Positions 1 to 64,000 of a stretch of 64,000 nucleotides of DNA are shown piece by piece. Position 1 is the first letter of the stretch; each line of letters begins with the position of its first letter. The notes under the pieces are model-generated. The model ran no database searches. It was not told the origin of the DNA and saw nothing but the letters and a program-made list of their open reading frames with translations. A program made the position numbers and the translations under genes. The DNA comes from Bellilinea sp. (GTDB lineage: Bacteria; Chloroflexota; Anaerolineae; Anaerolineales; Anaerolineaceae): contig BPHQ01000001.1 of assembly GCA_026003615.1 (NCBI GenBank), positions 372,001 through 436,000 on the forward strand. The letters run 5' to 3'.

Positions 1-1
1 C

Positions 2-718
2 TGCAAGGGGATTACGGTGTATGTAACCGGCTCGCGCGAGAAAGTCGTTTTGGAAACTCTTTCCACCGCGAAGAAGAAACAAACTGGTGAAGAAGAAAAG
101 CCCAAACCGGTTTCAGAAGAAAAAGTTGAAGATCAGTTAACCATCTGGCATGAAACCAAGAAGCCGCGTCCACGTTACCTGACCGGATTCACCTATTCGA
201 TAGATACTCCATTGGGTAAAGCCTTCATTACCGTCAATGAGAACGGCGGCAGTCAACCGTTTGAAGTGTTTATCAATACGGCCAAGGCCGGTTCGGATAC
301 GGCGGCTGTGTCGGAAGCGATTGGAAGATTGCTTTCCTACATCTTGCGCCTTGCCTCTCCCATTGAGCCTGCGCGGCGGCTGCGTGAGGCTGCCAATCAA
401 CTCCTCGGTATTGGCGGCGGACGATCGCTGGGATTTGGTCCGAACCGCGTGCGTTCCCTGCCGGATGGAGTGGGGCAAATTCTCGACGAATACTTACAAA
501 TTCGGGCAGAACGGTTGGTTTCGCAACAGGAAAAAGAGAAGAGAGAAGCGTCTGCGCCGGGAAATGGTCATCGCAGCGCAGCAGAAAAAAGTGATACCCA
601 ACCAACCGGTCAGAAACTGCTGCGCTTTGGGGATTTATGCCCGGAATGTGGGGAAGCTGCAGTGATTAATGAGGAGGGCTGCCGCAAGTGCTACGCTTGT
701 GGATACAGCGAGTGCTAG
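2..718 (+). CDS. nrdJ: C-terminal part of adenosylcobalamin-dependent (class II) ribonucleoside-diphosphate reductase; 5' end outside window
   Basis: Frame is open from base 2 (CKGITVYVTGSREKVVLE...); C-terminal cysteine motif CPECG...EGCRKCYACGYSEC is typical of class II RNR tails. Confidence 0.85.
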   Translation, partial: CKGITVYVTGSREKVVLETLSTAKKKQTGEEEKPKPVSEEKVEDQLTIWHETKKPRPRYLTGFTYSIDTPLGKAFITVNENGGSQPFEVFINTAKAGSDTAAVSEAIGRLLSYILRLASPIEPARRLREAANQLLGIGGGRSLGFGPNRVRSLPDGVGQILDEYLQIRAERLVSQQEKEKREASAPGNGHRSAAEKSDTQPTGQKLLRFGDLCPECGEAAVINEEGCRKCYACGYSEC

Positions 719-1614
719 CCTTAACCGGTAATCCAAGGCAATCAAGACCGAGAGCGCTCAGGCCTGAGCGCTCTCGGATTGGCTTTTTGGGTTGTATTCT
801 CATCCTGGTTTCGGCTGCCTGTACTCTCGCACCATTACCACCCGCTCCAATAAACCCTGCCTCTTCGTCAGTGACTGAAAAGAGTATGGTGATGCAGGTG
901 ACCCCAACAACTGCATTACCCTCAGCCCCTTCCCAGCCTTCAGCTACCCTCACCATTACGCTTTCACCTTCATCGACTTTTACCTTGACAGTCACACCGA
1001 GTTTTACACCCACGTTGACCCTTACACTGCTGCCTACCTACATGAAGTTGAGGGGCAAGGTAACCATCGCACAGGCAGTCTGCCATTATGGACCAGGTGC
1101 GCCCTATCTTTACAAGTATGGAGTGTATGCCGGTAGTAATCTGGAAATTTTGCGGCGGGTCGAGGGCGGCAATTATATCGAAATTCAGGCGATTGGTGGA
1201 AATAACCCGTGCTGGGTGAGGGTGGATTATATGGATATTCGCGGCGATGTGAACAACCTGGAGCCAGTCCATCCTTTTGAGGTCAAATTGCCCCTTTCTC
1301 CCTATTATGCGCCGCCAGCGTGGGTTCGAGCCGAGCGGATTGGGGATGAAGTCAGGGTTGAATGGGCTGCTCTCAGCCTGCGGGCGGGGGATGATTCGGA
1401 GCAAACCCCGTATATTGTCGAAGCATGGGTTTGTCAAAATGGTCAGATGGTATTCCAACCGGTTGGCACATATCAGACTCAGGTGACCATTCGGGATGAG
1501 CCGGGGTGTAGGGAACCATCCCGCGCCAGATTGATCGCAGCAGAGAAGCATGGTTACACCCGGCCGCTGGAAATCGAATGGCCACAGCCGGTGTTCGCGA
1601 CTCCGCTTCCGTGA
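688..1614 (+). CDS. Putative lipoprotein with Thr/Ser/Pro-rich linker and C-terminal SH3-like extracellular region; start uncertain
   Basis: Hydrophobic segment with lipobox-like LVSAAC, low-complexity TLTLT linker; N-terminus overlaps nrdJ and the palindrome. Confidence 0.6.
   Translation: MLRLWIQRVLALTGNPRQSRPRALRPERSRIGFLGCILILVSAACTLAPLPPAPINPASSSVTEKSMVMQVTPTTALPSAPSQPSATLTITLSPSSTFTLTVTPSFTPTLTLTLLPTYMKLRGKVTIAQAVCHYGPGAPYLYKYGVYAGSNLEILRRVEGGNYIEIQAIGGNNPCWVRVDYMDIRGDVNNLEPVHPFEVKLPLSPYYAPPAWVRAERIGDEVRVEWAALSLRAGDDSEQTPYIVEAWVCQNGQMVFQPVGTYQTQVTIRDEPGCREPSRARLIAAEKHGYTRPLEIEWPQPVFATPLP
748..777. terminator. 30-bp perfect palindrome after nrdJ, candidate transcription terminator
   Basis: ccgagagcgctcaggcctgagcgctctcgg equals its own reverse complement; followed by attggcttttt. 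Confidence 0.5.
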
Positions 1615-1617
1615 GGG

Positions 1618-2931
1618 TTAGAGATTTTCCCCAGAATATACCAGCCAGCTGGATTGATCAGGCTGTTCGCGCTGCTGGAGTATCTCAATTTGCCCTTGTT
1701 CTAGCCATAAGACGGTCGGGCGAGCGGCATAGTTATAATTAGAAGCCATACTCAATTGATAAGCCCCCGAAGCGGGAATGGCCAGATGATCGCCGCGTTT
1801 GAGTGTGGGTAAATTGACCTGTGGAATGAGGACATCACCGGATTCGCAGAATTTTCCAACAACACGTACGGTTTGTGAGGGTGGTTCAGCCGGTCTTTCC
1901 ACAACTTTTGCAGTGTAGCGAGCCTGATAAAGGGCAACGCGGGGGTTGTCTGCCAATCCTCCGTCAATGGCAACCAGACGGGTATTGCTGGGGGTGGTTT
2001 TCTGACTGCCCACCTGGTAAACAGCCACTCCGGCGCGGGCAACCAGCCAGCGACCCGGTTCTAATACCAGGCGAGGGTATGGCCAGTCATAACGAATGGC
2101 GGCTTCTTGAACAGCGCCTGAAACCGTTCTCACCCATTGTTCGGGGTCGTCAGCCGGGTCTTCGGCTGTGTAGCGCACTCCCCACCCCCCGCCGGGACTG
2201 ATTTCAGGGGGTATGTAATTGTTCCTGGCGGCAAATTCACACAGCCGTTCAATGGCCATCCGATACGGCTCCGAATCAAAAATTTGCGAACCCAAATGGG
2301 CGTGGATGCCGCTTAAATCTACCCATGGACTGGACAAGCACCTTTGCAAGGCTTCTTCCGCTTCGCCGTTTTCTAAATGCAGACCAAATTTGCTATCCAG
2401 ATGAGCTGTTTGGATGTGGGGGTGGGTATCTACGCTCAGATCGGGTGTGATGCGCAGCCAGATACGCGCCCGCTTTTGACTACGTGAGGCAATCTGTTCG
2501 AGTATTTCCAGTTCTTCCAGGTTATCCACGACAATTGCCTGAATACCCCAATCCAATGCAGCCATAAGTTCAGCCTCACTTTTGTTATTTCCATGAAGGT
2601 GAACTACGGAGGGATGAAAACCGGCCATTTGAGCAATGCGAATTTCACCCAAACTGACCACGTCTAATCCAATACCCCACTTTGCGAGTTTTTTGGCAAA
2701 TTGAAAAGAAAGATAGGCTTTACTGGCGTAAGCCAGAAGGGCTTCACCGGGGTAATAGCGTTTGAAGAGGTGGTTCAGACGGTCTATTTGCGTCCGAATG
2801 GTTGCTCCTTCATACACATATAGGGGTGTGCCATATTGATTGGCAAGATCCACCAGGTCATATCCGGCAATGGTTAAGTGCCCCTTTTCATTGATGGTAG
2901 TACTGTTGGGAAAAATAGATAAATCATCCAT
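1618..2931 (-). CDS. lysA: Diaminopimelate decarboxylase
   Basis: 437 aa; PLP lysine region YASKAYL, HLGSQI, PGGGWG, EPGR motifs, CESGD near C-terminus. Confidence 0.93.
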   Translation of the reverse strand: MDDLSIFPNSTTINEKGHLTIAGYDLVDLANQYGTPLYVYEGATIRTQIDRLNHLFKRYYPGEALLAYASKAYLSFQFAKKLAKWGIGLDVVSLGEIRIAQMAGFHPSVVHLHGNNKSEAELMAALDWGIQAIVVDNLEELEILEQIASRSQKRARIWLRITPDLSVDTHPHIQTAHLDSKFGLHLENGEAEEALQRCLSSPWVDLSGIHAHLGSQIFDSEPYRMAIERLCEFAARNNYIPPEISPGGGWGVRYTAEDPADDPEQWVRTVSGAVQEAAIRYDWPYPRLVLEPGRWLVARAGVAVYQVGSQKTTPSNTRLVAIDGGLADNPRVALYQARYTAKVVERPAEPPSQTVRVVGKFCESGDVLIPQVNLPTLKRGDHLAIPASGAYQLSMASNYNYAARPTVLWLEQGQIEILQQREQPDQSSWLVYSGENL

Positions 2932-2964
2932 AGAACCGAAGAGAGCCCCGCTTGTTGGAGTTTT

Positions 2965-3489
2965 TTAACGGTATGAATCCGTTGCACTGATGAATAAAAT
3001 TTCTCCGTAAAAGATGCGATGATAATCTTTATTGGGATAGTGAGAATGAATGCTTTCATCCAAAAAGTTGTTGGGGTTGAAATCTGCCCAGTAGATTTTG
3101 CGACACTCAATTGCCAGGGAAGATTCGCCAAAAATTGGAGCAGCGACCACCTGAGCTGGCTCAGGGGTTAAGCCGGCCTGGGCGATTTTATCGGCATTCT
3201 TACCGGATCGCGAGCCAATCAAAGATAGGGCTTTTCTATACTGGGCAGGGAATGCGCACAGCGTGAATGTATCATATTGATTACAAAATTCATAGGTGTA
3301 ACGGGTGGGTCGAATAAACACCTGAGCGTAAGGTCTGCCCCAAAGCGAACCAAGACTGCCCCACGAGACCGTCATCGCATTAAATTTGCCGGAGGAATAG
3401 TCTCCGGCCGTGAGGAGCAGCCAATCATTTTCCCATAAGTCATAAATGCGAACGCGCAATGATTCGGGAGAAAGAGGTGTACGCTGCAT
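2965..3489 (-). CDS. Flavin reductase-like FMN-binding protein
   Basis: 174 aa; MTVSWGSLG...VFIRPTRYTYEF...FTLCAF pattern typical of flavin reductase-like domains. Confidence 0.7.
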   Translation of the reverse strand: MQRTPLSPESLRVRIYDLWENDWLLLTAGDYSSGKFNAMTVSWGSLGSLWGRPYAQVFIRPTRYTYEFCNQYDTFTLCAFPAQYRKALSLIGSRSGKNADKIAQAGLTPEPAQVVAAPIFGESSLAIECRKIYWADFNPNNFLDESIHSHYPNKDYHRIFYGEILFISATDSYR

Positions 3490-3589
3490 ATCATCTCCTT
3501 TTCTTCAGGCTTTGGCAGCCTTTGCAATTATAACAGGTTGGTTATGAGTTTTTCTTCTCGGCATGTGGGGTGGAATGCGGTTTACTTAC

Positions 3590-3799
3590 TTATGGAAGCA
3601 TTCTGGAAAATGAACGAGTAATGCTCTCACCTAATCCGGACAAGCCATTCAGAATGGGAGTGAAAGGATCCCATCCGCTGCCTTTACCTGCGCTTAAACT
3701 GCTGCCAAAATCAGCGCCAAAATACAGGAGCAATGCAAAGGCAATCCCAATTAACAGGAGAAAGAAAATTTCTCCCTTCCGATTTGATCCATTGTCCAT
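3590..3799 (-). CDS. Small single-pass membrane protein, unknown function
   Basis: Start moved to ATG preceded by aaaaggagtgtttca; 69 aa with TM segment EIFFLLLIGIAFALLLYF. Confidence 0.55.
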   Translation of the reverse strand: MDNGSNRKGEIFFLLLIGIAFALLLYFGADFGSSLSAGKGSGWDPFTPILNGLSGLGESITRSFSRMLP

Positions 3800-3987
3800 T
3801 GAAACACTCCTTTTCCTGACCAGTCGCTTTGGCTCAGATACACTCGCTTTCATTATACTTGTGGTTAATTGGCAAATCTTCGAATGGCTTAAGAAAGAAC
3901 GCATGGGTAAAACCCAATGATCGCCGTCATGGTGTAATCAAATTTGATGATACAATAAGAACCCATCTTAATAACAAGAGGTTGCTC

Positions 3988-4749
3988 ATGCAGGATCACG
4001 ATGGACTTCAATATCATGTAAAAGTACGCCGAGGGGATGTTGGTCGCTATGTTCTCCTGCCGGGTGACCCGGGCAGGGTTGAAAAAATTGCCCGTTTTTT
4101 AGATGAACCTCGTTTCATTTCCTCTAATCGGGAGCATACGGTTTACACCGGTAAAATCAGTGGTGAACCGGTCTCGGTTGTATCTACGGGGATGGGTTGT
4201 CCTTCAACAGCTATTGCTGTGGAGGAATTGATTGCGGTGGGCGCAGATACATTTATCCGGGTCGGCACATCCGGGGCTATGCAGCCGGGAATGCAATTGG
4301 GGGATCTGGCCATTGTTACCGGCGCGATTCGAGATGAAGGTACCACCCGCCAGTATTTACCCATTGAATTTCCAGCGGTTGCGGATGTAACGGTTGTCAA
4401 TGCTCTCATACAGGCTGCTTCTCAACTTGGTGCCCGCTACTTTGTTGGCATCTCCCATACCAAAGATTCGTTTTACGGCGAGGTAGAGCCGGATCGGATG
4501 CCGATTGCAGCGGAGCTGAAGGCACGCTGGAATGCGTGGGTTGCCGGTGGTGCCATTTGTTCGGAGATGGAGGCGGCTGCGATTTTTATCCTTTCATCCA
4601 TTTACCGTAAACGGGCGGGCGGGGTGATGACGGTGATTGGCAGCGATACGGAAACATTGATCAATCAGAAGACCTCACCGGACTTGATGATTCAGACGGC
4701 GGTAGAGGCGATTCGAATTTTAATTGAGGCAGACCGCCGCTCGAATTAG
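3988..4749 (+). CDS. udp: Uridine phosphorylase / nucleoside phosphorylase family
   Basis: GDPGRVEKIA, STGMGCPSTAIAVEEL, RVGTSGAMQ, EMEAAAIF motifs; ATG with upstream AGAGG. Confidence 0.88.
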   Translation: MQDHDGLQYHVKVRRGDVGRYVLLPGDPGRVEKIARFLDEPRFISSNREHTVYTGKISGEPVSVVSTGMGCPSTAIAVEELIAVGADTFIRVGTSGAMQPGMQLGDLAIVTGAIRDEGTTRQYLPIEFPAVADVTVVNALIQAASQLGARYFVGISHTKDSFYGEVEPDRMPIAAELKARWNAWVAGGAICSEMEAAAIFILSSIYRKRAGGVMTVIGSDTETLINQKTSPDLMIQTAVEAIRILIEADRRSN

Positions 4750-6266
4750 TTGAGAAAACTGCGGTTGCGGTATTGAAGCGCTTCAGCCAGATGGGTAGTT
4801 TGAATGTTGGGGCTGGCGGCAAGGTCGGCAATTGTCCGCGCCAGCTTCAAAATACGGTGGTAAGCCCGGGCTGAAAGCTGAAATTGCTGCATGGCGGTAC
4901 GCATCAGGTTGGTGCCGGTTTCATCCAGAACGCAGTATTTGCGTATCTCTGCCGGGCGCATGTCGGCATTGCAGGAAAGGCCATCTTCTTTGAAGCGTTC
5001 GCGTTGAATTTGACGGGCAGATTCGACTCTGCTGCGCACTACCTCGGAGGGTTCTCCTTGCCGTTTATCGCTCAATTTTTCGTAATCTACCCGCGGTACC
5101 TCAATGAAGATATCAATGCGATCGAGGAGCGGGCCGGAAATGCGCTTTTGGTATTTGGTAATTGTAGAGGGTGAGCAGGTGCAGGCTTTGACGGGGTCCC
5201 CGTAATTCCCGCAAGGACAGGGATTCATGGCAGCAACCAGTTGGAAATTGGCGGGAAAAGTAAGCGAACCCTGGGCGCGGCTGATAGTAACAATTTTGTC
5301 TTCCAGAGGCTGGCGCAAAACTTCCAGTACCCGCATCCCAAATTCGGGTAGCTCATCGAGAAACAGCACTCCCCGGTGGGCTAAGGAGATCTCGCCGGGG
5401 TGGGGAGTGTTCCCGCCGCCCACCAGACCGGCATGAGAAATGGTGTGGTGAGGCGCCCGAAAAGGGCGGCTGCGCACGAGCGGAACATCACGGGGCAATT
5501 TGTCGGCTATCGAATAAATCCGGGTGACGTCTAAGGCTTCCTCAATGGTCATGCGCGGTAAAATGGCGGGTAAAGCCCGGGCAAGCAAGGTCTTGCCTGT
5601 GCCGGGGGGGCCGGACATCAGTACATTGTGACCGCCCGCTGCGGCAATTTCCAGTGCGCGTTTCACATGTTCCTGCCCTTTGATCTCTTGAAAGTCCGTT
5701 TGCACTTCAACCGGAATTTCGCTGATTTCGACTGGCGGATAAGGGGAAATAGGATTTTCTCCCCTGACATGGTTGATCAGATCGAGAATGGTGCGGACGG
5801 GGATCACTTCCAGATTGGGAATCAGGGCAGCTTCGGCTGCATCGGCTTCTGGCACAAAAATGCGGGTAAACCCCAGCTGACGGGCTGTTGCTGCCATGGG
5901 CAAAATGCCGCGCACGTGACGAACTCCGCCATCCAGCGAAAGCTCACCGACCACCAGTGAATTGGAAAACGCCGTCTGTGGAATCTGCTCGGTGGCGACC
6001 AACACCGCCAGGGCAATGGGTAAATCATAGGCGGGGCCTTCTTTTTTTACGGAGGCGGGGGCGAGGTTGACGGTGATCCGTTTGCGTGGATAAATCATCC
6101 CGGCATTTTTAATCGCCATCTGCACCCGCTCACGCGATTCCTGAACAGCGGTGTCTGGTAATCCAACGATGATCATCGCTGGCAAACCTTGCCCCGTGTC
6201 CACTTCAACCTCAACGATGGCGGTTTCTAACCCGATGATGGAGCAGGAGTAAATTCGGGCAAGCAT
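4746..6266 (-). CDS. comM: YifB/ComM family Mg-chelatase-like AAA+ ATPase
   Basis: 506 aa; LGLP-type N-terminus, GPPGTGKTLLARALPAILP Walker A, FRAPHHTISHAGLVGGG, GVLFLDELPEF, MNPCPCG. Confidence 0.93.
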   Translation of the reverse strand: MLARIYSCSIIGLETAIVEVEVDTGQGLPAMIIVGLPDTAVQESRERVQMAIKNAGMIYPRKRITVNLAPASVKKEGPAYDLPIALAVLVATEQIPQTAFSNSLVVGELSLDGGVRHVRGILPMAATARQLGFTRIFVPEADAAEAALIPNLEVIPVRTILDLINHVRGENPISPYPPVEISEIPVEVQTDFQEIKGQEHVKRALEIAAAGGHNVLMSGPPGTGKTLLARALPAILPRMTIEEALDVTRIYSIADKLPRDVPLVRSRPFRAPHHTISHAGLVGGGNTPHPGEISLAHRGVLFLDELPEFGMRVLEVLRQPLEDKIVTISRAQGSLTFPANFQLVAAMNPCPCGNYGDPVKACTCSPSTITKYQKRISGPLLDRIDIFIEVPRVDYEKLSDKRQGEPSEVVRSRVESARQIQRERFKEDGLSCNADMRPAEIRKYCVLDETGTNLMRTAMQQFQLSARAYHRILKLARTIADLAASPNIQTTHLAEALQYRNRSFLN

Positions 6267-6276
6267 GAGTGGTCAA

Positions 6277-6720
6277 TTAGCGGATGTATCGGCCGCTGAT
6301 ATATTTTTCCATCTCTTCCAGCAACAACGCCTGATCGGAAATGATCGTTTTAACCACATCACCGATGGTGATAATGCCAACCAGACTGTCATTTTCGATG
6401 ACCGGTAAATGCCTGATGCGGCGGGCTGTCATCAAAATCATACAATCTTTTACGGTTTGCGTGGGGGAAACCGTGATCACATCCGTGGTCATAAAAGTAG
6501 AAACGGGCAAAAGGTTGAGAGTTTCTCTTTGACGGACGGCCTGACGGGCGTAATCCCGCTCGGAAAAAATACCGACCAGTTTGCCATCTTTGACGACTGG
6601 AACGGCCCCAATATCTTTTTCCGCCATCAGTTCCAGTGCTTCCAAAACGGTTGCATCGGGTGAAACTGACCAAACCACCTCCCCCTTATTTTGTAGAATT
6701 TGCCGGACTGTGCTTTCCAT
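6277..6720 (-). CDS. Tandem CBS-domain protein
   Basis: 147 aa with two CBS units (VRQILQNKG...DIGAVPVV..GIFSERDY; TFMTTDVITVSP...RIRHLPVIENDSLVGIITIGDVV). Confidence 0.88.
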   Translation of the reverse strand: MESTVRQILQNKGEVVWSVSPDATVLEALELMAEKDIGAVPVVKDGKLVGIFSERDYARQAVRQRETLNLLPVSTFMTTDVITVSPTQTVKDCMILMTARRIRHLPVIENDSLVGIITIGDVVKTIISDQALLLEEMEKYISGRYIR

Positions 6721-6924
6721 CTTACCCCTCCGTTTTTATTAAATGAGTTAAGCACCTGTATCTATTATAGAGTAAAAATGCCTGCCAAGGGTATCTGAAT
6801 TTAGACATTAAAACAGCAATAATAATTTGGAGAGACCCTTGTCTTTTCTTGCTGACAAAGGTTTGAAATCTGTCAGGGTATAATCCATATACCCCTCGGT
6901 TTTTTCAGGAAAGGAGCGCGTTCA

Positions 6925-7290
6925 ATGTTCATGATTTTGTTTGTACTGGATGAACCCAGTCTTCTGGATGAGCTGTTGGAGGGCTGGTCAGAAATTGGAA
7001 TTCAGGGTGTGACAATCATCGAAACCACTGGTTTTTATCGCCGCCAATTCAAACGATCAAAACTGCATCTTACTTTTCTAGTGGAGCCGGCTTCGAGCAT
7101 CCTTGAAGAAGGCAATCTCACGCTTTTTACCGCAGTTGAAGATGAAAAACTGGTTACAAAGTGCCTGCAAAAGACTGAACAGATTGTTGGTGATCTGGAA
7201 AAACCCCATAGCGGTGTGTTTATGTCCTGGCCATTGAGCAGTGCAAAAGGGCTGCACAAACAATTGGAAAAAGGGAAAAAAGCCTCATGA
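6925..7290 (+). CDS. Small PII-like (ferredoxin-fold) protein, putative
   Basis: 121 aa; PII-like spacing (..GIQGVTIIETTGFYRR..); RBS aggaaaggag; stop overlaps the next start. Confidence 0.5.
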   Translation: MFMILFVLDEPSLLDELLEGWSEIGIQGVTIIETTGFYRRQFKRSKLHLTFLVEPASSILEEGNLTLFTAVEDEKLVTKCLQKTEQIVGDLEKPHSGVFMSWPLSSAKGLHKQLEKGKKAS

Positions 7291-8273
7291 TTTGGGTTGA
7301 ATTTATTGTCAGCGCGGCTCTGGTGGTGCTTGCGGCGGTAAAACTGGCCGAATACGGCGACATTATCGCTATTCGTACCGGTTTGGGTAGAGCATTCATC
7401 GGTGTGATTTTGATGGCTTCGGCCACCTCCCTGCCCGAATTCCTGACTGCAATCAATTCGATCCGTTTGGGCATCCCGGACCTTTCGGGAGGAAATATCT
7501 TCGGCGCCAACATGTACAACATGCTCTTGCTGGCTTTTATCAGTATTTTGGGGTGGAGAGAACGAGCCTTGCGGGCGGTGGTGCGCCGGCATGGTTTGAC
7601 TGGCGGCGGGGCAATTTTGATGATTTTACTGGCCACATTTTTTGTCTATATCAATCTGGATATAAAAATTGGCTGGGTGGGAGTTGATAGTCTCTTGTTA
7701 ATAGTTTCCTACCTGATTCTGGTTCGGCTGTTGCGTTCCTCAACCACAATCAGCGAAGAAGAGCACAACGAGATTGACGAAGGATTACCCCCATTGAAAA
7801 CGGCCATATTATGGTTTGGAGGTGCAGCGCTGGTGCTGTTGCTGGTCATGCCCTGGCTTGTTCGCGTAGCCAATGATATTGCTGATATGACGGGGCTGGG
7901 TGAGGGTTTTGTTGGGGTGGCTTTACTGGCGTTTGTCTCGACTATGCCTGAACTGGTTGCCACCATTGCGGCTGTGCGCATGAAAGTTTATGATCTGGCG
8001 ATGGGCAATTTATTCGGCAGCAATATGTTTAACATGTTTGCACTGGGAGTGGTGGATTTTTTATTCACCAAAGGCCGGTTTATTGGAAGTATTTCACCGG
8101 AATTTGTGCTGGTAGGCTTTTTGGGGTTGATTATGAATACTCTGGCGCTGATCGGTAATCAATCCATCATTCGCCGGCGAGCACTTTTTTTTCTGGAACT
8201 GGATGCAGCTGCCTTGATTTTGGCTTTCATCCTTGGAATGATATTGATTTACCAACGCGGTTTAGGGATTTAA
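7287..8273 (+). CDS. Ca2+:cation antiporter (CaCA) family Na+/Ca2+ exchanger-like membrane protein
   Basis: 328 aa, duplicated alpha-repeat motifs: SATSLPEFLTAI...GGNIFGANMYN and STMPELVATIAA...MGNLFGSNMFN. Confidence 0.88.
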   Translation: MIWVEFIVSAALVVLAAVKLAEYGDIIAIRTGLGRAFIGVILMASATSLPEFLTAINSIRLGIPDLSGGNIFGANMYNMLLLAFISILGWRERALRAVVRRHGLTGGGAILMILLATFFVYINLDIKIGWVGVDSLLLIVSYLILVRLLRSSTTISEEEHNEIDEGLPPLKTAILWFGGAALVLLLVMPWLVRVANDIADMTGLGEGFVGVALLAFVSTMPELVATIAAVRMKVYDLAMGNLFGSNMFNMFALGVVDFLFTKGRFIGSISPEFVLVGFLGLIMNTLALIGNQSIIRRRALFFLELDAAALILAFILGMILIYQRGLGI

Positions 8274-8275
8274 AC

Positions 8276-8308
8276 AAAAAGGATCCTCTCTTTAAGAGGA
8301 TCCTTTTT
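8276..8308. terminator. Bidirectional intrinsic terminator between convergent genes
   Basis: aaaaaggatcctct-cttta-agaggatccttttt, 14-bp perfect stem with A/T tracts on both sides. Confidence 0.9.
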
Positions 8309-8326
8309 GTTTCACCTCTCAACGTT

Positions 8327-9181
8327 TCAGAAGGAATCCGATTTTAAGGTGAAGGTTCGTTGAACCAGGCTATCATCAAAGAAACCGCCGGTGTGACCGG
8401 TTTCAGCGTACTGGTAAACAGCAGCGGCATAAATTCCACTTAAGGTCGAATTAATCAACCCGATCAGGATCAGAGCAATCACCATCATTACAAAGACGGC
8501 AATTGCCAGCGCTGGAGATTCAAATGTGATGAATGCCAAACCGGTAAAGAGCATCCCCAAAATCACAATCCCAAAGGAAATCAATCCAAAAACAGTGCCG
8601 ATACCCACGCTTCCGGCAATTTGCTCTCCCCATGTCTTGCGCAATAATTCCACGCTGCGCTTGATTGCTTCAATCGGGCCAACACCTTCGACTGCAAGCA
8701 CCGGCACAACCAGAAAAGTGGCTATGTTCCATGCAAAACCAATCAGAGAAACAGCCAATCGGCCCAAACCGCGGCTGCGTTCAGAAATTGCCCGAAGCAG
8801 CATTCCGACAGTGGCGGCAATCATGGCATAACCGATGATGTTCACAAGCCGGCTGAAAGCGATTTGAAAACCCTGTCCAACGGTGGGGTTCCCGCCCCTC
8901 AACCGAATCACTGCTGCACCGACGAGAGCGGTATTGGCAAAGAAGATGATGGTGTATTGCACGATGTAGAACAGGAAAATGACCACAAACCCGGCAACTT
9001 GAATTCTTTCGGAAAACAGGCTATCCATCAATCCGCTCAGAAACATGGGCAGGGCGAATGTGAGCGTGACAATCAAGGTACCCATTGCAGATACAATCGG
9101 GAATACAACCAATTCCTTGTCGGCTGAGAGCACTTGAAAACTTGCTTTGACCAATTCCCAGCTGTTGCGTAATTTATCCAT
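8327..9181 (-). CDS. Multi-pass membrane protein (DUF6159-like), unknown function
   Basis: MDKLRNSWELVKASFQVLSADKELVVFPIVS... with several TM segments; ATG preceded by ggaggcacaa. Confidence 0.65.
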   Translation of the reverse strand: MDKLRNSWELVKASFQVLSADKELVVFPIVSAMGTLIVTLTFALPMFLSGLMDSLFSERIQVAGFVVIFLFYIVQYTIIFFANTALVGAAVIRLRGGNPTVGQGFQIAFSRLVNIIGYAMIAATVGMLLRAISERSRGLGRLAVSLIGFAWNIATFLVVPVLAVEGVGPIEAIKRSVELLRKTWGEQIAGSVGIGTVFGLISFGIVILGMLFTGLAFITFESPALAIAVFVMMVIALILIGLINSTLSGIYAAAVYQYAETGHTGGFFDDSLVQRTFTLKSDSF

Positions 9182-9237
9182 TTGTGCCTCCTCCATAAAA
9201 ATATACGGTCAACGCATCAAAAGGTTGCATCCATGAG

Positions 9238-10098
9238 CTAGTCTGAGTTTTTTTCCGGCGGCTGGCTGTTTTTACCTCGTCCCAATTCTTGAGAACGTTC
9301 ATAGGCGGCCCAAATAGCCCGGCTGAGGGCGGTGCGGAAGCCGGCTTTTTCCAGATAATACAGGGCGGCAGCAGAGGTACCCCCTGGGGAGGTGACCTGA
9401 TTCCGCAGATGGGCAGGGTGGTCCCGTTTGAGCGCGTAATATTCCACTGACCCGCGGATCGTTTGCGTGACGAGTTGTTCGGCGATCCGGCGGGGAAAAC
9501 CCAGGTGAACGCCAGCATCAATCAGCGCTTCCATAAACAGGAAGACATAGGCCGGGCCGGTACCGGAAAGAGCGGTTGCCATGTCCAGATAATTTTCTTC
9601 CTCGACAAAAATTTCCTGTCCCAAAGCGGATAATATCAGCCGGGCAGATTCGAGTTGTGCTTCGGTTACGGCGGGAGAGGATGTCCACACAGTAATTCCC
9701 TGCCCAATTTGAGCCGGTGTATTTGGCATTGCGCGAATGACGGCAGGGTGTTCCAGCCCACTGCTGATGGATTGAATGGAAGCCCCTGCGATGATGGACA
9801 GGATGACAGCCTGAGGAGCGATTTTTCCCCGTAGACCGCCGAGGACTGTGCGTAATTTTTGTGGTTTTACGGCGAGTATGACAATGTCTGCATTGCTGAC
9901 GGCATCGGCATTTTCGAGGGTGAATCGGATGCCGTAACGCTCAACCAGTTCGTTTCCGCGTTCCGGGCGCGGGCCGGCTGCAATGATTTTATGCGCCGGC
10001 AGTACCTGATTACGAATCAAACCGGCAATGATAGCTTCTGCCATCACACCGGGACCAACAATGGCAAGATTTTGGATGTTCATCCTGTTCAACTCCAC
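9238..10098 (-). CDS. proC: Pyrroline-5-carboxylate reductase
   Basis: VGPGVMAEAIIAGL, ILAVKPQ, RAMPNTPAQIGQG, LSGTGPAYVFLFMEAL, VTSPGGTSAA. Confidence 0.93.
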   Translation of the reverse strand: MELNRMNIQNLAIVGPGVMAEAIIAGLIRNQVLPAHKIIAAGPRPERGNELVERYGIRFTLENADAVSNADIVILAVKPQKLRTVLGGLRGKIAPQAVILSIIAGASIQSISSGLEHPAVIRAMPNTPAQIGQGITVWTSSPAVTEAQLESARLILSALGQEIFVEEENYLDMATALSGTGPAYVFLFMEALIDAGVHLGFPRRIAEQLVTQTIRGSVEYYALKRDHPAHLRNQVTSPGGTSAAALYYLEKAGFRTALSRAIWAAYERSQELGRGKNSQPPEKNSD

Positions 10099-10101
10099 TT
10101 T

Positions 10102-11031
10102 TTATGTTCGAAATTCAGCGGGCTTAAACCGCGACCATCGCGCGAAAATCGCCATGGAAAGTAGCCTCCCGGCGCTCTTTTCTTTCAAGGTCACTTCGCC
10201 GCAGCTCCACTCACCCTGTGATGATTGAATTATTTCTTGTAAAGCATATTGGAGAGTTAAAGCCGAGGCTTTGACGGCGTAAGCCGTAAGCACGACAAAC
10301 AGCGGTTCGGGTGCAAGCACTTTTTTACAGGCTTCCAGTAAAATGGGTAATAACCGGAAGAATTCCCACACCTCCCCTTTGGGACCGCGTCCAAATTTGG
10401 GCGGGTCGAGTATCAAACCGTCGTATTTTACGCCGCGGCGGCTTTCTCGCTGAACAAACTTAACCGCATCATCCAGTATCCAGCGAATGGGAGCTTGTTC
10501 CAGCCCGGAAAGAGTCTGATTTTCCCGCGCCCAGGTGAGAACTTTTCGAGAAGCATCCACATGAGTGACGCGGGCGCCGCTTTGGGCGGCAGCCAAGCTC
10601 GCCAGACCTGTATAACCAAACAGATTCAACACCCTGACCGGCCGACCTGCTGCTGAGATTTGTTCTGCAATCCAATCCCATTGACAGGCTTGCTCCGGAA
10701 AAACCCCCACATGACGGGAAGCGGTCATTTGGACGGAAAACGACAAATTTTTGTAACGCATTGTCCAGCGTTCGGGTAAAGACTTGTACTGCTGCCAGTG
10801 TCCACCGTTTTCTTCGGGCGTTGGCACAAAACGGGCGTGTGCAGCTGCCCATTTGCTCTCGGGCAGGGCGGGAGACCAGACTGCCTCAGCTTCGGGTCGA
10901 ATAAGGAGGTGTTGACCAAAGCGTTCCATCTTCCAGCCATTCCCGCTATCCACCAGTTCATACTCTCTCCAGTCCGGCGAGGTCAGAATAATGTAGGGGA
11001 ATTGGAATTTATTTTTATTCGATATTGCCAT
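10102..11031 (-). CDS. RlmI/class I SAM-dependent methyltransferase (RNA methyltransferase-like)
   Basis: 309 aa; VLNLFGYTGLASLAAAQSGARVTHVDASRKVLTWARENQTLSG, LILDPPKFGRGPKGEVWE. Confidence 0.82.
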   Translation of the reverse strand: MAISNKNKFQFPYIILTSPDWREYELVDSGNGWKMERFGQHLLIRPEAEAVWSPALPESKWAAAHARFVPTPEENGGHWQQYKSLPERWTMRYKNLSFSVQMTASRHVGVFPEQACQWDWIAEQISAAGRPVRVLNLFGYTGLASLAAAQSGARVTHVDASRKVLTWARENQTLSGLEQAPIRWILDDAVKFVQRESRRGVKYDGLILDPPKFGRGPKGEVWEFFRLLPILLEACKKVLAPEPLFVVLTAYAVKASALTLQYALQEIIQSSQGEWSCGEVTLKEKSAGRLLSMAIFARWSRFKPAEFRT

Positions 11032-11173
11032 ACTGCAAGCGAGTATATCAGATTTTAACTGTTGTCACTCTCATGATTTGGTCGAAAGTCTAGGACTGGA
11101 TTGAAAAGGAAGAATTTTTGTGGAGATTGATCAGCAGGGGGTTGCATCGTTCGACAGGAAGGAGATTGGGCAT

Positions 11174-11179
11174 TATAAT
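11174..11179 (+). promoter_or_regulatory. Candidate -10 box for the patB-like gene
   Basis: TATAAT with upstream TTCGAC at 18-nt spacing. Confidence 0.45.
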
Positions 11180-11228
11180 CCTCAGCGTTTTTAGATACAA
11201 CACCGTAATTGATTACGAGGATTTGCTG

Positions 11229-12395
11229 ATGCCGAAGTTTGATTTTGACATGGTAATTGACCGCCGAAATTCGGAGAGCATTAAGTGGCATTATTTTGCA
11301 GAAGATGTTTTGCCCATGTGGGTTGCAGACATGGATTTTGCAGCTGCTCCCATCATTCTTGAAGCACTGAACCAGAGAGTTTCGCATGGGGTTTTCGGGT
11401 ACCCGGCTGAATTAAAGGGTTTGAGAGAAGCTATTTTGACCTGGCTGGAAAAACGATACGGCTGGAAGGTCAAGGCTGAGGATTTGATCTTCCTGCCGGG
11501 GGTTGTTGTTGGTTTCAATCTCGTAACGCAGGCATTGTGTGCTGATCAGCGGGGTGTGGTCATTCAAACGCCCGTCTATCCGCCATTCTTAAGTGTCGGA
11601 CAAAATGCGGGTGTCCCATTGCTTTCCTCCAAACTGACAGTGCAATGCACTCACCATTACGAAGTTGATTTTGATTCTTTTAAGCGGTCCCTCGATCAAA
11701 ATGCCGGAATGTTCCTGTTGTGCAATCCCCATAACCCGGTCGGACGGGTTTTCAGCCGGTTAGAGTTAGAGCAGATGGCTGAAGAATGTTTGAAACGGGA
11801 TGTGGTGATTTGCTCGGATGAGATCCATTGCGATCTGGTATATGAAGGAAAGCGGCATATTCCGATTGCTTCGCTGGATGACGAGATTGCTCAAAAAACG
11901 GTTACCCTGATGGCTCCCAGCAAGACGTTTAATATCCCCGGGCTGGAGTTTTCTTTTGCGGTTGTTCCAAATCCCCAATTGAGGCAAAAAATTCATCAAG
12001 CCCGGCGCGGATTGGTGGGGGGAGTAAATCTGATGGGAATGACGGCAGCAAGAGCCGCGTATCAACACGGGGAAGAATGGCTGGAGCAACTGATTGCTTA
12101 TCTCCAAGCCAACCGTGATTGGCTTTATCATACTGTGCATAAATCCATGAAGGATGTTGGCATGCCGTTGCCGGAAGGGACTTATCTGGCCTGGCTGGAT
12201 TTCAGCCAGACTGCAATCGGAAATGACCCGTTCGCATTTTTCCTCAATAAAGCCAAAGTTGGTTTAAATGACGGCCGTGCTTTTGGAAACGGGGGGGAAG
12301 GACATGTGCGCCTGAATTTCGGGTGCCCCCGCAGCCTGTTACAGGAAGGTGTTCACCGCATGATTGCGGCATTGGAGAAAAATCAAAGAGGATAA
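11229..12395 (+). CDS. MalY/PatB family PLP-dependent aminotransferase / cystathionine beta-lyase
   Basis: FDMVIDRRNSESIKWHYF...LPMWVADMDF, NPHNPVGRVF, SDEIHCDL, APSKTFNIPGL. Confidence 0.9.
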   Translation: MPKFDFDMVIDRRNSESIKWHYFAEDVLPMWVADMDFAAAPIILEALNQRVSHGVFGYPAELKGLREAILTWLEKRYGWKVKAEDLIFLPGVVVGFNLVTQALCADQRGVVIQTPVYPPFLSVGQNAGVPLLSSKLTVQCTHHYEVDFDSFKRSLDQNAGMFLLCNPHNPVGRVFSRLELEQMAEECLKRDVVICSDEIHCDLVYEGKRHIPIASLDDEIAQKTVTLMAPSKTFNIPGLEFSFAVVPNPQLRQKIHQARRGLVGGVNLMGMTAARAAYQHGEEWLEQLIAYLQANRDWLYHTVHKSMKDVGMPLPEGTYLAWLDFSQTAIGNDPFAFFLNKAKVGLNDGRAFGNGGEGHVRLNFGCPRSLLQEGVHRMIAALEKNQRG

Positions 12396-12396
12396 G

Positions 12397-13044
12397 ATGA
12401 CTCAAATCACTCAAACCCCAAATTCCAGCAGGGGGTGCGGAGGCTGCTTGTGGAGGGGGATGGGGGTTTTCAGTTTTCTGCTTTTGCTCCCGCTGGTGAT
12501 CTACGGGATATTGTATGCGGTGGGTGCGTTGTTGATTACGTCGGATCCATTGAAGGATGCCAGGATGATCGTTCTATTAAGCGGTGGAGACCGCCAGCGC
12601 TGGCAGGAGGCTGTCAAATTATATCAGGCTGAACCTTCCCGAATTATTTTGATCACCGAGACCGGCGACACGATTAATGAAATTGGCACTCGTTACAGTT
12701 TGCTGGTGCGAAACAATCTATCGGCAATGGGCGTGCCAATGGACAATATCCGCATCATTCCTGAGGTATCCCGTTCGACCGTAGAGGAAGCCAGAAGCGT
12801 GCGGGAATACATGGAATACTGGGGGCACCCTTCCTGTGTTGTGGTAACGGATCCCTACCATACCTTCCGCACACGATTGATCTTTCATGATACTTTTCGA
12901 GGAAGTTCGGTTAAAGTACAAATTCACGCGGTACAGGGACACTGGTATCAGGCCGCAACCTGGATGTTTAGCCGGCAAGGGTGGGAGGTCACTTTGCTGG
13001 AATTGGTTAAAGTTGGGGGTTATTTAATCGGCGCGGGCCGCTGA
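12397..13044 (+). CDS. YdcF/ElyC/SanA-like DUF218 membrane protein
   Basis: TM N-terminus then IVLLSGGDRQRWQEAVKLYQ, E..S.STVEEA, VVTDPYHTFRTRLIF. Confidence 0.78.
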   Translation: MTQITQTPNSSRGCGGCLWRGMGVFSFLLLLPLVIYGILYAVGALLITSDPLKDARMIVLLSGGDRQRWQEAVKLYQAEPSRIILITETGDTINEIGTRYSLLVRNNLSAMGVPMDNIRIIPEVSRSTVEEARSVREYMEYWGHPSCVVVTDPYHTFRTRLIFHDTFRGSSVKVQIHAVQGHWYQAATWMFSRQGWEVTLLELVKVGGYLIGAGR

Positions 13045-13052
13045 GAGAAACA

Positions 13053-13077
13053 ACAGAGCCGCTTGGAGCGGCTCTGT
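13053..13077. terminator. Hairpin between convergent genes, possible terminator (no clear U-tract)
   Basis: acagagccgc-ttgga-gcggctctgt, perfect 10-bp stem. Confidence 0.55.
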
Positions 13078-13103
13078 ATGACGGTTGGTAGATTGAGATA
13101 TGG

Positions 13104-13316
13104 TTATTGCAATGGGACAACTTGCGCGGCTTGGAGACCTTTGGGACCTTTTTCGATAGAAAACTCCACTTTCTGGCCTTCCTTCAACTGCTTGTAGCCC
13201 TGCATATCGATTGCGGAGAAATGTACGAAGACATCCTCCCCATTGTCACGGCCGATAAAGCCGTACCCCTTGGCGGGGTTGAACCACTTGACGGTCCCTG
13301 TGAAACGTTCTGACAT
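13104..13316 (-). CDS. csp: Cold-shock domain protein
   Basis: [31 protein letters not shown]...[23 protein letters not shown]. Confidence 0.96.
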
Positions 13317-13382
13317 GCTTTACTCCATACATTTTGAAAAATTTCAGGTCCGGCTCCATGAGCCGCTTGACCATGTACGACA

Positions 13383-13411
13383 AATGTATCATGCCTTATT
13401 TTTGATGTCAA
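13383..13411 (-). promoter_or_regulatory. Sigma70-type promoter of csp
   Basis: Minus strand TTGACA-17 nt-TACATT. Confidence 0.7.
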
Positions 13412-13591
13412 GTCAGAATGGTTTAGAATTTTTTTGATTACACCAATCTCCTGTCAAAAACTCTCTTTTTTCAATGGCTGAGCAGTCCAAGCGAGGGCTG
13501 GTCACCTGGATTGCTTTGAAGGGTGAGCGTATTGCATAAAATCATAGGGTGGGGGATAATAAACCAGTCTTGAAGGTGAACTTGATCTGAT

Positions 13592-15055
13592 GTGGTAAAG
13601 ATGCTGAAATTCAATCTTCAAAGCCTCAAACGCCAGTCATTGCTGGCGATGATGATTGTTCTTCCGTTGGTTTTCCTCACTTTTTTACCCATTTCTCCCC
13701 GACCCTTCCGAGAATTGGATCTTCTTGCGGCCTTGTATCAGGCGGAGGTTTTGGGCAATCACGAAAAAGCCGCTCATTATTTGCGATTATTGTTGGATGA
13801 TTACCCAGAACGAGTAGAATGGTGGGAGCGTTTGGCTTTTCATGAACTTGAAGCGGGGAACATCACCCAGGCGGCTGGCGATTTTCAACAAGCCTGGCAG
13901 GAAGAGGCGATTTCCAGTCAAGGCTTGTTTGCCTTGACAAAAATCCTTCTTGAATTGGGGCAACCCGACCGTGCAGTGCAATACGGCCTTATTCTGGTTG
14001 AGAGAGAGGATTTTCCCCCTGAGTATTTTCCACAACTGATTGAAGTTTTTGAGAAAGCCAATCGTTGGGATCTGGCGAATCAAACTGCTCAACGTTGGGT
14101 GGAACTCCAGCCTCAAAACAGCGAGGCAGTCTGGACAGCGGCTGTGTTACAGGCTTTTCAAAATCCAGAGGAGGCTATAAGCCTGTTGATTCCGTTGAGT
14201 GCCGAGCGCGGGGAGCAGGCACGTCAGGCCAGCCGCCTGTTAGAGGCGTTAGAAACCGCGCAAGAAAACCCTGACCCTGCCTATCAACGGGTGGTCATTG
14301 GTCAACGATTGGGGGAGATGGGTTACTGGAATGTCGCCGAGCAGGCTTTTTTGGAGGCTGTCCGTTTGTTACCGGATTATGCCGAGGGATGGGCTCTTTT
14401 GGCGGAAGCGCGTCAGAATTTGGGCAGGGATGGTTTCCCGGAATTACGGCGGGCATTTGAACTCAACCCCGTTTCGGACATTGTCCAAACGGCTATGGCG
14501 CTCTACTGGCGGCGTCAGGATCAGCCAACAGTGGCTTTGGGCTATTTGCGAACATTGGCAGAAAAATATCCCAACGAAGGACGCTGGCAAGTCGAAATCG
14601 GGGCTGCGTTGGCGCAGAGTGGAGACTTGGTGGGGGCACTCCACGCATATCGGCGGGCGGTAGAAATTGAGCCGGAAAATGCCGAATTGTGGAGGTCACT
14701 GGCAGTGTTTTCAGCCTCCAACGGTTTTGATCCACAAGCCTATACTTTACCGGCTGCCCAGCGGGCTTTAGATCTGGATGGCAGCAACCCCGCCTCGTTA
14801 GACACGGCTGGTTTTGTTTATCTCCAATTGGGAAAATGGGAAGAAGCGGAACAATTCTTGCAACAGGCATTGAAAGTAGATGAGTCCTATGCTCCCGCTT
14901 TGCTTCACCTGGGTCAGGTTTATCTTGAAATGGGTAGAACCAGTCAGGCTTTCCAACCCCTGAAAAAGGCTGCCGAATCGCAAGATGATGTGATTTCCCT
15001 GACCGCCCAGAGATTGTTACAGCGTTACTTTCCTGGTGAAGCCATTCAACCGTAG
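13592..15055 (+). CDS. Membrane-anchored TPR-repeat protein
   Basis: 487 aa; N-terminal TM and many TPR units (GDLVGALHAYRRAVEIEPENAELWRSLA; GKWEEAEQFLQQALKVDESYAPALLHLGQVY). Confidence 0.82.
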   Translation: MVKMLKFNLQSLKRQSLLAMMIVLPLVFLTFLPISPRPFRELDLLAALYQAEVLGNHEKAAHYLRLLLDDYPERVEWWERLAFHELEAGNITQAAGDFQQAWQEEAISSQGLFALTKILLELGQPDRAVQYGLILVEREDFPPEYFPQLIEVFEKANRWDLANQTAQRWVELQPQNSEAVWTAAVLQAFQNPEEAISLLIPLSAERGEQARQASRLLEALETAQENPDPAYQRVVIGQRLGEMGYWNVAEQAFLEAVRLLPDYAEGWALLAEARQNLGRDGFPELRRAFELNPVSDIVQTAMALYWRRQDQPTVALGYLRTLAEKYPNEGRWQVEIGAALAQSGDLVGALHAYRRAVEIEPENAELWRSLAVFSASNGFDPQAYTLPAAQRALDLDGSNPASLDTAGFVYLQLGKWEEAEQFLQQALKVDESYAPALLHLGQVYLEMGRTSQAFQPLKKAAESQDDVISLTAQRLLQRYFPGEAIQP

Positions 15056-15116
15056 GGGCAGCCATCTACCCCAACGGCAAAGGAATGCCGAAAATCAGCC
15101 GCAGGAGGTTGATCCG

Positions 15117-15782
15117 ATGTTGAGGGCTTTACGGAAAGGTTTGATCATAATTTCGATTTTTGTTTTCCTGAGTGGATGCAATCTGATTGAGAAAATCGAG
15201 GCTTCGGCTCTGGCAGCCAAAGATGCAGGAAGTATTCTGTATTATGATGATTTTTCGGATTCCGCCAGCGGCTGGCGGCAGTGGAGTTCACCAGAGGCGG
15301 TGATACATTATCAAAATGGTGTGCTTGCCTTCTTAATCAACCAACCGAATTATGATTACTGGTCGCTGGCGGGGAAAAATTTTACCGATGTGACTCTTGC
15401 AGTTGAAGCAGAATTGATGAATGGACCAACCGATAATGATTTTGGGTTGATATGCCGTTTTCAGGACGAATATAATTTTTATGCCTTTCTGATCAGCAGC
15501 GACGGATACGGGGGAATTGTCAAGGTAAAAGATGGCCTTTATCAGGTATTGAGTAACCCAAATGGTCTGGAATTTGGTAAAATGATCACGCAAGGATATG
15601 CCCGCAATCAATTGCGAGCGGATTGTATAGGCCCGCGCCTGAGTTTATATGTCAATCAACAGAAGTTTGCCGAAGTAGAAGATACCGATTTCAGCATGGG
15701 TGATGTTGGGCTGCTTGCCGGTGCTTATCAAACAGCGGGTGTCGAAGTTCATTTTGACAATTTCTATGTGATCAAGCCTTAG
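15117..15782 (+). CDS. Putative lipoprotein with LamG/concanavalin-like region
   Basis: MLRALRKGLIIISIFVFLSGCNL lipobox; DDFSDSASGW...FGLICRFQDEYNFYAFLISSDG; RBS gcaggagg. Confidence 0.7.
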   Translation: MLRALRKGLIIISIFVFLSGCNLIEKIEASALAAKDAGSILYYDDFSDSASGWRQWSSPEAVIHYQNGVLAFLINQPNYDYWSLAGKNFTDVTLAVEAELMNGPTDNDFGLICRFQDEYNFYAFLISSDGYGGIVKVKDGLYQVLSNPNGLEFGKMITQGYARNQLRADCIGPRLSLYVNQQKFAEVEDTDFSMGDVGLLAGAYQTAGVEVHFDNFYVIKP

Positions 15783-15786
15783 AGGT

Positions 15787-17073
15787 ATGCGCGTTTATTT
15801 CGATACAATTGGCTGCCGCTTAAACCAAAGCGAGATCGAATTACTTGCCCGTCAGTTCCGGGCTGCCGGTTATTCCATTGCGGAAACAGCTGCCGAAGCC
15901 GATGTGGTGGTCATTAACACCTGTACGGTGACCAGTGCGGCAGCTTCCGATTCCCGACAGAAAATCCGTCAGGCTGCCAGAGCGGGTGGCGCTTCTATTG
16001 CGGTAACCGGCTGCTGGGCAACGCTGGAGCCTGAAGCCGCCCGGCGATTGCCAAATGTGACCTGGGTGATACCCAATGCCGAAAAACACCACCTGACATC
16101 TACAGTATTGGGTGTGCCGACCGAGGAGTTCGATCTTGAACCACTTGCCCGACAGCCTTTGCCCGGTCTGCATCAGCGTACGCGTGCCTTTATCAAAGTT
16201 CAGGATGGTTGTGATAATTTTTGCACGTTTTGTATTACTCGTCTGGCAAGGGGAAAAGGACATAGTCAATCCATTGGTCAGGTTATAACCGAAGTGAGAG
16301 CGGCTGTGGACGGCGGCGCGCGGGAGGTTGTGCTTTCCGGTGTTCACCTGGGATCTTGGGGAAAGGATTTTTCTCCGCCGCTGCACCTCCGGCATCTGAT
16401 TGAAGCGATTCTTTTGGATACGGATGTGGAGCGTGTAAGGCTCTCATCGCTTGAGCCGTGGGATTTGGACGACGCATTCTTCCGTTTGTGGGAAAACCCG
16501 CGAATGTGCCGACATCTGCATCTACCGCTTCAATCCGGTAGTGCGGCGACTTTGAAGCGGATGGTTCGAAAGACTACACCCGCGGCATACGCCCGATTGC
16601 TCGATTCGGCCCGTTCAAATTGCCCGGAGATGGCGATTACCACCGATATTATTGTTGGTTTCCCGGGGGAAAGCGAAAGTGAATTTGAAGAGAGCCTGGC
16701 TTTTGTAAACCAGATGAATTTTGCCGGCGGGCATGTCTTTTCGTACTCTGTTCGGGAGGGAACGGCAGCAGCCCGAATGAAATCCCATATTCATGGTACG
16801 GTGATTCGACGGCGGAATGCCCGAATGCGGGAGGTTTTGCGACAATCCTCTCTGATTTATCGCCAACGGTTCATCGGGGAGGTTGCCAGTGTATTATGGG
16901 AATCCTGCGATGAGCTAGGGGTGCAGGGTTGGCGGCTACACGGCCTTACCGACCATTACATCCGCGTGGAAGCCTGGTCATCGCAACCGCTTTGGAATCA
17001 GATTAGCCGGGTCAGGTTGGAGCAAACCACGGAAGATGGAATGCAGGCTGTCATCCTCAATTTAAGCGGATAA
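15787..17073 (+). CDS. mtaB: tRNA t6A37 methylthiotransferase (radical SAM)
   Basis: TIGCRLNQSEIE, VINTCTVT, KVQDGCDNFCTFCITRLARGKGHSQ, LHLPLQSGS, TTDIIVGFPGE. Confidence 0.93.
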   Translation: MRVYFDTIGCRLNQSEIELLARQFRAAGYSIAETAAEADVVVINTCTVTSAAASDSRQKIRQAARAGGASIAVTGCWATLEPEAARRLPNVTWVIPNAEKHHLTSTVLGVPTEEFDLEPLARQPLPGLHQRTRAFIKVQDGCDNFCTFCITRLARGKGHSQSIGQVITEVRAAVDGGAREVVLSGVHLGSWGKDFSPPLHLRHLIEAILLDTDVERVRLSSLEPWDLDDAFFRLWENPRMCRHLHLPLQSGSAATLKRMVRKTTPAAYARLLDSARSNCPEMAITTDIIVGFPGESESEFEESLAFVNQMNFAGGHVFSYSVREGTAAARMKSHIHGTVIRRRNARMREVLRQSSLIYRQRFIGEVASVLWESCDELGVQGWRLHGLTDHYIRVEAWSSQPLWNQISRVRLEQTTEDGMQAVILNLSG

Positions 17074-17082
17074 ACGGGCTTT

Positions 17083-17715
17083 TTATTGCAGCAACCAGAA
17101 CACCAGCGTGAAGCTGATCATCCCCCACAGGATACCGACGATAGTCTGGGAAAAGGTATGGCGCTTGAGGTGCACCCGCGACCAGGCTACGAGTGGGAGG
17201 AGGATCAGCATGGGAAGGGTGGAAATACCCCCAACCCAGTAACCCAGCGAGGAAAAACCAGCAATTGCAGCGGCGTGAGCCGAGATTTTCCACTTTAAAT
17301 TGACCAGAAATAGACCGCTGGTTTCTAACAGAGCGGCGGCGGCGATGATTTGGAGCGAAGCAGGAGCATGAGCGTGCCAGAGCAATCCAAAGGTTACCAG
17401 ACAGCACCCGATACTGAGCAGATAAGGGCGAACGCGCTGCTGGCGCACGTACACATCCAAATCGGTGATTTGCCCGCTCCGGTGAAGGTAGATCAAATAA
17501 GCCGCCGGCGCGAAAATGATGAACAAAAAAGTAATTATTCCCCAGCCAATTGCAGCCCGGCTTGAATTTACCAGGGTTGCGAGAAAAAGCGCGGCAGTTG
17601 CAACCAGTGGAGGTGAAAACATGCGGGAGATATACTCGGCCAGCCGATAATCCCATCTTTGCGGTACAATTGGCACAATTTGTTCGCAGGCATGGGTGGT
17701 AGGGTTGAATTCCAT
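17083..17715 (-). CDS. PAP2-like membrane phosphatase
   Basis: 210 aa multi-pass; KISAHAA...WSRVHLKRHTFSQTIVG PAP2-type motif. Confidence 0.65.
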   Translation of the reverse strand: MEFNPTTHACEQIVPIVPQRWDYRLAEYISRMFSPPLVATAALFLATLVNSSRAAIGWGIITFLFIIFAPAAYLIYLHRSGQITDLDVYVRQQRVRPYLLSIGCCLVTFGLLWHAHAPASLQIIAAAALLETSGLFLVNLKWKISAHAAAIAGFSSLGYWVGGISTLPMLILLPLVAWSRVHLKRHTFSQTIVGILWGMISFTLVFWLLQ

Positions 17716-17857
17716 ATTTTGAATTCCAACGTTCTTTTTTACTACTATAAAGGCGGGCTGTTAAGGCCGGTTGATGATCAGGTTAAAGTTTGGTCAAAAG
17801 ATGGCAAGGATAAATCGGTTGTATTAAGACCATGCAGAGAGGAGTGAGAATTTTCCC

Positions 17858-19567
17858 GTGAGCCAGAAGAATTGGTGGCAGACCGCAGTTTTTTATCAAA
17901 TCTACCCACGCAGTTTTGCGGATGGCAACGCTGATGGCATCGGCGATTTTGAAGGAATGATCGAAAAAGTAGATTACCTCCACTGGTTGGGAGTGGATGC
18001 CATCTGGCTCTCCCCGCATTTTACTTCTCCGCAGGTGGACTGGGGTTACGATGTCAGTAATTATTATGGGATTGCTCCCGAATATGGCAGCATGGAGCAA
18101 TTCATGAAGTTTATGGAGGAGCTACACCGCCGTGACATGCGGTTGGTTTTAGATTTGGTCCTAAATCACACATCCGATCAACACCCGTGGTTTTTGGAAT
18201 CTCGCTCCAGCCGGGATAATCCAAAACGGAACTGGTACATCTGGAAGCCTCCTCACAATGGCGGTCCTCCTAATGACTGGTTTTCTACTTTTGGCGGCTC
18301 TGCATGGACATTTGATCCGCATACCGGGGAATACTACTACCATTTCTTTTTTGCCCAACAACCTGATCTGAATTGGAGAAATCCGGAAGTCAAGCAAGCC
18401 ATGTTTGATGTGGTGCGCCATTGGCTGAACCTTGGTGTGGATGGCTTTCGGCTGGATGCGGTTGGTACGATTTTTGAAAGGGAGGGTTACCCGCCCCATG
18501 CTACCGGTGATCATCTGGATGCCATTTACCGGGATGCCAGGCTTGCCAGGTCGAAGGCCGAGGAACGCAAAGCCAATCGCCGTTGGATGCGAATGTTTCG
18601 CCATCAGGTGGATATGCCCGAAGTACATGACCTGATGCGCGAACTTCGTCAGGTGGTCAATGAATACCCGGACAAAGTCTTGATCGGTGAGACCGAAGAT
18701 GTGCGGTTTTACGGGTACGGCCAGGATGAACTTCACCTGATTTTCAATTTTCCCCTGATGCGCACCGAACGGATTTCGCCTCGCTGGGTGCGTGAAAACC
18801 AGAGAGAAAGACTTTCGCAAATGCCACCGGGGGCATGGCCGTGCAATACCTTGAACAACCACGACTCGGGGCGGATGATGAGCCAGTTTGGAGATGGAAA
18901 ACACGACGAACAGATTGCGCGGCTCAACCTGGCTTTACTGCTTACCCTGAAGGGCACGCCGTTTCTTTACAATGGAGAAGAAATTGGCATGGTCAACCAC
19001 TTAGGGCTTAAGGTAGAGGATTTCCGCGACCCGTTGAGTTTACATGCTTACCGCCTTGAAATTGAATTGCTGGGTTCGTCACCTCAAGAGGCTGAATATT
19101 ATGCGATTCAATACGGGCGGGATAAGTGTCGCACGCCGCTCCAATGGGCGAACCGGCCCAACGCAGGTTTTTGCCCGGTAAATGTAAAACCCTGGCTGCC
19201 GGTACATCCAAATTTTGTGGAAGGGGTCAACGTGCAAGATCAGCAGAAAGAACCCGACTCGATGCTGAACTATTACCGGCAATTATTGCACTTGCGAAAA
19301 AACACGCCTGCATTGATTGAAGGTGACTATCAACCCTTGGACGAAAACAACCGTGCTGTATTCACTTTCTTGAGGCGGGCGGAGAATCAAATTTGCCTGG
19401 TGGCGTTGAATATGAAACCACACGCTGCAAAAACCACTTTACCATACTGGATGAAAAATTTGCGGTGTGTTTTTTCAACACACCGCAGGGAAGGTCAGAT
19501 GGAGCGGTTTGGAGTTATCTCCTTGCAGCCTTTTGAAGTCTGGATTGGGAAAGTTGAATCGGTTTAG
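17858..19567 (+). CDS. GH13 alpha-glucosidase / oligo-1,6-glucosidase-like
   Basis: WWQTAVFYQIYPRSFADGNADGIGDFEGM, DLVLNHTSDQHPWF, GVDGFRLDAVG, LIGETEDV, LNNHDSGRM. Confidence 0.92.
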   Translation: MSQKNWWQTAVFYQIYPRSFADGNADGIGDFEGMIEKVDYLHWLGVDAIWLSPHFTSPQVDWGYDVSNYYGIAPEYGSMEQFMKFMEELHRRDMRLVLDLVLNHTSDQHPWFLESRSSRDNPKRNWYIWKPPHNGGPPNDWFSTFGGSAWTFDPHTGEYYYHFFFAQQPDLNWRNPEVKQAMFDVVRHWLNLGVDGFRLDAVGTIFEREGYPPHATGDHLDAIYRDARLARSKAEERKANRRWMRMFRHQVDMPEVHDLMRELRQVVNEYPDKVLIGETEDVRFYGYGQDELHLIFNFPLMRTERISPRWVRENQRERLSQMPPGAWPCNTLNNHDSGRMMSQFGDGKHDEQIARLNLALLLTLKGTPFLYNGEEIGMVNHLGLKVEDFRDPLSLHAYRLEIELLGSSPQEAEYYAIQYGRDKCRTPLQWANRPNAGFCPVNVKPWLPVHPNFVEGVNVQDQQKEPDSMLNYYRQLLHLRKNTPALIEGDYQPLDENNRAVFTFLRRAENQICLVALNMKPHAAKTTLPYWMKNLRCVFSTHRREGQMERFGVISLQPFEVWIGKVESV

Positions 19568-20523
19568 ATTTTCAACTGGGAGATGATGTTTTTAAGTACA
19601 GCCGCAGATTTTTGTAAGCCGGCGACTTCCTCTTCGCTTAAGTCCAGACGAATGATGCGTTCGACACCGTCCAGATCCACAATTGTGGGCAAGCTCAGGC
19701 AGACATCCTCAATCCCGTAGTAGGGTTCGTCAATGTAACTGGAAACGGAAAGGACAGTGCCTTGATCGCGGATGATGGCTTCGCAGATACGCACCAGCCC
19801 ACTGGCAATGCCATAATAGGTTGCCCCTTTACGCTCGATTATGTGATACGCAGCATCGCGAGTTTGTTCAAAAATCGAGTTGAGAATCTCATCTGCGCAA
19901 CCCAATTCATTGACGGCGCAATATTGCGGCAGCCGCATTCCGGCAATGTTGGCTAAGGACCAGACAGGCACTTCGCTGTCGCCATGTTCGCCGATGATAT
20001 GAGCATGGACACTGCGCGGATCAACGTCAAAATGCTGGGAAAGCAGATAACGAAAACGGGCAGTATCCAAAACTGTACCGGAGCCGATTACATGGTTGCG
20101 CCTGAAGCCGGAGATCTTAAACGCGACATAGGTCAGAATGTCAACAGGGTTGGTAGCAATTAACAAAATACCGTTGGGGTTGTTTTCTACAATTTTTGGA
20201 ATGATTTGCTTGAAAATCTCGGTATTCCGCTGTACCAAATCCAGGCGGGTTTCGCCGGGGCGTTGAGCCGAACCGGCCGTGATGACTGTGATGATGGCTC
20301 CGGCAGTGTCTTCGTAACTGCCTGCCCAAATGCGCGCTGGTCGGCCGAGCGGCATGGCATGATTTAAGTCCATCGCTTCCCCTTCGGCTTTGGCGTGGTT
20401 GGCATCAATCAGCACAATTTCGCTGGCCAGTCCACTCAAAAGGAGAGAGTACGCAAAGGTGGCGCCGACATTTCCCGCACCGACAATGGCTACACGGGTT
20501 GGCTTCTTGAAAACATGGGTCAT
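19564..20523 (-). CDS. ldh: L-lactate dehydrogenase
   Basis: VAIVGAGNVGATFAYSLLLSGLASEIVLIDAN, NPVDILTYVAFKISGF, IIGEHGDSEVPVWS. Confidence 0.92.
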   Translation of the reverse strand: MTHVFKKPTRVAIVGAGNVGATFAYSLLLSGLASEIVLIDANHAKAEGEAMDLNHAMPLGRPARIWAGSYEDTAGAIITVITAGSAQRPGETRLDLVQRNTEIFKQIIPKIVENNPNGILLIATNPVDILTYVAFKISGFRRNHVIGSGTVLDTARFRYLLSQHFDVDPRSVHAHIIGEHGDSEVPVWSLANIAGMRLPQYCAVNELGCADEILNSIFEQTRDAAYHIIERKGATYYGIASGLVRICEAIIRDQGTVLSVSSYIDEPYYGIEDVCLSLPTIVDLDGVERIIRLDLSEEEVAGLQKSAAVLKNIISQLKI

Positions 20524-20543
20524 GGTAATTCTCCTTGCTGAAA

Positions 20544-21794
20544 TTATCGTTGGGATTGTTTCTCCCTGGCTTTGCGGGCTTCCATGAATCGGTCATACAC
20601 CCGCTTCCAGGCATGGGTTGGCTTTTCCGGGCGAGTTTTCTTGTGTTCCTCTGAGCTGATGAAGAAGGCAAAGTCTTCCATGAGTACCGATATTGGTTCG
20701 TCTGGAGAATGGTATAAAATTGGCTTTCCCAAGTTGATGGATTGTACCAGTACATCCGGTGAATAGGGGAGGTTGAGTGTCACAGGTTTCTTAAGTGCTT
20801 GTTCAATCCGATCTCGCGGCAGGCCGTGTTTGGGAAACACATTGTTCAAAACCAGTTTAATTTTTTCGGGAGGATAGTTCAATTTTGTATAAGTGTCCAA
20901 CGCTGCTGCTGCAGCCCGCAATGAGGAAAGTTCTGGAGCGAGAACGAGCAGAATAATATCAGCCATGTCCAGAGCAATCAGGGCGACCTCGCTAAAATCG
21001 TGAGGCAGGTCGGCGATAATGTAATCATAATGCGGGCGCAGCAGTTTGAGGGATACATTAAGTGTTTCGTCGGAGAGCATTTCGGCTTCGGTGGGAAAGG
21101 TGGGGGCAGCGATGAAACTCAACCCGCTTTTATGGCTTTCAATGATCGAATGGAGAGCTTCGGTGTCCATTTCCAGCGGGTCAATACCGGCTAAATCTGC
21201 CCAGGTGCGTTTGAGGGGCATGTTCAACAACAACGCAACCTGGCCTGCCATCAACACCAGATCAATCAACAGAGTTGGAGCGTCCCAAAGGGAACGAAGT
21301 CCGATAGCCAGATTGACGGCAAGGGTGGAAGTCCCAATACCACCGCGCAAGGAATGCACGGCGATCATCTTTGCCATTTTGGTAGGAGCAGCGCCTTCTC
21401 CACTTGGCAAAGCATGGCGGATCACTTCCATGCGACGGAGCAGCACCGTCATGCGGGCTACCAGTTCTTCAGGCTCAAAGGGTTTGGTAATGTGGTCATC
21501 TGCTCCGGATTCAAAAGAGGCAAGTTTGTCCTGTAACCCCGCCTGACTGGTTAGCACCATGATGGGGGTATGAGCAAAAGCCGGGTCGCGGCGCAAACGG
21601 CGAGTCACTTCGTAGCCAGAAATATCGGGCAGGTTTAGATCGGTGATGATGACATCCGGTTTGAGGATATTGGCTGCTTCCAGTCCCTGTGTACCGGTCA
21701 GCTCGGTATACACCATGTGACCCAACGGGCGCAGGGCATGTTCGATCATGCGGTGGAAGATGATTTCATCGTCAATCAGCAATACGGTGGCCAT
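20544..21794 (-). CDS. REC domain fused to CpaE/MinD-like P-loop ATPase
   Basis: REC N-terminus (LLIDDE, DVIITDLNLPDISG, PIMVLTSQ, ITKPFEPEEL) then VHSLRGGIGTSTLAVNLAIGL and DYIIADLPHD. Confidence 0.85.
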   Translation of the reverse strand: MATVLLIDDEIIFHRMIEHALRPLGHMVYTELTGTQGLEAANILKPDVIITDLNLPDISGYEVTRRLRRDPAFAHTPIMVLTSQAGLQDKLASFESGADDHITKPFEPEELVARMTVLLRRMEVIRHALPSGEGAAPTKMAKMIAVHSLRGGIGTSTLAVNLAIGLRSLWDAPTLLIDLVLMAGQVALLLNMPLKRTWADLAGIDPLEMDTEALHSIIESHKSGLSFIAAPTFPTEAEMLSDETLNVSLKLLRPHYDYIIADLPHDFSEVALIALDMADIILLVLAPELSSLRAAAAALDTYTKLNYPPEKIKLVLNNVFPKHGLPRDRIEQALKKPVTLNLPYSPDVLVQSINLGKPILYHSPDEPISVLMEDFAFFISSEEHKKTRPEKPTHAWKRVYDRFMEARKAREKQSQR

Positions 21795-21798
21795 GAAT

Positions 21799-24700
21799 TT
21801 ATCCTTGGGGATTATTTTCTGTCGAACGGTGTTGGGCCTTCATTCCCATGAGGGCTTTCTTCAGCAAAGGGATTTGGCTTTCCATTTCAGTGATCAATTG
21901 ATCCGCCCCCTCCAGATCACCTTTGGCTGCCTGCATATCCAGCTGATGAGCCAGACGGGTCAGTTTGACGGCTTCGAAGTTGGCTGCAACGCCTTTCAGG
22001 TTATGGGCATGGAGTTTAACGCTTGTGGTATTTTGGGAGCGGACCGCTTCTTTCAATTCGGTCAGTTTGGTTTCGCATTGTTGAATGAATTCTTCGAAAG
22101 TGGTCAGAAAGAAATCCAGATCGTCACCGAATCGGGGGAGGATTTTTTCCATGTATTGGGCATCGCCAAGTGATTGGGTGTTCTTTCGGAAGGCACGGCT
22201 GAGAAATTCATCTTCATCCTCAGAGAGATGATCTACTGCCTCAATCTGAGATGATGGTCTTACAATGATTTCGGGTGAGGAGGTGGGCAAAAAGCCATTT
22301 GAATCGGTTTCAAGAGATTGAAAATATTCTTCAAACTGTAAGGACAAGTCTTCATCATGGATTTCGGATGGAGATTCCATTCCGGCAGGTTGGGTGATCT
22401 CAGGCGGAACGAGTTTGGATGCCCAACGTTCGATAGCGTTGAATAATTCGCGTGGTTTGATTGGTTTGGAAAGGTAGGCATCCATGCCGCTGGCGAGGCA
22501 GCGTTCCACATCCCCCGCCAGCGCTCGAGCAGTCATTGCCAGAATGGGGGTATGACTTCCCGCTCCTTCCCGTGAGCGAATGCGCAAGGTTGCTTCGTAG
22601 CCGTCCATTTCTGGCATTTGAATGTCCATTAAAATTAAGTCGTATTTCTTTTGGGCAGTTTTTTCGACAGCGACGCGCCCGTTTTCGGCTTCTTCGACGG
22701 TGTGACCAAATTTCGTCAGTAAATTGACTACCACTTTTCGATTAACCGGATTATCCTCCACCAAGAGAATATGACGGGAAATGGACGCACGCAGTCCAGA
22801 AGCTGTTGGGCGGCTTGAAGAGGATGGTTTTTCGGCCACTTCATCAACATTGGGGCCGGCAAGGGTGGACTTTAAAGCATTGTAGAGCGCTTGTTGTCGA
22901 ATGGGTTTGATTAAAGTAGCCGAGCAGCCTATTTTCTGGCAGTCTTCCTGGGTGAGATGAGTTCCAAGTGTGGTCAGGACAATAATTTTGAGGTCGTTTT
23001 GGATTAATGGTTCGAGGTGTTCCGTCAGACGGGGTTGGCCTTTTTCAAACAATAAACGGTAATCAACCATGGTTAAATGCACCGGAGCGCGATTCTGGCC
23101 GGCGGTTTGGAGGATTTGAACAAAGGCCTGGTGATCTGCACATTCTGTGACGGCAAACCCGATTTTCTCCAATTCCATTCGCAGAGATTGACGGCTGGAA
23201 GCGTTTGGATCGGCAATCAGAACGTGTTTTCGGTGGGAAAGGCTAATTAATTCGTGCGGCTGGGTTTCGGGGATTTCCTGCCGAGAAAAAACAGCGTTGA
23301 ATGAAAATGTGCTGCCCACACCCGGTTCGCTGATCAGTGAGATTTTTCCTCCCATCAACTCAACCAATTGGGTGGAAATAGCCAGTCCCAAACCCGATCC
23401 CCCGTATTTGCGGGTGGTGGACATATCTGCTTGGGTAAACCGTTCGAAAATACGCGCCTGGCGGTCGAGGGGAATGCCGATGCCGGTATCGCGTACCGAG
23501 AAACTGATGGTAGCCTGCGAACCGGTTTGGGCAATGGGTTGAACACTGATGACAACTTCTCCCTGCTCGGTGAATTTAACCGCGTTGCCAACCAGATTAT
23601 TTAACACCTGCCGTAAACGGTTGGGATCACCGCGCACCAAAACGGGTGTTTGTGGGTCAATCTGACAGACCAGCTCCAGCCCTTTGGCAGCCGCCCGCTG
23701 AGAAAAGTTGACGGCCACATTTTCCACAATGGTGCGTATATTGAAGTCGGTGGTCTCCAGTTCCATTTTACCGGCTTCAATTTTCGATAAATCGAGAATA
23801 TCGCTGATTAAGTTGAGGAGCGATTCGGCGCTTTCCAACGCAGCGGTGAGATATTCGGTTTGTTCAGGGTTGAGCGGGGTATCCAGGGCCAGGTTGAGCA
23901 TCCCGATCAACCCGTTAAGTGGTGTGCGGATTTCATGGCTCATATTGGCCAAAAATTCGCTTTTGGCTAAATCGGCCTCTTCGGCTTTTTGACGGGCGCG
24001 TACCAGTTCGGTAATGTTGTGATACAGGTTGAGTACCCCAACCTCTTGCCCGTTAACAATGACTGGCACACCGAAAATCTCCACATCAATTAATTCGCCA
24101 CGGCGGGTCTGGCGTTTGCTGACGCTGTGAATCAACTCTCCCTGTCGAACCCGGCGGCTAAACTCAAATGCACTATCTCGAAATTCCTGGGAGGTGATCA
24201 TTTCATCCAGTTTTCCACCCAATACTTCTGATTGGGTGTAGCCAAAGAGACGCTCGAAAGCCGGATTGCAGGCGACGATATGACCGTTGAGATCGAGGGT
24301 GACAATTGCAACCGGACTGTTTTGGAAAATGCTTTCAAAATATTGTTTCTGGCGTTGAATTTCTGCTTCGGCTTTTTTGCGCTGGGCAATGTCGTGGAAG
24401 ATGTAAATGATACCCTGTTGGTTTTCGCCATCCTGAAATGGAAAACCGGTTACTTCGAACCAGCCGTATAACGACGGCATGGGGATGACCTGAGTTTTGG
24501 TGAGGGCTTTTTTCTGTACCGGTTCAATGACACCGGGAAAAACTTCTTCAATGTTTTTACCAATCAAGTCGGCATACGAAGTTTTGAGGGTTTGGGTGGT
24601 TGCTCGATTGCAGCGTATAATCTTGCCGCTTGAGTCGGTCAGTAAAATCAGGTCGGAGATGGCATCGAAGGTCGCTTCCCATTCTTTTTTCGCACGGATG

Positions 24701-25071
24701 ATGTTGGCTTCGGCTTGATGTCTTTCCAGAATTTCTCGCTGGGATATTTCTTTAATGGCATACAGTTCACTGGTGCGCTGAGTAAGTTCGGTTTTGAGGT
24801 GTTGATTCTGCCGCAGGGTGATGAAATGCTGATAAGTGCTTACGGAGGTGAACAGAATGATCAGTACCGCGAAGAGGTCAACCAACCAGAGGGTTGGTTC
24901 GTTAAGTTGTGCCTGAAGGAATGAAGCGGGAGTGAGCGAAAGACCTTGTGAAAGAATGAAAACGGCCGTCACAAGGATGGGCGCAAGCAAACCAACCAAT
25001 CCTCCTGATACTGAAAATAGAATTGGCAAGAGGGTATTTAAGCGCAGCCGGGGGTTCTTTTCTGAAAGCAT
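21799..25071 (-). CDS. Hybrid sensor histidine kinase (TM, 2 PAS, HisKA, HATPase_c, 2 REC, Hpt)
   Basis: 1090 aa; FLANMSHEIRTPLNGLIGML, GLGLAISTQLVELMGG, LLVEDNPVNRKVV...ILMDIQMPEMDG, C-terminal Hpt HNLKGVAANF. Confidence 0.93.
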   Translation of the reverse strand: MLSEKNPRLRLNTLLPILFSVSGGLVGLLAPILVTAVFILSQGLSLTPASFLQAQLNEPTLWLVDLFAVLIILFTSVSTYQHFITLRQNQHLKTELTQRTSELYAIKEISQREILERHQAEANIIRAKKEWEATFDAISDLILLTDSSGKIIRCNRATTQTLKTSYADLIGKNIEEVFPGVIEPVQKKALTKTQVIPMPSLYGWFEVTGFPFQDGENQQGIIYIFHDIAQRKKAEAEIQRQKQYFESIFQNSPVAIVTLDLNGHIVACNPAFERLFGYTQSEVLGGKLDEMITSQEFRDSAFEFSRRVRQGELIHSVSKRQTRRGELIDVEIFGVPVIVNGQEVGVLNLYHNITELVRARQKAEEADLAKSEFLANMSHEIRTPLNGLIGMLNLALDTPLNPEQTEYLTAALESAESLLNLISDILDLSKIEAGKMELETTDFNIRTIVENVAVNFSQRAAAKGLELVCQIDPQTPVLVRGDPNRLRQVLNNLVGNAVKFTEQGEVVISVQPIAQTGSQATISFSVRDTGIGIPLDRQARIFERFTQADMSTTRKYGGSGLGLAISTQLVELMGGKISLISEPGVGSTFSFNAVFSRQEIPETQPHELISLSHRKHVLIADPNASSRQSLRMELEKIGFAVTECADHQAFVQILQTAGQNRAPVHLTMVDYRLLFEKGQPRLTEHLEPLIQNDLKIIVLTTLGTHLTQEDCQKIGCSATLIKPIRQQALYNALKSTLAGPNVDEVAEKPSSSSRPTASGLRASISRHILLVEDNPVNRKVVVNLLTKFGHTVEEAENGRVAVEKTAQKKYDLILMDIQMPEMDGYEATLRIRSREGAGSHTPILAMTARALAGDVERCLASGMDAYLSKPIKPRELFNAIERWASKLVPPEITQPAGMESPSEIHDEDLSLQFEEYFQSLETDSNGFLPTSSPEIIVRPSSQIEAVDHLSEDEDEFLSRAFRKNTQSLGDAQYMEKILPRFGDDLDFFLTTFEEFIQQCETKLTELKEAVRSQNTTSVKLHAHNLKGVAANFEAVKLTRLAHQLDMQAAKGDLEGADQLITEMESQIPLLKKALMGMKAQHRSTENNPQG

Positions 25072-25132
25072 GGCAGCTGATTAAGTCGTTGTAGGGAAAT
25101 TAATCATCCAATTTCCTTGACTAAAATTATAA

Positions 25133-25161
25133 TTGACCACGCCAACATTTGCTATTATAAT
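25133..25161 (+). promoter_or_regulatory. Sigma70-type promoter
   Basis: TTGACC-17 nt-TATAAT upstream of KimA-like permease. Confidence 0.75.
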
Positions 25162-25219
25162 CACAGGCTTTGTTGAGCAAAGTTGTTGCGTCTGAAAATA
25201 AAGGCGTTTTTGAGAATAC

Positions 25220-27160
25220 ATGAATATAGAAGATCAAACCGGTACTACTGTACTTCGCCGTGAAACGGAAGCCAAACCCAAGAAAAGCTGGCGGACGTGG
25301 CTGATTGGCAGACCTTTACCAACCGCAGATGCTCCTCATCAGACGATTGGCGTATTAATTGGGTTGGCTGTCTTTGCGTCGGATGCGCTTTCCTCAACGG
25401 CTTATGCTACGCAGGAAATGCTGGTCATCCTGATGGTGTTAGGACCTCAGGCTTATCAGTATGTCTTTCCGCTGGCCATAGGAATTGTCATTTTATTGGC
25501 AATTGTCACCTTATCGTATGAACAAACGGTTCATGCGTATCCTAATGGAGGCGGTGCTTATACGGTTTCGCGAGATAACTTAGGGGTATTACCTTCAAAA
25601 ATTGCCGCAGCCGCTTTACTTACTGATTACATTCTAACCGTTTCTGTTTCAATTTCGTCTGGCGTTGCCCAAATTGTATCAGCAATTCCAGATCTATTTC
25701 CCTATCGAGTTTGGATTGCCGTAGGTTTCATTGCTTTTATAATGGTGATGAATTTGAGGGGAGTAAAAGAATCGGGGCGCGCCTTTGCTATTCCCACCTA
25801 TTTCTTCGTTATCATGATGTATTTGACAGTGATTGTGGGAACAATTCGATACATTGGCGGAACGTTGGGGTTAGTGGAAAATCCTCCCCCTCTGGAAGTT
25901 TTTCATGGAACGGCAGGTGTGGGTATCTTCCTGATTTTACGAGCTTTTTCAAGCGGGACAGCAGCATTAACTGGTATCGAAGCAATCTCCAATGGAATAC
26001 CTGCGTTTAAAGAACCTCGTTCAAAAAATGCGGGCACAACCCTGATCATCATGTCAATCATATTGGGAACGTTGATGCTCGGAATTTCCTTCCTTGCCGC
26101 TCATATCAGAGCCGTACCATCCGAATTAGAAACGGTAATCTCCCAATTAGCCAGAACTGCATTTGACGGCAGAGGGGTCTTTTATAGTGGTGTCATACTG
26201 GCAACGACTGTCATACTTATAATGGCTGCCAATACAGCATTTGCGGATTTTCCTCGCCTCAGCGCAATTGTGGCAACAGATGGATTATTGCCTCGCCAAT
26301 TGACATATCGAGGAAGTCGGTTGGTCTATTCGAGAGGGATTATTTTACTGGCATTAATTTCATCGTTTTTGATTATCCTTTTTCAAGCCAGTGTGACTCG
26401 TTTGATTCCTCTTTATGCTGTGGGTGTATTCTTGTCTTTCACGCTTTCTCAAGCCGGCATGGCACACCGATGGTGGAAAATTAGCAAGTTAAAAGAAGGC
26501 GAGGAAGTAAAGGAACATTCCAGCGTTTTACGATACGATCCAACCTGGTTGATAAAATTATTCATTAACGGTTTTGGTGCATTTTGCACTGGAATTGTCA
26601 TGTTGGTGTTTGCTACGACCAAATTCGTAGACGGTGCCTGGGTAGTTATCGTAATCATCCCAACGTTGGTGGTCATTTTTAGCGGTATTCAGCGGCACTA
26701 TCGTCATCTGGCATCGAAGCTTTCACTCGAAAATTACGGCGGCTTGCCACAAATCGCCCGGCATCGGGTGATCATCCCAATTGGCGGCGTCCATCGCGGA
26801 ACATTGGCTGCTTTGCGCTATGCCCGTACTCTCTCCGAAGATATTACTGCCGTCCATGTCTCGATTGATCCGCAGGAAGCCGAGCGGGTTCGGCAAAAAT
26901 GGGAAACCTGGGGTGACGGCCGACGGTTGGTCATTCTAGAATCACCGTATCGTTTGTTCATAGAACCGCTGTTGGAATACATCGGTGAAATCGAATCTAT
27001 TCGCCAACCGAATGAAATCATCACCATTGTTGTGCCGGAATTTGTACCGCGGCATTGGTGGGCAAGTTTATTACATACTCAAACTGCACTTACTTTACGA
27101 ATGGCATTGCTCTTTCACAAAGACATTGTCATCACAAGCGTTCCCTATCAGGTGGATTAA
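25220..27160 (+). CDS. APC-superfamily permease, KimA-like K+ transporter
   Basis: 646 aa; SDALSSTAYATQEMLVIL...AYPNGGGAYTVSRDNLG resembles B. subtilis KimA; soluble USP-like C-terminus. Confidence 0.75.
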   Translation: MNIEDQTGTTVLRRETEAKPKKSWRTWLIGRPLPTADAPHQTIGVLIGLAVFASDALSSTAYATQEMLVILMVLGPQAYQYVFPLAIGIVILLAIVTLSYEQTVHAYPNGGGAYTVSRDNLGVLPSKIAAAALLTDYILTVSVSISSGVAQIVSAIPDLFPYRVWIAVGFIAFIMVMNLRGVKESGRAFAIPTYFFVIMMYLTVIVGTIRYIGGTLGLVENPPPLEVFHGTAGVGIFLILRAFSSGTAALTGIEAISNGIPAFKEPRSKNAGTTLIIMSIILGTLMLGISFLAAHIRAVPSELETVISQLARTAFDGRGVFYSGVILATTVILIMAANTAFADFPRLSAIVATDGLLPRQLTYRGSRLVYSRGIILLALISSFLIILFQASVTRLIPLYAVGVFLSFTLSQAGMAHRWWKISKLKEGEEVKEHSSVLRYDPTWLIKLFINGFGAFCTGIVMLVFATTKFVDGAWVVIVIIPTLVVIFSGIQRHYRHLASKLSLENYGGLPQIARHRVIIPIGGVHRGTLAALRYARTLSEDITAVHVSIDPQEAERVRQKWETWGDGRRLVILESPYRLFIEPLLEYIGEIESIRQPNEIITIVVPEFVPRHWWASLLHTQTALTLRMALLFHKDIVITSVPYQVD

Positions 27161-27849
27161 TGACAGCAGAACAAGAATCAACCCCAAATAGAATGCAAAT
27201 AATTGTGGTTGGCTGCGGCCGACTGGGGTCAGCACTGGCCTACCGGCTTTTTCGGGCTGGTCACTCGGTGGCGGTTATTGATACTTCGCCAACCTCCTTC
27301 CATAACCTGCCCCCCGACTTTACCGGACGGATTCACGAGGGTGATGCCCTCTCGCAGGATGTGTTGGTGAGGGCTGGCATCGAAAAAGCAGATGCGCTGG
27401 CAGCCGTCACAAGCTCGGATGCCATCAATGCGGTAGTGGCGCGAGTTGCACGGGAGGTCTATCATGTTCCGAATGTGGTGGCGCGGAATTACGATCCGCG
27501 CTGCCGGGTTTTGTTTGAAGAACTGGAATTGCAAGTGATCAGTTCAACCAGCTGGGGAGCCCAGCGGATCGAAGAAATGCTCTATGATTCAGGTGTTCAT
27601 ACGGTCTTTTCGGCTGGCAATGGAGAAGTCGAGGTGTATGAGTTTGTCATCCCCGAAAAGTGGGACGGAAAAACCCTGGAAGAATTACTGCCCGATGAAG
27701 AATGCCTGCCGATTTCGATAACGCGTGCAGGTCGGGCAATGCTACCCCAATCAGGTCTGACAATTCGCGGTGGGGACATCATTCATGTGAGCGCCACTTT
27801 TAACGGCAGTAATTGCTTACGCCAAAAATTATTAGAAGGAAGGGAGTAG
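27160..27849 (+). CDS. TrkA/RCK-family K+ channel/transporter regulatory protein (copy 1)
   Basis: IIVVGCGRLGSALAYRLFRAGHSVAVIDTSP, AVTSSDAINAVVARVAR, TrkA-C region; start overlaps upstream stop. Confidence 0.85.
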   Translation: MTAEQESTPNRMQIIVVGCGRLGSALAYRLFRAGHSVAVIDTSPTSFHNLPPDFTGRIHEGDALSQDVLVRAGIEKADALAAVTSSDAINAVVARVAREVYHVPNVVARNYDPRCRVLFEELELQVISSTSWGAQRIEEMLYDSGVHTVFSAGNGEVEVYEFVIPEKWDGKTLEELLPDEECLPISITRAGRAMLPQSGLTIRGGDIIHVSATFNGSNCLRQKLLEGRE

Positions 27850-27854
27850 CCAGA

Positions 27855-28544
27855 ATGTATGTCATTATTGCTGGTGGCGGAAGAACCGGCGCCCAATTAG
27901 CGCGGATTCTGGTTGCCCAAAATCATTTTGTTCAATTGATTGATAACCGTCCAGATGTACTGGCGCGTCTGCATAAGGAATTGCCCACCGAGATTATTTT
28001 TGAGGGACGTCCAATTGACCCGCTGGTTCTGGAAAAAGCCGGAGCAGAAAAGGCGGATGTGCTGGCAGCCTGTACAACCGAGGATGAGGTGAATCTGGCC
28101 ATTTGTTTCATGGCACGCAGCCGTTACAAAGTTCCCCGCACGATTGCACGTATCAACAATCCGCGCAATGCGTGGCTGTTTGATCACAAGTTTCATGTGG
28201 ATGTAGCGGTCAATCAGGCTGAAATCATGGCGTCCATCATTGAAGAAGAGATGTCGCTGGGTGATATGATGACTCTGATCAAATTGCGGCGGGGGAATTA
28301 CTCACTGGTCGAGGAAAAAGTCCCGGCGGACGCACCAGCATTAGGGGTTGCCATCAAAGACCTCAATCTGCCGGACCATTGTGTCATTGCGGCGATTATC
28401 CGACATGGTGAGGTGATTGTTCCGCGCGGGGTGACCACTTTTGAGCCGGGAGATGAGGTTTTAGCCGTAGCAGACCCGGAAGGCGCCCGGCAACTGGCAA
28501 AAATGCTTTCGCCGAATAAGGTGATCAACGGCCGGACAAAGTGA
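27855..28544 (+). CDS. TrkA/RCK-family K+ transporter regulatory protein (copy 2)
   Basis: VIIAGGGRTGAQLARILVAQNHFVQLIDNRPD, ACTTEDEVNLAICFMARSRY, TrkA-C domain. Confidence 0.87.
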   Translation: MYVIIAGGGRTGAQLARILVAQNHFVQLIDNRPDVLARLHKELPTEIIFEGRPIDPLVLEKAGAEKADVLAACTTEDEVNLAICFMARSRYKVPRTIARINNPRNAWLFDHKFHVDVAVNQAEIMASIIEEEMSLGDMMTLIKLRRGNYSLVEEKVPADAPALGVAIKDLNLPDHCVIAAIIRHGEVIVPRGVTTFEPGDEVLAVADPEGARQLAKMLSPNKVINGRTK

Positions 28545-28551
28545 AATGCGT

Positions 28552-28580
28552 TTGACCACTGCCCAAGCATAGGGTATAAT
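28552..28580 (+). promoter_or_regulatory. Sigma70-type promoter upstream of rpmH operon
   Basis: TTGACC-17 nt-TATAAT. Confidence 0.75.
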
Positions 28581-28697
28581 TTGGTTCTACCCTTCGCAAT
28601 CACCTGTGCGCTGCGGAAATCGCCAAGCATTTTTATCAGGGGTTTGGCAATTTGCGCAGGACACAGTGGCTAATATTAATCAGGAAAGGAAAACGAT

Positions 28698-28868
28698 ATG
28701 CCCAAACGGACATACCAACCCAAAATTCGCCGCCGTGTTCGCGTGCATGGCTTTCGCGCCCGCATGGCAACGGCTGATGGACGGCAGGTGTTGAAACGCC
28801 GCCGCTTGCGCGGCCGCTACCGTCTGACAGTCACCTCCAACAGCCATGTCAAAAAGGTGCGCTGGTAA
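28698..28868 (+). CDS. rpmH: 50S ribosomal protein L34
   Basis: 56 aa, below the ORF-track cut-off: [59 protein letters not shown] aggaaagg. Confidence 0.96.
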
Positions 28869-28943
28869 TTGGTGCTGCCTTTGCAGGTGATGCCCATGGG
28901 GCGCAACCTGCCGTTCATTGATTTTCAATGGACGGGTTCATGG

Positions 28944-29309
28944 GTGAAGCGCAAATTCAGGCTAAGACGGTCGAGCGATTTCAAGCGGGTGCGGCAAACA
29001 GGCAAGGCATACACGCACCCGTTTGTTGTGTTAAACGTGCTGCCCAATGAGGAAGGCCAATTGCGAGTCGGTATCACTGCAAGCAAAGCGGTAGGCAGTG
29101 CGGTTGACCGGAATCGCGCCAAAAGGCGTTTGCGCGCGGTGCTGGATAGATTGCTGCCGAACGTGCAGCCTGGATGGGATGTTGTGCTGATTGCCCGTAA
29201 GCCAGTATTAACCGCTGATTTTGAGGACTTAACCCAAGCGGTGCTCGGATTATTGAGACAAGCACACCTGATTGGGAAAAGTGGGACAGCATTTGATGAT
29301 CGAGCATGA
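28944..29309 (+). CDS. rnpA: Ribonuclease P protein component; start uncertain (GTG chosen)
   Basis: [33 protein letters not shown]...[26 protein letters not shown]; downstream of rpmH. Confidence 0.9.
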
Positions 29310-29574
29310 TTATTCTCATGAACCGCGCCTGCGGGATTTGCCGTTCAACTTCAAAACGGCGCCCCGCTGGATATTGCTGGGGATAATCCGTCTCTATCAG
29401 AAACTGGTTTCACCTGCATTGCCCGCCAATACCTGCCGGTTTTACCCAACTTGCTCTCACTATGGTTATCAGGCCATCTATAAACACGGTGCACTCAAAG
29501 GTACATTTATGGCGGTCTGGCGGGTTTTGCGATGCAATCCTTTAAACCCCGGCGGATATGATCCTGTACCTTGA
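29296..29574 (+). CDS. yidD: Membrane protein insertion efficiency factor
   Basis: [63 protein letters not shown]. Confidence 0.94.
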
Positions 29575-29610
29575 AAAAAACTGAGAAATCTAATTGACAC
29601 GAAAAAATTT

Positions 29611-30669
29611 ATGAAAAACACGAAAATTCTACTCATCGGACTATTCGTTCTTGGAGCGTTGTTATTAGCATCCTGCGGGGCTCCGCTTTCAGGTTCCAGC
29701 TGGCCGGGGGTCAGCTCAAACGGTGATACGGTGTATGTTGCCTACATGCAGCATGTCTACGCCGTGCGGGCAGCGGATGGCAGTATGATCTGGCGGTTTC
29801 CCGAAAAGGCAGGTCGGCAGATGTTTTTTGCGGCACCGGTACTGGCCGACGACCAATTGCTGGTAGGGGATTATGAGAATGTCCTGCACAGTCTCGATCC
29901 AAACAACGGGGTTGAAAAATGGATCTTTACCCAAGCGCAGGCTGATTGGATTGCCAGTCCATTGGTGGTCGGTGATGTCATTCTTGCGCCAAACGCAGAT
30001 CATTTTTTGTATGCCCTTTCCCAAAATGGAACGTTGCTTTGGAAATTTGAAACCGGGCGCGCCTTGTGGTCGCAGCCGGTCAGCGATGGTGAGGTTGTTT
30101 ATCAAGCCTCGATGGATCATAATGTGTATGCGATCAACCTTCGAACCGGTCAAAAGATCTGGTCATTGGATGTTGGCGGGGCAGTGATTTATTCACCCAC
30201 TCTGGATACCGAAGAAGGCACCTTGTTTCTGACCACACTGGCGCGCAATTTGATGGCTGTCAACACGCAGGATGGTTCAATTCGCTGGCAGCGCAAATTT
30301 GAAAGCGGTTTGTGGACACAACCAGCGCTGCACGATGGACGGCTCTACATGGGAGATTTGCAGGGAACGGTCTATGCCATATCGGCGAAAGATGGTGCAG
30401 AACTCTGGACCCAAAAGGTAGATCAACCGGTGACCGGAAAAGCAACGGTTCTGGACAATTCGGTGATTTTTCCCACCGAGGATGGCAGTTTAATTGCCCT
30501 GACATTGGAAGGTGAGCGATTGTGGAGCCGGACATTTGAAGGGAAGTTGTATACTGGGCCGGTGGCAATCGGTGACCGATTGGCAGTAGGCATTGCCGGC
30601 GGCAAAGAGTTTTTGAAAATGGTCTCGCTGGACGGGCAAGACCTTTGGACGTTTGTTCCACCTAAATAA
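29611..30669 (+). CDS. PQQ-like beta-propeller lipoprotein (BamB-like fold)
   Basis: Lipobox LLLASCG; repeated blades such as DGSMIWRF, NGVEKWIF, TGQKIWSLDVGG, DGSIRWQRKF, DGAELWTQKV. Confidence 0.85.
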   Translation: MKNTKILLIGLFVLGALLLASCGAPLSGSSWPGVSSNGDTVYVAYMQHVYAVRAADGSMIWRFPEKAGRQMFFAAPVLADDQLLVGDYENVLHSLDPNNGVEKWIFTQAQADWIASPLVVGDVILAPNADHFLYALSQNGTLLWKFETGRALWSQPVSDGEVVYQASMDHNVYAINLRTGQKIWSLDVGGAVIYSPTLDTEEGTLFLTTLARNLMAVNTQDGSIRWQRKFESGLWTQPALHDGRLYMGDLQGTVYAISAKDGAELWTQKVDQPVTGKATVLDNSVIFPTEDGSLIALTLEGERLWSRTFEGKLYTGPVAIGDRLAVGIAGGKEFLKMVSLDGQDLWTFVPPK

Positions 30670-30683
30670 GAGAGGTAAATGTC

Positions 30684-31496
30684 ATGTGGGACGCCTTAAT
30701 CATTACTCCTTTTATCAATACTCTTCTGTTCATCTATAACATCGTTGGACAGAACTTTGGGATTGCTATCATCCTGTTTACCCTGTTGATTCGGTTAATC
30801 ACCCATCCCTTGATGGTCAAGCAAATCAAGGGTGCGCAGGCAATGCAGGAACTGCAAAAGAACGAAAAGTGGATCAAAATTCAAGAAAAATACAAGGGTG
30901 ACCGCGAAAAATTGGCGCAAGAGCAAATGGCGCTCTACAAAGAACTGGGAATAAACCCGTTTGCTTCTTGCTTGCCGACCCTGATTCAGTTGCCGATAAT
31001 TTTTGGTTTGTATCAGGCAATCATTTCCGCGCTCGCCAGTACTCCGCTGGATCTGTTGCGGCTCATCCGCCATATTTATCCCGGTTTACTGCAAGTCGAA
31101 TCATTGATTCCGCTCAATTCCCGTTTCTTGTGGATGGATCTGGGACAACCTGAACGGCTGTTCATTCCGGGGTTGAGTTTTGGCATTCCGGTACTGGTGG
31201 TTGTGGTTGTCATCACGACTTATGTGCAGGGAAAGTTGATTGCCACACCTTCTGCCAACCCTAAGGATCAAACTGCAGCAATGTCGAATATGATGAACCT
31301 GTATATGCCCATCTTCATGGGTTACTTGGCCTATACACTGGCTTCGGGTCTGGCTTTGTACTTTGTGGCTTCTAACCTGATTGGTATCCTGCAATATGCG
31401 ATGTTGGGTAAAGTCAATTGGGGAAATGTGTTCCCATTTTTGAATAAACAACCAGCAGCCGCCAGTAGCAGCGGGAAAAAATCCTATTCAAAATAG
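30684..31496 (+). CDS. yidC: Membrane protein insertase YidC/Oxa1
   Basis: FGIAIILFTLLIRLITHPLMVKQIKGAQAMQELQ, LGINPFASCLPTLIQLPIIFGLYQAI, MPIFMGYLAYTLASGLALYFVASNLIGILQ. Confidence 0.94.
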   Translation: MWDALIITPFINTLLFIYNIVGQNFGIAIILFTLLIRLITHPLMVKQIKGAQAMQELQKNEKWIKIQEKYKGDREKLAQEQMALYKELGINPFASCLPTLIQLPIIFGLYQAIISALASTPLDLLRLIRHIYPGLLQVESLIPLNSRFLWMDLGQPERLFIPGLSFGIPVLVVVVVITTYVQGKLIATPSANPKDQTAAMSNMMNLYMPIFMGYLAYTLASGLALYFVASNLIGILQYAMLGKVNWGNVFPFLNKQPAAASSSGKKSYSK

Positions 31497-31543
31497 CCGC
31501 CGTTTTCCTGATTGAATTAGGAAAGGGAAGATTTGAGGAGTCT

Positions 31544-32326
31544 ATGAGTCACGAGAAAACCACCCTTGAAATCATCGCTCCAACTGTGGAAGAAGCCGTT
31601 GCCAAAGGATTAAGTCAACTTGGTCTGCGGGAAGATGAGGTTGAGGTTGAAGTGTTAGATGCCGGCAGCCGCGGATTTCTGGGTTTGGGAAGCCGTCAGG
31701 CACGTATTCGTTTGTGGATTAAGGAAAAAGAGAGCATTTCAACCTCTCCCCTAGAAAATGGGCAAAATCGTTCAACGAAGGTGGAGAAAAAAACCGCTTC
31801 CTCAACCAATCTGGCTCAGCCATCTGAAGAGGTTCAGGATAAAAATGAGAAATTTGTTTTGGCAACCGCCGAACAAATTACAGGGGAATTACTGCAAAAA
31901 ATGCACCTGAAAGCACGCCTAAAAGCGACTATGCTTGCCCCGCAAGATGAGAACGATCAACCCACAGTTATGGTGGAAGTGCAGGGGGAGGATTTGAGCA
32001 TTTTGATCGGCCGCCGCTCGGAGACTTTGAATGCCTTGCAGTACATTACCAGCCTGATTTTGAGTAAAGAGGTGGGACGGTGGGTTCCATTGATAATTGA
32101 TGTGCAAGGCTACCGAGCGCGGCGCGAACGTCAATTGCGGGTGCTGGCACGCCGCAGCGCCGAACAGGTTGTCCATACGGGTAGAAAAATCACTTTGGAA
32201 CCGATGCCGGCCAATGAGCGGCGGGTGATTCATCTTGAATTGCGGGATCATCCGGAAGTAACCACAGAAAGTGTTGGTGAGGAACCTAACCGTAAGGTTA
32301 CAATCTTCTTAAAGAAACATCATTAA
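31544..32326 (+). CDS. jag: Jag/KhpB RNA-binding protein (Jag-N, KH, R3H)
   Basis: TVEEAVAKGLSQLGL, GSRGFLGLGSRQARI, LIGRRSETLNALQYITSLIL, MPANERRVIHLELRDHPEVTTESVGEEPNRKVTI. Confidence 0.94.
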   Translation: MSHEKTTLEIIAPTVEEAVAKGLSQLGLREDEVEVEVLDAGSRGFLGLGSRQARIRLWIKEKESISTSPLENGQNRSTKVEKKTASSTNLAQPSEEVQDKNEKFVLATAEQITGELLQKMHLKARLKATMLAPQDENDQPTVMVEVQGEDLSILIGRRSETLNALQYITSLILSKEVGRWVPLIIDVQGYRARRERQLRVLARRSAEQVVHTGRKITLEPMPANERRVIHLELRDHPEVTTESVGEEPNRKVTIFLKKHH

Positions 32327-32394
32327 TGACCATTGGTAACAACAGGTATTTTCAACCTCATACTTGAAAATCCTGTTTTCTTTTGGGAGATCAT

Positions 32395-33564
32395 GTGACC
32401 ATCTGGCAGTATATCGTCTCTACCCATGCGGATGGTTTGCTGGGCTATCTCGCGATCATTTTAACTATCTCGGTGTTCAATCTTTTCTGGTTTCGAAGAA
32501 TTGAACATTACCCGCCCGCCAGCCAAAAACCGCTCGTTTCCATTCTCATACCAGCTCGAAACGAAGAAGGGAATATCGGGGGATGTGTCAGTTCGGTATT
32601 GGGTCAGGATTATCCTCATCTGGAAATTCTGATACTGGATGATCAATCAACCGACCGAACGGCTGAAATTGTTCGCCGCTACCGTCAGCAGGATGATCGT
32701 GTGGTCTTAATTGAGGGAAAACCTCTGCCGACCGGTTGGTTGGGCAAGCATTGGGCGTGTCAGCAGTTGGCCGAACAGAGTAGGGGTGAATTGCTGCTCT
32801 TTTTGGATGCCGACACTCGTCTTCATCCCCAAGCGATTACCCATGCGGTGAACACTTTTTTCCACGAACGGGTTCAACTACTCAGTGTAGTTCCGAGGGA
32901 AATTGTAAAGACCTGGGGCGAGCGATTGATTCAACCTTTCTTCTTATGGGCAGTATATACCGTTTTACCGTTAGGGATTGCTCGAAAGGTACAATTGGAC
33001 TGGTTGACTTTTACGATTGGCCAGTTTATGCTATTCGACCGGAGAGTTTATTTTGAAATTGGGGGACATGCAGCAATACGCAACGATGCGGTGGACGATC
33101 TGGCAATGGGACGCAGGATAGTCAAAAAGGGTTTCCGATGGTGGCTTGCAGATGGAAGCGATCAGGTGGAGTGCCGGATGTATCATTCCTTAAGTCAGGT
33201 GATTAATGGTTTCAGTAAGAATTATTTTGCGGCTTTTCGGTATAATCTCTTAACATACAGTTTCGTGTTTACGTGGTTGATGGTGGTTTTCTGGGAACCG
33301 CTGGTTGTTCTTTTTTTTAGCCTGAGCGGTATAAAGGTGAATTATTTTCCCATCGAAAAAGCCGGTCTTGCAACTGGACTCTCTCTATTGATTTGGGGTT
33401 TGGTGTACGCCCGCTTGAAATTTCCAGTTTATCTGGCCTTCTTTTACCCTTTGACGGTTCTTTTCAATACCCTGATTGCGATACGCTCTTTCTATCTGAC
33501 CTTGAGAGGTACTTCTACCTGGAAGGGCCGCCGGTTGGAGAAACCCAAAATTCGCTTTTTCTAA
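32395..33564 (+). CDS. Family 2 glycosyltransferase, membrane-associated
   Basis: PLVSILIPARNEEGNIGGCVSSVLGQDYPHLEILILDDQSTDRT; LLFLDADTRLHP; C-terminal TMs. Confidence 0.85.
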   Translation: MTIWQYIVSTHADGLLGYLAIILTISVFNLFWFRRIEHYPPASQKPLVSILIPARNEEGNIGGCVSSVLGQDYPHLEILILDDQSTDRTAEIVRRYRQQDDRVVLIEGKPLPTGWLGKHWACQQLAEQSRGELLLFLDADTRLHPQAITHAVNTFFHERVQLLSVVPREIVKTWGERLIQPFFLWAVYTVLPLGIARKVQLDWLTFTIGQFMLFDRRVYFEIGGHAAIRNDAVDDLAMGRRIVKKGFRWWLADGSDQVECRMYHSLSQVINGFSKNYFAAFRYNLLTYSFVFTWLMVVFWEPLVVLFFSLSGIKVNYFPIEKAGLATGLSLLIWGLVYARLKFPVYLAFFYPLTVLFNTLIAIRSFYLTLRGTSTWKGRRLEKPKIRFF

Positions 33565-33577
33565 CGGAGGAAACCTC

Positions 33578-34882
33578 ATGAAAGCAGTGGACATCATCAT
33601 TAAAAAACGTGACCGAAAAGTGTTGAGCCGGGAAGAGATTGAGTTCTTTGTGCAGGGATTCACACGGGGAGAAATTCCAGATTATCAGGTAGCTGCATGG
33701 GCGATGGCGGTGATGCTTAATGGAATGACCGAACAGGAAACTACCGATCTGACTCTGGCAATGGCTTACTCCGGGGAGGTGTTGGATTTGTCTGGGGTAG
33801 TGCCGGTGGCGGTAGATAAACATTCTACCGGCGGGGTGGGGGACAAAACTACGCTGGTGGTTGAACCTTTGGTCGCTGCTTGTGGATTACCCGTCGGCAA
33901 GATGTCGGGTCGGGGACTGGGTTTTAGTGGTGGCACCCTGGATAAGATTGAGTCTATTCGCGGCTTTCGCACTGATTTGAGCAAAGAGGAATTCATCCAT
34001 CATCTAAGAACCTATGGATTGGTGCTGACTGGTCAAACGGGTGACTTAGCGCCTGCGGACGGTAAATTGTACGCGCTGCGGGATGTGACTGGCACAGTTC
34101 CTTCCATACCTTTGATTGCTTCTTCCATCATGAGCAAAAAAATTGCTGCTGGTGCGCAGGCGATTGTCCTGGATGTTAAGGTTGGGGTGGGGGCTTTCAT
34201 GGAAACCCTGGAGGATGCCCGTACACTGGCAGGATTGATGGTGGCGATTGCGCGCCTTTCCGGACGCAGGGCAGTGGCGGTTTTATCTGACATGAATCAG
34301 CCGCTGGGTTATGCAGTGGGAAATGCGTTGGAATTACGGGAAGCCATTGATACGCTGCACGGTCATGGCCCGGAAGATTTTTACGAACATTGCATGGAAA
34401 TAGCCAGCCATATGCTGGTCATTGGCGGAAAGGTTCAAGATTTGCGTGAGGGGCGAGACCTCGCAGAAGAAGCCTTACGAGAAGGGCGGGCGTGGCAACA
34501 ATTCCGTACACTGGTGCAGGTTCAGGGTGGGGATGTCCGCATGGTGGATCAACCTGAATTATTACCGAGAGCAGCATTTATTGAAGAGGTGTACGCAAGT
34601 CAAGAAGGGTATCTTTCTGCCATAAACGCCAGAGAAGTGGGGGAAACTTCTGTTGATTTGGGGGCCGGAAGAATCAAAAAAGGAGATGCAATTGATCACG
34701 CGGTAGGTGTGGTTGTTCATCATAAGGTTGGGGATTTTCTTCGCAAGGGAGACTTGTTATTTACCATTCATGCGAATGATCGCTCTAAATTGGAGCAGGC
34801 AAAAGAACGGTTGCTGGCTGCGCATAGCTGGAGCACGCTGCCGATTCAGCCCTTGCCCTTGTTTTACGGTGTAATTGAGTAG
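33578..34882 (+). CDS. pdp: Pyrimidine-nucleoside/thymidine phosphorylase
   Basis: KHSTGGVGDKTTLVVEPLVAACGLPVGKMSGRGLGFSGGTLDKIESI motif. Confidence 0.93.
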   Translation: MKAVDIIIKKRDRKVLSREEIEFFVQGFTRGEIPDYQVAAWAMAVMLNGMTEQETTDLTLAMAYSGEVLDLSGVVPVAVDKHSTGGVGDKTTLVVEPLVAACGLPVGKMSGRGLGFSGGTLDKIESIRGFRTDLSKEEFIHHLRTYGLVLTGQTGDLAPADGKLYALRDVTGTVPSIPLIASSIMSKKIAAGAQAIVLDVKVGVGAFMETLEDARTLAGLMVAIARLSGRRAVAVLSDMNQPLGYAVGNALELREAIDTLHGHGPEDFYEHCMEIASHMLVIGGKVQDLREGRDLAEEALREGRAWQQFRTLVQVQGGDVRMVDQPELLPRAAFIEEVYASQEGYLSAINAREVGETSVDLGAGRIKKGDAIDHAVGVVVHHKVGDFLRKGDLLFTIHANDRSKLEQAKERLLAAHSWSTLPIQPLPLFYGVIE

Positions 34883-34901
34883 GCTATTCCTTGGGGTTGC
34901 T

Positions 34902-36947
34902 ATGAAAGTCAACCGCTTTGAGGCGCTATTTGCGATTCTGGTGGTCGTTGTTCACATGACGGTTGTCTTTGCGCCAATGGATAATCTTCTGGACAGGTGG
35001 TTCACCACCGATGATGCTTTCTATTACTTTCAAGTAGCCCGTAATATCAGCGAGGGGAAAGGATCCAGCCTGGATGGCATCCATCCCTCAAATGGTTATC
35101 ATCCATTGTGGATGCTCATTTTAATTCCGGTTTTTTCGCTGGCACACTTTGACCTGTTTTTGCCTTTACGATTGGTTGTTTTCATTTCAGTACTGATTTC
35201 TTTGGGAAGCGGTACGATTCTATATCGCTTTCTCTCCAAGTCCATTCATCCTTCTCTTGCCATGCTGGCTGCAGTCTTTTGGGTGTTTTTTCCTTCACTT
35301 CATCGTTCTTTCATTCAATTAGGAATGGAATCGGCTTTGAATGCCTTATGTGGGGTTGGGTTGATCTATCAGACCGCTCGAATTTTAGAGAAACCCATTG
35401 CTCAAGAATCCTGGCGTGATCGCTTCACGCTGGGAGTGATAGCACTTTTGACTTTGTTTGCCAGGCTGGATAATGTATTCTTGGTTCTGACTATCGGTTT
35501 GGTGGTCGTATTTAGAGACAAACAGAGATGGATCTTCTGGTTGTTCTATTTGATCTTCGGGCTTTCCGCGGTTTATCTGGCCTTTTTTACGCGACTTGGT
35601 TTTCCGCGCTTTCTAACCGAGTATCAATCTACACTGTATGCGATGATTTGGCTTGGTGTGCCGATCAAGTTAATTTTGGCATATAGCCTGGGATTGTTTC
35701 GTCCAATATGGAGAGGGTTTCGTGAAGAATTCGTGCGGGTTTTTCTGGCCGGCCTGAGTTCTGCGGTGTTGACAGGTGTGATCTTAATAATACTGAACGC
35801 TGGAGGAGTCATTGGAAGTTATCCTCGCACAACAGCCTTGCTCGATGTCTTTTATAGTGTGTTAATGTATTTACTGGCGCGAAGGCTGGCAATTGAGATC
35901 ATCGGGAAATTTCAAGGGGAGATATTCTCGCCATGGGGGGAGTTTTTACAAAATATTCGTCACTGGATTGTTCGTGGAACGGGGTATGCTCTACCAGTTG
36001 TAATCGGTTTGAGCGTTTATCTGCTCCTTAATCTGATCTGGTTTGGCACGCCATCACCGGTTAGTGGTCAGGTTAAGCATTGGTGGGGTACGATTCCGGA
36101 CACTGTTTATGGTAAACCCGTTAACAGTATCCCCGGTTTGTTTGGATTTTTTGAAAACATTGGGCAAAGTCCGTGGTGGTTACTGTTCCTGCCTGTGTCT
36201 ATATTCGTGGAAGGTTTGTGGGGGGGATTGGTACATGGTGTTACAAGTGAGTGGTTGGAGTGCGGATTGATGATTGGCTGGCTTGCTATGATATTTGCAG
36301 GGTTGAAGTGGCAAATTAAAAAATCCAATTTCGACCCGCGTACATTGTTGATTTTCCCGATTTTAACCGCCTGTCTGTTTCAGATCATGTACTATACGGG
36401 CAGTTATTATATCAATCTCCGGCCGTGGTACTGGGTCAATTCATCGCTTGCAGCCATTATGTTATTTTCTTTTTCTCTCGAGGGATGGTTCACACGTTTT
36501 TCTTTCTATGAAATAAAAAAGCGGCTTGTTTTGTTTGCTGGTTTAATTATGGTAGTGATTGTTATTGGGGGGAGCTCAATGTTGGTTAATTCTTTTTTAA
36601 TCCAGAAAAATCCTGCAAAAGCCTATTATCTTCGGGAAGTTGAACTCCTCGAGAAAGAAACACCACCGGGTAGTATGATTGGCATGCCTGGAGGCGGGAC
36701 AACGGCCTATTTTATCCACGATCGTACGATCATTAATCTGGATGGGTTAATCAACAGTTATAATTATTTTCAGCATCTTAAAAATGGGCAAGGAAGAGAA
36801 TATCTGGATCAACTGGGTTTGGATTTTGTATTTGGAAACCCGGGGATGATCGAGAATGCGGCTCCTTATTACTCCCTGCTAAGAGACCGACTCGAAGCAA
36901 AAACAGACATACTCGAATTCAGGCTTTACCAATACCGTTCGCCATGA
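34902..36947 (+). CDS. Polytopic glycosyltransferase-like membrane protein
   Basis: About 680 aa, many TMs; TTDDAFYYFQVARNISEGKGSSLDGIHPSNGYHPLWML pattern typical of GT-C type proteins. Confidence 0.6.
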   Translation: MKVNRFEALFAILVVVVHMTVVFAPMDNLLDRWFTTDDAFYYFQVARNISEGKGSSLDGIHPSNGYHPLWMLILIPVFSLAHFDLFLPLRLVVFISVLISLGSGTILYRFLSKSIHPSLAMLAAVFWVFFPSLHRSFIQLGMESALNALCGVGLIYQTARILEKPIAQESWRDRFTLGVIALLTLFARLDNVFLVLTIGLVVVFRDKQRWIFWLFYLIFGLSAVYLAFFTRLGFPRFLTEYQSTLYAMIWLGVPIKLILAYSLGLFRPIWRGFREEFVRVFLAGLSSAVLTGVILIILNAGGVIGSYPRTTALLDVFYSVLMYLLARRLAIEIIGKFQGEIFSPWGEFLQNIRHWIVRGTGYALPVVIGLSVYLLLNLIWFGTPSPVSGQVKHWWGTIPDTVYGKPVNSIPGLFGFFENIGQSPWWLLFLPVSIFVEGLWGGLVHGVTSEWLECGLMIGWLAMIFAGLKWQIKKSNFDPRTLLIFPILTACLFQIMYYTGSYYINLRPWYWVNSSLAAIMLFSFSLEGWFTRFSFYEIKKRLVLFAGLIMVVIVIGGSSMLVNSFLIQKNPAKAYYLREVELLEKETPPGSMIGMPGGGTTAYFIHDRTIINLDGLINSYNYFQHLKNGQGREYLDQLGLDFVFGNPGMIENAAPYYSLLRDRLEAKTDILEFRLYQYRSP

Positions 36948-36965
36948 TTTTGGTTCATCTTGCAC

Positions 36966-36994
36966 TTGCCATACGGTCAAATTCGTGGCATAAT
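36966..36994 (+). promoter_or_regulatory. Sigma70-type promoter of ileS T-box transcript
   Basis: TTGCCA-17 nt-CATAAT. Confidence 0.7.
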
Positions 36995-37010
36995 TTCGGC
37001 ATCTGTGTAA

Positions 37011-37285
37011 AAGCGATGATGGAAACGAGTAAGTTTGCACGCAGCCACAGCGAGTCCGGGCGGGTGTGAGCCGGGCGCAAAGCGGCAGACTGAAAATCCT
37101 TCCGGAGCTGCAAACTGAACGCAGGGTCATCTGTCAGTAGGGGCGCCGGCTTCGCCAGCCGTTAGCAGTGGCGCGAATATATCCTGGAAAAGGCGTATTC
37201 GGCTGAGTGCCTGCTTGAACAGCAGGAAACAGGGTGGTACCGCGAGAAAAACCCTCTCGTCCCTGTATGGGCAGAGGGTTTATGT
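37011..37285 (+). promoter_or_regulatory. T-box leader upstream of ileS
   Basis: T-box core AGGGTGGTACCGCG at 37231-37244; stem I AGTA element and candidate ATC specifier near 37096-37098; terminator accctct...agagggttt at 37251-37285. Confidence 0.92.
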
Positions 37286-37314
37286 CTTAATTTCAAGCGC
37301 TTAGAGGAGTGAAC

Positions 37315-40300
37315 ATGTTTCGACCGGTTTCTCCAAAACTCAATATTGTGTTGATGGAAGAGGGTGTTCTCCGATTTTGGAAAAAGCATCAAATTTTCCA
37401 AAAAACTTTGGAACAACGAGAAGGTGGCCCGGAGTACGTTTTTTATGAAGGCCCTCCCACAGCAAATGGTAAACCCGGTGTGCATCATGTGCTGGCACGC
37501 GCCTTCAAGGATGTATTCCCCCGCTATAAAACCATGCAGGGCTATCATGTCATACGGCGCGGCGGCTGGGACACGCATGGACTGCCGGTAGAAATTGAGG
37601 TTGAAAAAAAACTTGGTTTTACCAATAAGCAACAGATTGAGGATTTTGGAATTGCCCGGTTCAATGAACTTTGCCGTGAGTCTGCCTTTTCCTACATTCA
37701 AGAGTGGGAAAAATTGACCGACCGCATTGCTTATTGGGTGGACCTGGATACGGCCTATATTACCTATACCAACGATTATATCGAGTCGGTCTGGTGGATT
37801 TTGAAAAATTTTTGGGACAAAGGACTGTTGTATCAGGGGTTCAAAGTTGTCCCTTATTGCTCGCGTTGTGGTACTCCCCTTTCCGATCACGAGGTGGCAT
37901 TGGGCTATGATGAAGCAACCGATCCGTCGGTATATGTCCGGTTACCGCTGGTGGAAGAACCAGACACGGCGTTATTGGTGTGGACAACAACTCCCTGGAC
38001 ACTACCGGCAAATGTAGCGGTGGCTGCTCACCCCGATGAAACTTATGTGGTGATTGAACGGGAGTTAGAGGAAGGCGGAACTGAAAAATTGATCCTTGCC
38101 GAAGCGCTGTTGGAAAAGGTGTTCGACAATCAGCCTTACACCATTCTTAAAAAGATCAAGGGCAAAAATCTGAAAGGCAAGCGGTATCAGCCTTTATTCA
38201 CCTTCTTACCACCTGACAAACCGGCTCATTATGTGGTGATGGGTGATTTTGTGACCACCGAAGATGGTACAGGCTTGGTTCACATGGCGCCGGCTTTCGG
38301 TGCCGAGGATATGAGCGCGGCGTTGGAATATGATTTGCCGATCCTGATGACCGTTGCGCCTAACGGCACATTTATTTCCGAAGTGCGTCCCTGGGCAGGA
38401 ATGTTCGTCAAGGACGCGGATCCTTTGATTATTGAAGATTTAAATCAGCGCGGGCTTCTTTTCCGCGCGGGCACCTACACCCACACCTATCCTTTCTGCT
38501 GGCGCTGCGATACACCCTTGCTGTATTATGCGCGCCCAACCTGGTATATTCGAACCAGCCAGTTCAAAGAACGGATGGTGGAGTTGAACGAACAAATCAA
38601 CTGGTATCCTGCTCATATTAAGAATGGACGATTTGGAAACTGGCTGGCTAATAATATTGATTGGGCATTAGGCCGTGAAAGGTATTGGGGAACCCCCTTA
38701 CCCGTTTGGGAATGTGAGCAGTGCAAACATCAGGAGTGCATCGGCTCGGTAGCAGAATTGAGCCAGAAGGTTGGACGTGACCTTTCCAGCCTGGATTTGC
38801 ACCGTCCGCACGTAGATGAGGTTGTCTATTCCTGTTCGGAGTGCGGTGGAAAAATGCACCGCGTACCGGAATTGATTGATGTGTGGTTTGATTCGGGTTC
38901 AATGCCCTACGCCCAATGGCATTACCCCTTTGAAAATCAGGAGATTTTTGCCCGACAGTATCCGGCCGATTATATTTGCGAGGCAGTAGATCAAACGCGC
39001 GGATGGTTCTATTCATTACACGCGATCAGTACGCTGTTGAATGACCAGGTCAGTTTTAAGAATGTGATTTGCCTTGGTCTAATTCTGGATGGTAAGGGTG
39101 AGAAAATGTCAAAATCGCGCGGAAATGTGGCCGATCCGTGGGATGTTTTGAATAAGCACGGCGCCGATGCTATGCGCTGGTACCTTTACACGGCCAGCCC
39201 GCCCGGTCAGGAACGGCGTTATTCGTCCGAATTGGTATCCGAAGTGGTGCGGAATTTCACATTGACGTTGTGGAATACCTACTCTTTCTTTGTAACCTAC
39301 GCCAATCTGGACGGCTGGAAACCGGATGTTTCTCACCTTCCTCAATATAGCGATTTAGATCGCTGGCTGCGTTCCAGCCTCCATACGCTGGTGCGAGAGG
39401 TAACCAATGCACTGGAAACTTATGATGTGTTAGGAGCCACCCGTCCCATCGAAACTTTTGTAGATCAATTATCCAACTGGTACTTACGGCGTTCCCGGCG
39501 GCGGTTTTGGAAGAGCGAGTCCGATGAGGACAAGCGGGCAGCTTATGCCACACTCTACGAAGCGCTGGTTACCCTTGCCAAATTGCTTGCACCGACCATG
39601 CCGTTTATGGCGGAAGAGCTTTACCAGAACCTTGTTCGAAGTGTGGATAATTCGGCACCTGAATCGGTGCATTTGGCACAATGGCCTGCATACGACCCCG
39701 CGGTGATTGATGAACGACTCAATCGCGAGATGGCACTGGTGATGAAACTGGCTTCTGTGGGTCATGCAGCGCGAAATAAAGCCAATCGGAAGGTGCGCCA
39801 GCCGTTAGCTGAGGCGGCTTTTTCGGTTGGTACGGCCGATGAAATGCGAGTGGTTGAAGCCTATGCAGATTTGCTGGAAGATGAATTAAATGTCAAAAAA
39901 GTGCGTGTACTGGATACAACTGCCGAGGCAGTTGCTTATTCCCTCAACCCGCTACCCAAACAATTGGGTCAAAAATACGGCAGCAAATTTCCGGCGATCC
40001 GCAAGGCTTTACTGGAGCTGGATCCAGAATTGGCTGCAAAACGACTGCTGGCCGGTGAGCCGCTTGACGTGGTGGTAGAAGGGGAAACTTTTACCATATT
40101 GCCGGAGGAGGTGGAGGTGCGGGCAACAGCGCGTGAAGGCTTTGCGGTGGCCAGTGAAGGCGCCTATCTGGCGGCTTTGGTTACGGACTTAACCCCCGAA
40201 CTGGTCAAAGAGGGGTTGGCAAGGGAATTTGTCCGCCGTGTTCAAGATTTACGTAAACAGGCCGATTTGGAAATTTCGGACCGAATCCGGCTTTATTACT

Positions 40301-40467
40301 CGGCCACACCTTTGCTGGCAGAAGCCGTCAAAGACTTTGCCGGTTATATTCAAGCTGAAACGCTCTGTGTTGAGATGGTTGATTCATTGACATCGGAGAA
40401 CCTGCCCACTACAAGGGATACCTTTGATGATCAGGAAGTGACCATTGCTCTGAAAAGGGTCGAGTAA
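37315..40467 (+). CDS. ileS: Isoleucyl-tRNA synthetase
   Basis: YEGPPTANGKPGVHHVLARAFKDVFPRYKTMQGYHVIRRGGWDTHGLPVE; KMSKSRGN; downstream of T-box. Confidence 0.97.
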   Translation: MFRPVSPKLNIVLMEEGVLRFWKKHQIFQKTLEQREGGPEYVFYEGPPTANGKPGVHHVLARAFKDVFPRYKTMQGYHVIRRGGWDTHGLPVEIEVEKKLGFTNKQQIEDFGIARFNELCRESAFSYIQEWEKLTDRIAYWVDLDTAYITYTNDYIESVWWILKNFWDKGLLYQGFKVVPYCSRCGTPLSDHEVALGYDEATDPSVYVRLPLVEEPDTALLVWTTTPWTLPANVAVAAHPDETYVVIERELEEGGTEKLILAEALLEKVFDNQPYTILKKIKGKNLKGKRYQPLFTFLPPDKPAHYVVMGDFVTTEDGTGLVHMAPAFGAEDMSAALEYDLPILMTVAPNGTFISEVRPWAGMFVKDADPLIIEDLNQRGLLFRAGTYTHTYPFCWRCDTPLLYYARPTWYIRTSQFKERMVELNEQINWYPAHIKNGRFGNWLANNIDWALGRERYWGTPLPVWECEQCKHQECIGSVAELSQKVGRDLSSLDLHRPHVDEVVYSCSECGGKMHRVPELIDVWFDSGSMPYAQWHYPFENQEIFARQYPADYICEAVDQTRGWFYSLHAISTLLNDQVSFKNVICLGLILDGKGEKMSKSRGNVADPWDVLNKHGADAMRWYLYTASPPGQERRYSSELVSEVVRNFTLTLWNTYSFFVTYANLDGWKPDVSHLPQYSDLDRWLRSSLHTLVREVTNALETYDVLGATRPIETFVDQLSNWYLRRSRRRFWKSESDEDKRAAYATLYEALVTLAKLLAPTMPFMAEELYQNLVRSVDNSAPESVHLAQWPAYDPAVIDERLNREMALVMKLASVGHAARNKANRKVRQPLAEAAFSVGTADEMRVVEAYADLLEDELNVKKVRVLDTTAEAVAYSLNPLPKQLGQKYGSKFPAIRKALLELDPELAAKRLLAGEPLDVVVEGETFTILPEEVEVRATAREGFAVASEGAYLAALVTDLTPELVKEGLAREFVRRVQDLRKQADLEISDRIRLYYSATPLLAEAVKDFAGYIQAETLCVEMVDSLTSENLPTTRDTFDDQEVTIALKRVE

Positions 40468-40486
40468 ATCCCAGAATAATCAACGC

Positions 40487-40516
40487 GAACAGGGCATCCT
40501 GATGGGTGCCCTGTTC
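40487..40516 (+). terminator. Hairpin after ileS, candidate terminator
   Basis: gaacagggca-tcctgatggg-tgccctgttc, about 13-bp stem with TGAT loop; weak U-tract. Confidence 0.6.
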
Positions 40517-40536
40517 TACATTAACGTTACAAAAAC

Positions 40537-40564
40537 TTTACAAACTTGGTCAGATTGGTACAAT
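40537..40564 (+). promoter_or_regulatory. Candidate promoter immediately upstream of the flippase-like gene
   Basis: TTTACA-16 nt-TACAAT, -10 ends 7 nt before ATG 40572. Confidence 0.6.
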
Positions 40565-40571
40565 AGAATAA

Positions 40572-41591
40572 ATGAAATCTAAAACCTCTGATTTGAAGTG
40601 GATGTGGTTAATTTTACTGGCGTCAATCCCGTTATTGGTTTGGTCGCTGGGTTCAACGCCGGTGAATGAGATTGTGCAGGTAATTTCCCGTCTGCACCTG
40701 GCTCAGATTGTGATTTTAGCCGGAGTCAACATTCTGGTCTTTCTTTTGATGGCATTGCGCTGGGAGATTATTTTGCGCGCCATGGGAATGAAAGTGCCTC
40801 TGATAAAGCTGGTCAGTTACCGCTTGACCAGTTTTGGAGTGAGCTACTTTACACCCGGCCCGCAATTTGGTGGCGAACCGGCCCAGGTTGCCCTTTTGAC
40901 CCGTCATCATCCTGTTCAAACCGCTCCTGCCATTTCTTCTGTCTATCTGGATAAATTATTGGAGTTATTGGTAAATATTCTGGTCATTGCTGGTGGACTT
41001 TTCCTCACTTTCAACGCAGGTTTTGGTAGCGAAATTCTCCGCCAAAATGGCTGGGTCTTGGTTTTACTGGTGAGCGTAGTCCCGGTAGCTCATCTTATAA
41101 CCTTGAAAAACGGCCGGTATCCTCTGAAATGGCTTTTAGAAAAAAGTGGGACATTGTGTTCAACCCGGCAGTGGATGCGCAAAACCGGCAATTTGCTGAT
41201 TGAGGCAGAAGGTCAGATTGCCATCTTCCTGGAAAGAAATCCGAAAAGTTTATTACTGGCAATTTTGGTGTCCCTGCTTTCCTGGGCGGGGATGATTTTG
41301 GAGTATTTTCTAGCGGCGCAATTTCTGGCTTTGCTCATGAATGGTCAGCAAGTTGCGTTTGCCTTCGTTCTCTCACGGCTTGCCTTTTTGGCGCCCTTGC
41401 CAGGTGGCTTAGGGGTTTTAGAAGCCAGTCAGGTTTTTGCAATGCAATCTGTGGGAATGCCGGCAGCGGCAGGTTTGGCATTGAGTTTATGGATGCGCGC
41501 CAGAGATGTGTCCATTGGGCTGGCAGGCCTGATAATGGGTGGCTGGTTTCTAAGCCGAACCGCCCCCTCAATTCAAGAGGATTTTAAGTAA
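40572..41591 (+). CDS. Lysylphosphatidylglycerol synthase TM/flippase-like (UPF0104) membrane protein
   Basis: 339 aa; multi-TM, LVSYRLTSFGVSYFTPGPQFGGEPAQVALL, LSRLAFLAPLPGGLGVLEASQVFAM. Confidence 0.8.
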   Translation: MKSKTSDLKWMWLILLASIPLLVWSLGSTPVNEIVQVISRLHLAQIVILAGVNILVFLLMALRWEIILRAMGMKVPLIKLVSYRLTSFGVSYFTPGPQFGGEPAQVALLTRHHPVQTAPAISSVYLDKLLELLVNILVIAGGLFLTFNAGFGSEILRQNGWVLVLLVSVVPVAHLITLKNGRYPLKWLLEKSGTLCSTRQWMRKTGNLLIEAEGQIAIFLERNPKSLLLAILVSLLSWAGMILEYFLAAQFLALLMNGQQVAFAFVLSRLAFLAPLPGGLGVLEASQVFAMQSVGMPAAAGLALSLWMRARDVSIGLAGLIMGGWFLSRTAPSIQEDFK

Positions 41592-41596
41592 AAGAT

Positions 41597-41965
41597 ATGG
41601 AGATAACCATGATGACTACTCGCTCAAAGATTGGGCTGTTGGGAGGTTTAATCATTTTGCTCACCCTTGCGACAGCCGCAATTCACATTTCCCTGCTTTT
41701 TCCAGATGTGGTGTTCATCCTGAATGGTTTGGGTTTCATCACGCTGGCTGCCGCTTACTTTTTGCCAATTCCCTTTTTGGCTCATCGAAGAAAATGGGTT
41801 GCCCTGGCTTATATGGGCTATACTCTGCTGACCATTCTCTTGTGGGTTGCCATTGGTGAACGATCCACGCTTGGCTATCTGACCAAGGTCATTGAAATTG
41901 CTCTGTTAATCGGTTTGTGGATAGACTATCGTCGGCGTTCATCCATCATTCCACCATTCTCTTAA
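41597..41965 (+). CDS. Small multi-pass membrane protein, unknown
   Basis: 122 aa with 4 hydrophobic segments. Confidence 0.6.
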   Translation: MEITMMTTRSKIGLLGGLIILLTLATAAIHISLLFPDVVFILNGLGFITLAAAYFLPIPFLAHRRKWVALAYMGYTLLTILLWVAIGERSTLGYLTKVIEIALLIGLWIDYRRRSSIIPPFS

Positions 41966-41985
41966 ATCATCATCGAGGTGTTGTT

Positions 41986-42639
41986 ATGGAAGAACCATTG
42001 ATACTCAACCAAATTGTGTGCGCCCGTGTTCCTACTGCCGTCGGGGAATTTCAACTGTGCCTGTATATCAATAATCGTGACGAGAAAGAACATCTGGCGT
42101 TGATTCGGGGGGATGTGTTCGGCAAAGAAAATGTGCCCGTCCGGATCCATTCGGAATGTTTCACGGGTGATGTTTTAGGTTCGCGCCGCTGTGACTGCGG
42201 GGAACAATTGCACCACGCAATGGAATATATTGCCCTGGAAGATTGCGGGGTTATTGTGTATTTACGGCAGGAAGGCCGCGGCATTGGTTTGATGGAAAAA
42301 CTACGGGCGTATAATCTACAAGATCAGGGATTGGATACGGTGGATGCTAATCTTGCTTTGGGGCATCCGGAAGATCAACGGGAATACAGTATGGCTGCAG
42401 CCATTTTGAAGGATTTGGGGGTTCGTTCGGTGCGTCTTTTGACCAATAATCCGGACAAGATTGCCGATTTAGAGAGCCACGGCATTCGCGTGGTTGAGCG
42501 AATACCACTCATCCCAACCATATATCCGGATAATGCTGCATACTTGATGACCAAAATCAAGCGGATGAATCATCTTCTGGATTCAGAAGTGCTTCAATTT
42601 GTTCATTCCGAATCGAATCGCAATGGAAAGCATTCCTGA
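41986..42639 (+). CDS. ribA: GTP cyclohydrolase II
   Basis: VRIHSECFTGDVLGSRRCDCGEQL, VYLRQEGRGIGL, DANLALGHPEDQREYSMAAAILKDLGV, LLTNNPDKI. Confidence 0.92.
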   Translation: MEEPLILNQIVCARVPTAVGEFQLCLYINNRDEKEHLALIRGDVFGKENVPVRIHSECFTGDVLGSRRCDCGEQLHHAMEYIALEDCGVIVYLRQEGRGIGLMEKLRAYNLQDQGLDTVDANLALGHPEDQREYSMAAAILKDLGVRSVRLLTNNPDKIADLESHGIRVVERIPLIPTIYPDNAAYLMTKIKRMNHLLDSEVLQFVHSESNRNGKHS

Positions 42640-43351
42640 TATTGAACTTGCGGTGATTGACTGGGTGAACCAGCATAAAAAATCGGCTGAAAATCAGAAG
42701 AAGCCGCTGGTTACACTCAGTTATGCCCAATCGCTGGATGGCAGCCTCACTATTCGACGAGGGATGCCGGTTGGATTGAGCGGACCGCAATCTCAGCGCT
42801 TGACTCACCGATTACGCGCCGTTCACGATGCCATACTGATTGGAATTGGAACGGTGCTTGCGGATGATCCTCAATTAACCGTGCGGTTGGTGAAAGGCAA
42901 GAATCCCCAGCCTGTCATCCTGGACTCTCGCCTGCGTATTCCCCTCGAATGTCAATTGTTGCGAAGGCAAGACTGCAAAGCCTGGGTGGCTTGTGCCGTG
43001 ACGGCGGAGGATACTCGAAAGAGAAAGTTGCTCAATCAGGGTGTTGATTTGATTCCTCTGCCGCGCCGTGGTGACCGCGGCCTGGATTTGGAAAAATTGC
43101 TGGAGGAGTTAGGGCAGCGAGGAATTGAATCGGTGATGGTAGAAGGGGGGGCCAAAGTCATCACCTCCTTCCTCACTGAAAGACTGGCGAATATAGCCGT
43201 CATCACAATTGTGCCGCGCTGGTTAGGTGGTTTGAATGTTATCGGTCGGCAGCGGGTGTCAGATCAACTACCTTCCCTTGCCAATGTCCGTTATGAAGCA
43301 TTTGGCAGCGATGTGGTCGCTTTCGGTGATCTGGAATGGGTGGAGCGCTAA
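42623..43351 (+). CDS. Stand-alone RibD C-terminal (reductase) domain protein, no deaminase domain
   Basis: VTLSYAQSLDGSL...DAILIGIGTVLADDPQLTVR...PVILDSRLRIP...VMVEGGAKVITSFL. Confidence 0.88.
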   Translation: MESIPDIELAVIDWVNQHKKSAENQKKPLVTLSYAQSLDGSLTIRRGMPVGLSGPQSQRLTHRLRAVHDAILIGIGTVLADDPQLTVRLVKGKNPQPVILDSRLRIPLECQLLRRQDCKAWVACAVTAEDTRKRKLLNQGVDLIPLPRRGDRGLDLEKLLEELGQRGIESVMVEGGAKVITSFLTERLANIAVITIVPRWLGGLNVIGRQRVSDQLPSLANVRYEAFGSDVVAFGDLEWVER

Positions 43352-44383
43352 ATGAAACGGCAGGTTTTGGTTCATCGGTCGGTTCGGAAAATTGAGATTG
43401 TGGAAGAAGATTGTCCTTCTCCGGCTGAAAATGAAGTGCTGGTTAAAACACGTATAAGCGGAATCAGTGCCGGCACCGAAGGGATGATCTATCAAGGTTT
43501 GTTCCCTGAAAATCTCGCCCTGGACGAGAGTCTGACTGCGTTGAAGGGTGAGTTCAGGTATCCCTTCCGTTATGGATATTGCTGTGTTGGCGAGGTTGTT
43601 GAATGCGGTAAAGGAATTTCCTCCACATGGGTTGGCAGAAGGGTCTTTGCCTTTCATCCTCATGCCAGTCATTTCACAATTTTGCTCAATGACTTAATTC
43701 CCTTACCCGACACATTGCGGGATGAAGACTCGGTTTACATACCTAATATGGAAACCGCCGTAAACTTTTTACAAGACGGTAAACCCGTGCTGGGTGAAGC
43801 AGTGATTGTGTTCGGCCTTGGCATGGTGGGACTCCTGACCATTGCACTATTGGGGCAGTTCCCGTTGGGCTTTCTGGGAGGGTTGGATTTGTTTCCCTAC
43901 CGGCGTCAGATTGCCCTCAGTCTTGGAGCGGACATTACCCTCAACCCGCTTGAATTTTCACAAGCCGGTTCATTACGCCGGGCGCTTGAATCGGCCGGGT
44001 TGCCTGCACTCGGTGCTGATCTGGTCTTTGAACTCAGCGGTCAACCGGAGGCTATCAATCAGGCAATTGAGGTGTGCGGTTTCCACAGTCGTATCATTGT
44101 TGGTTCATGGTATGGTCAGAAAACCGCTCCCTTAGCGTTAGGCGGTGAATTTCACCGCAACCGGATCAGAATTTTCTCCAGTCAGGTCAGTACGATTAAT
44201 CCTTCACTATCAGGGCGTTGGAGCAAGCAGAGGCGATTTGAGGTAGTTTTTCACCATTTGGAAAAGATAAAACCCGGTAACTGGATCAGTCATCTATTTC
44301 CGCTGTCTGAGGCTGATCAGGCATTTCAGCTGTTGGTTGATTCACCCCAACAGGTGCTGCAGGCAGTCTTCACTTACCGGTAA
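43352..44383 (+). CDS. Zinc-type medium-chain dehydrogenase-like protein
   Basis: VLVKTRISGISAGTEGMIYQG, YGYCCVGEVVECGKG, VIVFGLGMVGLLTIALL; start abuts RibD-like stop. Confidence 0.82.
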   Translation: MKRQVLVHRSVRKIEIVEEDCPSPAENEVLVKTRISGISAGTEGMIYQGLFPENLALDESLTALKGEFRYPFRYGYCCVGEVVECGKGISSTWVGRRVFAFHPHASHFTILLNDLIPLPDTLRDEDSVYIPNMETAVNFLQDGKPVLGEAVIVFGLGMVGLLTIALLGQFPLGFLGGLDLFPYRRQIALSLGADITLNPLEFSQAGSLRRALESAGLPALGADLVFELSGQPEAINQAIEVCGFHSRIIVGSWYGQKTAPLALGGEFHRNRIRIFSSQVSTINPSLSGRWSKQRRFEVVFHHLEKIKPGNWISHLFPLSEADQAFQLLVDSPQQVLQAVFTYR

Positions 44384-45327
44384 GATGCTTTACTGGCAGC
44401 TGCATGGGTGAGGGGAGGTTGATAACGAGGATGTGTGATCTCTCGAATTGTCCGCTCGTAAAGCGGCCGAATTTGGTCAATTAAGGCACGGGTGATTTCC
44501 TCCGGACGGCGATAACCGGATAAGGGGCGGGTGTCAATGGGCGGAAACAAATCTACCCGGACATCTACCGGCCACATTTTCGGAAACAGCTCTCGCATCA
44601 AAATTTGGAGGGTGGCTGCCAAACGGCGTTTATCCTCTGTCCGGCGGCGCAATAATGTGAGCGGATGATGGAGGGATGGAGCGGCAATTACACCACTGAC
44701 CAGTACGGGCAGGATTGGTAAGGCGGGAATCAGCCGAACGAACAAGCCGGTGCTTATGGACCATTCCTCAAGCGATTGAAGCGCCCCCGGCAACACCGAG
44801 GGATCTGGTTCAATTTTGCCACGAGGAAAGGTCAGCACAGCCCCACCAGCCCGCAAATGAGCGGCTGTTTGTCGAATGACTTCACCGCGTTGATTTTCTG
44901 ACTCTGGAACAAAGAATAAATAGCGGGCGGTGGCTGGTAAAGCGCGGAGGAAGGGTCGTTCGGCTGCCAGAACCCGTAAATCGGGTCGGGGCAACGCCGA
45001 AAAGAGGGCAAGTGTATCGGCCATGCCGGGATGATTGGAAAGGATCAAAACCGGTCCACTTTGAGGAAGATGCTCCTGACCGACGATGGTCAAGGAACGG
45101 ATGTACTGGTGAAGCATTCGCTGGGAACCACTGGCAAGACCGCCGGCCGCAACACCCCGGTCAAAATCCAGCACATGACGGGCGAACTTACGAGCGGGGT
45201 GTTCAAAAATAATTTGCGCCAGCGGACGTGCTGCTTTCCATTTCTCCAAGCCAAAAGAAATCAACATATCTTCAATGTTGATTTCAACCAAAGTTTGTTC
45301 ACTGGCACGATATTCGGTCGCATTCAT
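44374..45327 (-). CDS. PlsC-like 1-acylglycerol-3-phosphate acyltransferase
   Basis: ILSNHPGMADTLALFSAL, LTFPRGKIEPDPSVLPGA; start chosen at MNATEYRASEQ. Confidence 0.75.
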   Translation of the reverse strand: MNATEYRASEQTLVEINIEDMLISFGLEKWKAARPLAQIIFEHPARKFARHVLDFDRGVAAGGLASGSQRMLHQYIRSLTIVGQEHLPQSGPVLILSNHPGMADTLALFSALPRPDLRVLAAERPFLRALPATARYLFFVPESENQRGEVIRQTAAHLRAGGAVLTFPRGKIEPDPSVLPGALQSLEEWSISTGLFVRLIPALPILPVLVSGVIAAPSLHHPLTLLRRRTEDKRRLAATLQILMRELFPKMWPVDVRVDLFPPIDTRPLSGYRRPEEITRALIDQIRPLYERTIREITHPRYQPPLTHAAASKASYR

Positions 45328-45395
45328 GTTAAGATTATAGTAGGTTAATCGCTTGATTTGGGTTTTTATCATGCCATTGTAAAAGGAGTGAGAAC

Positions 45396-45773
45396 ATGTA
45401 CCGCGTGGGTGTCCGCAGGGATTTTATTTCTCAGCATTACTTGATAGGGGGTGATTGGGGAGCGGAGAATCAACTGCATTCTCATCCCTATCGTCTTGAA
45501 GTGGAATTATATGGCAGGAAGTTAGACCAACATCAATATCTTGTAGACATTGTAGCAGTTGAGCAGGCTTTGGATAAGCTGATCGCTCATTATCGCGATC
45601 ATATATTGAATGATTTACCGGAATTTGCGGGCGTTAATCCCTCGTTAGAGCATTTTGCACGGGTGTTGTGCGAATCGCTGGCGCAACAATTTCTTAATGG
45701 AACAGTTGAGCGTATCTCTGTCAAATTATGGGAAAACTCGGTAGCCTGGGCGGGGTATGAGGTGGCGCAATAG
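45396..45773 (+). CDS. 6-pyruvoyl-tetrahydropterin synthase/QueD-family protein with noncanonical active site
   Basis: 125 aa; QHYLIGGDWGAENQLHSHPYRLEVELYG, YLVDIVAVEQALD, ISVKLWENSVAWAGYE; RBS aaggag. Confidence 0.8.
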   Translation: MYRVGVRRDFISQHYLIGGDWGAENQLHSHPYRLEVELYGRKLDQHQYLVDIVAVEQALDKLIAHYRDHILNDLPEFAGVNPSLEHFARVLCESLAQQFLNGTVERISVKLWENSVAWAGYEVAQ

Positions 45774-46850
45774 GTGAAGGTCGGGCTGGTTATATACGGA
45801 GATATAAGCACTCTTTCCGGCGGTTATTTATATGACCGTAAACTGGTGGAGTATCTGCGTAATCAGGGTGATGCGGTGGAAATCATCTCCTTGCCGTGGC
45901 GGGATTACCTGAGCCATTGTCGGGATAACTTCAACCGCAAATTGCTAAAACGCCTGAAATACTTAAAAGTGGATGTGCTGCTTCAGGATGAGCTCAATCA
46001 TCCCTCGTTCTTTCTCTTGAATGGTACATTGAAAAAGTTTGTTCAATACCCGCTGGTCAGCATTGTCCATCACTTGCGTTGCTCCGAGAAGCATCCTTCC
46101 TTACTGAGGTGGGTGTATCGTCATATAGAAAGACATTATCTTAATACAGTGGATGGTTTTATTTGTAACAGTCAGACGACTCTTCAAACAGTAAAGGAAT
46201 TGCTGACCCATCCCAAACCTGCACTGATTGCAACTCCGGGTGGAGATGCTCTATCGGGTAAACCTGCCCCTAATTTGTATGCGCATAGGCATAACAGTCA
46301 AATTCAATTATTATTTGTTGGCAACTGGATTCCTCGCAAAGGGCTGCATATTCTTTTAGAGGCCTTGGCGCCTTTGGATGCTTTTCCGTGGCGGTTATCG
46401 CTGGTGGGCAGAACAAACCTGATTCCGTCGTATGAGCGAAAAATACAACATCAAATCACCACCAAAAGCCTTCATCACAGGGTACACATTCATGGTGCTG
46501 TTTCGGATGAGGAACTGGTCAGGTTGTGGCAATCTGCGGATGTGCTGGTTGTGCCATCCGAGTATGAAGGGTTTGGAATTGTCTATCTGGAAGCAATGCG
46601 GTTTGGGGTTATTCCGATTGGTGGCACGAACGGGGCAGCCGCAGAGATTATCCAGTCGGGGATTAATGGTTTTCTCGTCCAGACCAACTCTCCGGTGGAG
46701 TTACGGGACATTCTCAAGGTCATTATGATTGATCCGGGCTTGCGAGAAAGCCTCAAAAAGGCAGCCCGACAACGGTATGAGCAGTTTCCCACGTGGCAAC
46801 AGAGTATGAGGTGCGTTCGTCAATTCTTAATGGAATATTTTGTGGGGTGA
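45774..46850 (+). CDS. Family 4 glycosyltransferase (GTG start)
   Basis: LLFVGNWIPRKGLHILLEAL, LVVPSEYEGFGIVYLEAMRFGVIPIGGTNGAAAEII. Confidence 0.88.
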   Translation: MKVGLVIYGDISTLSGGYLYDRKLVEYLRNQGDAVEIISLPWRDYLSHCRDNFNRKLLKRLKYLKVDVLLQDELNHPSFFLLNGTLKKFVQYPLVSIVHHLRCSEKHPSLLRWVYRHIERHYLNTVDGFICNSQTTLQTVKELLTHPKPALIATPGGDALSGKPAPNLYAHRHNSQIQLLFVGNWIPRKGLHILLEALAPLDAFPWRLSLVGRTNLIPSYERKIQHQITTKSLHHRVHIHGAVSDEELVRLWQSADVLVVPSEYEGFGIVYLEAMRFGVIPIGGTNGAAAEIIQSGINGFLVQTNSPVELRDILKVIMIDPGLRESLKKAARQRYEQFPTWQQSMRCVRQFLMEYFVG

Positions 46851-46864
46851 AAAGGGAGGTAAAA

Positions 46865-47779
46865 ATGGAATGGTCGTTTGTCCGATATTTATCCGCCAAG
46901 AAATCTGTGGATGATCGGTCGCTCAATCGGCGAGTGTGGGCATCGCTGGAGAATGAGATACGGCATCATTCAGGGAACACTTCCCTTCGCATACTTGAAT
47001 TGGGTATGGGTATTGGCACGATGTTTCAACGGATGCTGGAATGGGGATTGATTGAAGAGGCGGAGTATATTGGGATTGACGCCGAAAAAGAAAATATTGA
47101 AACGGCACGGGATACCATTCCTTTATGGGTAAAAGAGCAAGGTTGGAATGCACAGGCTTTTGACCTTGAACCGTACCAGAACCGTCTCTTTCATGGGGTG
47201 ACTTATGCCTTCTTGAGGGCTGATTTGTATGACTTTTTACAGCAGACCCGCTGGCAGGATTATTTTGATCTGGTGATTGCCAACGCCGTATTGGATCTGG
47301 TGGACTTGAAGTTGGCTTTACCACTCATCCGCAATTGTCTGAAACAGAACGGACTGGGCTACTTTACAATCAACTTTGATGGCTTGACGGCTTTTGAGCC
47401 GATTATCCATGCTGAACTGGATGAGCAAATCATCCACCTGTACCATCAAAGCATGGATGAGCGATGCATCAATGGGAAGAATTCCGGAGAGAGTCGAACC
47501 GGGCGCCGTCTTTTCTCGGCGCTGGGTCAGGCCGGGTTTGAAATTTTGCAAGCCGGATCATCGGATTGGGCGGTCTTTCCTCGCGGTGGTCATTATTCAG
47601 CAGATGAAGGTTATTTTTTGCATTTCATCCTGCATTTTTTTGAAGAAACGATCCCAAAATACCCGCAAATTGACCCAAATGATTTTCAACACTGGTTGAA
47701 GATTCGTCGTTCCCAAGTTGATCAAGGAAAATTGATTTTTCTGGCTCATCAATGGGATTTTCTGGTAAGAAAACAATGA
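46865..47779 (+). CDS. Class I SAM-dependent methyltransferase
   Basis: LRILELGMGIGTMFQRMLEWGLIEEAEYIGIDAEKENIE; DLVIANAVLDLVDL; RBS gggagg. Confidence 0.82.
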   Translation: MEWSFVRYLSAKKSVDDRSLNRRVWASLENEIRHHSGNTSLRILELGMGIGTMFQRMLEWGLIEEAEYIGIDAEKENIETARDTIPLWVKEQGWNAQAFDLEPYQNRLFHGVTYAFLRADLYDFLQQTRWQDYFDLVIANAVLDLVDLKLALPLIRNCLKQNGLGYFTINFDGLTAFEPIIHAELDEQIIHLYHQSMDERCINGKNSGESRTGRRLFSALGQAGFEILQAGSSDWAVFPRGGHYSADEGYFLHFILHFFEETIPKYPQIDPNDFQHWLKIRRSQVDQGKLIFLAHQWDFLVRKQ

Positions 47780-48234
47780 TGATTGAGCGTTTTCCTGAAA
47801 GCAGCGGAAGTTATGTATTGGTATTCCGCATGAATAATGCGGTGGATCTTTCGGTTGGTAGATCAGGGAAATTTCATTTTCCGACTGGCGTTTATTTCTA
47901 CTGTGGTTCTGCGTTGGGACGAGGGGGGGTGCGTGGGCGTTTAAGGCATCACTTAAACCCGATTTCATTTCCACACTGGCATATAGATTACCTGCATCTG
48001 CATCGTGAGATTTTAGAAGTAATCTACTCCATTGGTGATGAGCAGATGGAGTGTCGGTGGACGCAATTTTTATTGACTCAACCTTCAGCGTTTATCCCGG
48101 CAGCCGGTTTCGGGGCTTCCGATTGTCGAAAAGGTTGCCCGGCCCATTTGATTGGTTTTTCAGTCTCTCAAATTTCGAAAATTTTAAGGAATTTTACCCT
48201 TGCATGGAATTGCCAACGCCTACCCATGGAATAA
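47776..48234 (+). CDS. DUF123 / GIY-YIG-like domain protein
   Basis: SGSYVLVFRMNNAVDLSVGRSGKFHFPTGVYFYCGSALGRGGVRGRLRHHL; ATGA overlap with methyltransferase. Confidence 0.8.
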   Translation: MMIERFPESSGSYVLVFRMNNAVDLSVGRSGKFHFPTGVYFYCGSALGRGGVRGRLRHHLNPISFPHWHIDYLHLHREILEVIYSIGDEQMECRWTQFLLTQPSAFIPAAGFGASDCRKGCPAHLIGFSVSQISKILRNFTLAWNCQRLPME

Positions 48235-48255
48235 AAATTGTGGTATAAGAAAAAT

Positions 48256-48430
48256 AACCCTGCTGTGTTCGTGATGCAGCACGACCGGTTTTGAGCCAAC
48301 ACCAATTAAGAGGGTTCCAACATCACTGGAGTGACGCGATAGACTTCGGTCAAGGCGGATCTCGGTGGAGGATCCCATACCTGCGAATGCAGGTTCAAAA
48401 CTACGCAGCACACGGCACGGCGGGGTTTTT
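48256..48430 (+). ncRNA. ssrS: Probable 6S RNA
   Basis: About 170 nt; closing stem ccctgctgtg / cacggcgggg-type pairing (with G-U), conserved-looking cctgctgtgttcgtgatgcagcacgaccggttttgagccaaca; upstream TATAAG; terminator follows. Confidence 0.72.
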
Positions 48431-48432
48431 TA

Positions 48433-48464
48433 TCTCCCGCCATATATGGGCAGGGAGATTTTTT
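48433..48464 (+). terminator. Intrinsic terminator after the 6S-like RNA
   Basis: tctcccgccatatatgggcagggaga followed by tttttt. Confidence 0.85.
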
Positions 48465-48465
48465 G

Positions 48466-48494
48466 TTGACATCCCCCCTTAATCGGGCTACACT
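48466..48494 (+). promoter_or_regulatory. Sigma70-type promoter of FHA gene
   Basis: TTGACA-17 nt-TACACT. Confidence 0.75.
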
Positions 48495-48526
48495 ATGGTT
48501 AGTTCAATCGCCAAGGAGATGAGAAA

Positions 48527-49159
48527 ATGGCTGCCCGATATCAATTGGTACTTAAGTCTGGGCCAAATGCGGGTCTTACCTACCCGGTAGAGGGTGATTT
48601 AATTACCATCGGAAGAGATGCCAGCAATATGCTGGTAGTCAACGATCCGGAAGTTTCACGCCGACATGCACGCATCTATCGGCAGGGAGACAAGTATTAC
48701 CTTGAAGATCTGGGATCAACGAATGGTACGGCGGTTAATGGAGTCAGGTTAGATGCCGCTCATGCCTTAAGAGGGGGAGAATTAATTACACTGGGTGAAA
48801 ATACTCATCTTCTCTTTGAGGCAATTGATCTCGATCCGGATGCAACCATTGCGGCTGTGCGCAGTTCGCTCATGGAAGAGGAAGCCGCACCTCGTGCGGC
48901 CCATGAGCCGGTGATTACCACCCCTCCACCGATGTCGGGCAGCTTTTCCGGCCAGGTGCCGGAACCGGTCGCCGCGAAGAAAAGCATTCAGTCGGCAAAA
49001 AAGAAACTTTCTCCGCTGGTGATTGTTTTAATCGTTGGGGTGATTGTACTGGCTTGTGGTTGCATTGCTTTTGCCATTTTTGATGCTTTGAATTTGTACT
49101 GCACCCCGCCGTTTAATACGATCACCAATTTATTCATACCGGGAGCCTGCCCGCCCTAG
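48527..49159 (+). CDS. FHA-domain protein with C-terminal TM segment
   Basis: ITIGRDASNMLVVNDPEVSRRHARIYRQGDKYYLEDLGSTNGTAVNG. Confidence 0.92.
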   Translation: MAARYQLVLKSGPNAGLTYPVEGDLITIGRDASNMLVVNDPEVSRRHARIYRQGDKYYLEDLGSTNGTAVNGVRLDAAHALRGGELITLGENTHLLFEAIDLDPDATIAAVRSSLMEEEAAPRAAHEPVITTPPPMSGSFSGQVPEPVAAKKSIQSAKKKLSPLVIVLIVGVIVLACGCIAFAIFDALNLYCTPPFNTITNLFIPGACPP

Positions 49160-49276
49160 AATTTATCAGGGAAATTATCAAACGACCCTTCTTCAGATGA
49201 GGCCGAAAAGGTTGTTTGGGGAATTGTTGGCTTGCTCTGGTACAATAGAAGTGAAACGAATGTTGGTCATTTGTCA

Positions 49277-50605
49277 ATGAGCGATACAGCACAACCTTCA
49301 ACCTCCCCACGTTGGAGCGGTACGACCAAACTGGTCGTTGCCTTGACAACGGTTGCCATTCTGGCGGGGATTTTGATTCGATTTCGCCAGATTGTGGGGT
49401 TGCTGTTGGTTGCTTTTATTCTGGCTTACCTGCTTTATCCGATCACCGATTTTCTTCATCGAAAATTGAGGCTTTCCTGGCGGCTGGCAGCTTTTATTGT
49501 CTTTTTGTTCTTATTGGTGGGATTACTATCCTTGTTGACAGTCAGCGGGCTGGCACTTTTTGAGCAGGTTCAGAACCTGATACGTTTTTTGGACACCCGT
49601 ATCCGAGATTTGCCCAATATCATTGCCGATTTAACCGCTCATCCAATCGAAATTGGAATCTTCCAGATTGATCTGGCTCAATATGACCTGCCGAGTCTGG
49701 CCAGTCAATTACTGGGGATGGTGCAGCCAATCCTCTCCAACTTGACTTCCATTATTGGAAAAGTGGCTGCCAGTGCAGCGACGACGGTTGGATGGTTGTT
49801 TTTTTCCGTTTTGATCGCTTACTTTATTCTCAATGATTCTGGTGGGGTTCGGGAACGTCTGATTAACTTACAAATACCGGGTTACAGTGAGGATATTGCC
49901 CGTTTCGGCAGGGAATTGAACCGCATTTGGAATGCTTTTTTGCGTGGCCAAATGATCATTTTTGTTATCACAGTGCTGGTTTATATCCCGCTGTTAGGAG
50001 CGTTGGGAGTCAGTTTCTACGTGGGGTTAGCCTTGTTGGCGGGGCTCGCTCGTTTTGTTCCTTACATTGGTCCGTGGGTGACGTGGATCACTTATGGTTT
50101 GGTTGCATATTTGCAGGGGAGCACCATTTTCGGAATGGAGCCATGGCTCTATGTGATCATCGTATTGGGCTTAGCCGTCGTGATTGATTTTGTTCTAGAC
50201 AATTTCTTGGTGCCACGTTTGATGGGAAGCGCCTTGAATATTCACCCGGCGGCAATCATGGTTGCGGCATTGATTTTTGCCAATTTGTTTGGTCTGATTG
50301 GTGTCTTATTGGCGGCTCCGGTTACAGCAACCATCAAGCTGGTTGCCAATTATGTCTTTCGTAAGATGTTTGATTTAGACCCTTGGGAGGGCATGGAAAA
50401 GATCGCCGATCGAGAACCAAACGCGATGGCCCGTTGGCTCAGTCAATGGTTTGAGAGACTGTTTGCCCGAATTAATCGGCGGTTTCGAAAACAATTCCCT
50501 AATGGCGTTCCGCTGATAAACTGGCTGGAAGAGTTTCGTAACTGGCTGGGACGTTCGTTACAAAAAAATGTACCATCTCAGAAAAAAACGAATTCCCGAA
50601 AATAA
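49277..50605 (+). CDS. AI-2E/YdiK family transporter
   Basis: 8-TM pattern; GALGVSFYVGLALLAGLARFVPYIGPWVTW, VPRLMGSALNIHPAAIMVAAL. Confidence 0.88.
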   Translation: MSDTAQPSTSPRWSGTTKLVVALTTVAILAGILIRFRQIVGLLLVAFILAYLLYPITDFLHRKLRLSWRLAAFIVFLFLLVGLLSLLTVSGLALFEQVQNLIRFLDTRIRDLPNIIADLTAHPIEIGIFQIDLAQYDLPSLASQLLGMVQPILSNLTSIIGKVAASAATTVGWLFFSVLIAYFILNDSGGVRERLINLQIPGYSEDIARFGRELNRIWNAFLRGQMIIFVITVLVYIPLLGALGVSFYVGLALLAGLARFVPYIGPWVTWITYGLVAYLQGSTIFGMEPWLYVIIVLGLAVVIDFVLDNFLVPRLMGSALNIHPAAIMVAALIFANLFGLIGVLLAAPVTATIKLVANYVFRKMFDLDPWEGMEKIADREPNAMARWLSQWFERLFARINRRFRKQFPNGVPLINWLEEFRNWLGRSLQKNVPSQKKTNSRK

Positions 50606-50645
50606 ATGTATTCAGATCCGAAATCCATCCTCAAGGAGAATTGAA

Positions 50646-50843
50646 ATGAGCAATGCCATGGAACCCAAAACCGAAACAATTGCTGAAACCGACAACTACA
50701 TGGCCTGGCAGGCAGAAGAACCGGATGGTGAAACCACCTACCATCTGGAGTTAAACAATGTAACCCTGCACTTCTTCACGGAGGAATGGGAGGAATTTCT
50801 GCAATTGGCACGAGCGATTATCCGCGATGCGGACGGGCGGTAA
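50646..50843 (+). CDS. Small acidic protein, unknown function
   Basis: 65 aa; ATG with aaggagaattgaa upstream. Confidence 0.6.
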   Translation: MSNAMEPKTETIAETDNYMAWQAEEPDGETTYHLELNNVTLHFFTEEWEEFLQLARAIIRDADGR

Positions 50844-53006
50844 TTAAAACCTGCCGCGTGGCTGGGATTCGAGAACGGCCGTCAGTTCTTCTTCGCTGGC
50901 GGGGGCAACCCGCACTACGGCGGCTTTGTATTCCGGTATCCTGGCTTGCGGGTCGAGTGCATCGGAGGTCAGCAAGTTAGCAGCTGCTTCCCGAAAGTGG
51001 AAGGGAATAAATACCACCCCGATGTTGGTTTTGGTGGTTACTTTTGCGCGCAGGACGATTGAACCGCGTCGCGAAGTCACCCGTACCGGGCTGCCATCTT
51101 TTATTCCCAAACGTGCGGCATCCGCCGGGTGAATATCCATCAATGCCTCGGGAAAGAGATCGTCCATCCATGAGTGACGGGTGAGGGTTCCACCGTGCCA
51201 GTGTTCCAATACGCGCCCGGTACTCAACACCAACGGATATTCCTCATCCGGCATTTCGGCGTTCGGGGTATATTCAAGTGAGTGGAATTTGGCTTTTCCG
51301 CGCGGAAACCGTTCGCCGTAAAGGAAGGGGGTACCGGGGTGATCGGGTGTTGGAACCGGGGTTTGTAAACCGACTTTTTCGATGCGTTCGTAACGAATAC
51401 CGGCATAATCCAGGACACAGCGTCCCATTTCTTCCAAAATTTCAGCGGGATGTTGGTAATCCCAATAAGCCGAATGAGGTCGGTTCAAGCGGTGTTCAAC
51501 CCGTTTGGCAAGATCGCAAATGATCTCCCAGTCCGGTCGGGATTGACCGCGAGGGGGAATGACCTGCCGCACTCGCTGTACCCGCCGATCGGTGTTGGTG
51601 AAAGTGCCTTCCTTTTCTGCCCAGGAGGCGGCAGGGAGGAAAACATCCGCAAAAGCCCCTGACTCGTTGATGAACAGGTCTTGTGCCACTAAAAATTCCA
51701 GTTCCTGCATTTTTTTGCGAGTGTGGTTGAGGTTGGGTTCGGACATCATAGGATTTTCGCCCATGATGTAGAGGGCGCGCACACCACCGGGGTGAACGGC
51801 TGCCAGAATTTCGGTGGTTGTTAAACCGCGTTGCCGGTTAAGTCCTCCCGGCTCAATGTGCCAGGCTTCTTCCCAGCGGCGGGCATTTTCTTCATTGTCC
51901 ACAGCCTGATAACCGGGGTAGTGCCATGGCATTGCGCCTGAATCGGAGGCTCCCTGAACATTATTTTGACCACGCAGGGGATTCAAACCGGTACCTTTCC
52001 GACCCACATGACCGGTCAACAGCGCCAGATTGATGAGACTCAAGGCGTTGGCTGTTCCGTGTGTGGATTCGGGAATACCAAGCGCCCAAAAGATAGCCCC
52101 ATTGCGGGCTGTGGCATACATCCGGGCTGCTTCGATGATCAACTGGCGATCAACCCCCGAAACCTGTTCGGCAAATTCGGGGGTAAATTTTTCCATGGAG
52201 GCTGCAAATTCTTCAAAATTTTCGGTGCGTTCTTCAATGAATTGGCGGTTATAGAGGTTTTCTTTGAGAATGACATGCGCCATGGCAGAAAAGACCGGTA
52301 CATCACTGCCGGGACGAATGGGCAGGTAAAGGGAGGCATAATTGACCATTTCAATGCGGCGCGGATCAACCACAATCAATTTCGCCCCATACTTTTGCAC
52401 GGCGGCTTTCATTTGCAGGGCGATGATAGGGTGATTCTCGGTCGGGTTCGAGCCAGTCAGGATGAATACATCGCAGTCCTTAACCTCTGCTGCGGTATTG
52501 CTCATGGCCGCTGAACCAATAGCCATTTGAAGGGCAACCACACTGGCGGCATGGCATAAGCGGGTGCAGTGATCTACATTATTGGTACGAAAAACGGCGC
52601 GGAAGAACTTCTGGAGGAGGTAGTTGTCCTCGTTGGTGGCTTTGGCGCAGCAATAAACTGCCATTGCCTTGGAACCATCACGTTGATAAATTTCCACCAG
52701 TCGGTCGGCGGTGTAATCGAGGGCTTCATCCCAACTGACTTCACGCCATTCCGAACGATCAAACGCTTGTGTGCGCTGCCCGGCTTTTTGGGGCTGTTTT
52801 CGGATGAGAGGCACGGTGACTCGTTCTTTGTTGTATATAAAGTCATACCCAAAACGTCCCTTGACGCACAAATTACCATGATTTACGACGGAGTCAAAAG
52901 GAGAGGTTACCTTGAAAATGAAGTCATCACGGACGTGCAATTCCAGGTTGCAGCCAACTCCGCAGTAGGGGCATGTCGTTGGGACAACTTTTTCAGCTTT
53001 CAACAT
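50844..53006 (-). CDS. fdhA: Formate dehydrogenase catalytic (molybdopterin/[4Fe-4S]) subunit, Cys form
   Basis: TTCPYCGVGCNLELHV; NNVDHCTRLCHAASVVAL; NPLRGQNNVQGASDSGAMP; start after ggaggaggaaaatctc. Confidence 0.9.
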   Translation of the reverse strand: MLKAEKVVPTTCPYCGVGCNLELHVRDDFIFKVTSPFDSVVNHGNLCVKGRFGYDFIYNKERVTVPLIRKQPQKAGQRTQAFDRSEWREVSWDEALDYTADRLVEIYQRDGSKAMAVYCCAKATNEDNYLLQKFFRAVFRTNNVDHCTRLCHAASVVALQMAIGSAAMSNTAAEVKDCDVFILTGSNPTENHPIIALQMKAAVQKYGAKLIVVDPRRIEMVNYASLYLPIRPGSDVPVFSAMAHVILKENLYNRQFIEERTENFEEFAASMEKFTPEFAEQVSGVDRQLIIEAARMYATARNGAIFWALGIPESTHGTANALSLINLALLTGHVGRKGTGLNPLRGQNNVQGASDSGAMPWHYPGYQAVDNEENARRWEEAWHIEPGGLNRQRGLTTTEILAAVHPGGVRALYIMGENPMMSEPNLNHTRKKMQELEFLVAQDLFINESGAFADVFLPAASWAEKEGTFTNTDRRVQRVRQVIPPRGQSRPDWEIICDLAKRVEHRLNRPHSAYWDYQHPAEILEEMGRCVLDYAGIRYERIEKVGLQTPVPTPDHPGTPFLYGERFPRGKAKFHSLEYTPNAEMPDEEYPLVLSTGRVLEHWHGGTLTRHSWMDDLFPEALMDIHPADAARLGIKDGSPVRVTSRRGSIVLRAKVTTKTNIGVVFIPFHFREAAANLLTSDALDPQARIPEYKAAVVRVAPASEEELTAVLESQPRGRF

Positions 53007-53025
53007 GAGATTTTCCTCCTCCGGT

Positions 53026-53751
53026 TTACGAGGGATTGGCGGAGATTTCTTCACGGCGTTTGCGGCGTTGTCGCTGGCTGCGCGTCAGATTCATGATTTC
53101 ATCGGGGGTGTAACCCATTTCCAGTAGCCATTGACGCTTTGGTTTGAGCGCGCCAGTTGGACAAACCCCAACACACTGTCCGCAAAATACACAGGTGGAT
53201 TCGGGCATGGGTATTTCGTAAAATGTGCTAATTTGGGTTTCGTATCCGCGCCCGGAAAAGTTGATGGCATAGGTGTACTGGGCATCCTCAGCGCACACCT
53301 GAACACAGCGCCAGCAGAGGATACATTTAGCGTAATCACGAATGTACATTGGATTGTCATCAATCACAGCCGGGAGGCGGGTTTCCGCATCTGGATACCG
53401 GTATACATCGGCGTGATATTCATGAATCATGGCTTGAATTTCTGGCGATTCGCTCAAATCAACAGTGGAAGCCAGTAATTCGAAAATGGTCCGACGAGAC
53501 CGGATGACCCGCTCACTTCGGGTGTGAATGACCATACCGTCTCGTATCTGTACCACACAAGCTGGTTGAAGTGTGCGCGCACCTTCTACTTCAACGACAC
53601 AGATTCGGCAAAGCCCGTTGGCCGTGCAATGATCATGGTAACAAATGGTTGGAATGGAAATACCTGCTTCGCGGGCAGCCTGTAAAATGGTGCTGCCGGC
53701 CGCTGCCTGTACAGTTGTTTGATCAATGGTTATGCGGATTGTATCGCTCAT
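53026..53751 (-). CDS. HoxU/NuoG-N-like iron-sulfur subunit
   Basis: [2Fe-2S] [21 protein letters not shown]...[32 protein letters not shown]. Confidence 0.9.
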
Positions 53752-53772
53752 GGGTTTGTCCTTCTTTGTTTT

Positions 53773-55491
53773 TCAGACGGTTTGAAACAGGTGAGGAAAG
53801 TGCTTCATCGCGCTTAGAATGGCGGATGCGGCGGTTTGTCCCAATCCGCACAGGGATGAGTCTGTCATCGTCCAACCGACATCTTGAAGGCGTTCCCAAT
53901 CTTCCTTGTGAATCTCACCTCGAACGATTCGTTCCATAATTTCAAACTGGCGTTGGGTGCCCATTTGACAGGGATAACACTTACCGCAGGATTCTTCGGC
54001 AAAGAAGCGTGCCAGTCGCAGACAAATGTCTCGCAGATCGCGGGTTTCATCAAAAACAGTGATCACCCCCGAACCGAGCGGCAAACCGGCTTCTTTCAAG
54101 TCTTCAAAAGTCAGTCGTACATTCAGGTGGTCCGTTGTGGCAAAGGCGCCTGCTGCTCCGCCAAACAAAGCTGCCTGAAAATGATGCCCCGGCCGGACAC
54201 CACCGGCCAGATCAAAAAGCAAATGGTGAAATGGGATCCCAAAAGGTACTTCGTACAGTCCGGGCCGTACCACATCACCCGAAAGACAGAATAATTTACT
54301 GCCGGGCGATTTTTCGGTGCCTAATTTACGATAATGGGATGCTCCTTTTCGGATGATCACCGGAACATTGGCGAGGGTTTCGACATTATTAATTACGGTT
54401 GGCTTACCAAACAAACCCTGTGTGGTTGGAAAGGGGGGTTTGAGCCTTGGGAATCCGCGCTTGCCTTCAATTGACTCGAACAGGGCGGTTTCTTCACCAC
54501 AAATGTAAGCACCCGCCCCGCGCCGAATTTCGATCTCGAAGTTGAATTCGGTATCGAGGATATTGCTGCCAAGAAAACCGGCTTCACGGGCTTCTTCCAC
54601 AGCATTTTTCATAGCCTGGTAGGGGAACCAGTACTCACCACGAATGTAGATATATCCTTTTTGCGCGCCGATGGCATATCCGGCAATGAGCATGCCTTCC
54701 AGAATACTGTGGGGATCGTCTTCCATTAGAACACGATCTTTAAAGGTGCCCGGTTCGGCTTCGTCGGCATTGCAGACGACGTACTTAACTTCGCTGGGGG
54801 CGTCAGCGGCGGCTTCCCATTTCAGACCGGTTGGAAAGGCTGCACCGCCGCGTCCAACCAACCCGGCGGCTTTAATTTCCTCGATGATTTGGCGTGGCGG
54901 AGTGCGGAGGGCTTTACGGAGGGCTTGATAACCACCTAAATCGAGGTACTCTGATAATTCAACGGTATGACCCAAACCGCAGTTAGCTGTCAGAATTGAA
55001 ACTGTACCGCCCAATACACTGGATGGACGTTCGCCTTTGCCACTGACCAGATCCTGCCAGGTTTGACGGTCGGCTCTGGCGATGGGCTGACCCTGAACCA
55101 GTGCGGCGGGGGCGTGTTCACACAGGCCGAGGCACGGTGCCATTTCAATGGTTAATGCCGATTGTGGACTGTCTGCCGGGGAAGCTTCTTGATGAAAGCG
55201 GATTTGTTTGAATAGCGTTTCGGAGCCGGCCAGCGCACACGCCGGGTCATTACATATGTGAATGACGGTTTTGCCGACCGGTTGGCTATAAAACAAGGAA
55301 TAAAATTCGATGACTCCAAAAACCTCGGCAAGTGGTACGTTCAATGCCTGGGCGATAGCTTCGGCGGCCGGCTTTGGAATGTAACCGTAAAGTTGTTGGG
55401 CATCATGTAAGGCCGGTAACAGGGCGGTTCGCCCCTGTGAGTGGTAACTTTCCAAGCGATGGAGAAGCGGACTTAAATCCAATTCGGACAT
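53773..55491 (-). CDS. NuoE-NuoF fusion: NADH-binding flavin/iron-sulfur subunit
   Basis: N-term CNDPAC...CLGLCEHAPA (NuoE); GRGGAAFPTGLKW, GAGAYICGEETAL, ESCGKCYPCQMG (NuoF). Confidence 0.92.
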   Translation of the reverse strand: MSELDLSPLLHRLESYHSQGRTALLPALHDAQQLYGYIPKPAAEAIAQALNVPLAEVFGVIEFYSLFYSQPVGKTVIHICNDPACALAGSETLFKQIRFHQEASPADSPQSALTIEMAPCLGLCEHAPAALVQGQPIARADRQTWQDLVSGKGERPSSVLGGTVSILTANCGLGHTVELSEYLDLGGYQALRKALRTPPRQIIEEIKAAGLVGRGGAAFPTGLKWEAAADAPSEVKYVVCNADEAEPGTFKDRVLMEDDPHSILEGMLIAGYAIGAQKGYIYIRGEYWFPYQAMKNAVEEAREAGFLGSNILDTEFNFEIEIRRGAGAYICGEETALFESIEGKRGFPRLKPPFPTTQGLFGKPTVINNVETLANVPVIIRKGASHYRKLGTEKSPGSKLFCLSGDVVRPGLYEVPFGIPFHHLLFDLAGGVRPGHHFQAALFGGAAGAFATTDHLNVRLTFEDLKEAGLPLGSGVITVFDETRDLRDICLRLARFFAEESCGKCYPCQMGTQRQFEIMERIVRGEIHKEDWERLQDVGWTMTDSSLCGLGQTAASAILSAMKHFPHLFQTV

Positions 55492-55592
55492 GGATTCTCC
55501 TATTCAGCCAGCGTATTTTGGTATGGGAGGCGGAAGACTGCGGCAGGAGCGGGAGCGGGTAATTCCTACCAAACCGGTTATAATTATTATAC

Positions 55593-56198
55593 ATGAAGTT
55601 GACGGTTGTGGTTCAAGCGGGCGGCGAATCCAGACGAATGGGCACCAATAAAGCGTTGCTCCCGTTCCTGGGGCAGCCGCTGATTCAACGGGTGGTTGAA
55701 CGACTTAAGCCGGTTGCCGATGAAATGATCATTACTTCAAATCAACCGGGTGATTATGCCTTTTTGAACCTACCCGTCCACCCCGATATTATGCCCGGTT
55801 ACGGAGCGTTGGGTGGTCTGCTGACCGCGTTGACGGTTTCCACCTCACCGGTGACAGCCGTAGTAGCCTGTGATATGCCTTTTGTCAGTGCTGAATTATT
55901 GATGTATCAAATGCAGGTATTCCAACGAGGTCAATGGGATGCGGTTGTTCCAAAAGGCAAGGGTGGTTTTGAGCCTCTCCATGCGATTTACCGTACTGCT
56001 ATCTGTCGGCAGGCTGTGGCGCAAGCTATTAAGTTGGGGGAAAAGAAAATGATTGCCTGGTTTCCAAAGGTGAAAATCTACACGATTGAACAAGCAGAAT
56101 GGTGTTCGTTTGATCCGCAAGGACGAATTTTCTGGAATGTTAATACCCCGCAGGAATTGCAATCTGCCGAAGCAGCGGCTTATGCCGATATAGGATAG
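55593..56198 (+). CDS. mobA: Molybdenum cofactor guanylyltransferase
   Basis: VVVQAGGESRRMGTNKALLPFLGQPLIQRVVERL; VVACDMPFVSAELL. Confidence 0.9.
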   Translation: MKLTVVVQAGGESRRMGTNKALLPFLGQPLIQRVVERLKPVADEMIITSNQPGDYAFLNLPVHPDIMPGYGALGGLLTALTVSTSPVTAVVACDMPFVSAELLMYQMQVFQRGQWDAVVPKGKGGFEPLHAIYRTAICRQAVAQAIKLGEKKMIAWFPKVKIYTIEQAEWCSFDPQGRIFWNVNTPQELQSAEAAAYADIG

Positions 56199-57010
56199 GC
56201 AGTGGCGGGTTTTTCAGGAATGCCCGAGGTGAGTGCAGAACGGATTCGCTGCGGGTGTGTGTAGATGTTGAACTGGCTGCGACGGGCATAACCGATCAAG
56301 GTAATCCCGTACTGATCGGCCAGTTGAATCGAAAGAGAGGTTGGTGATGAACGCGAAATGACAACCGAGGCGCCAATTCGAGCAGCCTTCTGCAGCATCT
56401 CTGAACTGATGCGTCCGGTAGTCAGGATAATGCACTGATTGAGCTGCAGGGATTGCCGCAAAATTTTTCCCGCAATTTTGTCGAGGGTATTGTGCCTGCC
56501 GATGTCCTCGGCCATTGCGATGATTTTTTCTCCGTCCGTTAATAGAGAGCAATGAACACCACGTGTTTTTCGATACAACTGCTGTGAATCAAATAGTTGC
56601 TCCATCCACATAACCAGTTTTTCAGCCGGAAAAATATCCACGTTGAGAATGGGATTGGTGCGTTTTTGTGCGTCATCACTGGTTATTCCACCTGTGCAAC
56701 CGGAAGTCTTGCGCCAGGTTTGTGGTTTTTCCACCGGGTGATTTAACCACACGTCCACATTTCCCCCGTCGTCACAGGGACGGAGGATTTCAACCTCGTG
56801 AATGCTTTGAATGACTCCTTCATTGAACAGGAAACCAACGGCCAGGTCTTCCAGCTCCATCGGGGTGCACATCCATGAAAGCCAAAGCGTACCATTGACG
56901 GTCAGGCTGACATTGGCTTCAGAAATAACCAGCCCATCTTCTACCAGAGAAGTAGTACCATTGCGGTATTGAAGAAACTGCACCGGTTGAACTGCTTCAA
57001 GTTTTCGCAT
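56180..57010 (-). CDS. fdhD: Formate dehydrogenase accessory sulfurtransferase
   Basis: CTPMELEDLAVGFLFNEGVI; SGCTGGIT; RGVHCSLLTDGEKIIAMAEDIGRHNTLDKIAGKIL; TTGRISSEM. Confidence 0.94.
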   Translation of the reverse strand: MRKLEAVQPVQFLQYRNGTTSLVEDGLVISEANVSLTVNGTLWLSWMCTPMELEDLAVGFLFNEGVIQSIHEVEILRPCDDGGNVDVWLNHPVEKPQTWRKTSGCTGGITSDDAQKRTNPILNVDIFPAEKLVMWMEQLFDSQQLYRKTRGVHCSLLTDGEKIIAMAEDIGRHNTLDKIAGKILRQSLQLNQCIILTTGRISSEMLQKAARIGASVVISRSSPTSLSIQLADQYGITLIGYARRSQFNIYTHPQRIRSALTSGIPEKPATAYPISA

Positions 57011-57116
57011 GTGAGGACCTTCAATTAACAGTAAATATCAGACTGGAGTTATCTAATTTTACTTGATTATCCAAATCCTGTGCGAGAGTGGAATTCTTGG
57101 TAGAATTGGTCATGCC

Positions 57117-58175
57117 ATGAACCATGGGTTTCAATTGTCTGTCCGGCAAATTGTTTTACCTTTTATTTCAATAATCCTGCTGACCGGTCTGTCAGCCTGT
57201 AATATCCCTGCAAGCAGCCCGACAGCTTCATTTGACTTGACTTCACTTGCCCAAACAGCGGAAGTCCAGCTTACACAAATTGCATCTACGCTGGTGGTTA
57301 CATTAAACCCGAACTTAACCCAGCCGGCTGTCACTCCCACACCGATGGTCATGACGCCAACACCATCACAAAATAGTACTGAAGTACCTCTTTCTTCCGA
57401 AATCCCCTGTGATCGGGCCGGGGTGGGGGCAATTCTGGATGTGACTTACCCGGATGACAGCCGTCTGCTTCCCGGTCAGGCTTTTACGAAAATCTGGCGG
57501 CTGGTCAATCGCGGGTCTTGTAGCTGGAATCGAAATTATCAAGTGGTCTGGTTTTCCGGCGACCGATTGGGGATAAACCCATCCCAGCCACTGCCGGGGA
57601 AAGTTGAACCCGGAGAAAGTGTGGATGTTGCGGTGGATATGATCGCTCCTCAGCAGCCGGGTTTATATACGAGTTACTGGATGTTGAGGAATCCCGACGG
57701 CAAATTGTTCGGGATCGGTCCGGGAGGAAATGCCCCGTTTTGGGTGCGTATTCAGGTGATTGCGGCGTACACCTCCACGCCTACCTTAACACCAACTTTG
57801 ACGCCAACGCCGATAATCCTCGCTGGTGGTCAGTTTGACCTCATGTTGGGGGAGTGGATTGACCTTGATCTGGGTAAGGTGACTGATGATGAAGAGAAAG
57901 CAGATATCCGACTTGTACAAACTGAGGAAGGCAGCCTCTGGATTGAGGTGGAGCAGAGTACGGGATTGATGGTTTTTGGAGAAGTGCAACCTTCCTTTGA
58001 TGATTGTCACAGCGCGGTTTTTTCAACCAGCCGGATTGGTTTAGATACCATTCCAGAGGGGACTTTCCTGTGTTATCGAACCAGAGAGGGATTAGCCGGT
58101 AGTCTGAAAGTTGTTTCTTTATCACCCTCACCGCTGATGGTTCGTTTTGATTTTACAACATGGATGATCCCATAA
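57117..58175 (+). CDS. Lipoprotein with NBR1-type Ig-like domain
   Basis: LTGLSACN lipobox; LLPGQAFTKIWRLVNRGSCSWNRNYQVVWFSGDRLG...VDVAVDMIAPQQPGLYTSYWMLRNPDGKLFG. Confidence 0.85.
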   Translation: MNHGFQLSVRQIVLPFISIILLTGLSACNIPASSPTASFDLTSLAQTAEVQLTQIASTLVVTLNPNLTQPAVTPTPMVMTPTPSQNSTEVPLSSEIPCDRAGVGAILDVTYPDDSRLLPGQAFTKIWRLVNRGSCSWNRNYQVVWFSGDRLGINPSQPLPGKVEPGESVDVAVDMIAPQQPGLYTSYWMLRNPDGKLFGIGPGGNAPFWVRIQVIAAYTSTPTLTPTLTPTPIILAGGQFDLMLGEWIDLDLGKVTDDEEKADIRLVQTEEGSLWIEVEQSTGLMVFGEVQPSFDDCHSAVFSTSRIGLDTIPEGTFLCYRTREGLAGSLKVVSLSPSPLMVRFDFTTWMIP

Positions 58176-58205
58176 TTCAAATCCCTATAGCATGCGGAGA
58201 ATATA

Positions 58206-59279
58206 ATGATCAACCTGGATGACTTTCAAAAATTTTCTCAAGTTGATTCCCAAAACATGTTGGGTGAGATCAATAACCTGCCTTACCAGCTGGAACAGGC
58301 CTGGGAGATGGGAAATCGTCTGCCGTTGCCATCGGTAGGGAATATACAACAGGTGCTGGTTGCCGGTATGGGGGGGTCGGCTATTGGTGCAGACTTGCTG
58401 GGGGCTTATCTTGAACCGCTTGGCAGGGTGCCATATTTTGTCCAACGCGATTACACCCTGCCAGCCTGGGCAAATTCACCGACAACACTGGTAGTGGCTT
58501 CCAGTCATTCTGGTAATACGGAAGAAACCCTATCGGTGTTTGAACAAGCCATAGCTGCTGGCTGCTCGGTGGCCGCTATCTGTACGGGTGGAAAACTGGC
58601 TGAGCTGGCGGAAAGCCGGGGCATTCCCCTCTGGCGTTTCCACCATACGGGTCAACCTCGTGCAGCGGTGGGATACTCCTTTGGTTTGCTGCTGGCGATG
58701 TTAAGCCGGCTTGATCTAATGCCTGATCCTTCCGCAGAACTGGAAGATGCAATTCAGGCGATGCGTAGACAGCAGCAAACCTTACTGGCAGATACCCCGG
58801 TTACCCGTAATCCAGCCAAGCGATTAGCCGGTCAATTGATCAACCGCTGGGTGGTGGTGATGGGATCGGGTTTCCTTGCTCCGGTGGCACGCCGTTGGAA
58901 GGGTCAAATCAGTGAAGTTTCCAAAGCCTGGGCGCAATTTGAATTTCTGCCGGAAGCCGACCACAATACGCTGGCCGGGGTGGAAAACCCACCGTCCATG
59001 CTCAGCCAAACGATGATTGTTTTCCTGCGGGCATCGCTGGATCATCCTCAGAATATCTTACGGAATGATTTAACCCGTCAGACTTTCATGCTGGCAGGTT
59101 TGGGTACAGATTATTTCGAAGCCAAGGGCGAAAACCGGATGGCTCAAATGTGGACAACTCTGCATTTTGGGGATTATGTGTCCTATTATCTGGCAATGGC
59201 GTATGGGGTTGACCCAACCCCCGTTCCAGCGATCGAGTCTCTAAAGATCGCCTTGAAACATGCCCGCCTTCCAAAATAA
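58206..59279 (+). CDS. Bifunctional phosphoglucose/phosphomannose isomerase
   Basis: VAGMGGSAIGADLLGAYL; VVASSHSGNTEETLSVFEQAI; YSFGLLLAMLSRL; EADHNTLAG. Confidence 0.9.
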   Translation: MINLDDFQKFSQVDSQNMLGEINNLPYQLEQAWEMGNRLPLPSVGNIQQVLVAGMGGSAIGADLLGAYLEPLGRVPYFVQRDYTLPAWANSPTTLVVASSHSGNTEETLSVFEQAIAAGCSVAAICTGGKLAELAESRGIPLWRFHHTGQPRAAVGYSFGLLLAMLSRLDLMPDPSAELEDAIQAMRRQQQTLLADTPVTRNPAKRLAGQLINRWVVVMGSGFLAPVARRWKGQISEVSKAWAQFEFLPEADHNTLAGVENPPSMLSQTMIVFLRASLDHPQNILRNDLTRQTFMLAGLGTDYFEAKGENRMAQMWTTLHFGDYVSYYLAMAYGVDPTPVPAIESLKIALKHARLPK

Positions 59280-59309
59280 TTTTTTGGGACGAAGGCCCTG
59301 GATGAATGG

Positions 59310-61043
59310 ATGAAACTGGACAGGCGTCTGCTCGAACTTTTAGGAACAGGGCGGTGGCTGGTGGTTTTGATTGGGGGTGTCGTCCTGGCGGCTGCGATCT
59401 TGATTGTTTTGCAGGTGCGCCTGTTAAGCCAGGTTTTAAACTCGGTCTTTTTAGAAGGCAGAAACCTCAGCGAGATTAGCCCTTGGCTCATCAGTTTGCT
59501 TATCGTCGGCGGGTTGCGAGCAGCTGCGGCAGGGGGGATAGAGGTCATCAGCGGTTGGTTGGCTGTTCGGATTAAGGAAAACCTTCGCCACACCCTTGTT
59601 AACCGCCTTTTGGATGCAGGACCTGCGTTCATCCAGCACGAAAACAGCGGTGAAATCAGTAATACGTTTTTGAATGGAGTGGATGCGCTGGATGCTTATT
59701 ATTCCCAATATCTTCCTCAGCTGCTCATCGCTGCCATTACTCCATTGACCATATTGCTGATAGTGTTCCCGCTGGACTGGCTTTCCGGTCTGATCTTTTT
59801 ACTGACGGCACCGCTGGTTCCCTTTTTCATGGTATTGATCGGCAAAGGTTCCGAAAGTGTTACCCGCCGCCAGTGGCAGTCTCTTAGCCGGATGAGTGCC
59901 TTCTTTCTGGATACGCTTCAGGGCTTGCGGGAACTGAAACAATGGAATCGCTCTGAGGGTCACGCCGAGCGAATCGCCGAAGTTGCTGAAAATTACCGGC
60001 GGAAAACAATGGCGGTCCTGAGAATAACTTTTATGTCTGCGCTCGTGTTGGAGCTGGTGGCAACGATCAGCACTGCTGTGGTTGCTGTTCAGGTTGGACT
60101 GCGTTTGCTATACGGGTGGATGCAGTTTGAACAGGCTTTCGTTATCTTGCTCTTGGCGCCGGAGTTTTACCAACCACTGCGGGTGCTGGGGCAGCGGTTT
60201 CATGCCGGGATGAGCGGTGTGAGTGCTGCGCATCGAATTTTTGGATTGCTCGATTCCTTGCCTCCATCGAACAAAACCATCCGACAAGGAGTGCCGTTGT
60301 TTGAAAGAGGCGGTATCATCCGATTTGAAAAAGTGACCTTCCAATTTCCCGCACGCGAAGTAGCTACCCTGAGAGACCTTGATTTTGAAATCCGATACGG
60401 CGAAACGGTGGCTTTGGTTGGTAAAAGCGGGAGTGGAAAAACCACTCTGGCAAGTTTGTTGATGGGTTTCATTCAACCTCAAAAAGGACAAATTCGAATC
60501 AACCATGTCTCGCTGGCAGAAGTTGACCCCTGTTCTTGGCGGCAGCAAATTGCCTGGGTTGGGCAGCGGCCTTATGTGATGCACGGCACGCTGCGTGATA
60601 ACCTCCTCCTGGCAGCCCCTCAGGCTGGCGAGGCTGCACTGAAAAAGGCGATTCAGTTCGCACAATTGGATGAGGTGATTGCACGTCTGCCTCAGGGTCT
60701 GGATACCTGTTTAGGCGAGCAAGAGGCGAAACTCAGTAGCGGCGAAGTTCAAAGACTGGCATTGGCGCGAGCCTTTCTGAAAAATGCTCCGATTGTCATT
60801 CTGGATGAACCGACTGCTCATCTGGATGCTTCGCTGGAACAAGCACTGGAGGAGAGTATCCTCCACTTGTGCAAGGGGAGAACGGCGTTATTAATTGCTC
60901 ATCGCCTGCCAACCGTGATGCGGGCTGACCGAATTTTGGTCTTTCGCGACGGGCGACTTGTCGAAGAGGGCAATCATGCTCAATTAATTGCTCAGAAGGG
61001 TTATTATGCCAGACTGGTTCAGGGATATGGGGGAAGAGCATGA
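59310..61043 (+). CDS. cydD: Thiol reductant ABC exporter subunit CydD
   Basis: ABC transporter TMD plus NBD; ALVGKSGSGKTTLASLLMG, LSSGEVQRLALARAFLKNAPIVILDEPTAHLD; QYLPQLLIAAITPLTI. Confidence 0.88.
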   Translation: MKLDRRLLELLGTGRWLVVLIGGVVLAAAILIVLQVRLLSQVLNSVFLEGRNLSEISPWLISLLIVGGLRAAAAGGIEVISGWLAVRIKENLRHTLVNRLLDAGPAFIQHENSGEISNTFLNGVDALDAYYSQYLPQLLIAAITPLTILLIVFPLDWLSGLIFLLTAPLVPFFMVLIGKGSESVTRRQWQSLSRMSAFFLDTLQGLRELKQWNRSEGHAERIAEVAENYRRKTMAVLRITFMSALVLELVATISTAVVAVQVGLRLLYGWMQFEQAFVILLLAPEFYQPLRVLGQRFHAGMSGVSAAHRIFGLLDSLPPSNKTIRQGVPLFERGGIIRFEKVTFQFPAREVATLRDLDFEIRYGETVALVGKSGSGKTTLASLLMGFIQPQKGQIRINHVSLAEVDPCSWRQQIAWVGQRPYVMHGTLRDNLLLAAPQAGEAALKKAIQFAQLDEVIARLPQGLDTCLGEQEAKLSSGEVQRLALARAFLKNAPIVILDEPTAHLDASLEQALEESILHLCKGRTALLIAHRLPTVMRADRILVFRDGRLVEEGNHAQLIAQKGYYARLVQGYGGRA

Positions 61044-62788
61044 AGACCATCCTGCGCCTGTTGGGATTTTTGAAACCTTTTTGGGGCTGGGTTTCACTCT
61101 CGGTTTTATTGAATGCAGCCACCATTTTTGCAGGCATTGGATTATTGGGAACTTCGGCTGATTTAATCGCCCGGGCAGCATTACAACCCGGCATAGCACC
61201 TTTGCAGGTATCCATTGTGGGGGTGCGATTCTTTGGGATTTCGCGGGCTGTCCTGCGATACCTTGAACGCCTGGTATCTCACTCGGTCAATTTTCGGCTA
61301 CTCGCTCAGCTGCGAGTGTGGTTTTATCGCCGCGTGGAACCGCTGGCTCCGGCCCGATTGCAGGATTATCGCAGCGGGGATATTCTTCAGCGGGCAATTG
61401 GGGATATTGAAACTCTGGAAAATTTTTATGTACGGGTAATTGCCCCGCCATTGAGTGCAATTTTGGTAACGGTTGGGATGGGGTGGTTTGTGGGAATGGT
61501 GGACTGGCGGATGGGGGCAGTGCTGGCCGGGGGGTTGTTGATGGGTGGCGGAGGTTTATCCTTGCTCGCTTATTGGGTTGGTCAGAAAAGGGGAGCGGCT
61601 TATGTTCAGCAAATGGCGCAACTTAATAGTGAGATGGTGGGCATCATTCAGGGGATAACAGATATTGTTGCGTATAGCCAAGAGAAAATAATTCAACGAC
61701 GCGTGGAATCTTCTCTCGGGAATATTTCTCAAATTCAGCGCCGGCTGATTTTCGAAAGTGGTGTGGTCAATGGGTTGATGATCTTCCTGACCAATCTGAC
61801 CCTTGTGCTGCTCTTGTGGCTGACCATACCCCTGGTCAACGGTGGAGCGATCGAAGGTTACCGATTGGCCGTCCTGGCGATGCTCAGTCTGGCAAGTTTT
61901 GAAGCGGTCAATGCGCTGCCGCAATCTGCTCAATTGCTGCGCGGGAACCTGGAATCGGCTCAGCGGTTGTTTGAAATCAGCGACCAGCTGCCAGCGGTTT
62001 TTGAACCCCGTTACCCGCAAGAGGTGCCAACAGCACAACTTCCCCGACTGGAGGTCAACCAGCTGACCTTCACCTATCCAGGCCGACCCGAGCCGGCTCT
62101 GAAAGAGATAGATTTGTGTCTTTTTCCCGGCAAGAGAGTTGCAGTGGTAGGAGAAAGCGGGGCAGGCAAGTCCACTCTGGTTCAGTTGCTGCTTCGTTTT
62201 TGGGATTATGACGAGGGGGTAATTCGGTTAAATGGGGTGGACTATAAAAATCTGGCTTCGGTCGGTATCCGCCGATTTTTTGGTGTCGTTTCAGCTGCGC
62301 CGTATTTATTCAATGCCACTATTCGGCAGAATTTGCTGATAGCCCGTCCCAATGCTGATGAACAGGTTTTGTGGCAGGCTATCCAATTGGCGGGTTTGGA
62401 GGAATGGCTGGCAACTTTACCGAATGGACTGGAAACGTGGGTGGGTGAACAGGGTCAGTTTCTGAGCGGAGGGGAGCGTCAGCGTCTGGCTGCCGCACGG
62501 GCTTTCTTAAGTGAGGCCCCCTTTATTTTATTGGATGAACCTACTACCGGACTGGACTCGTTGAATGAAATCCAGATCATGAGAACCGTTTTGGAAATTT
62601 TCAAAAATCGGGGTGTGTTATGGATTACCCACCGCCTGCTTGAAATGGAGCAAATGGATGAAATTCTTGTACTGCAAAACGGGCGGGTAATCGAACGCGG
62701 GAATCATCACCGCCTGCTGGAAGCAGGCGGTGTGTATGCCGGTCTCTGGCAGGCACAGCAGCGTATATTGTGGAATGTCGGGTCGTAG
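61040..62788 (+). CDS. cydC: Thiol reductant ABC exporter subunit CydC
   Basis: GISRAVLRYLERLVSHSVNFRLLAQLRVWFYRRVEPLAPARL; VVGESGAGKSTLVQLL; LSGGERQRLAAARAFL. Confidence 0.9.
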   Translation: MKTILRLLGFLKPFWGWVSLSVLLNAATIFAGIGLLGTSADLIARAALQPGIAPLQVSIVGVRFFGISRAVLRYLERLVSHSVNFRLLAQLRVWFYRRVEPLAPARLQDYRSGDILQRAIGDIETLENFYVRVIAPPLSAILVTVGMGWFVGMVDWRMGAVLAGGLLMGGGGLSLLAYWVGQKRGAAYVQQMAQLNSEMVGIIQGITDIVAYSQEKIIQRRVESSLGNISQIQRRLIFESGVVNGLMIFLTNLTLVLLLWLTIPLVNGGAIEGYRLAVLAMLSLASFEAVNALPQSAQLLRGNLESAQRLFEISDQLPAVFEPRYPQEVPTAQLPRLEVNQLTFTYPGRPEPALKEIDLCLFPGKRVAVVGESGAGKSTLVQLLLRFWDYDEGVIRLNGVDYKNLASVGIRRFFGVVSAAPYLFNATIRQNLLIARPNADEQVLWQAIQLAGLEEWLATLPNGLETWVGEQGQFLSGGERQRLAAARAFLSEAPFILLDEPTTGLDSLNEIQIMRTVLEIFKNRGVLWITHRLLEMEQMDEILVLQNGRVIERGNHHRLLEAGGVYAGLWQAQQRILWNVGS

Positions 62789-62791
62789 CAA

Positions 62792-64000
62792 TTACTGGTT
62801 TAAGGCCGACATCATTGAAACCCGCAGGGCAATGCGGTAAATCTCTTTCAAGGCGGTGACAACCTCCGGTGGTTGTTGTTCCTCGCTTTGAGCGATGAGG
62901 GCTGAAAGCATTTGAACAAATTCGGGAGTGACCATCTCGGATTTTTCCTGCATCAATTTCATTCGCTCGTCGTAACTGGGTGCTTCGAGGAGTTGTTCGA
63001 TCAGTGCCACTTCGGGCGGGGGTGCGGAAGCCTGCTCAAGGATGCCGTTGACCTTTTGCAATTTGGCAATCCGTTCCAAATCGCCATTGGAGCGGGCGTT
63101 GTTTAATTCCTGCTGTAAGACCTCGACGAAATACGCATCCATTTCATCCAAATGTTGCTGAGTAGCGGTTTCGATGTTCTCAGCGGCCAATATCTGATTT
63201 AGCAGCTTGCGGCTGTCTTCCAATTGAAGCTGAATCTGTTCATCCACCTTGCGCGTAAATTCGAGCAACTTTTGGCGAAGGTTCTCCAGGCGAGTTTTTT
63301 CTTCGCCGCTGGCTTGTTCAATTCGATCTGCTAACATCTGGAAAAAGGTGTAATCCATTCCATTGCGGGTCATCGAGACGATGGTACTGAGTTTAACATC
63401 GCTGTCGGCGGTTTGCAGAATCAGTTCGAGCAATTTCTGGCGGGTGAAACCTTCTTTTGCGGCTTCTTGCAGCATTTGGACAGCTTGTTGGGCTTCTTCG
63501 GATTGACTTTTAATTTCCTGCCCGATTTTGGTGTTTTCAAGCAGCTCTTTTTGGATGGCAGCCAGAACTCTTGCCCCGCGTTCATCGCCCTGGGCAAGGG
63601 CGCTTTCGATCAGGCGGGTCAGGAGCGAGAACATACCAGCATCAATCAGAGCCTCTTCCTGCTTGATAATTTCTAAACGTGATTCGGCCTGAGGGGTTGA
63701 AAGAATACGTTGTAGTAAATTGAGTCGTTTTTGCTGCTCGTCAATCATTTGCCGGGTGATGCCGTCAGCTTCCAAAACCCGTTCAATGAGGGTTTGAAAA
63801 GTCAGCATGGTTTGCGGGCGCAACAGATAGGCTTTGCGTTTTTCGGGTGCCAGTTTGTTCATTACCTGATTGATAAGCGGTCCAATCAGTTTTTCTTGCT
63901 CGTTTGCGGGCAATCCCATTTCGGGGGGGACGAAGGTGAGCAATAATTCTTTGTCAGGGTCGTGGTAGACAATTGGCGTGCCGAGCATTCCTTCGTAACC
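62792..64000 (-). CDS. CpXC-domain-type protein with long helical C-terminus; N-terminus outside window
   Basis: Frame open to edge (GYEGMLGTPIVYHDPDKELLLTFVPPEMGLPANEQEKLIGPLINQ); helical Glu/Gln-rich remainder. Confidence 0.65.
   Translation of the reverse strand, partial: GYEGMLGTPIVYHDPDKELLLTFVPPEMGLPANEQEKLIGPLINQVMNKLAPEKRKAYLLRPQTMLTFQTLIERVLEADGITRQMIDEQQKRLNLLQRILSTPQAESRLEIIKQEEALIDAGMFSLLTRLIESALAQGDERGARVLAAIQKELLENTKIGQEIKSQSEEAQQAVQMLQEAAKEGFTRQKLLELILQTADSDVKLSTIVSMTRNGMDYTFFQMLADRIEQASGEEKTRLENLRQKLLEFTRKVDEQIQLQLEDSRKLLNQILAAENIETATQQHLDEMDAYFVEVLQQELNNARSNGDLERIAKLQKVNGILEQASAPPPEVALIEQLLEAPSYDERMKLMQEKSEMVTPEFVQMLSALIAQSEEQQPPEVVTALKEIYRIALRVSMMSALNQ

Follow-up and report, generated by a model that had tools for sequence, protein, structure and literature searches.

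A GTP cyclohydrolase II, RibD-type reductase and PTPS-fold gene cluster in Bellilinea sp. as a Chloroflexota variant of the SCO6650-type neighborhood

In our assessment, the genes at positions 40572–47779 of the window, that is, the whole 64,000-nucleotide stretch of Bellilinea sp. DNA analyzed here, belong to a real pathway, the Chloroflexota variant of the SCO6650-type cluster. Its product is probably a sugar-decorated, methylated, perhaps lipid-linked molecule of the pterin kind. In the reading that we favor, with a probability of about one half, a pterin-like or ribityl-pyrimidine core derived from GTP would be glycosylated, methylated, attached to a lipid and translocated across the membrane, and the locus would represent the Chloroflexota form of a widespread pathway.

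GTP cyclohydrolase II (GCH II) converts GTP into 2,5-diamino-6-ribosylamino-4(3H)-pyrimidinone 5′-phosphate, and known enzymology suggests that the pathway would begin with this reaction and continue with reduction of the ribosyl intermediate to its non-deaminated ribityl form by the RibD_C protein. More tentatively, the dehydrogenase might then oxidize the ribityl chain. Using the Glu that it retains, the PTPS-fold protein might bind the 2-amino-4-oxopyrimidine and shape or cyclize it, leaving a pterin-like or ribityl-pyrimidine core. Glycosylation, methylation and lipid attachment would follow, the last of these catalyzed in many lineages by a CDP-alcohol phosphotransferase and in that of the window by a PlsC-type acyltransferase. 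Finally, the LPG_synthase_TM protein would move the product across the membrane.

Gene content and recurrence of the cluster

The interval opens with an LPG_synthase_TM/UPF0104 flippase-like membrane protein (LPGS_TM; 40572–41591, + strand; PF03706, 118.8 bits), followed by a small multi-spanning membrane protein of 122 aa with no Pfam match (TMx; 41597–41965, +). Next come GCH II, or RibA (41986–42639, +; PF00925, 236 bits), a RibD_C reductase without a deaminase domain (42623–43351, +; PF01872, 149 bits) and a dehydrogenase of the MDR family (43352–44383, +; PF00107/PF08240). The gaps between these genes are operon-like, at 5, 17, −14 and 0 nt. The PlsC-type acyltransferase is encoded on the opposite strand (44374–45372, −; PF01553), and beyond it lie a PTPS-fold protein whose catalytic Cys is absent (45396–45773, +; PF01242, 91 bits), a GT4 glycosyltransferase (45774–46850, +; PF00534, 115.7 bits) and a class I SAM-dependent methyltransferase (46865–47779, +; PF13847, 37.6 bits), with gaps of 0 and 14 nt that are again operon-like. 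A PDB sequence search gave no relative of the methyltransferase, and Rfam detected no FMN riboswitch at the cluster. The order, the strands and all the families claimed in a preliminary description of this DNA were borne out by Pfam and NCBIfam; the genes named there are present, but the two membrane proteins that open the interval had not been described.

The co-occurrence of the gene set is far above chance. Neighbors were assigned by profiles in 54 PTPS loci with flanks; the cluster GT4 is near the PTPS gene in 49 of them, the dehydrogenase in 44, the methyltransferase in 33, RibD_C in 32, RibA in 31 and the acyltransferase in 15. Relatives of TMx are found in 26/54 loci, as well as in the H. 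marismortui locus, and those of LPGS_TM in 24/54, with a further one annotated in a Rhizobium plasmid cluster. At genuine QueD loci, used as controls, none of the cluster genes lies within 1.5 kb (0/5). In favor of our reading, 11 loci encode RibA and RibD_C as a single fusion (Pfam was run on two of them). Against it, the arrangement is not uniform: neighboring genes vary, RibA and RibD_C are mostly located elsewhere in family f2, and the methyltransferase is missing from several loci. The dehydrogenase is carried by 44 of 251 Chloroflexota genomes, and 41 of these 44 have a PTPS-family match, within 10 kb in 31 of them, as against only 35 of the 207 genomes that lack the dehydrogenase (Fisher p about 2e-22, with shared ancestry ignored). 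The preliminary proposal depended on recurrence outside this genome, which proved to be wide in bacteria and haloarchaea, the cluster being found across Chloroflexota, Methylomonas, Rhizobium, Methylosinus, Streptomyces and haloarchaea, and also in organisms unable to synthesize riboflavin.

Lipid genes and the fate of the product

The pterin-type enzymes of the pathway were recognized in the preliminary description, but a lipid module, consisting of a CDP-alcohol phosphotransferase or the acyltransferase plus the flippase-like protein, was missed. The two lipid enzymes are never found together (0/54 loci; hypergeometric p 4e-4, with phylogeny ignored). The CDP-alcohol phosphotransferase motif, DxxDGxxAR...GxxxDxxxD, is present in relatives only, with all the catalytic Asp residues invariant (n = 12 sequences). 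No such enzyme was found in the genome itself, which is 71.5% complete, nor a strong relative of it elsewhere in genomes with the acyltransferase type of locus. The acyltransferase gene, whose divergent strand in the window speaks against the reading that we favor, is co-oriented with the remaining genes in loci L039–L041, L043, L074, L089 and L105.

A tentative alternative, with a real chance of being correct, retains the same GCH II/RibD_C/PTPS-like entry and ends in a soluble glycosylated, methylated pterin or ribityl-pyrimidine, which would serve as a pigment, a cofactor or a secreted metabolite; the membrane genes would then belong to a neighboring lipid pathway. In its favor, 20 of the 54 loci have neither a CDP-alcohol phosphotransferase nor the acyltransferase nearby, and the matches of the GT4 protein include tetrahydrobiopterin glucosyltransferases, among many others. 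Lipid genes also occur without pterin genes in genome G216. At locus L156, from a relative within the Anaerolineaceae, a CDP-alcohol phosphotransferase, LPGS_TM and TMx lie beside an IleRS-like ORF with no pterin gene and, thus, the lipid module may be separable. Nevertheless, the CDP-alcohol phosphotransferase accompanies pterin genes in five lineages (Streptomyces, Thiodictyon, Rhizobium, Methylomonas and haloarchaea), and its presence beside them in such distant lineages is therefore too widespread for a local neighbor effect.

If the product is lipid-linked, as we favor, a broader proposal can be made, although we consider it rather doubtful: bacteria and haloarchaea would share a class of membrane lipids in which a pterin or ribityl-diaminopyrimidine, made from GTP through GCH II or GCH III and then glycosylated and methylated, forms the head group. 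A lipid with such a head group could possibly act as a membrane-bound redox or light-absorbing cofactor.

Predicted chemistry of the pterin-type enzymes

The PTPS-like protein carries the motif W-G-A-E-N-x-x-H-S-H (DWGAENQLHSH), and its relatives mostly have GxEN..[HN]SH; among the 85 relatives that match the strict motif pattern, 12 have Asn instead of the first of the two paired His. A Glu occupies the position of the catalytic Cys, whereas the hallmarks of the superfamily are all present, namely the T-fold, the pterin-anchoring Glu and the three His of the Zn site (H14, H28 and H30, together with WE). Its AlphaFold model (pLDDT 92) has SCO6650 as the best PDB match (3d7j; Foldseek E 3.6e-10, about 29% identity), and the nearest NCBIfam model, TIGR03367, scores far below its cut-off. 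Assignment to PTPS-IV agrees with the adjoining GCH II and RibD_C genes, but the FGPAQ signature that precedes HGx is lacking. QueD, or PTPS-I, does not fit, as Glu replaces the Cys of CxxxHGH, HSH stands for HGH and the neighbors differ. Neither does PTPS-III (ExxHGH), where the Glu is three residues ahead of the His instead of four and HGH takes the place of HSH.

The dehydrogenase had been called Zn-type. It does belong to the MDR family, as a cluster-specific subfamily, but its catalytic zinc ligands have apparently been lost: the Cys of CGTD and the His of GHE, expected in Zn-dependent MDR alcohol dehydrogenases, are replaced in AGTE and GYC. In the alignment, the SxGTE/YGY pattern is conserved, with YGY invariant in 13 MDR relatives.

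The reductase, the dehydrogenase and the PTPS-like protein might also form a redox bypass to 7,8-dihydroneopterin 3′-phosphate, in which reduction, oxidation of the ribityl C2′ and ring closure would replace the chemistry of GCH I. The gene order GCH II, RibD_C, dehydrogenase, PTPS would fit this route, since a 2′-ketone and the 5-amino group could close the pteridine ring, and the Glu that anchors pterins is retained in the PTPS fold. We nonetheless consider the bypass improbable. GCH I is present in the genome itself and in 18/21 Anaerolineae relatives; therefore, an ordinary pterin such as neopterin made by this cluster would be redundant, a point that also weighs against the reading that we favor. 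The residues of the dehydrogenase give no evidence on its substrate. With GCH I present, the cluster is also unlikely to be the source of the folate pterin.

In the window GCH II, the three Zn-binding Cys and the equivalents of Asp126, Arg128 and Tyr105 (E. coli numbering) are all conserved. With Tyr105 kept, a formamidopyrimidine-producing enzyme is not supported. This Tyr is found in 61/62 aligned sequences, both cluster and unlinked; the remaining one, from Streptomyces, has Met, and its cluster includes a creatininase as well. In haloarchaea the cluster enzyme is GCH III, and a creatininase-family gene was read in two loci, those of Streptomyces and H. marismortui. The Streptomyces and haloarchaeal cyclohydrolases are of the formamidopyrimidine type and, given the accompanying creatininase, routes with different first enzymes therefore appear to meet at a single diaminopyrimidine. 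That Chloroflexota, Proteobacteria, Streptomyces and haloarchaea all carry this gene set, with non-homologous enzymes exchanged for one another in the opening reaction, argues for a conserved product.

In RibD_C reductases, Lys at the position of Lys151 in Bs RibG (Thr35 in Sc) selects the deaminated substrate (PMC3631187). The window protein has Ser here, and Ser or Thr is found in 44/52 readable cluster proteins and Lys in 0/52, whereas both RibDs from RibH-bearing genomes have Lys. The equivalents of Glu180, Asp83 and Thr79 are kept in nearly all cluster members. The key residues of GCH II and RibD_C thus predict a non-deaminated pathway, in line with the earlier suggestion that the reductase acts on the non-deaminated intermediate.

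These residues also bear on deazaflavin cofactor F420, for which the cluster might supply a precursor resembling 5-amino-6-ribitylaminouracil. The established precursor is this deaminated compound, yet the cluster has no deaminase and its reductases lack the Lys that selects a deaminated substrate. To our knowledge, the F420 pathway has no GT4, methyltransferase or PTPS step. Supply of F420 is accordingly a very improbable role, even though a gene for a PPOX-class F420-dependent oxidoreductase lies near the Streptomyces cluster and an unpublished claim of PTPS-IV involvement in F420 synthesis has been stated (PMC5041015).

That RibA and RibD_C, which do have riboflavin-pathway activities, make riboflavin with unrecognized partners beside unrelated genes can practically be discarded: the pair cannot be the source because RibB, RibE and RibH were found neither in the genome itself (71.5% complete), which has one GCH II and one RibD_C without a deaminase, nor in 21/21 Anaerolineae relatives (96–99% complete), whereas RibB and RibH are present in 14/14 control genomes, and in G145 the RibH-linked RibA stands apart from the cluster dehydrogenase. 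The same absences rule out riboflavin supply by unlinked genes or by a complete rib operon elsewhere in the genome, and they uphold the original view of a locus fed by GCH II that is not a standard riboflavin operon and makes another metabolite.

Relation to known systems

The GCH II/RibD_C/PTPS-IV neighborhood was reported in 2017 with no function given (PMC5445326). With this report and the structure of the SCO6650 homologue (3d7j), "undescribed" was too strong a word for the locus, although no function or product is assigned in the literature that we found; as far as function is concerned, searches on the product, on SCO6655/SCO6650 and on pterin lipids yielded only PMC5041015 and PMC5445326. 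The present analysis offers substrate predictions for this orphan family with a crystal structure. In addition, annotation routinely labels GCH II and RibD as riboflavin enzymes and this PTPS as a queuosine enzyme; both labels look wrong in these organisms and, consequently, predictions of riboflavin prototrophy and of queuosine are probably too frequent.

The closest system is the SCO6650-type PTPS-IV neighborhood, which is alike in its Cys-less PTPS fold and shares GCH II, RibD_C, MDR dehydrogenase, GT4, methyltransferase and CDP-alcohol phosphotransferase neighbors with the cluster. It differs in its FGPAQ..HGA signature, against WGxEN..HSH in the window, and in the Met of the Streptomyces GCH II where the window enzyme has Tyr. 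In addition, the window lacks a creatininase and has an acyltransferase where the CDP-alcohol phosphotransferase stands.

The bacterial riboflavin operon (ribD, ribE, ribBA, ribH) has GCH II and the RibD reductase domain in common with the cluster, which lacks RibB, RibE, RibH, the deaminase and the reductase Lys for deaminated substrates. In the archaeal and fungal RED/Rib7 branch, where reduction precedes deamination, the enzyme is likewise reductase-only, with a small residue at the selectivity position (PMC3631187), but the cluster reductase is not followed by a deaminase or lumazine synthase. QueD, the PTPS-I of queuosine synthesis, shares only its fold with the window protein, which has no Cys, the motif ENxxHSH and other neighbors. 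Lastly, assembly of the phosphatidylinositol mannoside type combines analogous enzyme classes (CDP-alcohol phosphotransferase, GT4 and acyltransferase), and PimA/PimB appear, as weak matches, among the many GT4 proteins that resemble the window GT4. By contrast, no inositol genes were seen with the cluster, where a pyrimidine or a pterin would serve as head group.

Gene content and recurrence of the cluster

Nine genes occupy positions 40572-47779 of the window (372001-436000 of contig 1; genome 1.65 Mb, 71.5% complete). On the + strand, an LPG_synthase_TM/UPF0104 membrane protein (LPGS_TM) is followed by a 122-aa membrane protein (TMx), GTP cyclohydrolase II (GCH II, or RibA), a RibD_C-only reductase and an MDR dehydrogenase. 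Then, after a PlsC-type acyltransferase on the - strand, come a PTPS-family protein, a GT4 and a SAM methyltransferase, all three on the + strand. Intergenic spacing within these gene runs is -14 to 17 nt. Judged by the PTPS protein, the closest named relative is Bellilinea caldifistulae (89% identity). As for the surroundings, a DUF123 gene (47752-48234), found near nine related loci, lies downstream of the methyltransferase gene, and a 6S RNA (RF00013; 48254-48430) follows immediately. A T-box leader (RF00230; 37007-37267) precedes an isoleucyl-tRNA synthetase gene, and the - strand downstream of the cluster (50844-55491) holds ORFs whose translations appear formate dehydrogenase-like and NuoF/HydB-type subunit-like.

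A profile-guided scan of GTDB species genomes gave 543 stretches encoding PTPS relatives, and neighbours were counted among the best 80 of these, at the 54 loci flanked on both sides by 6 kb or more of sequence, a choice that tilts the census towards Chloroflexota. The PTPS gene was accompanied by GT4 in 49/54 loci, the dehydrogenase in 44/54, the methyltransferase in 33/54, RibD_C in 32/54 and RibA in 31/54, as well as by TMx (26/54), LPGS_TM (24/54), a CDP-alcohol phosphotransferase (19/54) and the acyltransferase (15/54). In 11 loci, RibA and RibD_C form a single fusion protein, two of them confirmed by Pfam. A third PTPS type (FGPATxxHGH) has the same neighbours (GT4 6/6, dehydrogenase 4/6). 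Phylogeny ignored, a PTPS-family match was present in 41 of 44 dehydrogenase-bearing Chloroflexota genomes (31 within 10 kb) versus 35 of 207 others. Even when dispersed, the cluster genes still co-occur; family f60, for instance, has PTPS and RibA-dehydrogenase-GT4 split between two contigs. In part of family f2, from the same order, a PF04029 (2-phosphosulfolactate phosphatase family) gene lies between the dehydrogenase and PTPS (locus L041, 9425-10108, by Pfam; L042 has an ORF of the same length in that position, 7789-8475), and its product might remove the 5'-phosphate.

Members of the gene set singled out in the preliminary description also recur in other phyla. Annotated records of Haladaptatus, Natronorubrum, Streptomyces, Thiodictyon and Rhizobium sp. 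SL42 show the order dehydrogenase-PTPS-GT4-methyltransferase, as does that of Methylosinus trichosporium OB3b, but with an unnamed protein at the methyltransferase position. On the Rhizobium plasmid the set is complete, LPGS_TM, CDP-alcohol phosphotransferase, RibA and RibD included, and Haloarcula pelagica encodes GTP cyclohydrolase III (GCH III), dehydrogenase, PTPS, methyltransferase and CDP-alcohol phosphotransferase. The unannotated PTPS of Haloarcula marismortui (L152, 10021-10458) may be frameshifted, as its reading frame appears to shift near the HSH motif.

Predicted entry and reduction steps, and separation from riboflavin synthesis

The chemistry of all cluster enzymes, the first two included, is predicted from sequence. 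Among 62 aligned GCH II sequences, from clusters and unlinked copies (numbered from the E. coli RibA sequence, which matches the 2bz0 chain over the stretch compared), the equivalents of the Zn Cys, Asp126 and Arg128 are present in all 62 and Tyr105 in 61. The sole exception, from Streptomyces, carries Met, which in a GCH II paralogue of S. coelicolor reportedly halts the reaction at the formamidopyrimidine. The Streptomyces cluster includes a creatininase-family gene, and the archaeal formamidopyrimidine deformylase belongs to this family. Haloarchaeal clusters have GCH III, whose product is likewise a formamidopyrimidine, in place of GCH II, and that of H. marismortui includes a creatininase. 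The different cyclohydrolase entries therefore appear to lead to one common diaminopyrimidine; among the loci read, a creatininase was seen in just two.

Substrate choice, deaminated or non-deaminated, is set by the residue at the position of Lys151 in BsRibG, which is Thr35 in yeast Rib7 and an Asn in archaea (PMC3631187). At this position the RibD_C proteins of the clusters carry Ser (28), Thr (16), Ala, Cys, Asn or Gly, never Lys, which is found in RibD of two RibH-bearing genomes. Consequently, the product should retain guanine's 2-amino-4-oxo pattern, for which the PTPS fold offers a binding residue in its conserved Glu (W-E-N).

The earlier view that this is not a standard riboflavin operon holds. 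The genome has a single GCH II and a single RibD_C; RibB, RibE and RibH were found neither in it (71.5% complete) nor in any of 21 Anaerolineae relatives searched (20 from the same order, one from the same class), many of which carry GCH II. As these relatives are 96-99% complete, incompleteness alone cannot account for the missing genes; control searches recovered RibB and RibH in 14/14 genomes and RibE in 11/14. GCH I is present in this genome and in 18/21 relatives, which gives folate pterins a separate origin. More distant RibH-bearing genomes can hold RibH away from the cluster genes: in G145, a RibH-linked RibA is on contig 42 and RibA-dehydrogenase-GT4 on contig 258. Family f2 has, unlinked to the first, another RibD_C-RibA pair whose selectivity residue is Asn (L138, L139, L141, L142, L143, L149, L150); the genes after it often encode an SDR, an alpha/beta hydrolase and/or a multi-spanning DMT-transporter-like membrane protein. 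The same pair occurs in genomes G046 and G072, both devoid of PTPS and all riboflavin synthases, and possibly represents another non-riboflavin GCH II pathway.

The proposed lipid module

The CDP-alcohol phosphotransferase retains its full set of catalytic residues in the 12 sequences compared, which come from Chloroflexota, Proteobacteria and other bacteria, Streptomyces and haloarchaea. It never shares a locus with the acyltransferase (0/54; p about 4e-4 with phylogeny ignored, p-values being guides only because species share ancestry), and no strong relative of it was found elsewhere in genomes of the acyltransferase type. We read the two as alternative means of linking the product to lipid. 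A point against this reading is that in G216, a relative from the same family, CDP-alcohol phosphotransferase-LPGS_TM-TMx (L156, 9222-11829) lies downstream of a 1051-aa IleRS-like ORF, with no RibA, PTPS, dehydrogenase or other pterin gene nearby; the module may thus work on its own, or what is left there may be a relic.

The PTPS-like protein and known systems

The model of the window PTPS (pLDDT 92) best matches, among solved structures, Streptomyces SCO6650 (3d7j; 29% identity), which also ranks first in a profile search. In alignment A1, the catalytic Cys position is a Glu within an invariant E-N pair, and one Zn His is replaced by Asn in 12 relatives. The protein should therefore not perform standard PTPS or QueD chemistry. 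In a tree with long branches and low resolution, window-type PTPS falls apart from the FGPAQ and FGPAT types. True QueD has the CxxxHGH motif, and none of the five QueD loci serving as negative control had the cluster neighbours within 1.5 kb.

The preliminary description took the locus as a candidate undescribed one; in fact, GCH II and RibD_C adjoining PTPS-IV (561 sequences, FGPAQ) appear in a passage of PMC5445326 that gives no function, and a passage of PMC5041015, citing unpublished work, gives PTPS-IV a role in F420 synthesis. Since the passages found by term search in these two papers make no mention of lipid genes, RibA-RibD_C fusions or non-deaminated selectivity, we call the cluster a new version of a known but unexplained neighbourhood.
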